In this document: in pieces, positions 1-45,573 of the stretch
Numbering within the stretch: the stretch's first letter is position 1
Layout: the number at the start of each line of letters is the position of its first letter
Source: Bacillota bacterium
GTDB taxonomy: Bacteria > Bacillota > Clostridia > Peptostreptococcales > Anaerovoracaceae
Direction: 5' to 3'
DNA: 45,573 bases
Assembly (NCBI GenBank): GCA_025361765.1
Contig: JANYJS010000070.1
Location: forward strand, 1 to 45,573
Position numbers and translations under genes: made by a program
Notes under the pieces: model-generated
Databases searched by the model: none
Told to the model about the DNA's origin: nothing
What the model saw: only the letters and a program-made list of their open reading frames with translations

Positions 1-1
1 A

Positions 2-223
2 TTTTTTGTATCGGATCCTTTCAAAGGGTTATTGACCTCTCAAATGCTGCTGAGCATGCAACTTCCTTTTACCATTTTCCTTCAGCTGTACTTAACCTCG
101 TCAAAAAAAGTTATGGGGAAATATGCCAATCATGGCATAGAAAAAGTGATGTTGATCACCACCGCCGTAATTGTGACGGCATTGAACGCCATACTGATTT
201 ACAACCTTATCGTGCCGCACTAA
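2..223 (+). CDS. Nramp-family divalent metal transporter, C-terminal fragment
   Basis: The frame is open from the left edge, so the gene starts outside the window and only the last 73 codons are present. The visible peptide begins FFVSDPFKGLLTSQMLLS and continues with a segment of the type QLPFTIFLQLYLTSSKKVMG, which is the pattern of the last transmembrane helices of Nramp/MntH proteins (SQVVLSFQLPFA followed by S-x-K-x-x-MG). It also resembles the C-terminus of the full Nramp-related protein at 15347-16606, which has NNKEIMGKYVN at the same place. The substrate-determining TM1 and TM6 motifs are outside the window, so Mn/Fe and Mg transport cannot be told apart here. An internal TTG at 32 could be read as a start but is mid-domain. 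Confidence 0.85.
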   Translation, partial: FFVSDPFKGLLTSQMLLSMQLPFTIFLQLYLTSSKKVMGKYANHGIEKVMLITTAVIVTALNAILIYNLIVPH

Positions 224-229
224 ACAATC

Positions 230-270
230 GAGCCAGCAGGTTTTAAGATAAGAGCCAGCAGGTTTTAAGA
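230..270. repeat. Two copies of a 19-bp direct repeat, period 22
   Basis: The 19-bp sequence GAGCCAGCAGGTTTTAAGA occurs at 230-248 and again at 252-270, starting seven bases after the stop codon of the Nramp fragment. It has no inverted symmetry. It looks like a slippage duplication and is one of several in the window. Confidence 0.85.
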
Positions 271-420
271 AGTGATAGGAATTTCCACCCATATATAATA
301 TAATGCAATTTGTTAATGAAAATACTCACGCTATCGTTCAATTAAATGACGACAGCATTGTAAATTTCACTTGTAATGATAACAGTAATTGTAAAATCTC
401 AATTTTATGGAGGAAAAAGT

Positions 421-849
421 ATGACAAAGTTAAAAGAGTTATGGAATAAAATTCATTTTTTGCCTGCTAAGGGATCGTCGCGATGGATTAATGTACTTGC
501 GATTGTATTCATTGCAAACATAGCCGCCTTGTTCATCAGCAGAGCCTTAATCGGCCAAACCACGACAACGGCAAACATGGCGGCATTTGTGGGTTTATCC
601 TTGGGAATCGCGATAGTTTCGTGTCTTGGCTATTTTGGCTTCGAAGTTTTCTCGCTGCTTGTTCTCGCTGGCAATCTGATGGGCATTATCTATCTCTTTT
701 TCATCATTTTGACCAACGCAAGTCAAGGCTGGAATGATTTGACCAGCCTAATCGGACTTTTCTATTTCGTTGCAATGGGTGTGGTTTTCGGGATCATGAT
801 GCAGGTGATCGTGCTGCTTTCCACCGTGAAGCTTCGCGGCAGAAAATAA
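421..849 (+). CDS. Unrecognised small integral membrane protein, 142 aa
   Basis: I do not recognise a family. The ATG at 421 is chosen because a GGAGG lies at 409-413 just upstream; an in-frame upstream ATG at 376 has no ribosome binding site. The protein has a short basic N-terminus (MTKLKELWNKIHF) and four hydrophobic stretches, at about residues 21-43, 51-70, 73-95 and 104-130, and ends in a basic tail (TVKLRGRK). This predicts a four-helix inner membrane protein with cytoplasmic ends. It stands alone between the Nramp fragment and the convergent nadC gene, so the context gives no function. The existence of the gene is fairly safe from the clean binding site and hydrophobic pattern. Its role is unknown. 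Confidence 0.7.
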   Translation: MTKLKELWNKIHFLPAKGSSRWINVLAIVFIANIAALFISRALIGQTTTTANMAAFVGLSLGIAIVSCLGYFGFEVFSLLVLAGNLMGIIYLFFIILTNASQGWNDLTSLIGLFYFVAMGVVFGIMMQVIVLLSTVKLRGRK

Positions 850-891
850 ATGTCATAGGCTTAGCATTAAAATATGGATGAATATTCAGGG

Positions 892-1725
892 CTAAGACTT
901 GAAATCAAGACTGATATCCATGGATCTAACCGTATGTGTCAAGGCGCCAATGGAAATGATATCCACGCCGGTGTCTGCAACTTCTTTCAGATTTTTATTT
1001 CCCATATTGCCGGAGGCTTCTACAATTGCCTGGCCATTGATGAGTTTGACAGCCCTGGCGATGGTTTCGATGTCCATGTTATCCAGCATGATGATATCGG
1101 CACCAGCGACTAGGGCTTCGTCGATTTGGCTGAAAGATTTGACTTCCACTTCTATTTTGAGGGTGTGGGGAGCATGCTCCCGTGCATTGGCGACAGCGTT
1201 GCCAATACCGCCAGCTGCTACAATGTGATTGTCTTTGATGAGAATGCCGCCTGCCAGATTGAACCTGTGATTCGACCCTCCGCCGCATTTGACTGCATAT
1301 CTGTCAAGGACGCGTAAACCCGGCGTTGTTTTTCTGGTGTCAGCAATGGTTGCCCGAGTGCCTTTTATGGCTTCGACGGCAACCGCTGTACGACTTGCTA
1401 TGCCTGAGAGCCTTTGGATGAAATTAAGACTAACCCGCTCTCCTTTTAAGATTGAACGAGCCGGTCCAGAGATTAGAGCGATGGTCTCGCCATATTGGAC
1501 AAGTTGCCGATCCTTAACCAACGGCGTTATGACAACTCTTTTGTCAATTAGTGTGAAAACACGACATAAAAGATCAACGCCGCAGATGATGCCGCTCTCC
1601 TTGGCCCAAAACTTGCCTTCAGCTTTTGTTTCGGGTGGAACGGTGCTGGAGCTGGTGATGTCTCCTGATCCGATATCTTCTTTAAGGGCGTTGAGTATGA
1701 TGTCGTCCATAATAAATTTGTCCAA
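892..1725 (-). CDS. nadC: Nicotinate-nucleotide pyrophosphorylase (quinolinate phosphoribosyltransferase)
   Basis: NadC converts quinolinate and PRPP to nicotinate mononucleotide, CO2 and PPi in de novo NAD synthesis. Family signatures visible are LKEDIGSGDITS near the N-terminus, NFIQRLSGIAS, the DTRKTTPGLR substrate-binding segment, GGGSNHR, KDNHI, and the C-terminal barrel strands IMLDNM, VEASGNM and ISIGALTH. The frame stays open far upstream into nadB, but a TTG at 1725 is preferred: it sits six to eight bases after GGAGGAG, which lies between the nadB stop (1742-1744) and this codon. That gives 277 aa, the usual length. ATG alternatives at 1740 and 1710 fit the binding site less well. 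It is the downstream gene of a nadB-nadC pair. Confidence 0.93.
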   Translation of the reverse strand: MDKFIMDDIILNALKEDIGSGDITSSSTVPPETKAEGKFWAKESGIICGVDLLCRVFTLIDKRVVITPLVKDRQLVQYGETIALISGPARSILKGERVSLNFIQRLSGIASRTAVAVEAIKGTRATIADTRKTTPGLRVLDRYAVKCGGGSNHRFNLAGGILIKDNHIVAAGGIGNAVANAREHAPHTLKIEVEVKSFSQIDEALVAGADIIMLDNMDIETIARAVKLINGQAIVEASGNMGNKNLKEVADTGVDIISIGALTHTVRSMDISLDFKS

Positions 1726-1741
1726 AATAGTCTCCTCCATT

Positions 1742-3283
1742 TTAATCTTCACGATAATGGGCGCCGATGCTCTTTCTGCGCCGTTTCGCCGCTGATAGAA
1801 TTTTCTCGCATACCAGAACCATATTGAAGGTTTCAATTGCTTCCTTGGTCACAAGGCTACTGTTTTTAAGCTTTGTTTTAATATCTCTAATTTCGGAAAG
1901 GCCTGTCGCCAGGTCTTTTTGCCTTCTGATAACATTGCCCTTGGCATTCATGATAAGCTGTATGCGAAGCTTAGTCGCATGAGTATCTTCGTAGACTGAT
2001 TTTTTTTTGCGGCCAGTTTTTGGAAACACAGGAGGCAAGCCGAAAACTCCGGGTTCATTACCTGCACTTATGTGAGCCGCGCATCTCCTGCCGAATACCA
2101 GACATTCCAGCATGGAATTAGAAGCCAGTCTATTTGCACCATGAACCCCAGTACTCGCTGATTCCCCGCAGGCATATAGGCCTCCAATATTAGTATGACC
2201 ATTTAAATCGGTTTTGATGCCGCCAATCATATAATGTTGAACCGGACAAACAGGAATGAAATCTTTTGACAAGTCCAGGCCTTTTTTAAGACATTCCTCA
2301 AAAATAGTAGGAAAGCGCTTTCGCAGGTAGTCCTGATCCTTATGGGTAATGTCCAGGGAAACAAAGTCAGTGCCGGTATCGGCCATTTCCTTGATAATGG
2401 CTCTTGCTACGATATCTCGGGGAGCCAGATCTGCCAGGGGATGCTGATTTTTCATAAAAGCGACGCCGAATTTATTTCTTAAAATGCCGCCTTCGCCGCG
2501 AACCGCTTCGGAAATTAGAAAAGTACGACCTTTGGCGCCTTTTTCATAAAGGCCTGTGGGGTGAAACTGAATAAATTCCATTTTTTCAGTTTTGGCTCCG
2601 ACCCTAAGCGCTGCTGCGATACCATCTCCCGTAGCTAAAGCCGGGTTTGTGGAATGGGCGTAAACGCCACCGATTCCTCCGGTGCAAATGACAATATGAG
2701 TGGTTTTGATCAGCTTATAGACTCCATCAAATATCAAAGCGCCAGCGATGTGACCCATTTGGTCAAGGAGGATATCCACCAAAAAAGTATTGCCGTACAG
2801 CGTGATATTCTCTCGGGAATCAGCTACGGCAGCCAGAACCTTTACGGTTTCTCTGCCTGTTGAGTCTCCGCCGCAGTGAACGATCCTGTTGTGATTATGC
2901 CCACCTTCACGAGTGATGGACAGGTCTCCATCTTCGTCCAAATCAAAGGGGACATTCAAGGACACCAGCGTTTCAATGTCGGAAGGTCCTTCGTCGACTA
3001 GAACCCGCACAGCCGCATGGTTACAAAGACAAGCGCCGGCTACCAGCGTATCGGCATAATGAAATTTTGGTCGATCATCTTTTGATATAGCCGCGGCAAT
3101 GCCGCCTTGAGCAAGCCAGGAATTGCTTTTCTCCAGGCCCTCTTTGCCTAATACAATACAGGAAAGCTGGGGCGACAGATTGATGGCCGTATAGAGCCCG
3201 GCGAGGCCAATTCCGATGATGCATACATCATAGGTTAACGTTTCAGTGACCTTTATATCCGGTTCAAAAGCATAGCGTTTCAA
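1742..3283 (-). CDS. nadB: L-aspartate oxidase
   Basis: NadB is a cytoplasmic FAD enzyme that oxidises L-aspartate to iminoaspartate, the substrate for quinolinate synthase NadA; in anaerobes fumarate can accept the electrons. The N-terminal dinucleotide fold reads YDVCIIGIGLAGLYTAINL. The flavin and substrate signatures of the succinate dehydrogenase/fumarate reductase superfamily follow: SWLAQGGIAAA, HNHNRIVHCGGDSTGRE, EFIQFHPTGLY, SEAVRGEGG, QHYMIGGI and GLYACGESASTGVHGANRLASNS. At 513 aa it is a normal length with a short C-terminal helical domain. The start is a TTG seven bases after AAGGAG, so both nad genes use TTG. nadC follows after 16 bases. No nadA lies next to the pair in the window. 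Confidence 0.95.
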   Translation of the reverse strand: MKRYAFEPDIKVTETLTYDVCIIGIGLAGLYTAINLSPQLSCIVLGKEGLEKSNSWLAQGGIAAAISKDDRPKFHYADTLVAGACLCNHAAVRVLVDEGPSDIETLVSLNVPFDLDEDGDLSITREGGHNHNRIVHCGGDSTGRETVKVLAAVADSRENITLYGNTFLVDILLDQMGHIAGALIFDGVYKLIKTTHIVICTGGIGGVYAHSTNPALATGDGIAAALRVGAKTEKMEFIQFHPTGLYEKGAKGRTFLISEAVRGEGGILRNKFGVAFMKNQHPLADLAPRDIVARAIIKEMADTGTDFVSLDITHKDQDYLRKRFPTIFEECLKKGLDLSKDFIPVCPVQHYMIGGIKTDLNGHTNIGGLYACGESASTGVHGANRLASNSMLECLVFGRRCAAHISAGNEPGVFGLPPVFPKTGRKKKSVYEDTHATKLRIQLIMNAKGNVIRRQKDLATGLSEIRDIKTKLKNSSLVTKEAIETFNMVLVCEKILSAAKRRRKSIGAHYRED

Positions 3284-3356
3284 TGTCTTTCTCCTTAAAG
3301 CCTTTCGGCTGAACTATTCGAATCATTCTAACATTGAAAAGCATATAATTCAAGAA

Positions 3357-6300
3357 TCACTTTCCCATCAAGACTGATACGTGGTGCTTTATGCCATCAT
3401 TGACGAGGTTGAAGGCGTTGCCCTCGAATTCGATGCCATCCACAGTAACTTTTAAGACGCCCCGGGAAAGGCCATCGGGGTTGTGCACCTTTATTTCATA
3501 GGGGGTATCCATATAGTGGTAGGTGATGCTATAAGTCGTCCATTTATTAGGGATACAAGGATCCATAACCACGTTGGCTCCTTTTTTCTTGAAGCCTAAA
3601 ATGGATTCTAAACCCGCCTTATAGTACCATCCTGCTGCTCCGGTATACCAAGTCCACCCCCCTCTGCCAGCGTGAGGATGAACGGAATAGACATCCGCAG
3701 CCATGACGTAGGGCTCAACCTTATAAGTCATGCAGTCTCTTGGACTTCTGGCATGATTGATTGGATTAATGAGATCGAAAAGTTCCAAGGCTTTGTCACC
3801 CTTGCCCAACTTCGCAAAAGCGATAATGAGCCACGCTGCTGCATGGGTGTATTGACCACCGTTTTCTCTCACCCCAGGCACGTAGCCCTTGATGTAGCCC
3901 GGTTCCATAGAACCGCTTTCAAAAGGTGGCGTGAGGAGCTTGATCAGACCGTCATCCCGGTTGACGAGATAATCCTCGGCCGACTGTAAAGCAAGCTTTG
4001 ATCGTTCTTCTGTTCCAGACTCGGATATGACTGACCAGGACTGGGAAATGGAATCGATTTTACAGGAACTGTTTTCTATAGAGCCTAGCGGAAGGCCAGT
4101 ATCGAAATAAGCGCGCCTATACCAGCTTCCATCCCAAGCATTCTGCTCAATACTGCTCATAAGCTGAGTCCGCGTAATGAGATAGTTTGCCGCCAGATCA
4201 TCAAAACCTCTATTTATGCAAAGCGTTGAGAATTTTTTTAAGACAGCGCATAAGAACCAGCCGAGCCAGACGCTTTCACCGCGCCCTTTGTTGCCCACCG
4301 TATTCATCCCATCGTTCCAGTCACCGGAACCCATCAAAGGGAGGCCGTGACTGCCGAAAGAAAGAGAGATATCTATAGCCTTTAAGCAATGATCATATAG
4401 GGAAGCTGAGACCTGTGACACTTTAGGCATGCCGTAACGTTCATCTTCACCATCGGAAAGCAGCGCATCTTCGATAAAAGGCAGCTGTTCATTTAGGATA
4501 GCGTCATCGCCAGTAAGATCTATATAGGCTGATACGATATAGGGTAGCCATAAGCGATCATCCTTAAAACGCGTTCTGGTTCCCTTGCCGCTGGGTTCGT
4601 GCCACCAATGCTGAACATCGCCTTCGATAAACTGATGTCTGCCATGTCTGAGAATTTGTTCTCTTGAAAGCTCGGGCCAAATATGGGCTACCGATAGACA
4701 ATCCTGAAGTTGATCTCTAAAGCCATAAGCGCCACCAGACTGATAGAAAGCGGTGCGGCCCCAAAGCCTGGCAGAAATAATCTGATATTGCAGCCAACCA
4801 TTTAGCATAAGATTCATTGAATCTGAAGGCGTATTAACTTGGGCCACATCTATTTTTTCGCGCCAGAATTTACGCACTTCTTTTAAGGCTTCCTTCGCGA
4901 TTTTGATATTTAAATATTTTTCGACAGCAGGCGGGATGTCTTCTGCATGATCCGCTCTGCCAAAAATCAGAATGACTTCCAGAGTCTCTTCTGATTTGAG
5001 AGTGCAGATGGATTGAATGGCACCGCAAGGGTCAAGACCAGCGCCTATGGCACCGGACAACTTTTCCCTTAATAAGCCATCCGGATTCTCAAGGCCCCCA
5101 ACACCGAAAAACTCATTCCGGTCGCAGGTTAGCGTCTTCTTTGGTAAAGAGAAGTCCATATAGGCAATTTGATCAGGGTAATCTTCGTTATAAGAATTTT
5201 CAAAAGTCAAAGTACCTGTATCGATTTGATTTGAGCGAATATGCATGGCGGTATCCTGATCACTTACACCGAGCACCGGTCTGACATAATAAGTAATGGC
5301 AAGGTCTCGTTTGTTGCTCGATGTGTTTTTCAGCTTTAAAATGCTGATTTTGATGGAGGCATCTACAGGAACAAACTGTGTTAATTCTTGCTCGACACCA
5401 TGACTGTTATGGGATATGGTCGTGTAGCCAAAGCCATGCTGAATGCTATAAGGCTGACGTTCTCTGATAGGAAGGGGCGTGGGCGTCCAAAGCTCGCCGG
5501 TTGACAGATCTCCAATATAGATGGCCTCACCAGAATAATCCTGAACTGGATCATTAGACCATGGTGAGAGTTTGTTTTCCCGGCTATTTTTGCACCAAGT
5601 TGTGCTCGAACCCGATTCGGAAACAAAGAAGCCAAAATTCGGGTTTGAGATGACATTAATCCATGGAGCAGGAGTTGTTTGCTGTTTTTCAAGACGAATG
5701 ACATATTCATCCCCGGAAAGGCTAAAACCACCTATGCCGTTGAAGAAAAGCAGCCTTTTTTCTTTGATGACGGCTGGTGCAAACTTTTTTGGCTTATTGG
5801 AATAGCTTCTCAATTTTGGAAGTCTGACATTGAGTTTGGTTTCCATCTGATCTTCAATTGATCCACTGTCTCCATTCAGGTGAATTCGGGCAACACTATA
5901 GAGAAGTTGCACGTCTTCCATAGGGACTTTGTTTTTATCGAGAATAAACACATCACCAGGGCGATTGACCAAGTCATGAGTTTGTTTGGCCATGACGATA
6001 TCGCTGATGAGGGAGTAAACAGGCAGCGTATAACTGTTATCCTCATTACTGAGAATGACGAGATCTACTTTCAATCCTTTGATACGCCAATATTCATGGG
6101 CTTTAAGTATGTCGTAAAGAATGTCAACTTCAGTGGTCTTGTTAATCACAACCAAAACTATGGGAAGATCCCCTGAAATGCCGTAAGCCCAAAGTGAGGA
6201 TTGACCTCGCTTGTTCAGGAGCATTTTATCCTGATGAATTCTTCGTACAGGGCTTAAGAACAGCAAATTTGACATCATATCCTGATAAAGTTGGAGTTTT

Positions 6301-9300
6301 GTAGCACCGATATTCAAATACCTGTTCTCAACATGACTTCGGGTTAGAGCCAGCTGAAATGCACCTTCAATAGCTGCAGGCGTGGCATATTTGTCGAGGA
6401 GCGCGGACAGGGACTCATTGGTTTCACTCACAACGCTGACAAATGAAACTTGTACTGTTCTTCCTGCGCCGATTGAGATTCTATACTTTAAACTCATCAT
6501 CGGATCGAGGACAGGTCCGGTGGTATTTGACAGGGGCTTCATATTCTCAATGGCAATAGGTGATTTCAGCGTATGTCCGCGACCGATGAACTTCATTCTG
6601 TCAGTTTCATATTCGAGGCTACCAATACTGCCGCCGGGTAAGACCGCTGAATGGCCAAGCCATAGGCCTTTTTCCATTTCCGACCGGGGCCTGCGATTGG
6701 CTATTATACAGTTCCGATCAGGGTCAAATTGGGTTTCAATGAACAAGTTGCTGAATGCGGGATGCGCTTTATCAGCTGAAAGAGAGGTCAGAAGAACTTC
6801 GAAATAGCTCATGATTTCTATTTCACAAGCTACATCACCATTGTTTTTAATACTGATGCGTCGAAGTTCAGAGTTGTCTCCAGAAGCAACAGCTACTTCC
6901 ATAGTGGTTTGCAGGAGTCCGTCAGTTCTTCTATAAATGGCCTTGTCCGCATTGAAAATCACCTTATATTGTTCGGGCAAAACATTAAGAGGTGCATAGG
7001 CAGCTGAGCAGAGGGCATTTGTATTGAGGTTTCTAATATAGAAGAACATGCCATACTGATCTAATACAGCGTCTTCACGCCATCTTGTCACAGCGGTCAT
7101 TTTATTTTTGCTGTATCCCGTTCCTTTATCAGTCAGCATAACGGAATAATTTCCGTTGGAGAGAATATGTACTTTTGGAAGCTCTCTATTTAGTGTTTTA
7201 AAGACTCTTGGAATCATGCGATCCTTGAATGGCTCGGTCTTTAGGATTTTCACCTTTTCTTTGTTTTCTTTGATAATAAGAAGATTGTTGGGCACTTTTT
7301 CCTGAAGCAACAATCTTGCTGAATTCATTTCAGGGTTGGCAAAAAAACGCTTTTGAAGGATGTTTGCGTTTAGGTAATTATTTAGGGATAGCAGGCTCAT
7401 TCCTTGATGATGAGCCATGTAGCTTTTGACAATGGCGCGTTTGGAATCAAAGGCAAGCCTTTCCGGTGTATAATCCGCCGCTTCATAAAACCCATAATGA
7501 CCATACAGGCCTTCGTTTTGAAGATAATGGATATTCTCTATGGCGGCTTTTGGATCAACATGAAGCGACAGTAAGGTGGCATAAGGAGCTGCAACGGAGT
7601 CCTCAAGCAGGCCTCTTTTTAATCCAAGCCAGGGAACGCCCATCGCCTTATACTGATAATCATAATGGATATCCATGGAATTAAATGCCGATTCAGAGGT
7701 GCCCCAGGGCATACCACGAAGGTTACCGTATTTTTTTTGACTGCGCACGGCAAAAGCGTAGGTTTCATCCAGCAGGGTATTTTTATAACTTTTCATAAGA
7801 ATCAAAGGCATGAGGTATTCGAACATACTGCCAGTCCAGGAAACCAGGCCTTTATAGCCATCCATGACGGTGAGCGGTCTTCCCAGTCTCTCCCAATGAT
7901 CTGAAGACACTTCATTTCGGGCTATGCTGATGAAGCTGGTTTGTCTTGCTTCAGAGGCCAATAAGTCATAATAGGAATCCGTGAGCTTTTTCTGATCCAA
8001 GTTATAACCAATGGAAAACAACTGCTTCTTTTCAGAATAGAGGGGTTTAAAGTCCGCCGCTTTAGACAAGTTGTCAATTCTACCCATCAGGCTTACATGA
8101 AAGGCAATGCGTTCTTCTGTCGTAATAATGGATTGAATCAAGGTTTCCTTTAAAGCGAAGAGCCAGTCGCTCCTCAAGTGGGACTGAATAGCAGGATCTT
8201 TTTCCTCCTCGTTTAAAAGCCGGTCTATTTTCACTATCAAATAGCGATAGAGTGAAGGCAGCTCCTTTAGCGGGGTTGGCTTTTTTAGCTGTTCGATAAT
8301 AAATCCAATGCCGCTTGATGAACCATCGTGAGAATCCTGCCCTCTAAAATCCGGAGGCACGGCGGAAAGGAAATCTATCCAAGGCATGTAGTCATTTAGC
8401 TCGTATGCAAACATGTTCAGCATATGCTCGATTTTAACCCGCCAGTTGGATTTTTTAAGCGTTGCGAATTGATCGGCTGCCATGAGCTTAACCATAATAT
8501 TTTTCCACAAAACCGGATCTAAAGCCTCGTCATCGACATGAAAATTGGGGAAATTCAGTTTGGCAATCAAATCCGGTCCTGCTTGACCTGAACACTTCAA
8601 GGTGTCCAAAATTCCATCCACAAACTGGACATCAAGCAATGGCTTATTAAGATAGTCTCGAAGCCCTTGAGTAAGCGTAATAAGATAGCCTACAAAATTG
8701 CCGCTATCGACAGATGATATATATATAGGTCTAAAGGGCAATAAAGTGAGGGTGTCGTACCAGTTATACAGATGTCCATTCCATTTCCCCAATTTTTCAA
8801 TACTGGTTATAGTATCTGAAAGCAAATTTACCATTTCAAGGGTGCCGATGAAGCCAAAATCCCGGGCGGTCATTGTAGCCATGAGGCCAAGGCCAATATT
8901 GGTTGGAGAGGTACGAGTGGCAATGCCTCGAGGAGGATCTTCCTGATAATTATCAGGCGCCAGAAAGTTATTTCTATAATTGGCAAACTCCTCAAAATAT
9001 CGCCAGGTTTTTCTGGCCGTTTTTCTCAGCTCTTCCCTATCATTTTCACTTAAAACATAACGGTCTTCAAGAATTTCTCTACTGAGTTTGTATGCAAGAA
9101 AAGGAGAAAAGAGCCAGATAAAACCGAGTATTATGGTGAATATCAGAGTAGCTGGTTTAAAAAGGATCGATAAGCCAACCATAAATACTACAATCGGAAA
9201 GACAAAAAACATTTTAACCAGATAGTTTCCAAAGGTATTTTTTTGGCTCCTTTCGGCGTCAGCTGAGGTAACCCACTCAAGAGTATTTTTTTGTGTGACA

Positions 9301-12095
9301 AGAACGCGAAACAAAGTGACTGAGACGGCATTAAGCATCAAATAAGCCTGATAGGGAAGGAAGGCGGCTTGAATTGAAACCTGAAGCAAAGTGGCTTTAA
9401 GACCCGAAATAGCCGGCAGATACCCCTTTGTTCTTCCTCTGCCAAAACGGATGGACAATATGGAATCTAAAATTCCATTCATCAGTGGAAATGCCACAGG
9501 TATGAAAGCATAAACCAGCCAAAATAGGCTCCGGCCCGGCAGAATGAAAAGCCCAAGGAAAATCAACACAAGAAGAGCAGGCATTATGAGACTTCTGCGC
9601 ATATTATCGACAATTTTCCATCTGGATAAAAGAGATAGAGGGTTTTTAAACAATAGCATCAGCAGTTGCCAATCTCCCCTGACCCATCTATGAAGCCTGG
9701 CAAAATAAGAGTTGCAGGTGGTGGGATAAGCATCGACAAATTTTAAATCTGTAACGAGGGCTGTTCTTAAATAGGATCCTTCAAGAAGATCATGACTGAG
9801 AACAGTGTTTTCAGGAATGGCACCCTTTAGGACGCTCTGAAAAACAGAGAGATCATAAATGCCCTTGCCTGTAAAAATTCCTTCGCCAAAAAGATCCTGA
9901 TAGACGTCAGATATGGCTCTGGCATAAGGATCAAGACCCTCCTGACCAGTAAATATTCTAGAAAAAAGGGACTTATTTGAACTCTCGATATCAAAATCGA
10001 TTCGGGGCTGCATGATGCCGTAGCCGGAAACCACAACACCTTTTACTGGATCAATAATAGGTCTGTTCAATGGATGCGCCATCGTTGCGATCATTCTTTT
10101 AGCCATACCTATCGGCAACTGGGTGTCGCTATCCAGAGTTATGATATATTTTACATCTTCAAAGGCCAGCTTGCTGTTTGAAGAATAGACGAAGCTGGTT
10201 TCTTTTGAACCGAGAATCAAATCGTTGAATTCCAAAAGCGCGCCCCGTTTGCGTTCCCAGCCAAACCATTTATTATTTTTCGCATTGTACTGGCTTTCAC
10301 GATGGAAAAAATAAAACCTGTCAGCGCCCGCCTCGGATGGATACCTTTTGTTTAAAGCCAGGACGCGGGAAATGGCAAAGTCTATAATCTTGGTATTGTC
10401 ATTGATGGAAGCATCATCCGAGTCTTTGTAGGCGCCAAGAAGGGCAAAGAATAAATTGGGATCCCGATTTGAAAGGTAATGTCTTTCCAGAGTTCTGAGC
10501 AATTCATCAATTCGTGCTTCATCCGGCAGTATAGAGGGGATTACAACTATGGTGCGGAGGTCTGCGGGAATGCCATCCTTGAATTCCATTCTGGGCAGAA
10601 CGGTAGGGTTAAGCCCTCTACAGACGACCCAGTTGACAATGTCCAGGGAAATTTCAGAGGAAGGGATGAGTAGTACAAGAATAATCAGAGCGGCCATAGA
10701 TCCAGTTAAGTGGGAAGTTGCCATTTGGGCATATTGAAGTGCAGTACCCATTAAAATCAGGGTTAAAAGTGCGATGAAGCTTAAATATAGGAAACCCGGG
10801 TAATTTTTAACCAATTTTACAGATCTTGGTATCGGCTTTTTTCTTTTTCCTTGTCTTCTTTCCAGTGTATTTTGCCCGTCGCCGATGAGATAATAACCCA
10901 CATGACCGGTACGGCTAAAGAAGGGAGCTCTGTCATCGGTGAGCAGGCTTTGACTAAGCCCGGACTTTGCCAGCTCAATAGCCTCTCTGGCAATATGTAT
11001 TTCTGAAACGTTATATAACTGGGCAAGTTTTTCAACCTTCCCACGATATCTGTTTCTTGTGGGCTGGTCCATAAGCGGGTATGTGCCATCAGGATCAAGA
11101 TTGAGAGTTTCTTCAACAATACTGGCTGTTGAGAATAGCTCGGACCAGTCCAGTGATGAGATGTATTTTAAATTTGTGATCAGATTTCCGATAGAAATTG
11201 TTGTCACGGACTGAGCGTTGTGTTCCTTTTGGGTCACGCTTTCCGTGGTTGTACCATGCATCTTCAGGTGCTCATCCATGGCGGTAAGAACCATAGGATA
11301 ACTCCAGCCGGATCTTCTTAAACGATAAAAAAGATGTTCGATGAAAGAAGGATTGATTTCATCCATATCAATTAGACTTTCTTCGAAAATCTTCATCCGC
11401 CTCACTGTTTCTACGCCTTGGCTGGCTAAAAAGAGGTCGACGATTTTATCGGCTTTTCGCCACTGCAGCTGAGTTGCTTTCACGTTTTCGCATAACTGGC
11501 GTATATGTTCGATAAGAGCAAGGCGCATTACTATGGGCAACGCCCAGATTTCTCGATCGAAAAGAATGCTATGGGACTGGTAAGCTGAAAGGTAACTCAA
11601 CATAGCCTGCTCGTCAATTTTGGCATCGGTACTGGAAATCATCTCCATAGCTAAGGCGTAGATGCGGGCATGGCCCTTAAGTGGACCTTGTTTGAGTATG
11701 GGCAGTTTTGCATACTCTCTTTTGTTTAAGTCTCTGCGCATGCCTTTGACTTCTTCTTCAATGATATAAAAATTATCCATCAACCACTCTGCAGCATCTG
11801 GAACGGTGCGCTTGGCTTCCAAATCGTTATTCAGCTCACGATAAATGGAATATATATAGTCATAATTATCATTCATTCGAGGCAGTGGCCAGTTCAAAAG
11901 AGTTTTCTTGTTGGATACTGAATGGGAAATTGCGGTTTTTTTGGCTAGAATCGCCAGTTCTTCATGAGTCATAGAGGAATCCCGAGGATTCCAGATCCTC
12001 TGACTCCGGGATCTGACTAAAATAATCCAAAGTAGGACCGTAATTAAAATGAAAAAAACCAAAGCCTCAATTATCAGGCTGATATATAAATTCAT
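3357..12095 (-). CDS. Giant membrane glycosyltransferase-phosphorylase, cyclic beta-1,2-glucan synthase (NdvB/ChvB) type
   Basis: The 2912-aa protein has the full layout of cyclic beta-1,2-glucan synthases. An N-terminal transmembrane helix (residues about 5-27) is followed by a soluble region, then membrane segments near 435-470. A GT84 glycosyltransferase domain follows, with D-x-D (LDSDTQLP, about residue 650), GKGIYDL, HDLLEG and RLHRWVRGDWQLL. More membrane segments lie near 840-1005, then a glycoamylase-like domain (RTSPTNIGLGL, GTSESAF, MAHHQGMSLL near 1560), two GH94 N-terminal beta-sandwich repeats, and a C-terminal GH94 phosphorylase domain (GFRDQLQD near 2460; GSGDWNDGMN near 2592 with the catalytic-type Asp). 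In proteobacteria this enzyme builds a UDP-glucose-derived beta-1,2 chain, trims it by phosphorolysis and cyclises it. The motifs look intact, but the product here is inferred. The ATG at 12095 follows a G-rich stretch; an upstream ATG at 12134 lacks a binding site. It is read from its own promoter at 12150-12178. Confidence 0.85.
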   Translation of the reverse strand: MNLYISLIIEALVFFILITVLLWIILVRSRSQRIWNPRDSSMTHEELAILAKKTAISHSVSNKKTLLNWPLPRMNDNYDYIYSIYRELNNDLEAKRTVPDAAEWLMDNFYIIEEEVKGMRRDLNKREYAKLPILKQGPLKGHARIYALAMEMISSTDAKIDEQAMLSYLSAYQSHSILFDREIWALPIVMRLALIEHIRQLCENVKATQLQWRKADKIVDLFLASQGVETVRRMKIFEESLIDMDEINPSFIEHLFYRLRRSGWSYPMVLTAMDEHLKMHGTTTESVTQKEHNAQSVTTISIGNLITNLKYISSLDWSELFSTASIVEETLNLDPDGTYPLMDQPTRNRYRGKVEKLAQLYNVSEIHIAREAIELAKSGLSQSLLTDDRAPFFSRTGHVGYYLIGDGQNTLERRQGKRKKPIPRSVKLVKNYPGFLYLSFIALLTLILMGTALQYAQMATSHLTGSMAALIILVLLIPSSEISLDIVNWVVCRGLNPTVLPRMEFKDGIPADLRTIVVIPSILPDEARIDELLRTLERHYLSNRDPNLFFALLGAYKDSDDASINDNTKIIDFAISRVLALNKRYPSEAGADRFYFFHRESQYNAKNNKWFGWERKRGALLEFNDLILGSKETSFVYSSNSKLAFEDVKYIITLDSDTQLPIGMAKRMIATMAHPLNRPIIDPVKGVVVSGYGIMQPRIDFDIESSNKSLFSRIFTGQEGLDPYARAISDVYQDLFGEGIFTGKGIYDLSVFQSVLKGAIPENTVLSHDLLEGSYLRTALVTDLKFVDAYPTTCNSYFARLHRWVRGDWQLLMLLFKNPLSLLSRWKIVDNMRRSLIMPALLVLIFLGLFILPGRSLFWLVYAFIPVAFPLMNGILDSILSIRFGRGRTKGYLPAISGLKATLLQVSIQAAFLPYQAYLMLNAVSVTLFRVLVTQKNTLEWVTSADAERSQKNTFGNYLVKMFFVFPIVVFMVGLSILFKPATLIFTIILGFIWLFSPFLAYKLSREILEDRYVLSENDREELRKTARKTWRYFEEFANYRNNFLAPDNYQEDPPRGIATRTSPTNIGLGLMATMTARDFGFIGTLEMVNLLSDTITSIEKLGKWNGHLYNWYDTLTLLPFRPIYISSVDSGNFVGYLITLTQGLRDYLNKPLLDVQFVDGILDTLKCSGQAGPDLIAKLNFPNFHVDDEALDPVLWKNIMVKLMAADQFATLKKSNWRVKIEHMLNMFAYELNDYMPWIDFLSAVPPDFRGQDSHDGSSSGIGFIIEQLKKPTPLKELPSLYRYLIVKIDRLLNEEEKDPAIQSHLRSDWLFALKETLIQSIITTEERIAFHVSLMGRIDNLSKAADFKPLYSEKKQLFSIGYNLDQKKLTDSYYDLLASEARQTSFISIARNEVSSDHWERLGRPLTVMDGYKGLVSWTGSMFEYLMPLILMKSYKNTLLDETYAFAVRSQKKYGNLRGMPWGTSESAFNSMDIHYDYQYKAMGVPWLGLKRGLLEDSVAAPYATLLSLHVDPKAAIENIHYLQNEGLYGHYGFYEAADYTPERLAFDSKRAIVKSYMAHHQGMSLLSLNNYLNANILQKRFFANPEMNSARLLLQEKVPNNLLIIKENKEKVKILKTEPFKDRMIPRVFKTLNRELPKVHILSNGNYSVMLTDKGTGYSKNKMTAVTRWREDAVLDQYGMFFYIRNLNTNALCSAAYAPLNVLPEQYKVIFNADKAIYRRTDGLLQTTMEVAVASGDNSELRRISIKNNGDVACEIEIMSYFEVLLTSLSADKAHPAFSNLFIETQFDPDRNCIIANRRPRSEMEKGLWLGHSAVLPGGSIGSLEYETDRMKFIGRGHTLKSPIAIENMKPLSNTTGPVLDPMMSLKYRISIGAGRTVQVSFVSVVSETNESLSALLDKYATPAAIEGAFQLALTRSHVENRYLNIGATKLQLYQDMMSNLLFLSPVRRIHQDKMLLNKRGQSSLWAYGISGDLPIVLVVINKTTEVDILYDILKAHEYWRIKGLKVDLVILSNEDNSYTLPVYSLISDIVMAKQTHDLVNRPGDVFILDKNKVPMEDVQLLYSVARIHLNGDSGSIEDQMETKLNVRLPKLRSYSNKPKKFAPAVIKEKRLLFFNGIGGFSLSGDEYVIRLEKQQTTPAPWINVISNPNFGFFVSESGSSTTWCKNSRENKLSPWSNDPVQDYSGEAIYIGDLSTGELWTPTPLPIRERQPYSIQHGFGYTTISHNSHGVEQELTQFVPVDASIKISILKLKNTSSNKRDLAITYYVRPVLGVSDQDTAMHIRSNQIDTGTLTFENSYNEDYPDQIAYMDFSLPKKTLTCDRNEFFGVGGLENPDGLLREKLSGAIGAGLDPCGAIQSICTLKSEETLEVILIFGRADHAEDIPPAVEKYLNIKIAKEALKEVRKFWREKIDVAQVNTPSDSMNLMLNGWLQYQIISARLWGRTAFYQSGGAYGFRDQLQDCLSVAHIWPELSREQILRHGRHQFIEGDVQHWWHEPSGKGTRTRFKDDRLWLPYIVSAYIDLTGDDAILNEQLPFIEDALLSDGEDERYGMPKVSQVSASLYDHCLKAIDISLSFGSHGLPLMGSGDWNDGMNTVGNKGRGESVWLGWFLCAVLKKFSTLCINRGFDDLAANYLITRTQLMSSIEQNAWDGSWYRRAYFDTGLPLGSIENSSCKIDSISQSWSVISESGTEERSKLALQSAEDYLVNRDDGLIKLLTPPFESGSMEPGYIKGYVPGVRENGGQYTHAAAWLIIAFAKLGKGDKALELFDLINPINHARSPRDCMTYKVEPYVMAADVYSVHPHAGRGGWTWYTGAAGWYYKAGLESILGFKKKGANVVMDPCIPNKWTTYSITYHYMDTPYEIKVHNPDGLSRGVLKVTVDGIEFEGNAFNLVNDGIKHHVSVLMGK

Positions 12096-12149
12096 TTTAG
12101 GACCCCCCCGCACGATGTTAATTGAGTTAAACATACGATTGTTAATAAT

Positions 12150-12178
12150 ATTTTACCATAAAATAGTCATGATTTCAA
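12150..12178 (-). promoter_or_regulatory. Sigma-A type promoter for the giant glucan synthase gene
   Basis: Read on the minus strand, TTGAAA (12173-12178) and TAAAAT (12150-12155) are separated by 17 bases. The -10 box is about 55 bases upstream of the chosen ATG at 12095. Confidence 0.65.
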
Positions 12179-12209
12179 TTCCTGAACAATGATATTCCTG
12201 AACAATGAT
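12178..12209. repeat. Tandem duplication of a 16-bp unit
   Basis: ATTCCTGAACAATGAT occurs twice head to tail, at 12178-12193 and 12194-12209. It lies directly upstream of the -35 box of the minus-strand promoter, so it could also be an activator or operator site, but no dyad symmetry is seen. Confidence 0.85.
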
Positions 12210-12289
12210 AAAAATTGAATTTCGAATAATACAATTAATAAATTAAATATTAGTAAGGCTGAAGTTTAAACGCAAAGAGGCAGCTGCTA

Positions 12290-12318
12290 TTGAATAATGA
12301 ACCAACTGCCTTTATAAT
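12290..12318 (+). promoter_or_regulatory. Sigma-A type promoter for queG
   Basis: TTGAAT at 12290-12295 and a perfect TATAAT at 12313-12318 are separated by 17 bases. The -10 box lies about 30 bases upstream of the queG ATG, so the untranslated leader would be short. Confidence 0.75.
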
Positions 12319-12348
12319 TAAAAATACCCAATAATAAGGAGGCCATGC

Positions 12349-13260
12349 ATGATGAAAAACGATGAAAAGGAAAAGGTTATCAAAAATAAAATCAAAAAAA
12401 TCGCCGGGGATTCCCTTATTGATGAACTGCGGTTTGTCGATGCAGAAGCCTTCAGTCCGGCAGATACATATATAGGAAGGCAGCCCTCCGATTTTATGCT
12501 TGGAGCCAAAAGTATTATTGTAGGGAGCATTTACATAGGCGCCTTCTTTCTTCCGGGCTGGGAGGACGGGGCTCATGCGACAACAAGTCGTCTCACCCTG
12601 TCAGGATTTTATTTCAATGTGGTGGATCCCATGTTATCAATTCAGGAGTTTTTAATAGCCAAGGGGTATCGTGCGGTTATTGCGGATGGGTTTAACGAGC
12701 TTGCCTGCATACCACTTAAGCCCGCGGCTGAAAGGGCGGGGCTGGGTTGGATTGGCAGGAATACACTTCTGCTTAATGAAAAATATGGGAGTTGGCAGGC
12801 GATTGGCGCTATTATTACCGATGCTGATTTATCGGAAGTCTATCCTATAGCCGAAAACAGATGCGGCGACTGCATGGCCTGTGTGACTGCATGCCCGATG
12901 AATGCGCTGGAAAATCCTTCGAAACTCATCAGAGAAAGATGCTTGTCCCATTTGCTTGAAGAGGACGACGCCCCAAATTCGGCCTTGTCGGTTTCAGGTA
13001 CTTATCTGGTGGAATGTGATTTTTGCCAGAATATCTGCCCGTGGAATGAAAAACATCTCAAAAGCCCTCTGCAAACGGCAAGGGGAAAATCATTCGTGGA
13101 AAAGCGGGAACTTTTGGATTTATTGCGATTCGATCATCTGATGGCTATGGACGAGGCTGCCTATCAAAAGTATATTGTGCCAAATTTTTCAGGGATTACC
13201 TTATCATATAAGGCGTTTAGACGTAATCTCGAAGCGGCAAATTCAAGAAAAGTGCTTTAA
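12349..13260 (+). CDS. queG: Epoxyqueuosine reductase
   Basis: QueG carries out the last step of queuosine tRNA modification, reducing epoxyqueuosine to queuosine at the wobble position of GUN-anticodon tRNAs, using cobalamin and two [4Fe-4S] clusters. The 303-aa protein shows the diagnostic double ferredoxin pattern CGDCMACVTACPMNAL, then CDFCQNICPW, with the intervening RCLSHL, and an N-terminal AERAGLGWIGRNTLLL segment typical of the family. The length fits QueG forms without the C-terminal HEAT-like extension. The ATG at 12349 follows AAGGAGG (12337-12343) by six bases; ATG 12352 is an alternative. It has its own promoter and is followed by a small cupin gene that may be cotranscribed. 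Confidence 0.92.
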   Translation: MMKNDEKEKVIKNKIKKIAGDSLIDELRFVDAEAFSPADTYIGRQPSDFMLGAKSIIVGSIYIGAFFLPGWEDGAHATTSRLTLSGFYFNVVDPMLSIQEFLIAKGYRAVIADGFNELACIPLKPAAERAGLGWIGRNTLLLNEKYGSWQAIGAIITDADLSEVYPIAENRCGDCMACVTACPMNALENPSKLIRERCLSHLLEEDDAPNSALSVSGTYLVECDFCQNICPWNEKHLKSPLQTARGKSFVEKRELLDLLRFDHLMAMDEAAYQKYIVPNFSGITLSYKAFRRNLEAANSRKVL

Positions 13261-13326
13261 AGAATAATCTGAGGGTATCAATTATTTGTCAAAAGCAGGT
13301 TTGAATGAAAGAAAGGCGGTCAGAAA

Positions 13327-13668
13327 ATGGAACAAATAATGAAGAACATTGAGTTTTCAAAAGCAATCGATTTAAAGTCCCTAGTCGCATATCAGGAAGG
13401 GCAGGTAGTAAGTCGAACCTTAGCACAGGGGAAGCCTATAAGTATCACTCTTTTCGCATTTGCTCAGGATGAAGAGATCAGTTCTCACGCTTCGTCAGGG
13501 GATGCCATGGTCCAGGTTTTGGACGGCACAGCTCAAATAACTATCGGCTCCGAGAAATTTATCGTTAATGAAGGAGAAACCATCGTCATGCCGGCGAATG
13601 TGCCTCATGCACTGCTGGCCATAAAACCGTTTAAAATGATTTTGACTGTTGTTTTCACCTTGACATAG
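13327..13668 (+). CDS. Small single-domain cupin protein
   Basis: A 113-aa single cupin domain. The first cupin motif is degenerate around ISSHASSGDAMVQVLDG, and the second reads GETIVMPANVPHAL. Such proteins usually bind a metal with a few His/Glu residues, or sugars or small effectors; here the first motif keeps one His, and the second keeps the PxxxPH core. The substrate cannot be told from sequence. The start at 13327 has a purine-rich site (AAAGGCGG) 12-15 bases upstream, and a second in-frame ATG lies at 13339. It follows queG by 66 bases on the same strand and ends just upstream of the M-box promoter. No functional link to either neighbour is evident. Confidence 0.75.
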   Translation: MEQIMKNIEFSKAIDLKSLVAYQEGQVVSRTLAQGKPISITLFAFAQDEEISSHASSGDAMVQVLDGTAQITIGSEKFIVNEGETIVMPANVPHALLAIKPFKMILTVVFTLT

Positions 13669-13671
13669 TGG

Positions 13672-13700
13672 TTGCCAAACAACTCGAAATAAACTATAAT
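13672..13700 (+). promoter_or_regulatory. Sigma-A type promoter of the magnesium operon
   Basis: TTGCCA at 13672-13677 and perfect TATAAT at 13695-13700 are separated by 17 bases. Transcription would start near 13707, just before the M-box aptamer. The -35 box lies directly after the stop codon of the cupin gene. Confidence 0.8.
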
Positions 13701-13719
13701 GAGACGAGATAAAAAAATA

Positions 13720-13870
13720 GGCCTCGGTAGGTGAGGTTACTATAAGGATACGGATTGCTGCCGTGAAAGGATGGAGACACCCTGAACTGGTCAGCAGGTT
13801 TTGCCGAAGAAACAAGGCATAACCTAATGCAATTACATCGCCTTACAGTGCCAAAGCTTGAACGGGAGTA
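13720..13870 (+). ncRNA. M-box (ykoK) magnesium riboswitch aptamer
   Basis: The RNA matches the conserved M-box core in order: GGTAGGTGAGGTTACTATA, then GGATACGG-ATTGCTGCC, a variable middle, GCATAACCTAATGC, and the highly conserved 3' part CCTTACAGTGCCAAAGCTTG. In Bacillus the ykoK leader folds around Mg2+ and favours a terminator when Mg2+ is plentiful. The same layout is seen here: the aptamer is followed at 13887 by a strong intrinsic terminator, and the genes behind it are Mg2+ transport-type genes. The boundaries are approximate because the closing P1 helix was not resolved by eye. Confidence 0.9.
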
Positions 13871-13886
13871 ATGGGGATTCTGTATG

Positions 13887-13923
13887 CCTTCGCTTTCGGT
13901 CATGATCGAGCGAAGGTTTTTTT
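13887..13923 (+). terminator. Intrinsic terminator, expression platform of the M-box
   Basis: CCTTCGCT (13887-13894) pairs with AGCGAAGG (13909-13916), followed by seven T residues. It lies between the aptamer and the first coding region, so it is the expected Mg2+-controlled off switch. Confidence 0.9.
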
Positions 13924-13961
13924 GCGGGAAAAAATTATCTTATTCGGAAAGGAGACCCGAA

Positions 13962-14012
13962 ATGGACGCGGACGCGGATAGTAGAAACTATAAAAAAACT
14001 ATGATTCGGTAG
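13962..14012 (+). CDS. Candidate leader peptide, 16 aa, acidic then basic
   Basis: This very short ORF encodes MDADADSRNYKKTMIR. It has an excellent ribosome binding site: AAAGGAG at 13948-13954, seven bases before the ATG. It lies downstream of the M-box terminator, so it is transcribed only on read-through, and upstream of the MgtE-like gene. Its TAG stop at 14010-14012 lies inside the left arm of the 23-bp inverted repeat at 14005-14061. The N-terminal Asp-Ala-Asp-Ala-Asp followed by a basic C-terminus parallels the enterobacterial MgtL leader peptide (acidic/proline N-terminus, arginine-rich C-terminus), for which low-Mg2+ ribosome destabilisation is known. That this ORF is translated, and that it senses Mg2+, are inferences. 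Confidence 0.55.
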   Translation: MDADADSRNYKKTMIR

Positions 14013-14061
14013 GATGATTTAATAAAATCAGCATCTGGTTTTATTAAATCATCCTACCGAA
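14005..14061 (+). promoter_or_regulatory. Perfect 23-bp inverted repeat abutting the mgtE-like ribosome binding site
   Basis: The arms at 14005-14027 and 14039-14061 are exact reverse complements, with an 11-base loop. As RNA this gives a 23-bp stem. No U-tract follows, so it is not a standard terminator; instead AAGGAGG of the next gene begins five bases after the right arm. The left arm includes the last two codons and stop of the leader ORF, so a ribosome at the leader stop would cover part of it. It could be an attenuation or stability hairpin, or a DNA operator. Confidence 0.85.
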
Positions 14062-14081
14062 AAAGAAGGAGGATGAGCGCT

Positions 14082-15335
14082 ATGACCCATGTAAGCACTT
14101 TTTATTTCAGCCGCATAAGCGGCAGAAAAATTGTCAATGATTTTGGCATAAAAGTCGGGGCAATTAGGGATCTGGTTGTATTGCTGGATAAAGACCTGGT
14201 GAGACCAAAGATTATTGCCATTCAGGTTAAGACTAGAGACGGCATCAAGAATGTAGACTTTTCAAATTTTAAAATAGATAAAATAGGCGGGCAATATGTC
14301 TTCAATTGCAATGAACTTTTGGATATCAGCATTGAGGGCAAAGAGACTATGCTGCTTGGAAAAAATGTCATGGATCGTCAACTAGTGGATATGGATGGCA
14401 GAAAGCTGGTCAGAGTCAATGATATCAGACTGGCGATTTTAGCTGGCAATACCTATATGCTGGCAGTTGATGTTGGACTTCAAGGCCTTTTCAGACGTCT
14501 TGGGGTCGCCAAACCGCTAATGCGCGTCCTAAAACTTTTCAGAACGACCTTGCCCAGCCACTTGATTCTATGGGAGGATGTGGAGACTGTTGATTATGGT
14601 CACGCCGGCATCAAACTTACAAAGGATTATTCAAATCTGTCTAAACTTCATCCCTCTGACCTAGCGGATATCATTGAAGAACTGGATAAAAATACACAGT
14701 TCGCTATTTTTTCTTCTCTTGATCAGGAAAAGGCAGCAGACGTTCTAGAGGAACTTGAACCAAACGTTCAAAAAACAATGATTGAGAGTATGGCTCTTGA
14801 AAAGGCCGCAGATATCCTTGAAATGATGCCTGCCGACGAAGTTGCAGACCTTCTTGAAGAACTCAGAGAAGAACAAGCCGAAGCGCTTCTGGCAGAAATG
14901 GAAGATGAAGCGTCTGATGAAGTCAGAGAACTCATGGATTATCCGGATCATTCCATAGGCAGCGTGATGACCACGGATTATATTTCCTTCAATGAAAACA
15001 ACACCGTTGAGGAAACCATTGCAGAATTAAGAAGGCTTAGTCCTGAAGCGGAAGACATCTATTATCTTTATATTGTTGATGCGGATGAAAAACTTTTGGG
15101 CACGGTATCGCTAAGAGATATTATAGTGGCAGATCCCAAGACTAAGCTAAGTGATATTATGAATAGGGATGTGATCTCTGTTGTAGATACGGACAAAATG
15201 AACACAATAAATGAAATTATTTCAAAATACAGTCTCATGGCGGTTCCTGTTATAGATGAAGATGAGGCTATGGTTGGTGTAGTAGTCATAAATGATGTTG
15301 TATTCAACTTGCTTAAAGCGCGAAGAAAGAGATAA
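14082..15335 (+). CDS. Soluble MgtE-N/CBS magnesium sensor-like protein with PRC-barrel N-terminus
   Basis: The 417-aa protein has the cytosolic half of the Mg2+ channel MgtE but no channel. Residues about 1-75 look like a PRC-barrel (FYFSRISGRKIVNDFG, then IGGQYVF), with a possible second copy from about 85 to 150. An MgtE-N superhelix follows at about 190-285 (LHPSDLADIIEEL, EKAADVLEEL, EKAADILEMMPADEVADLL). A CBS pair ends the protein (IGSVMTTDYISF, VDADEKLLGTVSLRDI, LSDIMNRDVISVVDTD). No hydrophobic segment long enough for a membrane helix is present. In MgtE this module binds Mg2+ and gates the pore, so here it probably regulates the transporter encoded 11 bases downstream. The ATG at 14082 is chosen over 14073 because AAGGAGG ends nine bases before it and directly abuts 14073. 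Confidence 0.88.
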   Translation: MTHVSTFYFSRISGRKIVNDFGIKVGAIRDLVVLLDKDLVRPKIIAIQVKTRDGIKNVDFSNFKIDKIGGQYVFNCNELLDISIEGKETMLLGKNVMDRQLVDMDGRKLVRVNDIRLAILAGNTYMLAVDVGLQGLFRRLGVAKPLMRVLKLFRTTLPSHLILWEDVETVDYGHAGIKLTKDYSNLSKLHPSDLADIIEELDKNTQFAIFSSLDQEKAADVLEELEPNVQKTMIESMALEKAADILEMMPADEVADLLEELREEQAEALLAEMEDEASDEVRELMDYPDHSIGSVMTTDYISFNENNTVEETIAELRRLSPEAEDIYYLYIVDADEKLLGTVSLRDIIVADPKTKLSDIMNRDVISVVDTDKMNTINEIISKYSLMAVPVIDEDEAMVGVVVINDVVFNLLKARRKR

Positions 15336-15346
15336 TGGGGTGAATA

Positions 15347-16606
15347 ATGACTGAAACTATAAAAAGAAAGGGATTCGTTAAAAACTTCTTGTTTTTTCTC
15401 GCAATTCTTGGCCCAGGCATTATAACAGGTAGCGTGGACAATGATGCCGGCGGTATTACCACTTATTCGGCAGCGGCAGCTACTTACGGCTACGACTTGC
15501 TTTGGACGCTGATTCCTGCCTTTATTGTTCTGTTTGTTGTTCAGGAAATGAACGCACGTATGGGCATAGTCACCGGAAAAGGGTTGGCCGATTTAATCCG
15601 AGAAACCGCTGGGGTTAAAATTACGTTTTTAATGTCTGTGGCGCTTCTTCTGGCCAACATCTCCAATGTGACCACTGAATTCGCAGGCGTAGCAGGCAGT
15701 ATGGAAATTTTTGGGGTTGCCCGATATATTTCTGTTCCGATTATCGCTGTAGCCGTATGGTTTATGGTTGTCAAGGGCAATTATAAAATTACAGAACGCA
15801 TTTTTCTCATATTTAGTGTAGCGCTTCTTTCTTATATTGTTTCGGCTTTATTGGGTCATCCGAATTGGGGCGAAGTTGGTTCCGCCATGATTCATCCGAA
15901 GATGCAGTATAATTTTGGCTACATATCTATGATTGTGGGACTTATTGGGACGACAATTGCTCCGTGGATGCAATTTTATATCCAGTCGGCTGTCATCGAG
16001 AAGGGCCTTAAAGTTGAGGATTATAAATACACAGTTCTTGATGTCCTTGTAGGTTGTATCGCTACTGTTGTAGTTGCCTTTTTCATCATGGTTGCATGTG
16101 GCTCAACGCTATATCTCAACGGACATGGAACGGTCATCAACGCTGCAAGTGATGCGGCCGCGGCGCTCAAACCCTTCGCCGGCGCTTTGGCTTCTGAAGT
16201 CTTTGCATTCGGACTTTTCGTCGCTTCAGTTTTTGCAGCGGTTATTTTGCCTGTTGCAACGGCATTCTTTGTGTGTGAGGCGCTGGGATTTGAGGCGGGA
16301 ATTGACAAGACCTGGGAAGAGGCACCTCAGTTTTACTGGCTCTACACCGGCATTATTATTGTTGGTGCCGGTATCATCCTTATTCCCGGCGCGCCACTGA
16401 TTTCAATTTCGTTATGGTCACAAAGAATCAATGGGATTCTACTGCCGGTTGTTCTTCTTTTCATGATGCTGATTATAAATAATAAAGAAATTATGGGGAA
16501 ATATGTAAACAAGGGCCTGGGTAATATTATCGGCTGGACAACCATCATCACCTTAACAGTGTTATCCTTATTTATGCTTTTCACATCGATCGTACCAATT
16601 ACATAG
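15347..16606 (+). CDS. Nramp-related transporter, probable magnesium type (NRMT)
   Basis: A 419-aa protein with about 11 membrane helices and Nramp architecture. The metal-site motifs differ from Mn/Fe Nramps: TM1 has D33-A-G-G where DPGN is usual, and TM6 has A205-P-W where the M-P-H motif is usual. Loss of the TM6 methionine and histidine is the hallmark of the Nramp-related Mg2+ transporters, and the M-box upstream supports Mg2+ as substrate. Other family-like segments include FLAILGPGIITGS and FVVQEMNARMG. The ATG is preceded by GGGGTGA, and the gene follows the MgtE/CBS gene by 11 bases, so the two are one operon. The exact ion is inferred from motifs and context. Confidence 0.87.
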   Translation: MTETIKRKGFVKNFLFFLAILGPGIITGSVDNDAGGITTYSAAAATYGYDLLWTLIPAFIVLFVVQEMNARMGIVTGKGLADLIRETAGVKITFLMSVALLLANISNVTTEFAGVAGSMEIFGVARYISVPIIAVAVWFMVVKGNYKITERIFLIFSVALLSYIVSALLGHPNWGEVGSAMIHPKMQYNFGYISMIVGLIGTTIAPWMQFYIQSAVIEKGLKVEDYKYTVLDVLVGCIATVVVAFFIMVACGSTLYLNGHGTVINAASDAAAALKPFAGALASEVFAFGLFVASVFAAVILPVATAFFVCEALGFEAGIDKTWEEAPQFYWLYTGIIIVGAGIILIPGAPLISISLWSQRINGILLPVVLLFMMLIINNKEIMGKYVNKGLGNIIGWTTIITLTVLSLFMLFTSIVPIT

Positions 16607-16876
16607 AACATATGGGTTCCAATGTCATGGAAAATACTGGATTATTGTCAATTGAAGGGCTATAATACTTATAGTGTTAATAATTAATCAGTATGCATCA
16701 TAATTGTCCGGGTTTTCTCAATTCTGAAAATGTTATTCCCATAAATGACAATTATAGATCGCCCATGTGGGCATGATCTTTATTGATCACTGCAATCTCA
16801 ACACTTCATAAATTGGCATCTTTTTTGCAACTTAATTATTTGTACTATTTTACATTTTAAAAAGGAGGAAGAATTA

Positions 16877-18385
16877 ATGTCAGACAAAGTTTTACAAACT
16901 TCAGACCACATTGCCCCTGAGGACAGAAAACTGGAGCGCGGTATCCATCCATGGCATGTTACATTCATTGCTTTAGGCGGAATCGTCGGATCCGGTTATT
17001 TTTTAGCTTCCGGTGCAGTTATTGCTGAGGTCGGTCCTTCAGCTGCCTTTGCCTATATTCTAGGAGGAATCATCATTTATGCTGTTATGATGGCGTTCGG
17101 AGAGCTTTTGGTCAATTTGCCAAGAAGAGGCTCTTTTGTTTCCTACGCTAAAGAATTTATGGGACCAAGTGCTGCAACGGGTATTGGCTGGTCTTACTGG
17201 TCCAACTGGGTAGCTTATTGCCCTGCTGAAGCCCTGGCTCTCGGAATATTAATGGATACCTTCGTACCTTGGAGCCCATCACTTTATGCGCTTATTTTTA
17301 TGGGCATTATAACGCTTATTAATGTTTATCAGGTTACGTGGTTTGGACATATCGAATCCATACTTGCTATGATCAAGATTGGTGCTATTGTGCTTTTCTC
17401 AGTTCTGGCAGTTGGCATCATATTTGGTCTGATTGGCGGAACTTATGTCGGAACTTCCGTTTTGGTACCTCCAGGAACTACATCAGTATTTGATGCGTTA
17501 TTCCCAGCTGGCGGCGTCGCAGTCATAATTACTATGACCCTGATCCTGGTAAACTTCCAGGGTTCAGAAATTGTAGGCCTTGCTGCAGCGGAAACTCAAA
17601 ATCCCGAAATTAACGTGCCAAGAGCCTGCAAAGCGGTAACATACCGAATTATTGGTATCTATGTTATTCCTTTGTTGCTTCTTGTTTCTATTCTGCCTTA
17701 TGCAGAAGCTGGTCTTGAATCCGTAGTTTTCAGCACAGCCCTTACAAAATATGGCCTAGGCTGGGCGGCCGGTTTCTTCACGATCGTTGTTATGATCGCC
17801 GCATTCAGCTGCGCGAACTCCGGTGTTTATGGAACGGTTAGAGCTTTATATGGTTTATCTGTAGAAGGTCTTGCACCAAAACAGTTTATGAGACTCAACA
17901 GATATAATGTGCCAATGTTTGCAACCATATTCACTATCGTTCCAATGTGGCTTGTCCTGCTTCCTGGAGCAATCTCGGAGCTTGGTATACTTGACATTCC
18001 ATCCTTTGCAGATTCAGGAATTTACTTGTCCTTGCTTTATATGTCTGGATTTACTGGAACCATCTGTTGGCTTGGGATCATCGTGTCTTCCATGTTGATG
18101 AGAAGAAGACTTGTTGCTAGGGGTTATGATCCAAAGGCAGTGCTTAAAAATAAGATGCCCATGTATCCTGCTCTGCCAATCATCGGTATTTGCTTGATGC
18201 TGGTAGCGTTAATCGGTCTTGGCTTTCAGCCGGATTATTTCACAGTTCTGTTCTTTGCAGTTCCTGCAGTACTGGTTCCCGCAGCGCTTTACAAATTGGC
18301 AAGCATGGCCAAAAAAGTGCGTATCGTAGAAACTGATTCTGATGAAATTGCCTTTGACATAAAATATCCTCCGCTTAATAAATAA
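16877..18385 (+). CDS. Amino-acid permease, APC superfamily (AAT/GABA-permease type)
   Basis: A 502-aa permease with about 12 membrane helices. The TM1 signature of the amino acid-polyamine-organocation family is visible as HVTFIALGGIVGSGYFLASGAVI, written here as the halves HVTFIALGGIVGSGYF and LASGAVI, followed by GELLVNLPRRGSFVSYAKEF and, in the middle, NFQGSEIVGLAAAETQNPE, as in GABA, lysine and proline permeases. It should import an amino acid with H+; the substrate is not readable. The ATG follows AAAAGGAGG by eight bases. It is a single gene: 270 bases separate it from the Mg operon, and a strong terminator follows at 18474-18510. A run of three 26-bp repeats lies between the stop codon and that terminator. 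Confidence 0.9.
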   Translation: MSDKVLQTSDHIAPEDRKLERGIHPWHVTFIALGGIVGSGYFLASGAVIAEVGPSAAFAYILGGIIIYAVMMAFGELLVNLPRRGSFVSYAKEFMGPSAATGIGWSYWSNWVAYCPAEALALGILMDTFVPWSPSLYALIFMGIITLINVYQVTWFGHIESILAMIKIGAIVLFSVLAVGIIFGLIGGTYVGTSVLVPPGTTSVFDALFPAGGVAVIITMTLILVNFQGSEIVGLAAAETQNPEINVPRACKAVTYRIIGIYVIPLLLLVSILPYAEAGLESVVFSTALTKYGLGWAAGFFTIVVMIAAFSCANSGVYGTVRALYGLSVEGLAPKQFMRLNRYNVPMFATIFTIVPMWLVLLPGAISELGILDIPSFADSGIYLSLLYMSGFTGTICWLGIIVSSMLMRRRLVARGYDPKAVLKNKMPMYPALPIIGICLMLVALIGLGFQPDYFTVLFFAVPAVLVPAALYKLASMAKKVRIVETDSDEIAFDIKYPPLNK

Positions 18386-18392
18386 GATTTCC

Positions 18393-18480
18393 AAAAAACA
18401 AATTAAGATCTTAAATCTAAAAAACAAATTAAGATCATAAATCTAAAAAATAAATTAAGATCATAAATCTAAAAAACAAA
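18393..18480. repeat. Three tandem 26-bp repeats plus a partial fourth
   Basis: Units at 18393-18418, 18419-18444 and 18445-18470 share the pattern A6-C/T-AAATTAAGATC-A/T-TAAATCT, and a partial fourth copy begins at 18471. They directly follow the permease stop codon. There are no spacers, so this is not CRISPR. The first unit differs at one position (CTTAA for CATAA) and the third at another. Confidence 0.9.
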
Positions 18481-18514
18481 ATTTCGCTGTTCTCCAGCGA
18501 AATTTTGTTTTATG
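18474..18514 (+). terminator. Intrinsic terminator after the amino-acid permease
   Basis: AAACAAAATTTCGCTG (18474-18489) pairs perfectly with CAGCGAAATTTTGTTT (18495-18510) around the loop TTCTC. The T-rich right arm acts as the U-tract, and the A-rich left arm would serve on the other strand. Confidence 0.85.
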
Positions 18515-18541
18515 CCTGAATATATGAAAGCACTGTCGTCT

Positions 18542-18638
18542 AAGGGTTTAAGAAACCTTTTTACAAAGCTGTATGCTGGCTTTTTATAAAGTTTTATGCT
18601 TGTATTTTATAAAAAAACTTCTTGTATTTTATAAAAAA
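18542..18638. repeat. A/T-rich spacer with a small hairpin and an 18-bp direct repeat
   Basis: AAGGGTTT-AAG-AAACCTTTTT at 18543-18562 is a possible weak second terminator. Further on, CTTGTATTTTATAAAAAA occurs at 18599-18616 and 18621-18638, period 22, just upstream of the tRNA promoter. Confidence 0.6.
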
Positions 18639-18640
18639 CC

Positions 18641-18689
18641 TTGTGGAATTGCGATGAGAATAATATAATGATAAAGATATATTATTCTC
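18641..18689 (+). promoter_or_regulatory. tRNA-Pro promoter overlapped by an 11-bp perfect palindrome
   Basis: TTGTGG (18641-18646) and perfect TATAAT (18664-18669) are separated by 17 bases and would start transcription near 18676, before the tRNA at 18709. GAGAATAATAT (18656-18666) is exactly inverted at 18679-18689, so the dyad covers the -10 box and the start site, as an operator would. Confidence 0.65.
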
Positions 18690-18708
18690 ACAATTTTACT
18701 CAAAGCAT

Positions 18709-18785
18709 CGGGGCGTGGCTCAGATTGGTAGAGTACTTGGCTGGGGGCCAAGTGGCCGCAGGTTCAAATCCTGTCGCTCCGACCA
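18709..18785 (+). tRNA. tRNA-Pro (anticodon GGG)
   Basis: A complete cloverleaf can be drawn. The acceptor CGGGGCG pairs with CGCTCCG; the D arm is GCTC...GAGT with TTGGTA in the loop; the anticodon stem CTTGG/CCAAG encloses CTGGGGG, giving anticodon GGG for Pro codons CCC and CCU; the T arm is GCAGG-TTCAAAT-CCTGT. The discriminator A and CCA (18783-18785) are encoded. It stands alone between its own promoter and terminator. Confidence 0.93.
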
Positions 18786-18793
18786 AATAAAAT

Positions 18794-18842
18794 CCGCAAT
18801 TTACTGAATTGAATATGGTTCAGAAAAATTGCGGTTTTTTTA
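18794..18842 (+). terminator. Intrinsic terminator after tRNA-Pro
   Basis: CCGCAATTT at 18794-18802 pairs with AAATTGCGG ending at 18834, with an inner CTGAA/TTCAG helix, followed by a run of T residues. It ends the tRNA transcript. Confidence 0.85.
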
Positions 18843-18902
18843 AATTTATTTTAATAAGCCTAATCAAAGTTGATACAAGTTTAATATGGGAGGACCACTA
18901 TT

Positions 18903-20528
18903 ATGCAAAATTCCATTACGATCGTCCTTTCCGGTGAAGCTGGGCAAGGACTTCAGACCATAGAAGATTTATTGACAAAAGCTATTTCGGATAGTTACTA
19001 TATTTTTTCCGCCTCAGAGGTTATGAGCAGGGTGCGGGGAGGCAATAATACAGTTACTTTTCGTATTTCTGAAGAAAAGGTTTTTAGCTTTCGGTACGAA
19101 ATCGATTTCCTATTCTTACTAAATGACCATGGGTTAAGCCGCTTAAAACAGCGCATAACACCTAATACCAGGATTTTTGATCAGGACAAATTTGCTGGGG
19201 ATAAAAGCGTGCCCAAAGACTCGAATATGATCATTTTAGGGTTTATTTGTGGCATGATTGGCTTAGATAAGTCCGCAGTTGTAGATCTCATTAAGAGCCA
19301 CTTTAGCAGCAAGGCAGCAGAGCGCATCTCTGAAAATGAGCGTGAGTTCATAGTAGGCTTTGATCAAGGGTTTGCCGAACCTCGGCTTAACTTAATAAAA
19401 TCCAGTAAAAATGGAACTTACAAATTATTGGACGGCACTCAGGCAGTAGGCATTGGTGCCCTTGCCGGTGGCTGCAATTTTGTTGCTGCATACCCCATGT
19501 CTCCAGGTACGGGACTTTTAACATTTATGGCAGATCACGCCATAGATTATGGGGTTCTCGTTGAACAGGCTGAAGACGAAATCGCGGCTATAAACATGGT
19601 TATCGGCGCGTGGTATGCAGGAGCCCGGGGGCTCGTCACCACTTCAGGAGGCGGGTTTTCTCTTATGCAAGAAGCGGTCAGTCTGGCTGCCATGACAGAG
19701 ACACCTTGCGTGATTCATGTGGGGCAAAGGCCGGGACCAGCCACTGGTCTGCCTACACGCACGGAGCAGTCAGATTTGAACCTGGTTGTGTATTCCGGAC
19801 AGGGAGAATTCCCAAGAATCGTTCTTGCGCCAGGAAGTTTAGAAGATGGTGTTTTGCTTTCACAGAAAGCTTTTTATTTCGCAGATAAATATCAGATTCC
19901 GGTATTTATTCTCACAGATCAGTTTTATCTTGATGCCAAAGGACAGATGGAGCGTTTGACTTTAAGAGAGGATGCCCTAAGGCAACAGATTGTCAAAACA
20001 GATCAGGACTATCAGCGCTACACGCTTAATGCTTCTGGGATTTCACCTAGAGGTATACCCGGAAATGGCACTGGATTCATAAAGGCGGACAGTGATGAAC
20101 ACGACGAACATGGCATGATTACAGAAGATTTTGAGATGCGCATAAAGATGAATGACAAGCGCCTGCGCAAAGAAAATGGACTTTTGGAGGAGTATGTAAG
20201 TGCTGAACTTATTGGCCCTTCTGAGCATAGGCATTTAATTGTAGGCTGGGGATCCACTTATGGCGTTCTAAAAGAGTTCATAAATACTAGGAAGACTGCC
20301 GATACAGCATTTTTAAATATTAAACAGGTTTATCCTTTGCATTCAGAACTATTGCCCTATTTTAAGAAGGCCCAGTCTGTGACTGTAGTTGAAAATAACG
20401 CCAAAGGTCAGCTTGCAGACTTGCTCGTGCTAAAACTTGGCGTAAGAATCGCAAATAGGGTTTTAAAATATAGCGGTGAACCTTTCTCCATTGAAGAAAT
20501 TGAAAAACGATTGTTGGAGGTGCTTTGA
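18903..20528 (+). CDS. 2-oxoacid:acceptor oxidoreductase, fused gamma-alpha subunit (KorA type)
   Basis: With the next gene this forms a thiamine-pyrophosphate, iron-sulfur dependent enzyme that oxidatively decarboxylates a 2-oxoacid to an acyl-CoA and reduces ferredoxin. The 541-aa subunit fuses a gamma domain (residues 1 to about 175: VLSGEAGQGLQTIEDLL, EVMSRVRGGNN) to an alpha pyrimidine-binding domain (from about 180: GTQAVGIGALAGGCNF, AAYPMSPGTGLL, EQAEDEIAAINMVIGA, TTSGGGFSLMQEAV, GQRPGPATGLPTRTEQSDL). This matches 2-oxoglutarate-type (KorA) enzymes. No ferredoxin-like delta subunit gene is adjacent. The ATG follows GGGAGG. The stop overlaps the start of the beta gene by one base. The substrate is not decided by sequence. 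Confidence 0.9.
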   Translation: MQNSITIVLSGEAGQGLQTIEDLLTKAISDSYYIFSASEVMSRVRGGNNTVTFRISEEKVFSFRYEIDFLFLLNDHGLSRLKQRITPNTRIFDQDKFAGDKSVPKDSNMIILGFICGMIGLDKSAVVDLIKSHFSSKAAERISENEREFIVGFDQGFAEPRLNLIKSSKNGTYKLLDGTQAVGIGALAGGCNFVAAYPMSPGTGLLTFMADHAIDYGVLVEQAEDEIAAINMVIGAWYAGARGLVTTSGGGFSLMQEAVSLAAMTETPCVIHVGQRPGPATGLPTRTEQSDLNLVVYSGQGEFPRIVLAPGSLEDGVLLSQKAFYFADKYQIPVFILTDQFYLDAKGQMERLTLREDALRQQIVKTDQDYQRYTLNASGISPRGIPGNGTGFIKADSDEHDEHGMITEDFEMRIKMNDKRLRKENGLLEEYVSAELIGPSEHRHLIVGWGSTYGVLKEFINTRKTADTAFLNIKQVYPLHSELLPYFKKAQSVTVVENNAKGQLADLLVLKLGVRIANRVLKYSGEPFSIEEIEKRLLEVL

Positions 20529-21379
20529 TGCATAGCTATGAATCAGATTTTCCTATTGATATCGCCTGGTGCCCAGGCTGCGGAAATTTCGGCATAAGGA
20601 CCGCTTTGATCCAGGCTCTGCAGGAGCTTTCTATTGACCCAACGCTTCTGGTCTTTGCTGCAGGGATTGGGCAAGCTGCAAAAATGCCTCAATATGTGAA
20701 TGCTAATTACTTCAATGGTCTTCACGGCAGAGCGCTGCCGGTTGCTTTAGCGATTAAGGCCTCGAATCCTAAACTGACAGTGATCGCGGAGGGTGGAGAT
20801 GGAGATATGTATGGCGAGGGTGGCAACCACTTTATCCATAACATCAGACGAAATCCTGATATCACGCATCTTGTCCATGATAATATGGTTTATGGTTTAA
20901 CAAAAGGACAAGCATCACCAACAAGCCAAATCGGTTTTGTGACGTCGGTTCAAGTTGACGGAGTCATAAATGTGCCGATTAATCCTCTGGCGCTGGCCTT
21001 GACCCTTGGGGCAACTTTTGTTGGAAGAGCATTCTCCGGGGATATTCCAGAGACAAAAGAAATTATAAAAGCAGCGCTCCAGCATAGAGGCTACGCCTTT
21101 GTAGACATACTCCAACCCTGTGTGTCGTTTAACAAAATCAACAACTTCGGCTGGTATAAAAGCCATAGCTATTATTTAGATCAAACCCGCAACACAGAGG
21201 ATATTAACCAGGCTTTCGCCTTGGCACAAGACACCCGGAAAATGGCTTTAGGAATTTTGTATCAGAGCAAAGGGCGGCCAACCTATGAAGACGAGGTAAA
21301 TATTTATAAAGAAGATGCCACGCCAATAGTGTCAAGGCTTCGGGACATCAAGGGCATCAACGCCTTCATTCAAACCTAA
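20528..21379 (+). CDS. 2-oxoacid:acceptor oxidoreductase, TPP-binding beta subunit (KorB type)
   Basis: The beta subunit binds thiamine pyrophosphate and one [4Fe-4S] cluster. Visible motifs are DIAWCPGCGNFGI with the cluster cysteines at the N-terminus, GRALPVALAIKASNP, and the TPP/Mg2+ motif EGGDGDMYGEGGNH followed by RRNPDITHLVHDNMVYGLT and GQASPTS, as in KorB/PorB. A third conserved cysteine lies in DILQPCVSFNK. At 283 aa it is the usual length. The ATG at 20528 overlaps the A of the upstream TGA and follows TTGGAGG by seven bases; a TTG at 20525 is less likely. Translational coupling with korA is expected. Confidence 0.92.
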   Translation: MHSYESDFPIDIAWCPGCGNFGIRTALIQALQELSIDPTLLVFAAGIGQAAKMPQYVNANYFNGLHGRALPVALAIKASNPKLTVIAEGGDGDMYGEGGNHFIHNIRRNPDITHLVHDNMVYGLTKGQASPTSQIGFVTSVQVDGVINVPINPLALALTLGATFVGRAFSGDIPETKEIIKAALQHRGYAFVDILQPCVSFNKINNFGWYKSHSYYLDQTRNTEDINQAFALAQDTRKMALGILYQSKGRPTYEDEVNIYKEDATPIVSRLRDIKGINAFIQT

Positions 21380-21483
21380 AATTAGCCAGTGATTAGCTCG
21401 CATGACCAGCCCGCATGACCAATCCCAAATTAGACAGTAGACTAAAGCGCTATTGATCCTGCAAATAAAGAGGAGATTAAGTA

Positions 21484-22314
21484 ATGAGTAAATCCCAGCC
21501 CTTATTGGTAATCAGAGTTCTCAGTATTCTTGCCTTTATATTAATGCTGACGGTGAATGCATTAGCGAGTATTTTGCCAATCAATGGACTTAATACTGGG
21601 CAGATATCAAACCTTTATCCAAATCTTTTCACCCCGGCGGCATTAACCTTTTCGGTCTGGGGAGTGATTTATCTTTTCCTGCTGCTGTATACGATTTATC
21701 AGATAGGCCTTATAGGAAAAAAATCTCAGAATTTTGAAAAGGTGATTCGCGAAACGGGAGGCCTATATATTCTGACTTGCCTTACCAATACTGCCTGGAT
21801 TTTGTGCTGGCAATATAAATTTATGGCTGCATCCGTCGGGGTTATGCTGATACTTCTAGCAACCCTAATAATCATTTGCCACAAACTTAGAAGGTCTATT
21901 GGCACTGGTAGAACCCTTGGGGAGAAATGGATGATTTCGGTTCCATTTAGCCTCTATTTGGCTTGGATCTCCGTAGCGACTATCGCTAATATTACAGCTT
22001 TTTTAGTAAAAATAAAATGGGATGGATTTGGGATTGCTCCGCAAATCTGGACTATTGCTGTTATTCTTGTAGCCATAACGCTTACCTGGCTTATACAAAG
22101 AAGGTATCGCGATATCGCCTATAGTCTGGTCGTCATCTGGGCACTTACGGGAATCCTGATTCAACATATGGGCTTTTTCAAAATGGCCTATTGGGGTGTT
22201 ATAATAACAGTAGTCATAGGTATGGCGATTTTGCTAATTGGGTGCTATACAAGCGCTTTCAAGAAAAAGAAAACCGTGAAAAAGACAAGCATAAAACGAA
22301 AAAGAAGACATTAA
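21484..22314 (+). CDS. TspO/MBR-related (tryptophan-rich sensory protein-like) membrane protein
   Basis: A 276-aa polytopic membrane protein. The segment ILPINGLNTGQISNLYPNLF, then TPAALTFSVWGVIYLFLL, is the pattern of the enlarged TspO/MBR-related proteins annotated as tryptophan-rich sensory proteins (NxFTPaxxTFsIWGxIY). Classical TspO has five helices in about 160 aa; this one has seven or eight predicted helices and a strongly basic C-terminus (FKKKKTVKKTSIKRKRRH). TspO proteins bind porphyrins or cholesterol-like ligands, but a role for this longer type is not established. The ATG follows AGAGGAG with eight bases between. It lies between the kor genes and an osmoprotectant transporter with no clear link to either. 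Confidence 0.7.
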   Translation: MSKSQPLLVIRVLSILAFILMLTVNALASILPINGLNTGQISNLYPNLFTPAALTFSVWGVIYLFLLLYTIYQIGLIGKKSQNFEKVIRETGGLYILTCLTNTAWILCWQYKFMAASVGVMLILLATLIIICHKLRRSIGTGRTLGEKWMISVPFSLYLAWISVATIANITAFLVKIKWDGFGIAPQIWTIAVILVAITLTWLIQRRYRDIAYSLVVIWALTGILIQHMGFFKMAYWGVIITVVIGMAILLIGCYTSAFKKKKTVKKTSIKRKRRH

Positions 22315-22396
22315 ATGGTGATCATGTCTGATGCTTTGACATGACATTGCCGGTTCCGTTGCTAATGAATGTTATTAAAGAAAAGCAGGTTTTACT

Positions 22397-23044
22397 ATGG
22401 GTATTATAGCAGAGATAATCAAGCTCTTTATTGAGCGTACCAGCTTTTTCATGGATCTTCTGGTACAGCACATTATATTGTCGGGGATTTCGATTGCAAT
22501 TATAACTGTGATTGGTATTTCTTTGGGTATACTCATGTCCGAAAACAAGCCGCTGGCAGCCACGCTTCTGATGTTGACGAATTTTCTCTATACCATCCCG
22601 TCGATTGCCTTGTTTGGATTCTTGGTTGCCATTACTGGAATTGGAGCAAAGAGCGCTATAATTGCTTTGGTGATTTATGGCTTGCTGCCGATCATACGTA
22701 ATACTTATGTCGGTCTCACGGAAATAGATCCACAAATTATCGACGCCGCACTGGGCATGGGAAGTACAGAATTTCAATTGATGAGCAAAGTCAAATTTCC
22801 CATGGCGTTGCCAATCATTTTCGCAGGGTTTCGCAACATGGTGGTCATGACGATTGCTCTCGCAGGAATTGCATCTTTCATTGGCGCTGGTGGTCTTGGC
22901 GTAGCCATTTGGAGGGGTATTACAACAAATTACCCTGCAATGACAATAACCGGAAGTTTGCTGGTTGCACTGTTGGCTATTGTAATAGATATCATTTTAG
23001 GTGTCATAGAAAAAAGAATTGGAGGAATTTATCATGAGGGCTAA
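22397..23044 (+). CDS. Osmoprotectant (glycine betaine/choline type) ABC transporter permease
   Basis: A 215-aa permease with about five membrane helices and the cytoplasmic EAA loop DPQIIDAALGMGSTEFQLM-SKVKFPMALP, which docks to the ATPase. It belongs to the ProW/OpuCB family that takes up glycine betaine, carnitine or choline under osmotic stress. The Shine-Dalgarno site is weak (GCAGG, about nine bases before ATG 22397). The gene overlaps the binding-protein gene by 11 bases, and the ATPase gene follows, so it forms an operon permease, binding protein, ATPase. OpuC-type systems often have two permease genes; only one is present here, so it probably acts as a homodimer. Confidence 0.88.
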   Translation: MGIIAEIIKLFIERTSFFMDLLVQHIILSGISIAIITVIGISLGILMSENKPLAATLLMLTNFLYTIPSIALFGFLVAITGIGAKSAIIALVIYGLLPIIRNTYVGLTEIDPQIIDAALGMGSTEFQLMSKVKFPMALPIIFAGFRNMVVMTIALAGIASFIGAGGLGVAIWRGITTNYPAMTITGSLLVALLAIVIDIILGVIEKRIGGIYHEG

Positions 23045-23945
23045 AAAAATTAGGCTGATAATTGCGCTGGTATTAACGCTGGTGCTGGGTATTTCCGTAC
23101 TGGCAACAGGTTGCGGGGGCACAAAAGAAGTGAAAAAAGTCGTTGTTGCATCCAAACCTTTTACCGAAAGTTATATTTTAGCTGAGATCGTTTCGGGACT
23201 TATCGAAAACACGACGGATATCACTGTCGAGCGTAAGCTTGGTATTGGTGGTGGAACCTCAAATATACAGCCCGCTATGGAAAAAGGCGAGATTGATATT
23301 TACAGCGAATATACGGGAACAGGCTGGCTATTCGTCTTAAAGAAGACGGATATTATCGACAAAGACGCTATGTTGGCGCAGCTTAAAACGGAGTACTCAA
23401 AATTATATAAAATCAAATGGCTGGATGCCTATGGATTCAATGACACCTTTGCATTAGCCGTTAAAAACGCCTTTGCAAAGGAGAACAATCTAAATAATTA
23501 TTCTGATCTTGCCAAAATCAGCAATAAATATAGGTTCGCAGCGGAATATGATTTTTATGAAAGAGATGATGGCTACCCGGGGTTAGTTAAAACCTATGGC
23601 TTTGCATTTAAAGAAACAAAGGATGTAGATATTGGGCTGAAGTATGAAGCGATATCTTCTGGACAGGTAGACGCTATCAATGTTTTTTCTACGGACGCAC
23701 TGCTACTCACCAATGACCTCAAAGTGCTGACTGATGATAAGAATTTTTTCCCGCCATATTATGCAGCAACGCTGGTGCGAGAAGAAACGCTCACAAAGTA
23801 CCCGGAACTTGAGGCGGTATTGAGTAAACTCACTGGAACAATAAGCAATGAAGAAATGATCGCTATGAATTCATCAGTCGATAATGACAAGAAAGATCCC
23901 AAGGTGGTAGCAGAGGAATTTCTAAAAAGCAAAGGCTTAATTTAG
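23034..23945 (+). CDS. Osmoprotectant ABC transporter substrate-binding lipoprotein (OpuCC type)
   Basis: A 303-aa extracellular lipoprotein: basic start MRAKKIRL, a hydrophobic signal, and a lipobox ending ATGC, so the cysteine would be lipidated after cleavage. The mature part starts VVVASKPFTESYILAEIVSGL and continues LGIGGGTSNIQPAMEKGEIDIYSEYTGTGW, given here as LGIGGGTSNIQPAMEK and GEIDIYSEYTGTGW, the OpuAC/OpuCC signature in which a YxEYTG loop helps bind the quaternary amine. The ATG at 23034 follows TTGGAGG at a good distance and starts 11 bases before the end of the permease gene; an upstream in-frame start at 23019 is less likely. The ligand (betaine, carnitine, choline or other) is inferred only to class level. 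Confidence 0.9.
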   Translation: MRAKKIRLIIALVLTLVLGISVLATGCGGTKEVKKVVVASKPFTESYILAEIVSGLIENTTDITVERKLGIGGGTSNIQPAMEKGEIDIYSEYTGTGWLFVLKKTDIIDKDAMLAQLKTEYSKLYKIKWLDAYGFNDTFALAVKNAFAKENNLNNYSDLAKISNKYRFAAEYDFYERDDGYPGLVKTYGFAFKETKDVDIGLKYEAISSGQVDAINVFSTDALLLTNDLKVLTDDKNFFPPYYAATLVREETLTKYPELEAVLSKLTGTISNEEMIAMNSSVDNDKKDPKVVAEEFLKSKGLI

Positions 23946-23961
23946 ATAGGAGTTTGGGTGA

Positions 23962-24912
23962 ATGCCAATAATTGAACTGAAAAATATCACAAAAAGCTAT
24001 AAAGGCAAACTGGTTCTCGATGAAATCAGCTTGTCTCTCGAGCGCGGAGAATTCTATACCCTGATTGGTTCTTCGGGCGCCGGGAAAACTACCTTACTTA
24101 GGTTAATCAATGGCCTAGAGAAACCTGACTCTGGATCGATTTATGTGGATGGGAAAGATATTGCCGAATCTGATCTCATTTGCCTGAGGCGCAACATTGG
24201 CTACGTGATCCAAAGTATTGGTCTTTTTCCTCACATGACAATTTATGACAATATCAACTATGTGCCATCCTTAAGCAAGGATGGAAAGGCTCTGCGTCGT
24301 GAACGGGTGAATGAGTTGATAAAGCTCGTAGGGTTGCAGGAGTCTGACTTGCTGAAGTATCCTTCCCAATTAAGCGGCGGACAAAAACAGAGAGTCGGCG
24401 TGGCTAGGGCTTTGGCAGCCAGTCCAGATGTTATTCTTATGGATGAACCTTTCGGAGCGGTGGATGACATCACTAGACATCATCTCCAGGACGAAATTTT
24501 ATCTATTCATGCTATGCTTGGCACAACCATACTATTCGTCACTCATGATATTGAAGAGGCAATCAAGCTTGGGACTAGAATCATAATATTAAACGAGGGT
24601 AAAATTGCGCAATTAGGCTCGAGACATGATATCATTTTTGCTCCCAAAAATGATTTTGTTCAAGAATTTTTAGGCAACAAAAATTATGTTGCCTATCTCA
24701 CAACGACTAAAATAGGAGATGTCTGTGATCCTATTAAAGAAGACATCTCCTGCTACCCGGTCATATCCTCCAAAGAACCTATAATCGAGGGACTTCGCAG
24801 AATTATGAATGGCGAGGCCGAGGCTTTAGCGGTATGCAATTCAGAAAGCCAGATTATTGGCAGATACGATTTGGGCTGTGATAAAAGACTTCGGGCTAAT
24901 TGCATAAAATAA
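23962..24912 (+). CDS. Osmoprotectant ABC transporter ATPase (OpuCA/ProV type), short CBS tail
   Basis: A 316-aa ATPase. The nucleotide-binding domain has Walker A GSSGAGKTT, Q-loop VIQSIGLFPHMT, signature LSGGQKQRVGVARAL, Walker B VILMDEPFGAVD and switch histidine FVTHDIEEA. Full OpuCA/ProV proteins carry two CBS domains that sense ionic strength and reach about 380-400 aa. Here only about 75 residues follow the ATPase core, including one recognisable CBS-like half (DISCYPVISSKEPIIEGLRR and ALAVCNSESQIIGRYDLG), so osmosensing may be altered. The last residues, CDKRLRANCIK, resemble the start of a DUF2087 domain, and the next ORF continues that domain in the same frame after the TAA. Confidence 0.9.
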   Translation: MPIIELKNITKSYKGKLVLDEISLSLERGEFYTLIGSSGAGKTTLLRLINGLEKPDSGSIYVDGKDIAESDLICLRRNIGYVIQSIGLFPHMTIYDNINYVPSLSKDGKALRRERVNELIKLVGLQESDLLKYPSQLSGGQKQRVGVARALAASPDVILMDEPFGAVDDITRHHLQDEILSIHAMLGTTILFVTHDIEEAIKLGTRIIILNEGKIAQLGSRHDIIFAPKNDFVQEFLGNKNYVAYLTTTKIGDVCDPIKEDISCYPVISSKEPIIEGLRRIMNGEAEALAVCNSESQIIGRYDLGCDKRLRANCIK

Positions 24913-24924
24913 CGCGCATTATTT

Positions 24925-25122
24925 GTGGTTCTACGTGAAGTGAGCAAACGCTTCGAGAAGGCACGCATATACTCAGAAAAGGAATTGAACGAGATATTAA
25001 AAGAGGTCTATATTAATGATTACGTTGCCCTCAGAAGATACCTCATCGAATATGGATTTATGGACCGGAAGGCGGATTGCAGCGCTTGCTGGCTCAAAGA
25101 AGAAGGAGGAAGCTGTGAATAA
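24925..25122 (+). CDS. DUF2087-domain small protein, possibly 5'-truncated
   Basis: A 65-aa frame with the core of DUF2087: LREVSKRFEKARIYSEKELNE, shown as REVSKRFEKARIY and SEKELNEILKEV, then DYVALRRYLIEYGFMDR. It is probably a DNA-binding or regulatory helix-turn-helix-like module; the function of the family is unknown. The only start is GTG 24925, with no ribosome binding site, and the frame is the same as that of the ATPase gene, which stops at 24910-24912. The missing N-terminus of the domain seems to lie upstream of that TAA, so this may be a remnant or be expressed only by reinitiation. It overlaps the next gene by eight bases; DUF2087 and this GIY-YIG type are often paired. Confidence 0.55.
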   Translation: MVLREVSKRFEKARIYSEKELNEILKEVYINDYVALRRYLIEYGFMDRKADCSACWLKEEGGSCE

Positions 25123-25465
25123 AGACAACAAAAAAGAGCTTAGAGCTCAATACAAGGAAATGAAATACGAAGCGGGTATTTATCGCGTGATTAATCAGCA
25201 GACCGGCAGATATTATCTGGCCAGCACCACGGATATTCAAGCAATCAGGAACAGATTTGACTTTGCTCAAAAGATAGGTTCGCATACGGCGTTTTCCATC
25301 AAAATGGGTCAGGATTTGGCAAAGTATGGGGTGAACAGTTTTTCGCTTGAAATTCTAGAAGTCCTTGATATGAAGCCGGATATGACACCGGAAAAAATCA
25401 AAGGCGAGCTTAAGCTATTGGTAGCCATGTGGCGCGAAGCCCACAGCGAAGACGATATTTATTAA
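25115..25465 (+). CDS. GIY-YIG nuclease-like small protein
   Basis: A 116-aa protein with the compact GIY-YIG-like pattern AGIYRVINQQTGRYYLASTTDI followed by a conserved helix region, here split as AGIYRVINQQTGRYYL and ASTTDIQAIRNRFDFA; GSHTAFSIKMGQDLAKYG and FSLEILEVL follow. The first element is GIY, but the second reads YYL rather than YIG. The arginine in IRNRFDF matches the family's second-helix arginine. Catalysis is therefore uncertain. The start is GTG 25115, four bases after AAGGAGGA, eight bases inside the DUF2087 frame. Small proteins of this kind are commonly found beside DUF2087 genes. Their biological role is unknown. Confidence 0.75.
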   Translation: MNKDNKKELRAQYKEMKYEAGIYRVINQQTGRYYLASTTDIQAIRNRFDFAQKIGSHTAFSIKMGQDLAKYGVNSFSLEILEVLDMKPDMTPEKIKGELKLLVAMWREAHSEDDIY

Positions 25466-25565
25466 GTCGAAAATCAAACCGGTTTATGATACAATCATAT
25501 CGCATCCGCGATATCGGAGCTCAGATAATCGGTTGCGATTTCTTAATGGAAGTTGAGGCTTTGAT

Positions 25566-26234
25566 ATGGTGAATATAGGGAATGCTTGGGATCGATTGCT
25601 TGCGGAAGAGTTTGAAAAGGAATACTATTTAAAGCTCCGGAGTTTTCTAATAGATGAATACAGAACCCAAAAAATCTATCCGGATAAAAATGCCATTTTC
25701 AATGCCGTTAAACTGACGGATTATCCCGATGTCAAAGCTGTGATTCTTGGACAGGATCCCTATCATGGCCCTGGTCAAGCTCATGGACTATGCTTTTCCG
25801 TTCAAAAGGGCATCACTAAGCCGCCATCACTGGTCAATATTTTCAAGGAGTTGAAAGTGGATATCGGAGTAGAGACGCCTAATCATGGCTGTCTTGAAGA
25901 TTGGGCCAAAAAGGGAGTTTTGCTTCTTAACACAGCCCTGACCGTGCGCGAAGGAGAAGCCAACGCACATAAAGGGAAAGGCTGGGAAGTCTTCACAGAT
26001 AAGATTATTGACCTATTAAATGAAAGAAAAGAGCCCATGGTGTTTATGCTTTGGGGAGCCAACGCCAGGGCAAAGGAAAACTTGATTACCAATAACAGAC
26101 ACTGCATTTTAGCTGCTGCTCACCCAAGTCCTTTATCGGCTCACAACGGGTTTTTCGGCTGCAGACATTTTTCTAAAGCCAATGCCTTTTTAGTCCAAAC
26201 AGAAAGAGAGATTGATTGGTCGATCAGCGAATAA
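25566..26234 (+). CDS. ung: Uracil-DNA glycosylase
   Basis: Ung removes uracil from DNA as the first step of base-excision repair. The 222-aa protein has the family-1 motifs: [18 protein letters not shown] with catalytic Asp64, the internal LLNTALTV segment with the uracil-binding Asn, and the C-terminal [21 protein letters not shown] region with the leucine-intercalation loop and the catalytic-type His in HPSPLS. The length is normal. ATG 25566 has a modest GAGG nine bases upstream. Upstream, at 25497-25514, ATATCGC-ATCC-GCGATAT forms a short dyad. It is convergent with the minus-strand methyltransferase gene. Confidence 0.96.
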
Positions 26235-26317
26235 CTGTTGCCTATTAATTTTCGTAAATCAATTATCAGATGGCTATTATTCCGGAGTCAACAGCCGATG
26301 ATCGTGGCTGAAACGCT

Positions 26318-27457
26318 TTATTTTAACTGACCTATTGTTGGAACGACATGCCAGAAATCAACAAGGCTCTCGTAAGCCTCTTTCGCAGAGGCGCTCGGCT
26401 GTTTGATTTTAAGGGCTTTGATCATAATATTTTTGGCTGTATGTTCAAGGCTTGTGAATTCAACCATAGAAACCTCATATCCATTTTCTTCTAATTTGAG
26501 ACCGCGAAGCGTATCAGTCAGGATTGCTGTAAACCGGTCTTTTAAAAGACCATGCTTTAACATGGGGTCATTGATTTTATTGCTAAGCTGTTCAAAAAGC
26601 TCATGCTGACAGCAGGGGACGGAAAGAATGACGGCTGCACCCCAGGACACAGCTTTAATCAGTGCGAAGTCCGTGGCAGTGTCACAGGCGTGAAGCGTAA
26701 CCACCATATCTGCTTTGCCATCGGCCTCATAGCCTTCGATATCGCCGACTTTAAAACTGAGACTATCATAACCCAAATCCAGGGCTACTCTATTACAAAA
26801 ATCAATCACATCTTCTTTGAGGTCGAGACCTACAATCTCAACTTGTCTCTTCTTTAACAACTTAAGATAATAATATAGAGCGAAAGTGAGATATGCTTTA
26901 CCACAGCCAAAATCAATAATAAGCAGGTTTTTATCCACAGGAAAATGTTTAAGGGAATCCTCTACAATCTCCAGGAATTTATTGATTTGACGAAATTTGG
27001 CATAATATTTCTTTAGGACTTGTCCTTCCTGGCCCATGACGCCGAGGCGTATCAAGAAGTCACAAGGTGTACCGTCGGGAATCAAATACTGCTTAATCTG
27101 GTTGTGAGAAAGACTCTCCAGTTGTTTTGACGGAGGCTTTTTTATGAGTTTTGGCTGGTCAATTTTTGAAACTAGAATCTGGTAATCAGCTTTTGTGGAA
27201 AAGATGTTCGCTTGTTTGAAGTCATTGGTTAACAAAGCTAATATCATGGCATAGCAGTCTTCCTTTTCAATATTTTTATGAAGCACTTTTTTTTCACTAT
27301 GGTATTCCAATTGATAAGCGGCCAGACCATGGATAGCGACAGGACGCAAAACCACCTTCTGATAGGCCAGACTTTTCCTTCGGCTTCCAGAAAATATCAT
27401 GCGAATCAGGGTATTATCTTCAATTAGGGAATTTATCAAATTGTTTAATTCATTCAT
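26318..27457 (-). CDS. Class I SAM-dependent methyltransferase of unknown substrate
   Basis: A 379-aa protein. The first 160 residues are not recognised and may bind the substrate. A Rossmann-fold methyltransferase domain follows: motif I LLIIDFGCGKAYLTFALYYYL (seen as LIIDFGCGKAYLTF), the acidic motif II end EIVGLDLKEDVIDFC, and DMVVTLHACDTATDFAL with an HACD motif, then VPCCQHEL. This is the arrangement of the methyltransferase group that includes eukaryotic TRM13-like and GSTCD-like enzymes, so an RNA substrate is possible, but this is an inference. ATG 27457 is preferred; a TTG at 27463 is also in frame. It lies downstream of the plsC-like gene on the same strand. The region around the start codon is duplicated upstream. 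Confidence 0.78.
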   Translation of the reverse strand: MNELNNLINSLIEDNTLIRMIFSGSRRKSLAYQKVVLRPVAIHGLAAYQLEYHSEKKVLHKNIEKEDCYAMILALLTNDFKQANIFSTKADYQILVSKIDQPKLIKKPPSKQLESLSHNQIKQYLIPDGTPCDFLIRLGVMGQEGQVLKKYYAKFRQINKFLEIVEDSLKHFPVDKNLLIIDFGCGKAYLTFALYYYLKLLKKRQVEIVGLDLKEDVIDFCNRVALDLGYDSLSFKVGDIEGYEADGKADMVVTLHACDTATDFALIKAVSWGAAVILSVPCCQHELFEQLSNKINDPMLKHGLLKDRFTAILTDTLRGLKLEENGYEVSMVEFTSLEHTAKNIMIKALKIKQPSASAKEAYESLVDFWHVVPTIGQLK

Positions 27458-27515
27458 AATCAAATATCTTCTTTATTTATAAATTCATTCATAATCAAAA
27501 CTTTTCTTTATATAT
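27447..27515. repeat. 35-bp period direct duplication over the methyltransferase start
   Basis: The 18-bp AATTCATTCATAATCAAA occurs at 27447-27464 and 27482-27499, followed in both by similar TTCTTTAT-containing sequence. The first copy contains the methyltransferase start codon, so a decoy start and leader lie upstream in the second copy. Confidence 0.8.
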
Positions 27516-27530
27516 GAATTCATTTCATAC

Positions 27531-28247
27531 TTAGATTTCTTCTCTACTTTTTAGTATTAGACTTTTGATTTCTTCGCCTATGGCTCTAGCCTTATCTTTT
27601 GGCATGCCTTCTGTTTCGATAGGGGGGAGTATCCTGAGTCTGACAGTCCCAGGCTTTATCCAGATCCCGTGCTCCTCCATGATTTTGTAGGAACCATCAA
27701 TGGAGACTGGTACCAGCGGAGCACCGGTTTTAAAGGCCATTTTAAAGGCGCCGGATTTAAATTCGCCTAAAGCTTCCCCTTTGCTTCGGGTACCCTCGGG
27801 AAATATGATAATGGAGTGACCGCCTTCGAGTATTTCTGAAGAATTAGACAGCGCAGTCAAAGACTGGCGCGCATCTTTGCGATCGATAAAAATACAGTTT
27901 AAATGCTTCATCCAAGTACTGATGAAAGGCATTTTTTTGAGTTCAATTTTGGCTACAAAGCCTTTAGGTTTATCAAGGCTCGCTAGCAGGATGGGAATAT
28001 CAAAATTACCCTGGTGATTGCTGATAAAAACTGCAGGAACTTCCGGAATATTCTCAAGACCAGAGACCACAACCTTAACACCGGCAACGTTCAGCATGCT
28101 TGAAGACCAATTGCGCACGACTCTTTCAAGAAGCGCATCCAGTTTAATCTTTTGTCCTGTTTCGGACAATTCATTGGCCTTTAGCATATCAGGGAAAATT
28201 CTCAACAAATAGACCCAGAAATTAATAAACCAAATAATGGTGCGCAT
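27531..28247 (-). CDS. 1-acyl-sn-glycerol-3-phosphate acyltransferase (PlsC family)
   Basis: A 238-aa membrane-associated acyltransferase that would convert lysophosphatidic acid to phosphatidic acid in phospholipid synthesis. The four PlsC blocks are present: block I SNHQGNFDIP with the catalytic H-x4-D, block II CIFIDRKDA, block III FPEGTRSKG with the glycerophosphate-binding residues, and block IV-like GAPLVPVSIDGSY. One hydrophobic segment (IIWFINFWVYLLRIF) opens the protein. The ATG at 28247 follows AAGGAGG by five bases, so the longer frame starting at 28289 is not used. It is divergent from typA, and the methyltransferase gene follows after the 35-bp duplication. The acyl specificity is unknown. 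Confidence 0.9.
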   Translation of the reverse strand: MRTIIWFINFWVYLLRIFPDMLKANELSETGQKIKLDALLERVVRNWSSSMLNVAGVKVVVSGLENIPEVPAVFISNHQGNFDIPILLASLDKPKGFVAKIELKKMPFISTWMKHLNCIFIDRKDARQSLTALSNSSEILEGGHSIIIFPEGTRSKGEALGEFKSGAFKMAFKTGAPLVPVSIDGSYKIMEEHGIWIKPGTVRLRILPPIETEGMPKDKARAIGEEIKSLILKSREEI

Positions 28248-28373
28248 GTTATCCTCCTTTTCGGCTATAAAAACGTTCGATTTATGCAAGTTAGATGGTT
28301 ATTCGAACGATGGTTGAATGAAAAGTGACTCTACTACTCTTCAAGCAATAATATAGTCCATTTTAACATTGTT

Positions 28374-28402
28374 TTGTGTCTTATGTCAAAGTGTGTTATA
28401 AT
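28374..28402 (+). promoter_or_regulatory. Sigma-A type promoter for typA
   Basis: TTGTGT (28374-28379) and perfect TATAAT (28397-28402) are separated by 17 bases, 45 bases upstream of the typA ATG. Confidence 0.75.
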
Positions 28403-28446
28403 ATTTCAGTTGCAATGAAGAATTCAACGGGAAAGCAGGGAATAGA

Positions 28447-30255
28447 ATGGGAAGAAAACAAAAAATAGTCAACATAGCAGTTATTGCCCATGTTGATGCA
28501 GGCAAATCGACCCTCGTGGATGCCTTTTTATCTCAGAGTGGGGTATTTAGGGAAAACCAGGAAGTCGTCGACTGTGTTATGGACAGCAATGATATTGAAA
28601 GAGAACGCGGAATTACGATTTATTCAAAAAATTGCTCTATAATGTATAAAGACATTAAGATTAATATAGTGGATACACCCGGACATGCAGATTTTTCATC
28701 TGAGGTCGAACGCATTATCAGGACCGTAGATACAGTTATTTTACTGGTAGACTCCAGCGAAGGACCTATGCCGCAGACCAGATTTGTCCTTCAAAAATCA
28801 TTAGAGCTAGGGCTTCGTCCGATACTACTGATTAATAAAATCGATAAAAAGGATCAACGCGCTAAGGAAGTCGTTGACATGGTTTATGAACTTTTTATGG
28901 AGCTTGACGCTTCCAATGAACAGCTGGACTTTCCGATTTTGTATGGCATCACTAAGGATGGAGTAGCTAAATGTGAAATGGAGGACGAAAGCGTCGACAT
29001 CTCACCTTTATTCGAGGCAGTACTTAAGCATGTCCATACCTATCCGAATCTTAATAAAGAACCACTTCAACTTCAAATTTCAACCCTTGCCTATGATGAC
29101 TATATTGGCAGACTAGGCATTGGCAGAATCTATAAAGGGAAAATACACGAAGGTCAGACCGTTGCCGTGGCCAAAGAAGACGGTTCAATCGTATCAAAGA
29201 AAATTAACCAGATATTTGTCTATAGAGGCATGAAAAGGGTACCGGTCACGGAAGCGGAGAGTGGTGATATCGTTGTGATTTCAGGTATTTCTGACATCAC
29301 TATTGGCGAAACCATTTGCGATCCTAAACATCCTCATGCACTTCCTATGATCAGCATAGAAGCGCCGACTTTATCCATGAATTTTCTTGTTAATAAATCG
29401 CCATTTGCGGGCAGATCGGGTAAGTTTGTTACCACGAGGCATCTCAAAGAGCGGCTGGAAAAAGAGCTGGAAGTTAACGTTGGTCTTCTTGTTGAATCTC
29501 TTGGCAGTACAGATGGCTATAAGGTATCTGGTCGTGGAGAGCTCCATCTGTCAATTTTGCTCGAAAACATGAGAAGAGAAGGCTATGAGATTGGTGTCTC
29601 GAAGCCTGAAGTCATCATGCACATGGAAGATGGAAAAATGAATGAACCTATAGAGCGACTTGTGGTAAGCGTCCCGGAGGAATACGCCGGTGCGGTTATT
29701 TCAAAACTGAACATTAGAAAAGGTATGATGGTTTCCATGTCCAGCAAGGAGGGCTTTGCCAAGCTGGAATACCTGGTGCCGACTAGAGGGCTGCTCGGAT
29801 ACAGAAGCGATTTTATTAATGATACCAGGGGCGAAGGCACGCTGGTCAGACGTTTCGAAACCTTCGAACCCTACAAGGGAGAAATTCCTCAGAGAACCAA
29901 TGGAGTCGTCATTTCGCAGGAGGAAGGCGTATCAACGCCTTATGCACTTTTCAACATCAGCGAAAGAGCGTCACTCTTCATTCACCCGGGCACCAAGGTC
30001 TATGAAGGCATGATAGTGGGCATGAACAGCAGAAATGAAGATATGATCGTTAACCCGTGTAAGGCAAAAAAAGCATCTAATATGAGATCTTCCGGAAACG
30101 ATGATTCTGTAAAGCTATCTCCACCTAGAATTTTAAATCTTGAAGAAGCACTTGAATTTATCAATGACGATGAGCTTGTTGAAGTTACACCTGATGATAT
30201 CAGAATCAGAAAGAAATTTCTCAAGGAATTGGAACGCAGAAGAAATCCCAAATAA
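28447..30255 (+). CDS. typA: Ribosome-associated GTPase TypA/BipA
   Basis: A 602-aa translational GTPase of the EF-G superfamily that acts in ribosome assembly and stress or cold adaptation. The G domain shows [10 protein letters not shown] (G1), RERGITI (G2), DTPGHADF (G3) and NKIDKKD (G4). Downstream are the beta-barrel and the BipA-specific regions: [16 protein letters not shown], then [20 protein letters not shown], seen as [15 protein letters not shown], and [16 protein letters not shown] in the C-terminal domain. G1 has HVDAGKST where HVDHGKTT is most common; this is still compatible with a P-loop. The ATG follows AAAGCAGGGAA. A 65-aa membrane protein gene follows 27 bases later in the same direction and may be cotranscribed. 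Confidence 0.95.
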
Positions 30256-30282
30256 CACTTATTTTACAGGAGGATTCGGGAA

Positions 30283-30480
30283 ATGGGAAAATATGCATCT
30301 AGATTAGGACCGGTCACAGGCTATTGGATCCTCATTATTGCAGCCATCGGTCTTGCGAAGCTGCTGAACCTTATTGATCTTAACGATACGATGGCGACCA
30401 TCAAATATCTGGGGTTTGTTACAGTAGGATATATTGTCCTCAATTTGGCCTTAGCGGCTTATAATAGCTATAAAAAATAA
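30283..30480 (+). CDS. Small two-helix membrane protein, unrecognised
   Basis: A 65-aa protein with two predicted membrane helices, at about residues 13-29 (YWILIIAAIGLAKLLNL) and 38-60 (TIKYLGFVTVGYIVLNLALA). It does not match a family that I know. The ATG follows AGGAGG with eight bases between (ACAGGAGGATTCGGGAAATG). It is 27 bases downstream of typA. A weak terminator-like hairpin follows at 30493-30512, so it probably ends the typA transcript. Confidence 0.7.
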   Translation: MGKYASRLGPVTGYWILIIAAIGLAKLLNLIDLNDTMATIKYLGFVTVGYIVLNLALAAYNSYKK

Positions 30481-30492
30481 GCCGCCTTTGCC

Positions 30493-30512
30493 AAAATCAC
30501 GGGGATTTTTTT
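30493..30512 (+). terminator. Weak intrinsic terminator after typA operon
   Basis: AAAATC (30493-30498) pairs with GATTTT (30504-30509) around ACGGG, followed by more T residues. The stem is short and A/T rich, so efficiency is doubtful. Confidence 0.4.
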
Positions 30513-30523
30513 GTTTCTAGAAC

Positions 30524-30552
30524 TTGACCAATTGATGAAAATGTGATATCTT
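30524..30552 (+). promoter_or_regulatory. Sigma-A type promoter of the pyr operon
   Basis: TTGACC (30524-30529) and TATCTT (30547-30552) are separated by 17 bases, ending about 20 bases before the PyrR-type binding loop. Confidence 0.7.
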
Positions 30553-30571
30553 TACCAAAGTTAAATAAAGT

Positions 30572-30603
30572 CCTTTAAAAGCGATCCTGAGAGATCGAAA
30601 AGG
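30572..30603 (+). promoter_or_regulatory. PyrR-binding loop of the pyr attenuator
   Basis: The RNA folds as CCTTT...AAAGG with an inner CGATC-CTGAGA-GATCG hairpin. The loop region ATCCTGAGAGAT matches the PyrR target consensus (A-R-U-C-C-N-G-N-G-A-G-G-Y-U) except for one or two positions. In Bacillus, PyrR bound to UMP stabilises this anti-antiterminator and lets the downstream terminator form. Confidence 0.85.
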
Positions 30604-30677
30604 AAGAGCGGCGTTGCGTTATGCAACAAAGTGTTACTGCGTGTATGCGGCCTTCCTTTTTAGGAAGGCTTTTTTTA
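30598..30677 (+). terminator. Pyr operon attenuator: antiterminator arm and intrinsic terminator
   Basis: The terminator stem is GCCTTCCT (30650-30657) with AGGAAGGC (30662-30669) and seven T residues. The alternative AAAAGGAAG at 30598-30606 can pair with CTTCCTTTT at 30652-30660 to form the antiterminator. A hairpin GTTGC-GTTAT-GCAAC lies between them. The mutually exclusive pairings fit Bacillus-type PyrR attenuation. Confidence 0.88.
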
Positions 30678-30719
30678 TCTCTTTAAGTTAACTCTGTGAG
30701 GTTAAGAAGGGAGGAACCC

Positions 30720-31640
30720 ATGTTAAAAGGAAGACATTTGCTAGAGCCTCTAGATTTTAGCATCAGCGAACTTGACGACGTATTTGCGCTAGCAGAAGAA
30801 ATCATCATTCAGCCTGAATTGTTCGCCCGGGTATGCTCGGGGAAATTACTTGCCACTCTTTTCTACGAACCAAGTACCCGTACCCGCTTTAGTTTTGAGG
30901 CGGCTATGTATAAGCTTGGTGGACAAGTCATCGGTTTTTCAGAACCAAACTCAAGCTCTGTTGTTAAAGGTGAAAGCATTGCAGACACTATTCGTACAGT
31001 CGCCTGCTATGCGGATATTGCTGTGATGCGCCATCCAAAAGAGGGCGCGCCTAAAGTGGCTGCCTATAACACCAGCATGCCGGTAATCAATGCAGGAGAC
31101 GGCGGACATCAGCATCCAACCCAGACTTTGACGGATCTCTTGACGATTAAAAGCATTAAAGGCAGTCTGAATAATCTTACGGTTGGCCTTTGCGGAGATT
31201 TGAAATTTGGGAGAACCACCCATTCTCTCATCGAAGCTTTGGCCAGATATGAGGGAATAAGGTTCGTGCTGATTTCACCTGAGGAATTGAGAGTCCCTGA
31301 TTATATCAGAAAAGAAGTGCTGACTAAAAAAGGCAGATCCTTCACTGAAGTCGAAAGCATGGAAGAGGCATTGCCCATTTTGGACATCCTTTATATGACC
31401 AGGGTTCAAAAGGAGCGCTTTTTTAATGAGGAAGACTACGTGCGCTTGAAGGACCGTTACATTCTGGACGCAGAAAAGATGAAGTTGGCTCATGAGGACA
31501 TGATGGTGCTACATCCACTTCCAAGGGTCAATGAGATTGCAGTCGAGGTTGACAATGACCCCAGAGCCTTTTATTTTCAGCAGGCAAAGTACGGCATGTT
31601 TGTCAGAATGGCGCTTATTATGAAATTATTGGGGGTGTAA
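30720..31640 (+). CDS. pyrB: Aspartate carbamoyltransferase catalytic chain
   Basis: PyrB condenses carbamoyl phosphate and L-aspartate to N-carbamoyl-L-aspartate. The carbamoyl-phosphate loop [16 protein letters not shown], the SSSVVKGES loop with its Lys, HPTQTLTDL, and the aspartate-binding [10 protein letters not shown] and HPLPRVNEI segments are all present. The protein has 306 aa, as for class B enzymes that pair with PyrI. The ATG at 30720 follows GGGAGGAA; an in-frame upstream start at 30696 lacks a site. It is the first gene behind the PyrR attenuator, and its regulatory chain gene follows after three bases. Confidence 0.96.
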
Positions 31641-31643
31641 CAG

Positions 31644-32075
31644 ATGGTTTTAGTAAACAGCATAGCAAAAGGAATCGTCATCGATCATGTCAGCGCCGGA
31701 CGAGGTATTAAAATTATCAACCATTTGGGCATTGATAAGGCGGAGTACACGGTTGCCTTTATTATGAACGCAAGCAGCAATAAATACGGAAAAAAGGACA
31801 TCATAAAAATTGAGAATGAGATTGATGTGGACCTGGCTGCACTGGGTTTAATTGATCCACAGGCAACGGTCAATATCATTGAAAGTCACGTCATCACTAG
31901 AAAAATCAATCTTAAACTACCCGAAAAAGTGGTGAATATCATCACATGCAAGAATCCCAGATGCGTGACCTCCGTTGAGAAAAACGCACCCCAGATCTTT
32001 CGCCTGGTTGACAAAGAAAACAGAGAATATCAGTGTGAATACTGCGATGATATCGTCGATGTAAAGGGGGAGTAG
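31644..32075 (+). CDS. pyrI: Aspartate carbamoyltransferase regulatory chain
   Basis: PyrI binds CTP, ATP and UTP and links PyrB trimers into the allosteric holoenzyme. The 143-aa chain has the N-terminal nucleotide domain (KGIVIDHVSAGRGIKI, N-terminal regulatory strand) and the zinc domain with four cysteines in the classic spacing: CKNPRC (C-x4-C) and CEYC (C-x2-C), separated by about 23 residues. An SD-like GGGGGTG precedes the ATG. Presence of PyrI means that pyrimidine end products control ATCase activity as well as transcription. Confidence 0.94.
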   Translation: MVLVNSIAKGIVIDHVSAGRGIKIINHLGIDKAEYTVAFIMNASSNKYGKKDIIKIENEIDVDLAALGLIDPQATVNIIESHVITRKINLKLPEKVVNIITCKNPRCVTSVEKNAPQIFRLVDKENREYQCEYCDDIVDVKGE

Positions 32076-32077
32076 CC

Positions 32078-33283
32078 ATGCTTTTTTGTATCAGCAATGG
32101 GCTGGTGATTAACCCGGCGCAAAACACCATAGAAATTCAGGATTTATGGATAGAAGGCGGAAGAATAATTGATTATAACAGCAGGAAGAAAAATTTGTCT
32201 GCATTTTCTGAAGAAATCGATTATTTTGACGCCACAGGCAAATGGGTAGTTCCGGGCCTGATCGACCTACATGTTCATTTTAGAGAGCCAGGTTTTATTG
32301 GAAAAGAGACCATTGAGACTGGCTGCATGGCTGCAAGAAATGGTGGATTCACAACGGTCTGCTGTATGCCGAATACCAAACCTGTGGTGGATCATGCCGC
32401 CGCGGTGCGCTATGCAAAGAGAAGAGCAACTAAAGGTAACGGTGTCAGCGTGTTATCTATTGGCGCGATTTCTAAAGGACAAATGGGAAAGACCTTAGCA
32501 GACATAACGGGTATGGCACAGGAAGGCATTTGCGCCATAAGTGATGATGGTAAAACAGTTCAAGATGAGGACCTTATGAGACAGGCCATGCTCATTGCTA
32601 AGAGTTTGAACCTGCCGGTTTTTTCGCATGCTGAGCCTGAAGAACTCATCGTGGAAAGAGATATCAGGTTATCAAAAGAAACTGGCGCTAGGCTTCACTT
32701 TTGTCATATCAGCACAAAGGCCAGTGTCAATTTGATTAGAGCGGCAAAAGCAAGTGGGCTTAACATCACAGCAGAAACCGCTCCCCACTATTTCACAATG
32801 GACGATCGCACGAATGAAGAGCAGGATACCAATAAAAAAATGAACCCGCCACTAAGGACAAAAAAAGATGTAGCAGCAATCAGGCAGGCTCTAAAAGAAG
32901 GCGTCATTGACGCTATTGCAACAGATCATGCCCCTCACCAGGAAGCAGAAAAAGCCTGCTCCTATGAGGATGCCCCCTTCGGCGTCATTGGTCTTGAGAC
33001 CAGCTTTGCGGTTAGCTTCACAGCCCTTGTTAAAACAGGGATATTGACTCCCCTTGAACTGATCGGAAAAATGAGCCAAAATCCGGCAAGAATTGCGGGC
33101 GTTGACAGAGGCGATTTAAGTGTTGGAAAGCCTGCGGATATCGCCATAATCGATGTGGAAAAGCCCTATGTCATTTCCGCGCTGGGCTTTGCATCAAAAT
33201 CCAGAAATACGCCATTTAAGGGAATGACTGTTTTAGGACAACCCGTAGCTGTCATGATCAGTGGGAAACTGATTATGGAATAA
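32078..33283 (+). CDS. pyrC: Dihydroorotase
   Basis: PyrC cyclises N-carbamoyl-aspartate to dihydroorotate. The 401-aa protein has the class I amidohydrolase features: DLHVHFREPG with the metal-binding His pair, GGFTTVCCMPNTKP, HAEPEEL, LHFCHIST, NITAETAPHYFTM, MNPPLRTKKD, and ATDHAPHQEAEK with the catalytic Asp. It starts two bases after the pyrI stop codon, with GGGGGAG just upstream, so translation is coupled. The length is normal for Firmicute enzymes. Confidence 0.95.
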   Translation: MLFCISNGLVINPAQNTIEIQDLWIEGGRIIDYNSRKKNLSAFSEEIDYFDATGKWVVPGLIDLHVHFREPGFIGKETIETGCMAARNGGFTTVCCMPNTKPVVDHAAAVRYAKRRATKGNGVSVLSIGAISKGQMGKTLADITGMAQEGICAISDDGKTVQDEDLMRQAMLIAKSLNLPVFSHAEPEELIVERDIRLSKETGARLHFCHISTKASVNLIRAAKASGLNITAETAPHYFTMDDRTNEEQDTNKKMNPPLRTKKDVAAIRQALKEGVIDAIATDHAPHQEAEKACSYEDAPFGVIGLETSFAVSFTALVKTGILTPLELIGKMSQNPARIAGVDRGDLSVGKPADIAIIDVEKPYVISALGFASKSRNTPFKGMTVLGQPVAVMISGKLIME

Positions 33284-33388
33284 AAGCAACAGATTCTGAA
33301 GAGGTAGATTCATGTCAGAAGGCTATATGGATAATGAATAAGCAGTTTCTGGACAGTATGAGATTAATAGTTAATAAGGAGATTTTGG

Positions 33389-34336
33389 ATGATAGATCGA
33401 TTGATGGAAAAAATAGTTAAAACCGGAAATCCGACAGTCGTTGGGCTGGATCCGACCTTGAGCATGATGCCTGATTTTATACGAGATGAAGCGATAGAAA
33501 AATATGGGAAAACGCCAGAAGCAGCGGGCCACATGCTGGTGGCTTTCAATAAAGCCATTATTGACAAAATCTATGATTTAATTCCGGCAGTTAAGCTTCA
33601 AATAGCCATGTATGAGATGTACGGGTTGCCAGGCATAAAAGCCTATATGGAAACGATTAAGTACGCTAGGGATCTAGAGCTTCTGGTTATTGGGGATATC
33701 AAGAGAGGGGATATTGCTTCGACGGCGGAGGCCTATTCCGCCCATATCGGCGGAGTAGAAATTGAAGATGCTTTCACGGATGTCTGGCAGGAGGACGCGG
33801 TTACGCTGAATCCCTACATGGGATACGACGGTATAGAGCCTTTTATAAAAGTATGCACGCGAAAGGATAGAGGAATTTTTATCTTGGTCAAAACCAGCAA
33901 TCCCAGCGGCGCGGAGCTTCAGGACCTGATTTCTGGTGGAGAGCCAATATATAGACATACAGCGAAGCTTGTCAGCAACTGGGGACTTCATGCTATGGGA
34001 AAAGGGAGATATAGTAAAGTCGGAGCTGTAGTTGGCGCAACCTTTAGTGAACAAGCTGAGGAGCTTCGTAAATGCATGCCACATACATTTTTTTTGGTAC
34101 CAGGCTACGGCGCTCAGGGCGGAAGAGCTCAAGATCTAACAGGGTTAGCGGATCAAGATGGGCTGGGATTTATCGTTAATTCCTCTCGCGGCATCATAGC
34201 TGCCCATGTGAGTGACGCCAGATTCGACAAACGCCAAGGTGGATCAGTGAATAAAGATTTCGCTGAGGCGGCGCGTCATGCAGCGCTGAGTATGCGGGCA
34301 GATCTTCGAACAGTCTTTGGTAGCTATCATGACTAA
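33389..34336 (+). CDS. pyrF: Orotidine 5'-phosphate decarboxylase, long type
   Basis: PyrF decarboxylates OMP to UMP. The 315-aa protein is of the longer type 2 family, usual in Clostridia and actinobacteria, rather than the 230-aa Bacillus type. The catalytic core is LLVIGDIKRGDIASTAEAY with the D-x-K-R-x-D-I charge network, and later YGAQGGRAQDL and VNSSRGIIAAH form the phosphate-binding region. The ATG follows AAGGAG. A 105-base gap separates it from pyrC, the largest within the operon, without a clear promoter. It overlaps pyrK by eight bases. Confidence 0.94.
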   Translation: MIDRLMEKIVKTGNPTVVGLDPTLSMMPDFIRDEAIEKYGKTPEAAGHMLVAFNKAIIDKIYDLIPAVKLQIAMYEMYGLPGIKAYMETIKYARDLELLVIGDIKRGDIASTAEAYSAHIGGVEIEDAFTDVWQEDAVTLNPYMGYDGIEPFIKVCTRKDRGIFILVKTSNPSGAELQDLISGGEPIYRHTAKLVSNWGLHAMGKGRYSKVGAVVGATFSEQAEELRKCMPHTFFLVPGYGAQGGRAQDLTGLADQDGLGFIVNSSRGIIAAHVSDARFDKRQGGSVNKDFAEAARHAALSMRADLRTVFGSYHD

Positions 34337-35168
34337 GAAGATTTTAGAGGAGCGCATAACCAGCAATCAAAAAATTGCCGAGGGCATTTTCAGGATGACC
34401 ATCTATTCACCAGAAATAGCACAGAATTGCACGCCAGGTCAGTTTGTCAATCTCTACCCGAGAGGAAGGCACACGCTACTGCCAAGGCCCATCAGCCTTT
34501 GTAAGATTGAAGATGAGCACATAACCCTTGTCTATGGCGTTGTGGGCCAGGGAACACAAGAGTTCTCCGAATATACACAAGGCCAAGAGCTTAGGGTCAG
34601 CACACCTCAAGGTAATGGTTTTGACATAGGGCCAAGCTTAAGTGAGAAAATGAGCAAATTTACAGTCAAAAGAGAAGGCGAAGTTCCAACCTTAGGGAGA
34701 AGTGAGCTTGAAGCAGGAAGACAAATGACTCTGGTTGGCGGTGGCCTTGGCGTGCCGTCTCTGGTTGCACTGGCTAAAGCCTTGATCACGCAGGGCCATC
34801 ACATAAGGGTTATTTGCGGTTTTAGAACAGAACCTTATCTGATTGAAGAATTTGAGGCCCTTGGCATAAGTCTTTATGTGACGACAGACAGTGGCGATTA
34901 TGGGTTTAAAGGAACGGTTATGGATTATATCTGTGCGCACCCATTTGCTTCGGACTATTATTATGCCTGCGGACCAAAACCTATGCTTCGGGAACTTGCC
35001 GCCTACTGCAGAGAAAAACAGGTTCCGGTTCAGGTATCTATGGAAGAGAGAATGGGCTGCGGCTACGGCGCGTGTCTTGGCTGCGTCTGCAATACCCAAA
35101 GGGGTTATAAGAAGGTCTGCTCGGAGGGCCCTGTTTTTTTAGGAGAGGAGGTGGATTGGTATGCTTGA
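34329..35168 (+). CDS. pyrK: Dihydroorotate dehydrogenase B, electron transfer subunit
   Basis: PyrK carries FAD and a [2Fe-2S] cluster and passes electrons from dihydroorotate dehydrogenase PyrD to NAD+. The 279-aa protein has the FAD domain LLPRPISLCKIEDE, the NAD domain LVGGGLGVPSLVALA and the cluster cysteines MEERMGCGYGACLGCVC followed by a further C in KKVC. Between GNGFDIG and LVGGGLG is an insertion of about 30 residues (FTVKREGEVPTLGRSELEAG) that I do not know from usual PyrK. The ATG at 34329 overlaps the end of pyrF by eight bases; a TTG at 34317 is in frame but unlikely. It overlaps pyrD by eight bases. Confidence 0.93.
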   Translation: MTKKILEERITSNQKIAEGIFRMTIYSPEIAQNCTPGQFVNLYPRGRHTLLPRPISLCKIEDEHITLVYGVVGQGTQEFSEYTQGQELRVSTPQGNGFDIGPSLSEKMSKFTVKREGEVPTLGRSELEAGRQMTLVGGGLGVPSLVALAKALITQGHHIRVICGFRTEPYLIEEFEALGISLYVTTDSGDYGFKGTVMDYICAHPFASDYYYACGPKPMLRELAAYCREKQVPVQVSMEERMGCGYGACLGCVCNTQRGYKKVCSEGPVFLGEEVDWYA

Positions 35169-36087
35169 ACTTCGGGACAAGCAGGATCTTCGGGTAACGA
35201 TTGCAGGTATCACTTTTAGCAATCCGATCACCACGGCCTCAGGCACCTTTTCCGCTAAAGAAAGCGGCTATTTTTATGATTTAAATGAACTTGGAGCCGT
35301 TATCACAAAAGGCGTATCCAGTCATGCCTGGGAGGGCAATAAAACACCCCGTATCGCCGAAACTTATGGAGGTATGCTGAACGCAGTTGGGCTGCAGAAC
35401 CCTGGAATTGATGATTTCATAGCCAATGAATTGCCTTGGCTGCAAAAATTAGACACAAAAATCATCGTCAACGTTGCAGGAAAAACCCCTGAAGACTACT
35501 ACACGGTTGTGGAAAAACTTTGGCACGAGAAGATAGATCTGTTGGAAATCAATATTTCCTGTCCCAATATTAAATGCGGGGGAATTGGTTTTGGCACGAG
35601 CCCTAAAATGGCGGCTGAAATCACCAAGGAAATTAAAAAAAGAGCTAGGCAGCCCATCATCATGAAGCTCACGCCAAACGTGACCGATATCACGGAAATC
35701 GCCAAAGCTGTTGAAGCGGAAGGCGCAGATGGTGTTTCACTGATTAATACGCTACTAGGCATGAAAATAGATGTTCATACGAGAAAGCCCGCCTTATTTA
35801 ATAAAACCGGCGGGCTGTCAGGACCAGCCATCAAACCCGTAGCGGTGAGGATGGTTTATCAGGTCAGACGATCAGTCGGAATTCCGATCATAGGACTTGG
35901 TGGCATCATGACCGGCGAGGATGCCGCTGAGTTCATCATGGCTGGTGCGGATGCTGTTTCTATCGGTACGGCGGCGCTGCTCGATCCGGGGGCGCCGATC
36001 AGGATCAAGAAGGAACTAATCGCTTATATGGAGCGATACCACTTTAATAGTATCAAGGAGATTAGAGATGGATTCATTGATTTATAA
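35161..36087 (+). CDS. pyrD: Dihydroorotate dehydrogenase B, catalytic subunit
   Basis: PyrD is a class 1B FMN enzyme that oxidises dihydroorotate to orotate, with PyrK passing electrons to NAD+. The 308-aa protein shows ITFSNPITTASGTF, AVGLQNPGIDDF, LEINISCPNIKCGG with the catalytic-type Cys segment, IMKLTPNVTDI, GGLSGPAIKPVA and IIGLGGIMTGEDAAEFIMAGA. Class 1B is expected from the partner PyrK. The ATG overlaps pyrK by eight bases and is preceded by GGAGAGGAGG. It overlaps pyrE by 20 bases. Confidence 0.96.
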   Translation: MLELRDKQDLRVTIAGITFSNPITTASGTFSAKESGYFYDLNELGAVITKGVSSHAWEGNKTPRIAETYGGMLNAVGLQNPGIDDFIANELPWLQKLDTKIIVNVAGKTPEDYYTVVEKLWHEKIDLLEINISCPNIKCGGIGFGTSPKMAAEITKEIKKRARQPIIMKLTPNVTDITEIAKAVEAEGADGVSLINTLLGMKIDVHTRKPALFNKTGGLSGPAIKPVAVRMVYQVRRSVGIPIIGLGGIMTGEDAAEFIMAGADAVSIGTAALLDPGAPIRIKKELIAYMERYHFNSIKEIRDGFIDL

Positions 36088-36808
36088 AAAAAAGAAAGAA
36101 TTTGCCGAGTTTTTAATCAAGTCGCGCGTACTGACCTTTGGAGACTTTACCACCAAGAGTGGAAGAAAAACCCCTTATTTCATCAACATGGGAAACGTTA
36201 ACTCAGGGGCGCTGATTTCCAGTCTTGGCAGTTATTATGCAGGCTGCATATATGAGCAAGTGCAGGAAAAGGAAAAGGAAAAGGAAAAGGAAAAGGAAAA
36301 GGCGGGGACAGAGGCAAAATCAACGCTAACGGTTCTTTTTGGACCGGCTTATAAAGGCATCCCTTTGGTTGTTGCGACGGCCATAGCGCTAAAAAGCGAA
36401 TACGATCAGGACATGGCCTATTGCTTCAACCGAAAAGAAGCCAAGGATCACGGAGAAGGTGGGAGCATAATTGGCCACCAGCTGAGAGCTGGGGACAGCG
36501 TTATCATCATCGAGGATGTCCTCACCGCAGGAACCGCTGTTAGGGAAGTCTTGCCGCTGCTCAGGTCAGTTGATGAGGTAAGCATTTCCAGCTTGGTTCT
36601 TTCTGTTGACAGGATGGAAAGAGGTCAGACAGATCAAACTGCGATTAAAGAGCTCTACGAGGAATACGGAATTAAGACTTTTTCGATTATTACCATAAGA
36701 GAGATTATGGACATCCTTTCTAATGTTGAAATTGACGGCGTAATTGTACTTGATAAATCTAATAAGACAAAAATGGAAGCCTATTTGGATCTTTATTGCG
36801 GCAAATAA
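36068..36808 (+). CDS. pyrE: Orotate phosphoribosyltransferase with a (Lys-Glu)n repeat insert
   Basis: PyrE joins orotate and PRPP to OMP. The 246-aa protein is about 20-30 residues longer than typical. The N-terminal FTTKSGRKTPYFINMG and the PRPP loop VIIIEDVLTAGTAV are intact, with GPAYKGIPL and YCFNRKEAKDHGEGG between. Near residue 66, after GCIYEQVQ, a run of alternating Glu and Lys comes from a perfect GGAAAA hexanucleotide repeat (36265-36302), which I judge an insert in a surface loop. ATG 36068 lies 20 bases inside pyrD. It is the last pyr gene; a terminator-like hairpin follows. Confidence 0.93.
   Translation: MDSLIYKKKKEFAEFLIKSRVLTFGDFTTKSGRKTPYFINMGNVNSGALISSLGSYYAGCIYEQVQEKEKEKEKEKEKAGTEAKSTLTVLFGPAYKGIPLVVATAIALKSEYDQDMAYCFNRKEAKDHGEGGSIIGHQLRAGDSVIIIEDVLTAGTAVREVLPLLRSVDEVSISSLVLSVDRMERGQTDQTAIKELYEEYGIKTFSIITIREIMDILSNVEIDGVIVLDKSNKTKMEAYLDLYCGK
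36265..36302. repeat. Hexanucleotide microsatellite (GGAAAA)6 inside pyrE
   Basis: Six perfect copies of GGAAAA run from 36265 to 36300, followed by GG. The unit keeps the reading frame, so slippage would change the length of a Lys-Glu stretch in the protein by two residues per copy. Confidence 0.95.
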
Positions 36809-36873
36809 TCTTTGCGCATAATTTCATAGTGATATCGCAAACAGTTTTACAGTGAAATCAAAGACCGATAAGC

Positions 36874-36910
36874 CGAGGCCTACAAAATTTAGTGGGCTCT
36901 CGGTTTTAGT
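36874..36910 (+). terminator. Terminator-like hairpin after pyrE
   Basis: CCGAG-GCC pairs with GGGC-T-CTCGG around an A/T-rich loop, then TTTTAG. A bulge weakens the stem. It separates the pyr operon from dnaE. Confidence 0.55.
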
Positions 36911-36940
36911 TGACAAAAAAAAGGATTTTAATGCTATACT
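36910..36940 (+). promoter_or_regulatory. Probable promoter of dnaE
   Basis: Perfect TTGACA (36910-36915) and TATACT (36935-36940), but the spacer is 19 bases, longer than ideal. The -10 box lies about 36 bases before the dnaE ATG. Confidence 0.5.
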
Positions 36941-36975
36941 GAGATTAAAGATTAATCAGATTTTGAGGAGATATT

Positions 36976-39900
36976 ATGAGTTTTGTCCACCTTCACGTTC
37001 ATACAGAATACAGTTTACTTGATGGTGCAGCCAGTATTCCAAAGCTGATAGCCAGAGCCAAAGATCTGGGCATGAAGGCAATCGCTATTACAGACCACGG
37101 TGTGATGTTTGGCGTCATCGATTTTTATAAAGAGGCAAAAAAACAAGGGATTAAGCCGATCATAGGCTGTGAGGTTTATACAGCCGCCAGAACTATGAAA
37201 GATAAGGATTCTGATTTTGATAAATATCAGGGTCATCTTATATTGCTGGCTAAAAATGAAGAAGGTTATAAAAACCTCATGAAAATTGTTTCGCTGGGTT
37301 TTACGGAAGGCTTTTATTATAAACCGAGAATTGACCACGAGGTTCTGAGAAGGTATAGCGGTGGACTTATCGCGCTCAGCGCATGTCTTGCTGGAAACGT
37401 GCAGCGCAAGCTTCTAAATGATGATTATGAAGGCGCAAAAGCTGAAGCCTTGGCACTTCTCGATATATTTGGTGAAGATCATTTCTATTTGGAGCTTCAG
37501 GATCAAAGTTTGCCTGAAGAGATTAGAATTCTGCCGGCGATGAAACTGCTTCATAAGGAAACGGGAATACCATTTGTAGCAACCAATGATGTGCACTATG
37601 TCAATCAGGAGGATTCGGAAGCCCATGATATACTGCTGTGCATCCAGACCGCAAGAAAGGTTGACGATGAGAATCGTATGCGTTTTCCAAACGCAGAATT
37701 TTATCTGAAATCTTCGGACGAAATGGAAAAGCTCTTTTCTGATATCCCCGAGGCGCTTCATAATACAGTCAAAATAGCAGACGCCTGTAATCTGGACTTT
37801 GAATTTGGCAAAATTTATCTTCCTGATTTTATAGCGCCCGAAGGCAAAAACAACAGCAGTTATTTGGCTGAGCTTTGTAGTACGGGGCTGACATCTCGCT
37901 ATGATCTTATGACGGAGGAATTGACTGTCAGGCTAGCTTATGAACTGGAGACGATAGAGAAGATGGGCTATGTCGAGTATTTTCTCATTGTTTGGGATTT
38001 TATCGATTATGCCAGGAGAAACGGTATTATGGTAGGGCCAGGCAGAGGCTCTGCGGCAGGTAGCCTGGTAGCCTATTGCCTGCGTATTACGGATATTGAC
38101 CCCATCAAATATGGCCTTATTTTTGAACGGTTTTTAAACCCGGAGCGTATCAGCATGCCGGATATTGATATTGACTTTTGCTACGAACGCAGGCAGGAAG
38201 TCATCAATTATGTCATTGAAAAGTATGGCGCAGATAAGGTCGCTCAGATTATTACCTTTGGTACTATGAAAGCTAAAGCTGCCATCAGAGATGTTGGCCG
38301 GGCACTTGATATACCCTATAGCGAAGTTGACGCCATAGCCAAAAAAATCCCCTTCGATCTTAAAATGACCATAGAAAAAGCCCTGGAGAGCAGTGCTGAA
38401 CTGAGGCGGGATTATGAACAAAATCCTAGAGTTCAAAAGCTGATTGACACTGCTAAATCCCTTGAAGGAATGCCAAGACACGCCTCAACCCATGCAGCCG
38501 GCGTGGTCATTTCCAAGCAGCGCATAGATGACTATGTGCCCTTATACGTTTCGGATAAAGGCATCAGTACCCAGTTTACCATGGGTACCATAGAGGAGCT
38601 GGGACTTCTCAAGATGGATTTTTTGGGGCTTAGAAATCTCACTGTCATTCGGGATGCTCTTGAATTGATTGACCAAGTCCATGGGGTGAAAATAGATTTC
38701 AGCCGCATGACCTATGATGATCCTAAGATTTATGAGCTTATCAGTGCGGGAAACACACTGGGTGTATTTCAGCTTGAAAGCGGCGGTATGCGCCAATTTA
38801 TGAAAAACTTGAGACCGGACTGCTTTGAAGATATTATAGCGGGTGTATCTCTATATAGACCGGGACCGATGGATTCTATCCCAACATACATATTAAACAA
38901 AAAGAATCCTGCGAAGATCAAATATAGCCATAATAGTCTGGAGCCAATTCTCTCTGTGACCTACGGCTGCTTGGTGTATCAGGAGCAGGTCATGGAAATC
39001 GTTCGTGAGCTTGCGGGTTATACCTATGGTAGGAGCGATCTTGTCCGAAGGGTTATGAGCAAGAAGAAGATGTCCGAAATGCTCAAAGAGCAGGAGTACT
39101 TTGTCCATGGAAAGGTTTCTGATGATGGCAGTATTGAGATCCCCGGCTGCGTAAGAAATGGCATCCCAAAGAAGGCGGCGGATCAGATTTATGGACAGAT
39201 GGAAAAATTTGCAGAATACGCCTTTAATAAATCCCATGCGGCAGCCTACGCCGTACTGGCATATGAAACAGCATACCTTAAGGTGTATTACCCTGTAGAA
39301 TTCATGGCCGCTCTGATGACCAGCGTCATCGGCGACTCGACGCAGGTTGCCAAATATATGAGAAACTGCATAGAAATGGGCATCAAGGTCCTACCGCCCT
39401 GTGTTTCCGAGAGCGACAAAAAATTTACCGTAATCAACGGAGAAATCAGGTTTGGCCTTTTGGGAGTCAAAAATGTAGGTGAGGGCGTCATCGAAGCCAT
39501 TGTGCGCAGGCGCAAATCAAAAGGCAGAGCTGCTACTTTATTTGAATTTATCAATACCATTGAAATAGGTGAGATCAACAAGAAAGCTATAGAGAGCCTG
39601 ATCAAGGCAGGTGCCTTTGATTGTATGGGCAAAAACAGGGCGAGTTTGCTGGCGGTTTATGAAGGTTTGATGGAGTCAGCCCAGACGAATGTGCGAAAGA
39701 ACATAGAGGGGCAGCTTTCCTTATTTCAAACATTTGGAGACACCATGAAGGATTCCGGCATGCAGGAGAGAATGCCCAATGTGGCTGAGTTTTCATCAGA
39801 TCTTCTACTGGCTATGGAGAAGGAAATGCTGGGTCTTTATGTCAGCGGGCATCCTTTATCGGATTATTCCGACCGAATCGCGCAAATTTCTTCTGTCACG

Positions 39901-40569
39901 ACGGAGGAACTGACTCATGCAGAGGAAAATCCGGAGATTAAGGATGGCATGTCCGTTATTTTAGCCGGCATCGTTACAGGTAAAAAAACCATGATGACCA
40001 AAAGCAATAAAATGATGGCCTTTATTCAGCTTGAGGATTTGTTTGGCTCTGTCGAGGTGGTGGTTTTCCCGACGGTATTTGAAAGCAGTATGGCACAGAT
40101 CAAAGAAGACAATGTCATAGTCGTCCATGGAAAATTGAATTTTAAGGAAGAGGAAGCACCAAAAATTTTGGCTGACAAAATCCTGCCGTTAGCGAAGACT
40201 CAAAATGACGCAAAAGAGCCCGGTCAAAAGCAGACTGAAGGGATTGCCCAAAAGCAGACTGACGGGATTGTCCAAAAGCAGACTGACGGGATCGGCCAGA
40301 GACTGTTGCCTAGGAAAGATTCAGAGCATCAAAAGGGACAGGGCATCATAATTGAAATCCCCGAAGACCTGGACGAGGGAAGGGCACTGACAGAAATTCG
40401 AAAAATTCTCAGCAAGCATCCTGGAGATACGCCTGTGATGATTATTTCACCGGGAAGCGGTAGAAAATTTAAAACCAACAAGGATCTTTGGGTCAGCGTT
40501 GCCAATGGTTTTTATGATGAACTGGCAGATATTATCGATACAGAGAATATATCTACCTACAATTACTGA
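36976..40569 (+). CDS. dnaE: DNA polymerase III alpha subunit (DnaE)
   Basis: A 1197-aa replicative-type polymerase. The N-terminal PHP domain is intact (FVHLHVHTEYSLLDGA, AITDHGVMFG, ATNDVHYV). The C-family polymerase core has GPGRGSAAGSLVAYCL, PDIDIDFCYERR with catalytic aspartates, ITFGTMKAKAAIRDVGR, MPRHASTHAAGVVIS, and FNKSHAAAYAVLAYETAYLK. An OB-fold follows at about 990-1070 (SVILAGIVTGKK, AFIQLEDLFGSVEVVVFPT). Between it and the C-terminal domain lies a tandem-repeat linker at residues 1084-1107. The ATG follows TGAGGAG. Clostridia usually also carry PolC, which is not in the window. pyk follows after 24 bases. Confidence 0.95.
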   Translation: MSFVHLHVHTEYSLLDGAASIPKLIARAKDLGMKAIAITDHGVMFGVIDFYKEAKKQGIKPIIGCEVYTAARTMKDKDSDFDKYQGHLILLAKNEEGYKNLMKIVSLGFTEGFYYKPRIDHEVLRRYSGGLIALSACLAGNVQRKLLNDDYEGAKAEALALLDIFGEDHFYLELQDQSLPEEIRILPAMKLLHKETGIPFVATNDVHYVNQEDSEAHDILLCIQTARKVDDENRMRFPNAEFYLKSSDEMEKLFSDIPEALHNTVKIADACNLDFEFGKIYLPDFIAPEGKNNSSYLAELCSTGLTSRYDLMTEELTVRLAYELETIEKMGYVEYFLIVWDFIDYARRNGIMVGPGRGSAAGSLVAYCLRITDIDPIKYGLIFERFLNPERISMPDIDIDFCYERRQEVINYVIEKYGADKVAQIITFGTMKAKAAIRDVGRALDIPYSEVDAIAKKIPFDLKMTIEKALESSAELRRDYEQNPRVQKLIDTAKSLEGMPRHASTHAAGVVISKQRIDDYVPLYVSDKGISTQFTMGTIEELGLLKMDFLGLRNLTVIRDALELIDQVHGVKIDFSRMTYDDPKIYELISAGNTLGVFQLESGGMRQFMKNLRPDCFEDIIAGVSLYRPGPMDSIPTYILNKKNPAKIKYSHNSLEPILSVTYGCLVYQEQVMEIVRELAGYTYGRSDLVRRVMSKKKMSEMLKEQEYFVHGKVSDDGSIEIPGCVRNGIPKKAADQIYGQMEKFAEYAFNKSHAAAYAVLAYETAYLKVYYPVEFMAALMTSVIGDSTQVAKYMRNCIEMGIKVLPPCVSESDKKFTVINGEIRFGLLGVKNVGEGVIEAIVRRRKSKGRAATLFEFINTIEIGEINKKAIESLIKAGAFDCMGKNRASLLAVYEGLMESAQTNVRKNIEGQLSLFQTFGDTMKDSGMQERMPNVAEFSSDLLLAMEKEMLGLYVSGHPLSDYSDRIAQISSVTTEELTHAEENPEIKDGMSVILAGIVTGKKTMMTKSNKMMAFIQLEDLFGSVEVVVFPTVFESSMAQIKEDNVIVVHGKLNFKEEEAPKILADKILPLAKTQNDAKEPGQKQTEGIAQKQTDGIVQKQTDGIGQRLLPRKDSEHQKGQGIIIEIPEDLDEGRALTEIRKILSKHPGDTPVMIISPGSGRKFKTNKDLWVSVANGFYDELADIIDTENISTYNY
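40225..40296. repeat. Three in-frame 24-bp tandem repeats in dnaE
   Basis: Units at 40225-40248, 40249-40272 and 40273-40296 encode an octapeptide repeat of the form QKQTxGIx (x = E/D, and A/V/G). They sit in the linker between the OB-fold and the C-terminal domain. Near identity at DNA level suggests a recent expansion. Confidence 0.9.
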
Positions 40570-40593
40570 TTATAAGAAGCGAGGAGATTTAAA

Positions 40594-42021
40594 ATGAAAA
40601 AGACGAAAATAATCTGTACAGTTGGGCCAGCCAGCAATAACCCGGAAGTCCTTGAAAAAATGATTCTTGCGGGAATGAATATCGCACGTCTCAATTTTTC
40701 TCATGGGAGCATAGAGGAGCATAGGTCGAATTTTAATTTAATTAAAGAAATCAGCGCTAAAACTGGCAGGCATATTGCTCTTTTGCTCGACACCAAAGGA
40801 CCGGAAATCAGAACCGGAAAATTTAATGCGGATGAGATTTATCTCCTTGAAGGCCAGGCCTTTACCCTAACACCGAGAGATATTATAGGGGATGGTACTA
40901 TTTCGAATGTGTCCTATGAAGAGCTCAGTCTCTATGTTAAACCAGGAGATAAAATCCTCATAGATGATGGGCTGATAGAGTTAAAAGTCGTGGAGATCCG
41001 TGGCGAAGACATCAGCTGCATCGTTCTTAATTCTGGCATTGTTAAGAACAATAAGGGTATCAACCTGCCTGGTATCATAACAAATCTGCCGGCGATCAGC
41101 GAAAAGGATTATGCGGATATTTTATTTGGCATCGAGAACGACATCGATTTTATTGCGGCGTCCTTTATCCGAAATGCCTATAATATTGATGAAATCAAAA
41201 AAATATTAAAGGAAAATAACGGCAGTCATATTAGAATTATAGCTAAAATTGAAAATATGGAAGGTGTCGACAACATTGATGAAATTATAGAAGCGGCTGA
41301 CGGCATTATGGTTGCCAGAGGAGATCTGGGTGTTGAGATTCCTATGGAGGAAGTGCCTTTGATTCAGAAGAGAATAATCAAAAAATGCAATTTTGCTGGT
41401 AAACCGGTAATTACTGCGACGCAGATGCTCGATTCCATGATGAGAAATCCAAGACCCACCAGGGCCGAGGTTGCAGACGTGGCAAACGCCATATTTGATG
41501 GTACGGACGGCATTATGCTGTCTGGAGAAACCGCTTCTGGAAAATACCCGGTGGAGTCGGTTCAAAAGATGTACGCCATTGCCATTGCCGCAGAAGCCGA
41601 TATAGATTATGGTGCTATGCTCACAGAGAGAAATAAAATCAAGGATACCAGTATCACCGACGCCATTGGCTATGCCACTTGTACCTGTGCTACGGGGCTC
41701 AAAGCGACGGCTATTTTGACACCTACCACTTCGGGGCATACGCCGATGGTAGTCTCGAAATTCAGGCCAAAAACGCCTATCATAGCGACAACAACAACTG
41801 AAAGAATAGCCCGAAGGCTAGCCATTGCCTGGGGAGTGTACCCAATAGTCATAAAACAGTACGAGGACGCCACGGAGCAGCTTGACCATTCCGTCAAGGT
41901 TGCACAGGATGCTGGCTTTATAAAAGAGAAAGATATTGTCGTCGTTACGTCTGGTGCACCCATGGGCATCGAAGGAAATACCAATATGCTTCGGGTCCAC
42001 GTGATCGGCAAGGAAATCTAG
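40594..42021 (+). CDS. pyk: Pyruvate kinase
   Basis: Pyruvate kinase transfers phosphate from phosphoenolpyruvate to ADP, the last ATP-forming step of glycolysis. The 475-aa protein shows TKIICTVGPASNNPE, GMNIARLNFSHGS, LLDTKGPEIRTG, the catalytic Lys segment RIIAKIENMEGVDNIDEI, GIMVARGDLGVE, TATQMLDSM and TRAEVADVANAIFDGTDG. It lacks the extra C-terminal PEP-utiliser domain that lengthens many Firmicute pyruvate kinases to about 585 aa. The start is ATG 40594 after GAGGAG. In many clostridia pfkA lies between dnaE and pyk; here it does not. Confidence 0.96.
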   Translation: MKKTKIICTVGPASNNPEVLEKMILAGMNIARLNFSHGSIEEHRSNFNLIKEISAKTGRHIALLLDTKGPEIRTGKFNADEIYLLEGQAFTLTPRDIIGDGTISNVSYEELSLYVKPGDKILIDDGLIELKVVEIRGEDISCIVLNSGIVKNNKGINLPGIITNLPAISEKDYADILFGIENDIDFIAASFIRNAYNIDEIKKILKENNGSHIRIIAKIENMEGVDNIDEIIEAADGIMVARGDLGVEIPMEEVPLIQKRIIKKCNFAGKPVITATQMLDSMMRNPRPTRAEVADVANAIFDGTDGIMLSGETASGKYPVESVQKMYAIAIAAEADIDYGAMLTERNKIKDTSITDAIGYATCTCATGLKATAILTPTTSGHTPMVVSKFRPKTPIIATTTTERIARRLAIAWGVYPIVIKQYEDATEQLDHSVKVAQDAGFIKEKDIVVVTSGAPMGIEGNTNMLRVHVIGKEI

Positions 42022-42031
42022 GAGGACATCC

Positions 42032-42748
42032 ATGAATGCAAAACTCTGCGTCGTTATTGGAGCAGCCAAAAAAGGCCCTTCTCGAAGTCTGCTATCTAGG
42101 TATGCCCAATTGGATGGGCCGAATAGAGCGACGGTGTATTGTGCCGATGGCGGCCTCCATAATGCGGAGATTTTAAAACTCAGGACGGACCTTCTAATTG
42201 GAGATTTTGATTCAATTAAATGCTCCCATAATACTGAGGCCAAAAACAGCTATAAATTCAAAACCGAGGATATCCACGAAACGTCATTACAGGAAAATAG
42301 GATTGAAAATTTGATTAGACTTCCTTCTGAAAAGGATGAAACTGATCTTTTTGCCTGTGTTTTACAAGGCCTTAAGACTGGAGTCGAGGAGTTCATTCTA
42401 ATTTACTGTACCGGCGGAAGGCTTGATCATTTTATGGGTTCCATAGCCATTCTTGAGTATATTAATGGACAGGGTGCAAAGGGCATGATCCTAGATAGGC
42501 AAAACCAAATAACCCTTTTAAAAGAAGGTGAAATTTGTATTACAAAAGATAGTAACTACCGCTATTTATCACTAATACCGCTTGATCAGATGCTTTTAGG
42601 GGTGAACATGACCGGGGTCAAATATCCGCTCAAGGATGCTACAATTTTGAGGGAGAAAGGGCTTTCCATCAGTAACGAAATATGCGAAGACAAAGCAATC
42701 ATAAGCATTAGAGGCGGTAGCGCCTTGATTATAAAGAGCAGAGATTGA
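42032..42748 (+). CDS. thiN: Thiamine pyrophosphokinase
   Basis: This enzyme transfers pyrophosphate from ATP to thiamine to make thiamine diphosphate, the cofactor needed by the kor enzyme of this window. Visible motifs are YCADGGLHNAE, LIGDFDSIK, EKDETDLFACVLQGL and CTGGRLDHFMGSIA, with the C-terminal SLIPLDQ and GVKYPLKDATI beta-sandwich segments. At 238 aa it is about 25 residues longer than usual; the extra sequence lies between GDFDS and KDETD (about residues 65-100). The ATG follows TAGGAGG and is ten bases after the pyk stop, so the two are cotranscribed. Confidence 0.87.
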   Translation: MNAKLCVVIGAAKKGPSRSLLSRYAQLDGPNRATVYCADGGLHNAEILKLRTDLLIGDFDSIKCSHNTEAKNSYKFKTEDIHETSLQENRIENLIRLPSEKDETDLFACVLQGLKTGVEEFILIYCTGGRLDHFMGSIAILEYINGQGAKGMILDRQNQITLLKEGEICITKDSNYRYLSLIPLDQMLLGVNMTGVKYPLKDATILREKGLSISNEICEDKAIISIRGGSALIIKSRD

Positions 42749-42754
42749 AGCCCA

Positions 42755-42819
42755 TTAGCAAAGTAGAGATTAAAATTTGTAGCAAAGGCAGAGATTAAAA
42801 TTTGTAGCAAAGGCAGAGA
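42755..42819. repeat. Direct repeats of about 25 bp after thiN
   Basis: Roughly two and a half copies of a unit that includes AGAGATTAAAATTTGTAGC and AAAGGCAGAG, period 24-25 bases, lie between the thiN stop and the terminator. Confidence 0.75.
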
Positions 42820-42823
42820 CATA

Positions 42824-42860
42824 AAAGCAGCCTGAACCAATAAACGGTAAAGGCTGCTTT
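42824..42860. terminator. Bidirectional intrinsic terminator between thiN and the minus-strand thioesterase
   Basis: AAAGCAGCCT (42824-42833) pairs perfectly with AGGCTGCTTT (42851-42860) around a 17-base loop. It is T-rich on both sides and lies between two convergent genes. Confidence 0.75.
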
Positions 42861-42894
42861 GTTGCATTTTAATAAGAATCTGTTTAATAACAGC

Positions 42895-43302
42895 TTATTT
42901 TTGTTCTGCTCTACTATAGGCGATTTGGATAAGCTGATCAGAACTCATGATAAACCGCTCGTGCTTGCCTTTGCAGACAAGGCCATGGGTATCATGGATT
43001 TCAATACCCAAGAAAACATGTTCTCCGGCCACTTCAGTAACCGTAACGATGAGAGAGATTTTCTCTCCGACAAGTGTCGGATGGCGATGCTGTAATTCTA
43101 TACTTTTCCCTACGGTGACATAGCCATCGGGTAGAAGTGGATCTAGAAGCTGAATAGCGGTTTCTAAAGCCATAGTTACGGCTGCTGGCGTTGACATTAG
43201 AAAATCCAGGACGCCAGAACCGAAAGATCCAGCAGCATCAAAATTGCTGACTTCTTTCTCATAAATCTTTGAAAGTCCTTTTTTTATGTTATGTTTTATC
43301 AT
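42895..43302 (-). CDS. Hotdog-fold thioesterase, FlK (fluoroacetyl-CoA thioesterase)-like
   Basis: A 135-aa hotdog-fold protein. The region GSGVLDFLMSTPAAVTMALE and DGYVTVGKSIELQHRHPTLVGEK, seen here as GYVTVGKSIELQHRHPTLVG, matches the FlK-like thioesterase pattern (ATPAMIALMEEA, then TVGTSLNIKHLAATPVG). The tail HDTHGLVCKGKHERFIM fits the family ending. Such enzymes hydrolyse acyl-CoA or aid metabolite disposal; the substrate here is unknown. ATG 43302 follows AGAGGT with seven bases between. It lies 18 bases downstream of the sodium-pump beta-subunit gene, so an acyl-CoA role is plausible but inferred. Confidence 0.78.
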   Translation of the reverse strand: MIKHNIKKGLSKIYEKEVSNFDAAGSFGSGVLDFLMSTPAAVTMALETAIQLLDPLLPDGYVTVGKSIELQHRHPTLVGEKISLIVTVTEVAGEHVFLGIEIHDTHGLVCKGKHERFIMSSDQLIQIAYSRAEQK

Positions 43303-43320
43303 TGAGATACCTCTTCTTAA

Positions 43321-44526
43321 TTATTTCAATAACGGAATCATGGTGACGTAGATTCCTGTGAGTATAGCGGTTGTTATGACACCACAGATGTTGGCGCCCA
43401 TGGCAAACTGAAGGATGAAGCTGTATTTATTGACGTTGTGCACTTCTTTTTGGGCAACTTTTGCTGTTGTTGGCACGCAGGAAACCCCAGCGATCCCTAT
43501 AGTCGGATTGAAGTTTTTACCATTAATGAAGTAAACAATGTATCCTCCGATGATACCGCCAATTCCCGACAATAGTAGGGCTACCATGCCAAGGATGAGA
43601 AGTGTCAGTACGGTTGGATTCAAAATGGTGCTGGCTTCGCATAAAACCCCTAACATCAGACCAAGGAAAAAAGTAGCGCCGTACAGGAAGTTTTCCTCAA
43701 TAAGCTTGATGTATTTGGTCATCCCGGATTCTCTGATAGCAATTCCCAAGAAGAAGCTGACAAAAAGTGGGGCTGCGACTGGAAAGAGCAGACAAAGCAG
43801 CGTATTGGCTATCACGGCAAAAGCCAATTTTTCACCGGAGGTGATATCGTCTTTTTTAGTGGTTTTAACGACAATTGCTCTAATATCTTTGGGAATAAGC
43901 AGCCTGATCAAGAAAGGATAACCTCCATAGGTCAAACTCAGATAAAGATACGCTACTATGGTGATGGGTACAAAGAGGTCTTTGGCCAGTATAAGGGATG
44001 TATAAAGAACCATAGGTCCATCTGCACCACCAATGATGGAAACGGCGGCAGCTTGACCATAGGAAAGCCCCATGGCATGGGCGATGGGAAAAGTGGCAAC
44101 AGAACCGAGTTCTGCACACATGGCGATGAGCATACTGGCAAAAGGATAACGAAGAACGTTACCAATATCTGAAATAACGCCGATGCCCATAAAAACAAGG
44201 CAGGCAATGAGACCATTACTAAAAGTAAACGTATAAATTGGTTGTAGCCAGTTAATCTGAAGTATATTCATAAGGCCAGCGGTATCCGACATAAGCGGAT
44301 CGTTAAAAATAGTCCCTGTTTTGGTTGCTGACAAGAAGAGCACACCAGCGTTGACAGCTGACATACCAAAGCCCATAGGAATCATAATCAAGGGCTCTAA
44401 GATTTCCTTTTTACCTAAATAAACCATAAAAATGCCCAGTAATATTAATGCAATTCTAGCAATCGCGATGTTAGCTGGTTGTGCAAACATCGTCCCTATT
44501 CCCTGGAAAAGATTCAATACATCCAT
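43321..44526 (-). CDS. Sodium ion-translocating decarboxylase beta subunit (GcdB/OadB family)
   Basis: A 401-aa membrane protein of the biotin-dependent Na+ pump family, which couples decarboxylation of a carboxybiotin group to Na+ export. Visible signatures are the ion-site loop SIIGGADGPMVLYTS and the C-terminal NPTIGIAGVSCVPTTAKVAQ, at about residues 340-356. The Asn, Gly and Ser of that helix, implicated in Na+ transport in Klebsiella OadB, are conserved; the Arg usual at its end is Lys here. About 11 hydrophobic segments are predicted. No carboxyltransferase alpha or biotin carrier gene is in the window, and the two tiny upstream genes may supply the small subunits. The ATG follows GTGAGG. 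Confidence 0.9.
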   Translation of the reverse strand: MDVLNLFQGIGTMFAQPANIAIARIALILLGIFMVYLGKKEILEPLIMIPMGFGMSAVNAGVLFLSATKTGTIFNDPLMSDTAGLMNILQINWLQPIYTFTFSNGLIACLVFMGIGVISDIGNVLRYPFASMLIAMCAELGSVATFPIAHAMGLSYGQAAAVSIIGGADGPMVLYTSLILAKDLFVPITIVAYLYLSLTYGGYPFLIRLLIPKDIRAIVVKTTKKDDITSGEKLAFAVIANTLLCLLFPVAAPLFVSFFLGIAIRESGMTKYIKLIEENFLYGATFFLGLMLGVLCEASTILNPTVLTLLILGMVALLLSGIGGIIGGYIVYFINGKNFNPTIGIAGVSCVPTTAKVAQKEVHNVNKYSFILQFAMGANICGVITTAILTGIYVTMIPLLK

Positions 44527-44542
44527 TTATCAGTCCTCACTT

Positions 44543-44677
44543 TCAATTTATTTTTGTGGCTTTTTTTGAAAAATGTCTAATTAAATACAGCATAACTTTA
44601 ATTATTACGGCCATACTCATCGCTATGACGAAGCCCAAACCATAAACTTGAAGTGCTATAAAAATCGATTCACTCAT
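44543..44677 (-). CDS. OadG-like small membrane subunit, 44 aa
   Basis: A short minus-strand ORF not in the supplied ORF list. Its product begins MSESIFIALQVYGLGFVI, continues AMSMAVIIKVMLYLIRHFSK, and ends KATKIN. One membrane helix covers about residues 5-34, followed by a basic tail, the pattern of OadG-related small transporter subunits. It lies 16 bases upstream of the GcdB/OadB-like gene, with an excellent AGAGGAG six bases before its ATG at 44677. In Na+-translocating decarboxylases the small gamma subunit anchors and stabilises the complex. The assignment rests on size, hydrophobicity and position. Confidence 0.65.
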   Translation of the reverse strand: MSESIFIALQVYGLGFVIAMSMAVIIKVMLYLIRHFSKKATKIN

Positions 44678-44712
44678 TTTGCTCTCCTCTCGCTCAGAAA
44701 CAGACTAGTCTG

Positions 44713-44811
44713 CTATTTTAACTCGCTCCTAATATTAATAACAAATATGACCGCCATTAAGACAAAGCCTATGACCACGGCCACTAATTGAATGGGTGTA
44801 AATACCATCAT
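44713..44811 (-). CDS. Second tiny membrane protein upstream of the sodium-pump genes, 32 aa
   Basis: A 32-aa ORF starts at ATG 44811 (a second ATG at 44808) and encodes a protein beginning MMVFTPIQLVAVVIGFVLMA, then VIFVINIRSELK. One membrane helix is predicted. GAGGAG precedes the start by about eight bases. A TATAAT lies upstream at 44841-44846, so it would be the first gene of the operon. I do not recognise a family. It could be an additional small subunit of the pump, or a regulatory leader peptide. Confidence 0.5.
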   Translation of the reverse strand: MMVFTPIQLVAVVIGFVLMAVIFVINIRSELK

Positions 44812-44840
44812 TTTAGTTCACTCCTCACTAATTAAGGTAA

Positions 44841-44846
44841 ATTATA
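44841..44846 (-). promoter_or_regulatory. Possible -10 box for the sodium-pump operon
   Basis: Perfect TATAAT on the minus strand, about 30 bases upstream of the 32-aa ORF. No good -35 box is seen at 17 bases, so an activator may be needed or the site may be chance. Confidence 0.4.
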
Positions 44847-45148
44847 CTTCACACAAAACAATATCACTTTAAGATCTTACTTTCAAGACTTTAACATTAA
44901 TAATACATTATACAATTCAGAAAATTGTAAATTCGGCTTGAGAATAATCATAAATTGCGCTTGAAGTAAATTCAACACAATAAAAAATAGCCGATCCAAA
45001 TTGATAAAAAGTCAATCCAGCTTGATAAAAAGACTATATCAAGTCTAAGACTTTAATGATAAACTGTCATTTGTGAAATAAGACTAAAATAAATATCGAA
45101 AACTTAAATAATCATGTTGAGAATTCAAAAACTAGGAGGTTTTTTACT
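44847..45148. promoter_or_regulatory. Divergent intergenic region with a tandem 21-bp repeat before the lyase gene
   Basis: About 300 A/T-rich bases with no convincing gene. Two 21-bp units, 44994-45014 and 45015-45035, share ATCC followed by TTGATAAAAAG; the 21-base period places them on the same face of the helix. CTTGATA and TATCAAG nearby form a small dyad (45021-45042). A weak promoter TTGATA, 17 bases, GATAAA overlaps these. No Trp codon-bearing leader ORF like TnaC was found. Confidence 0.5.
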
Positions 45149-45573
45149 ATGCGCTATATGCCCGAACCCTTTAAAATTAAGATGGTTGAACCGATAAAGA
45201 TGATGACTGGGGCTGAGCGAGAGATCGGCATCATGGAAGCCCATTATAATGTATTCAATCTTAAATCAGACGATGTCTATATCGATTTGCTCACAGATAG
45301 CGGGACAGGAGCCATGAGCGACCGCCAGTGGGCAGGTATGATTATGGGAGATGAATCTTATGCGGGCGCTAGAGGCTACTTTAAGATTCAGGATGCGGTG
45401 AAGGATATTTTTGGCTTTGCATTTGCGCAGCCAGTCCATCAGGGAAGAGCAGCCGAGCAGGTTCTATTTCCATGCCTTATAAAGCCAGGACAAATTGTTG
45501 TGTCAAACACGCATTTCGACACAACAAGAGCCCATGTAGGACTGGCGGGCGGCGTCGCTGTGGATCTGGTCAC
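45149..45573 (+). CDS. Tryptophanase / tyrosine phenol-lyase family protein, N-terminal part
   Basis: This is a PLP-dependent beta-eliminating lyase cut by the window edge; about 141 residues are visible. They begin [19 protein letters not shown], with family signatures [54 protein letters not shown], and [16 protein letters not shown]. Tryptophanase makes indole, pyruvate and ammonia from tryptophan; tyrosine phenol-lyase makes phenol. The visible part contains features of both ([13 protein letters not shown] is nearer to tyrosine phenol-lyase, MPEPFKIK is close to tryptophanase), so the substrate cannot be settled. The ATG follows TAGGAGG. Confidence 0.9.

Follow-up and report, generated by a model that had tools for sequence, protein, structure and literature searches.

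What is a 16-codon open reading frame (ORF) doing between a magnesium riboswitch and the magnesium transport genes behind it? The question is raised by a stretch of DNA of 45,573 nucleotides from a Bacillota bacterium, called the window throughout, in which a sequence-only reading had proposed an MgtL-like leader peptide, acidic first and basic towards its end, that would serve as a second Mg2+ sensor in series with the riboswitch. Overall this MgtL/mgtQ-like interpretation is partly supported by our analysis, and the ORF is probably a regulatory, Mg2+-sensing leader peptide belonging to an M-box-linked class that extends across much of the phylum and acts in series with the riboswitch.

Organization of the leader and the operon

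On the plus strand, a sigma-70-like promoter (TTGCCA-17-TATAAT, 13672-13700, 11/12 matches in a consensus scan) precedes an M-box (ykoK) magnesium riboswitch aptamer at 13716-13874, which scored 108.1 bits (E 2.7e-23) against RF00380, above the gathering threshold of 44, and is the single match to this family in the window's own genome. Downstream, an intrinsic terminator could be read from the sequence (13887-13923, plus strand), with the stem CCTTCGCT/AGCGAAGG at 13887-13894/13909-13916 followed by seven T; its loop of 14 lies outside the 3-8 allowed by the consensus scan, hence it is unlisted there. Both features of the M-box class are present, as this terminator is followed by Mg2+ transport genes (MgtE_N/CBS and Nramp by Pfam).

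The leader ORF, MDADADSRNYKKTMIR, occupies 13962-14012 on the plus strand, with ATG at 13962, the stop TAG at 14010-14012 and the Shine-Dalgarno sequence (SD) AAAGGAG, read from the sequence, at 13948-13954. It is short, carries an SD and lies ahead of a Mg2+ transporter gene, as an MgtL-type leader requires, and it is a member of the conserved class of upstream ORFs (uORFs) described below. The sequence-only reading had the 16 codons, the good ribosome site and the order of terminator, ORF and Mg2+ genes right, as well as the three Asp within the first six codons (codons 2, 4 and 6), and miscounted the basic residues as five, where there are four (R8, K11, K12 and R16). The first operon gene (14082-15335, plus strand; start 14082 chosen over 14073 on SD spacing) encodes a PRC - MgtE_N - CBS protein without the MgtE membrane domain (Pfam MgtE_N 6.3e-27, CBS 1.5e-14, PRC 8.9e-06), and it is followed at 15347-16606, on the same strand, by an Nramp-family gene (Pfam Nramp 1.1e-89) that we call NrmT-like, the assignment to magnesium following the text available from PMC4072509.

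Some further sequence features were noted in passing. The end of the uORF (13993-14013) is a near copy of one strand of the M-box closing stem, the 5' one (13711-13731), with 81% identity over 21 nt and TCGGTAGG common to both, and might pair with the 3' strand of the M-box. The left arm of the M-box terminator (13887-13900) is 86% complementary over 14 nt to the region before the main SD (14056-14069). The minus strand has a very long ORF (2925 aa) at 3357-12134.

Close relatives of the operon

In a named genome collection, a near relative of the first protein was found in Sporobacter termitidis (L033, 55% identity). Within the window's own order the N-terminal domain was matched at E 0.001 in 2 of 393 genomes, one being the window's own and the other a weak match (7.6e-4). 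Six genomes with the domain, Sporobacter among them, were found among 394 of the Sporobacter order, and a search of 250 genomes of Sporobacter's family added one more, L044. An M-box above the Rfam cut-off precedes the gene in three of the seven domain-bearing relatives (L033, L039 and L041), and two of these three have the uORF, MSADPSHRKRIYEKWIRWDCSLIFMCED in L033 and MDADPGNRSKTFELNTEGILSDSP in L039; the leader of L041 keeps the M-box and the same gene, and no acidic-start uORF was found in it. The N-terminal pattern M-[DS]-A-D-x is common to the window and its relatives, while the remainder of the peptide mostly is not.

The gene of the PRC-MgtE_N-CBS type in L044 (minus strand) is preceded by the uORF MDADRIPAQKSFKTNTEFDMFSCR and then by a hairpin like an intrinsic terminator, and the RNA-family scan gave no M-box match at this locus. 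The peptide module may thus occur without the riboswitch.

Acidic-start uORFs are frequent behind M-boxes

A search with RF00380 of 391 genomes of the taxonomic class gave 100 rows in 91 genomes; with G1363 and G1368 left out (contig ends), 97 leaders and the window formed a first sample of 98, chosen regardless of the genes after the M-box. M-box starts are search coordinates, and as a check GGTGA was found within the first 30 bases in 78 of the 97. A leader was counted if any candidate uORF passed a strict criterion: it had to be 8-70 codons long, match the SD over 5 nt or more, and have one D/E among residues 2-4 and two D/E/P among residues 2-6. Because this criterion was fixed after looking at the first sample, a second one was taken with the criterion unaltered, from 259 genomes of the phylum in which the M-box genomes, except for the window's, belong to the same phylum and another class. 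The window's own row, G1606 (partial aptamer) and G1558 (below the cut-off) were left out of its 100 rows, and L202, too short, was left out of the resulting 97 leaders.

An acidic-start uORF with SD was present in 60 of the 98 leaders of the first sample, where 100 dinucleotide shuffles gave a mean of 1.95 (maximum 6) and the reverse complements 1/98. In the second sample it was present in 50/96 leaders and 35/66 genera (shuffles, mean 2.29, maximum 7; reverse complements 1/96), so that it was seen in 110 of the 194 leaders of both samples together. Because of relatedness within genera, the leaders are not fully independent. When only the candidate with the best SD was considered, 56/69 passed in the first sample. 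Leaders behind TPP riboswitches of the same class gave 0/49 (50 from a longer list, one too short), these leaders being shorter (mean 142 vs 229 nt) and offering fewer candidate uORFs (15 vs 96). Near misses such as MESGSGCD, MEAGSSSG, MDVGSSSS, MENGPYGGR, MDSGPGSL and MDSDPGNI were left uncounted. An ORF of 16 codons only could well arise by chance in an ordinary M-box leader; the enrichment in both samples led us to reject this reading, and together with the codon-level constraint described below it leaves chance with next to no probability.

Counted by genus, with L033 and L039 added by hand, the uORF occurs in 38/56 genera of the first sample. Of these 38, 33 have D or E at residue 2, 28 have G or D at residue 4, 22 have P at residue 5 and 10 have P at residue 7, which gives a consensus of M-[DE]-x-[DG]-P, an acidic or acidic/proline start. 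The second sample gave MDDPDADL, MDSGPYSHK, MDTDPDGR, MDADPGPQ, MDPGPSSR and other, similar starts. The lengths vary widely, from 15 to 65 codons in one sample and from 17 to 67 in the other.

The distribution is uneven. By the strict count the uORF is rare or absent in families f17 (1/11), f33 (1/8) and f63 (0/3), and it is present in every leader of f31 (16/16), f36 (5/5), f59 (4/4) and f64 (4/4) and in 13/17 of f51; since whole lineages that keep the M-box lack it or rarely have it, the uORF is dispensable. Loss of the ORF from relatives that keep the M-box had been named as the observation that would count against a leader peptide. Such cases exist, L041 and some M-box lineages among them, yet on the whole the acidic-start uORF is conserved far past the close relatives. 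By main gene, named by motif in 100 leaders (the 98 plus L033 and L039; type confirmed by Pfam for eight proteins from seven loci), it precedes mgtE in 30/40, corA in 14/28, PRC-MgtE_N-CBS in 9/10 and others in 9/22, near relatives being included in these counts. An Rfam scan of 20 loci at gathering thresholds matched 19 M-boxes and, at another place in L107, one FMN riboswitch, with no other known family after the M-box.

Two leaders stood out in this collection. In L090 (G1071) TAGGTGA is found three times at a spacing of 361 nt, starting from a weak M-box (70.6 bits), and Rfam finds one M-box. The first ORF after the M-box of L088 (G072) looks by eye like the beginning of an MgtC-type protein; it ends after about 54 codons and may be a broken gene.

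The first codons are constrained as peptide

Conservation of the acidic N-terminus in relatives, the comparison that the sequence-only reading called for, was found at the amino-acid level. Within seven groups, 132 of 204 codon differences in codons 2-7 were synonymous, where random single changes give an expected fraction of 0.23, and the other two frames of the same DNA gave 21/209 and 18/225. By this synonymous bias the N-terminus is kept as peptide, as in MgtL-type leaders. In an equal-length comparison of 17 pairs at least 70% identical, codons 2-7 held 18 synonymous and 6 non-synonymous differences and codons 8 to the end 45 and 111 (Fisher p 3.4e-5, an indicative value, as the pairs overlap and are not independent). 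Since differences in codons 2-7 are mostly synonymous and those in the rest are not, selection appears to act on the nascent N-terminus rather than on the finished peptide. Judged from the sequences, such a pattern would be expected of a nascent chain that acts inside the ribosome and not of a finished functional peptide.

Of the acidic-then-basic peptide proposed at first, the acidic start stands, with D2 and D4 in the register of the EPDP motif of MgtL; the basic C-terminus, to go by the 111 non-synonymous and 45 synonymous differences from codon 8 onwards, is not a conserved feature. Within residues 2-5 the window has the two acidic residues of this motif and lacks its prolines, where the consensus of its relatives is D/E2, D/G4 and P5. 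As Pro5 is common in relatives and the window peptide has no proline, the match to MgtL is weaker for the window member.

The codon data also bear on two other explanations of the conserved start. What is conserved could be RNA structure rather than a peptide, namely a helix formed by the SD and start of the uORF with their surroundings, and the SD/start region does pair with later uORF sequence beyond shuffles (0.65 vs 0.42, p 1.4e-8, 58 leaders), for example in L115, L107 and L062 among the uORF leaders of L045-L141. The window, L039 and some others show no such excess of pairing, and only in the true frame do codons 2-7 differ mainly by synonymous changes, which makes an RNA element very improbable. 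Alternatively, the product could be a small functional protein, as MgtS-type peptides are. A conserved peptide behind mycobacterial M-boxes, Rv1805A, offers a precedent (PMC12810186, in the text available). Constraint that is visible in codons 2-7 and not from codon 8 to the end, and lengths of 15 to 65 and 17 to 67 codons, argue against such a protein, to which we give hardly any weight.

Predicted strand competition at the next Shine-Dalgarno sequence

Downstream of the uORF start the window carries an inverted repeat with arms at 14005-14031 and 14035-14061, 27 nt each and 96% complementary, around a 3-nt loop (-37.4 kcal/mol, z -13). The leader ORF runs with its last codons and its stop into the left arm, segment 1. 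Segment 2, the right arm, contains the anti-SD TCATCCTACC at 14049-14058, and segment 3 (14066-14076) is the SD region AAGGAGGATGA of the first operon gene, with AAGGAGG at 14066-14072 downstream of the long hairpin; all lie on the plus strand. By sequence and folding, segment 3 rivals segment 1 for segment 2, which can pair either with the uORF end or with the SD GGAGGATGA (14068-14076). The latter duplex has -12.9 kcal/mol and was equalled in 11 of 2000 shuffles. The stop codon thus lies in the left arm, as the sequence-only reading had it, and the single hairpin of that reading gives way to a competition among three strands (uORF end, anti-SD strand and SD), which fits better.

Other roles of the long hairpin were considered. 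It was rejected as an intrinsic terminator, because no T-run follows it on the plus strand, and also as a mobile or repeated element: the 57-nt inverted repeat has no second copy in the window's genome, the other match being its own inverted match.

Pairing alternatives by which the next SD would be masked or freed, as the mgtQ type requires, are predicted for the window, L033 and L039. In L033 and L039 the uORF contains a copy of the SD/terminator arm and rivals it for the left arm (5/2000 and 1/2000 shuffles as good); the hairpin that masks the SD ends in T6 and may double as a terminator. The corresponding terminator competition in L044 was not significant (357/2000 shuffles as good). When the window was folded under constraints, the SD had an unpaired probability of 0.29 with a ribosome at the stop, 0.52 in the free RNA and 0.42 with an early ribosome. 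In L033 and L039 the SD was masked in all three folds. As the three strands (uORF, anti-SD and SD arm) compete significantly in the window and these two relatives, early ribosome drop-off should raise translation, and the window folds agree with raised downstream translation after an early abort.

Folding across the class

Folding covered 58/62 and 45/50 of the uORF leaders in the two samples, within the bounds set by distance limits, duplicates and leaders without a main SD. Main SDs are mostly paired, with mean unpaired values of 0.34 and 0.37, and a terminating ribosome would sit on the main SD in 17/58 and 14/45 leaders. Both figures would suit plain translational coupling, in which the uORF opens a closed main SD or feeds reinitiation and has its acidic start for another reason, e.g. 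weak initiation. Against it, the uORF overlaps the main start in 11/58 and 6/45 leaders, the ribosome at the stop lowers SD access in the window, and amino-acid-level selection on codons 2-7 would not follow from coupling alone; we therefore consider coupling an improbable explanation compared with the leader peptide acting on its ribosome.

With an early ribosome as the mask, SD access went up by more than 0.1 in 19/58 leaders (0 fell) and 16/45 (3 fell). This gain did not significantly exceed that from masks at other places (p 0.41, n=56; p 0.33, n=40), and as random later masks do about as much, it was dropped as evidence, so that folding leaves the general sign of control unfixed. The effect of an early abort, on whose sign the window folds agree, is not resolved by class-wide folding, and on these models the control logic of the window cannot simply be extended to the whole class, because the architectures after the uORF differ. 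In folds of L115, L120 and L102, the last uORF codons also form an anti-SD for the main gene.

Relation to known leader peptides and proposed mechanism

In the accounts of MgtL available from PMC11282234 and PMC11552253, Glu2 and Asp4 of EPDP cause ribosome dissociation at low Mg2+, so that mgtA gets transcribed. Like MgtL of the enterobacterial mgtA, the window uORF is short, belongs to a Mg2+ transporter leader and has acidic residues 2 and 4 in the same register, to which most relatives add Pro5. It differs in belonging to another phylum, in lying behind an M-box with its own intrinsic terminator, and in its target, since MgtL acts through a Rho-dependent terminator, whereas control here appears to use masking of the SD (window) or, in L033 and L039, an SD hairpin that resembles a terminator. 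Moreover, the likeness lies in a short motif, and the window has D-A-D-A-D without proline.

The second comparison is mgtQ of the Salmonella mgtC-mgtB intergenic region, whose Asp2/Glu5 lower uORF translation and free the mgtB SD via alternative hairpins, promoting mgtB translation (PMC8092293, available text). A strong SD, Asp2, alternative hairpins on the next SD and translational control are common to both; mgtQ, however, is 8 aa long, lies between genes and uses four strands (1:2/3:4 vs 2:3), where the window uses three (1:2 vs 2:3). In trp/ilv-type leader-peptide attenuators, too, ribosome position decides the competition of RNA strands, and the signal differs: in place of a scarce charged tRNA, it would here be Mg2+, through its action on the acidic nascent chain.

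A ribosome-acting leader peptide might still answer to a signal other than Mg2+, such as EF-P, the supply of tRNA-Pro or tRNA-Asp, ABC-F activity or elongation speed, with pausing instead of drop-off. The frequency of proline (residue 5 in 22/38 genera, residue 7 in 10/38) would fit, and acidic repeats near the N-terminus can pause ribosomes without dissociation, which EttA relieves (PMC11282234, in the text available). The association of the uORF with Mg2+ riboswitches and with unrelated Mg2+ transport genes (mgtE, corA and MgtE_N-Nramp), its absence from the 49 TPP leaders and the missing proline in the window peptide speak against another signal, which we hold to be a serious but unlikely alternative to Mg2+ sensing.

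We therefore propose the following for a Mg2+-sensing leader peptide. The uORF would be translated, and its acidic, often acidic-proline, first residues would act on the translating ribosome, as in MgtL and mgtQ, so that at low Mg2+ the ribosome would drop off or pause within codons 2-7. For the window this means that, after such an abort, segment 1 would be free to pair with segment 2, and the SD of the MgtE_N/CBS-Nramp operon would be open and translated. A ribosome that reaches the stop at 14010-14012 would instead cover segment 1, segment 2 would pair with the SD and translation would be lowered. This logic, on after early abort and lowered when the stop is reached, follows the predicted SD accessibility (0.42 with an early ribosome vs 0.29 with one at the stop). 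The uORF would be a second, translational Mg2+ checkpoint for transcripts that have passed the M-box terminator.

To our knowledge, MgtL-type nascent-chain Mg2+ sensing is known from enterobacteria only. Our results suggest as new an MgtL/mgtQ-like leader peptide in another phylum and in series with a riboswitch, the MgtL/mgtQ kind itself being known, and our search of the open-licence literature, which could miss a subscription paper, found no uORF class described for the M-box leaders of Bacillota. Genome-wide surveys of RNA motifs mention other uORFs and other Mg2+-linked motifs in their available text (PMC11109978, PMC6429828). In the text available from PMC12810186, mycobacterial Mbox uORF2 (Rv1805A) is a conserved peptide after an M-box, said to be specific to mycobacteria, where a translational M-box platform and Rho control it. 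It shares with our class the position following the M-box, a conserved N-terminal region and a proline at position 7, and differs in that its authors propose a role for the peptide and not a nascent-chain sensor. As described in the available text of PMC4072509, Nramp-related genes linked to M-boxes transport Mg2+ and are named NrmT, and some adjoin an MgtE-like fragment; the M-box operons of C. acetobutylicum (Ca_c0685, Ca_c3329) are of the same kind as the window operon. That text contains no uORF term, its one 'small ORF' being the MgtE-like fragment, and as the NrmT reporters gauged transcript, a translational second step would have gone unseen.

For the phylum as a whole, the evidence leans, by a little, towards M-boxes commonly being in series with a second Mg2+ sensor, a ribosome destabilised on an acidic nascent N-terminus. 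If this is true, the D/E-x-D/G-P solution of enterobacterial MgtL arose or persisted in a distant phylum, and Mg2+ is sensed twice on a single transcript, at first through the folding of the RNA and later through the stability of the ribosome. Should more than half of the sampled M-boxes bear such a peptide, ribosome destabilisation by an acidic N-terminus may be a general Mg2+ sensor, and M-box 'riboswitch' leaders may sense Mg2+ in two ways, with a second, translational step that has been overlooked. Within the class the presumed destabilising motif comes in dozens of natural variants, e.g. MDADP, MDSGPLP, MDDPDAD, MDTDPD and MDPGPLP, and the recurring acidic residues 2 and 4 gain a testable reason.

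One further acidic start was seen in L119 (M-box at 101-272), where MDSDGSKGNN is in frame with the mgtE-like main gene, as though the stop of a uORF had been lost.
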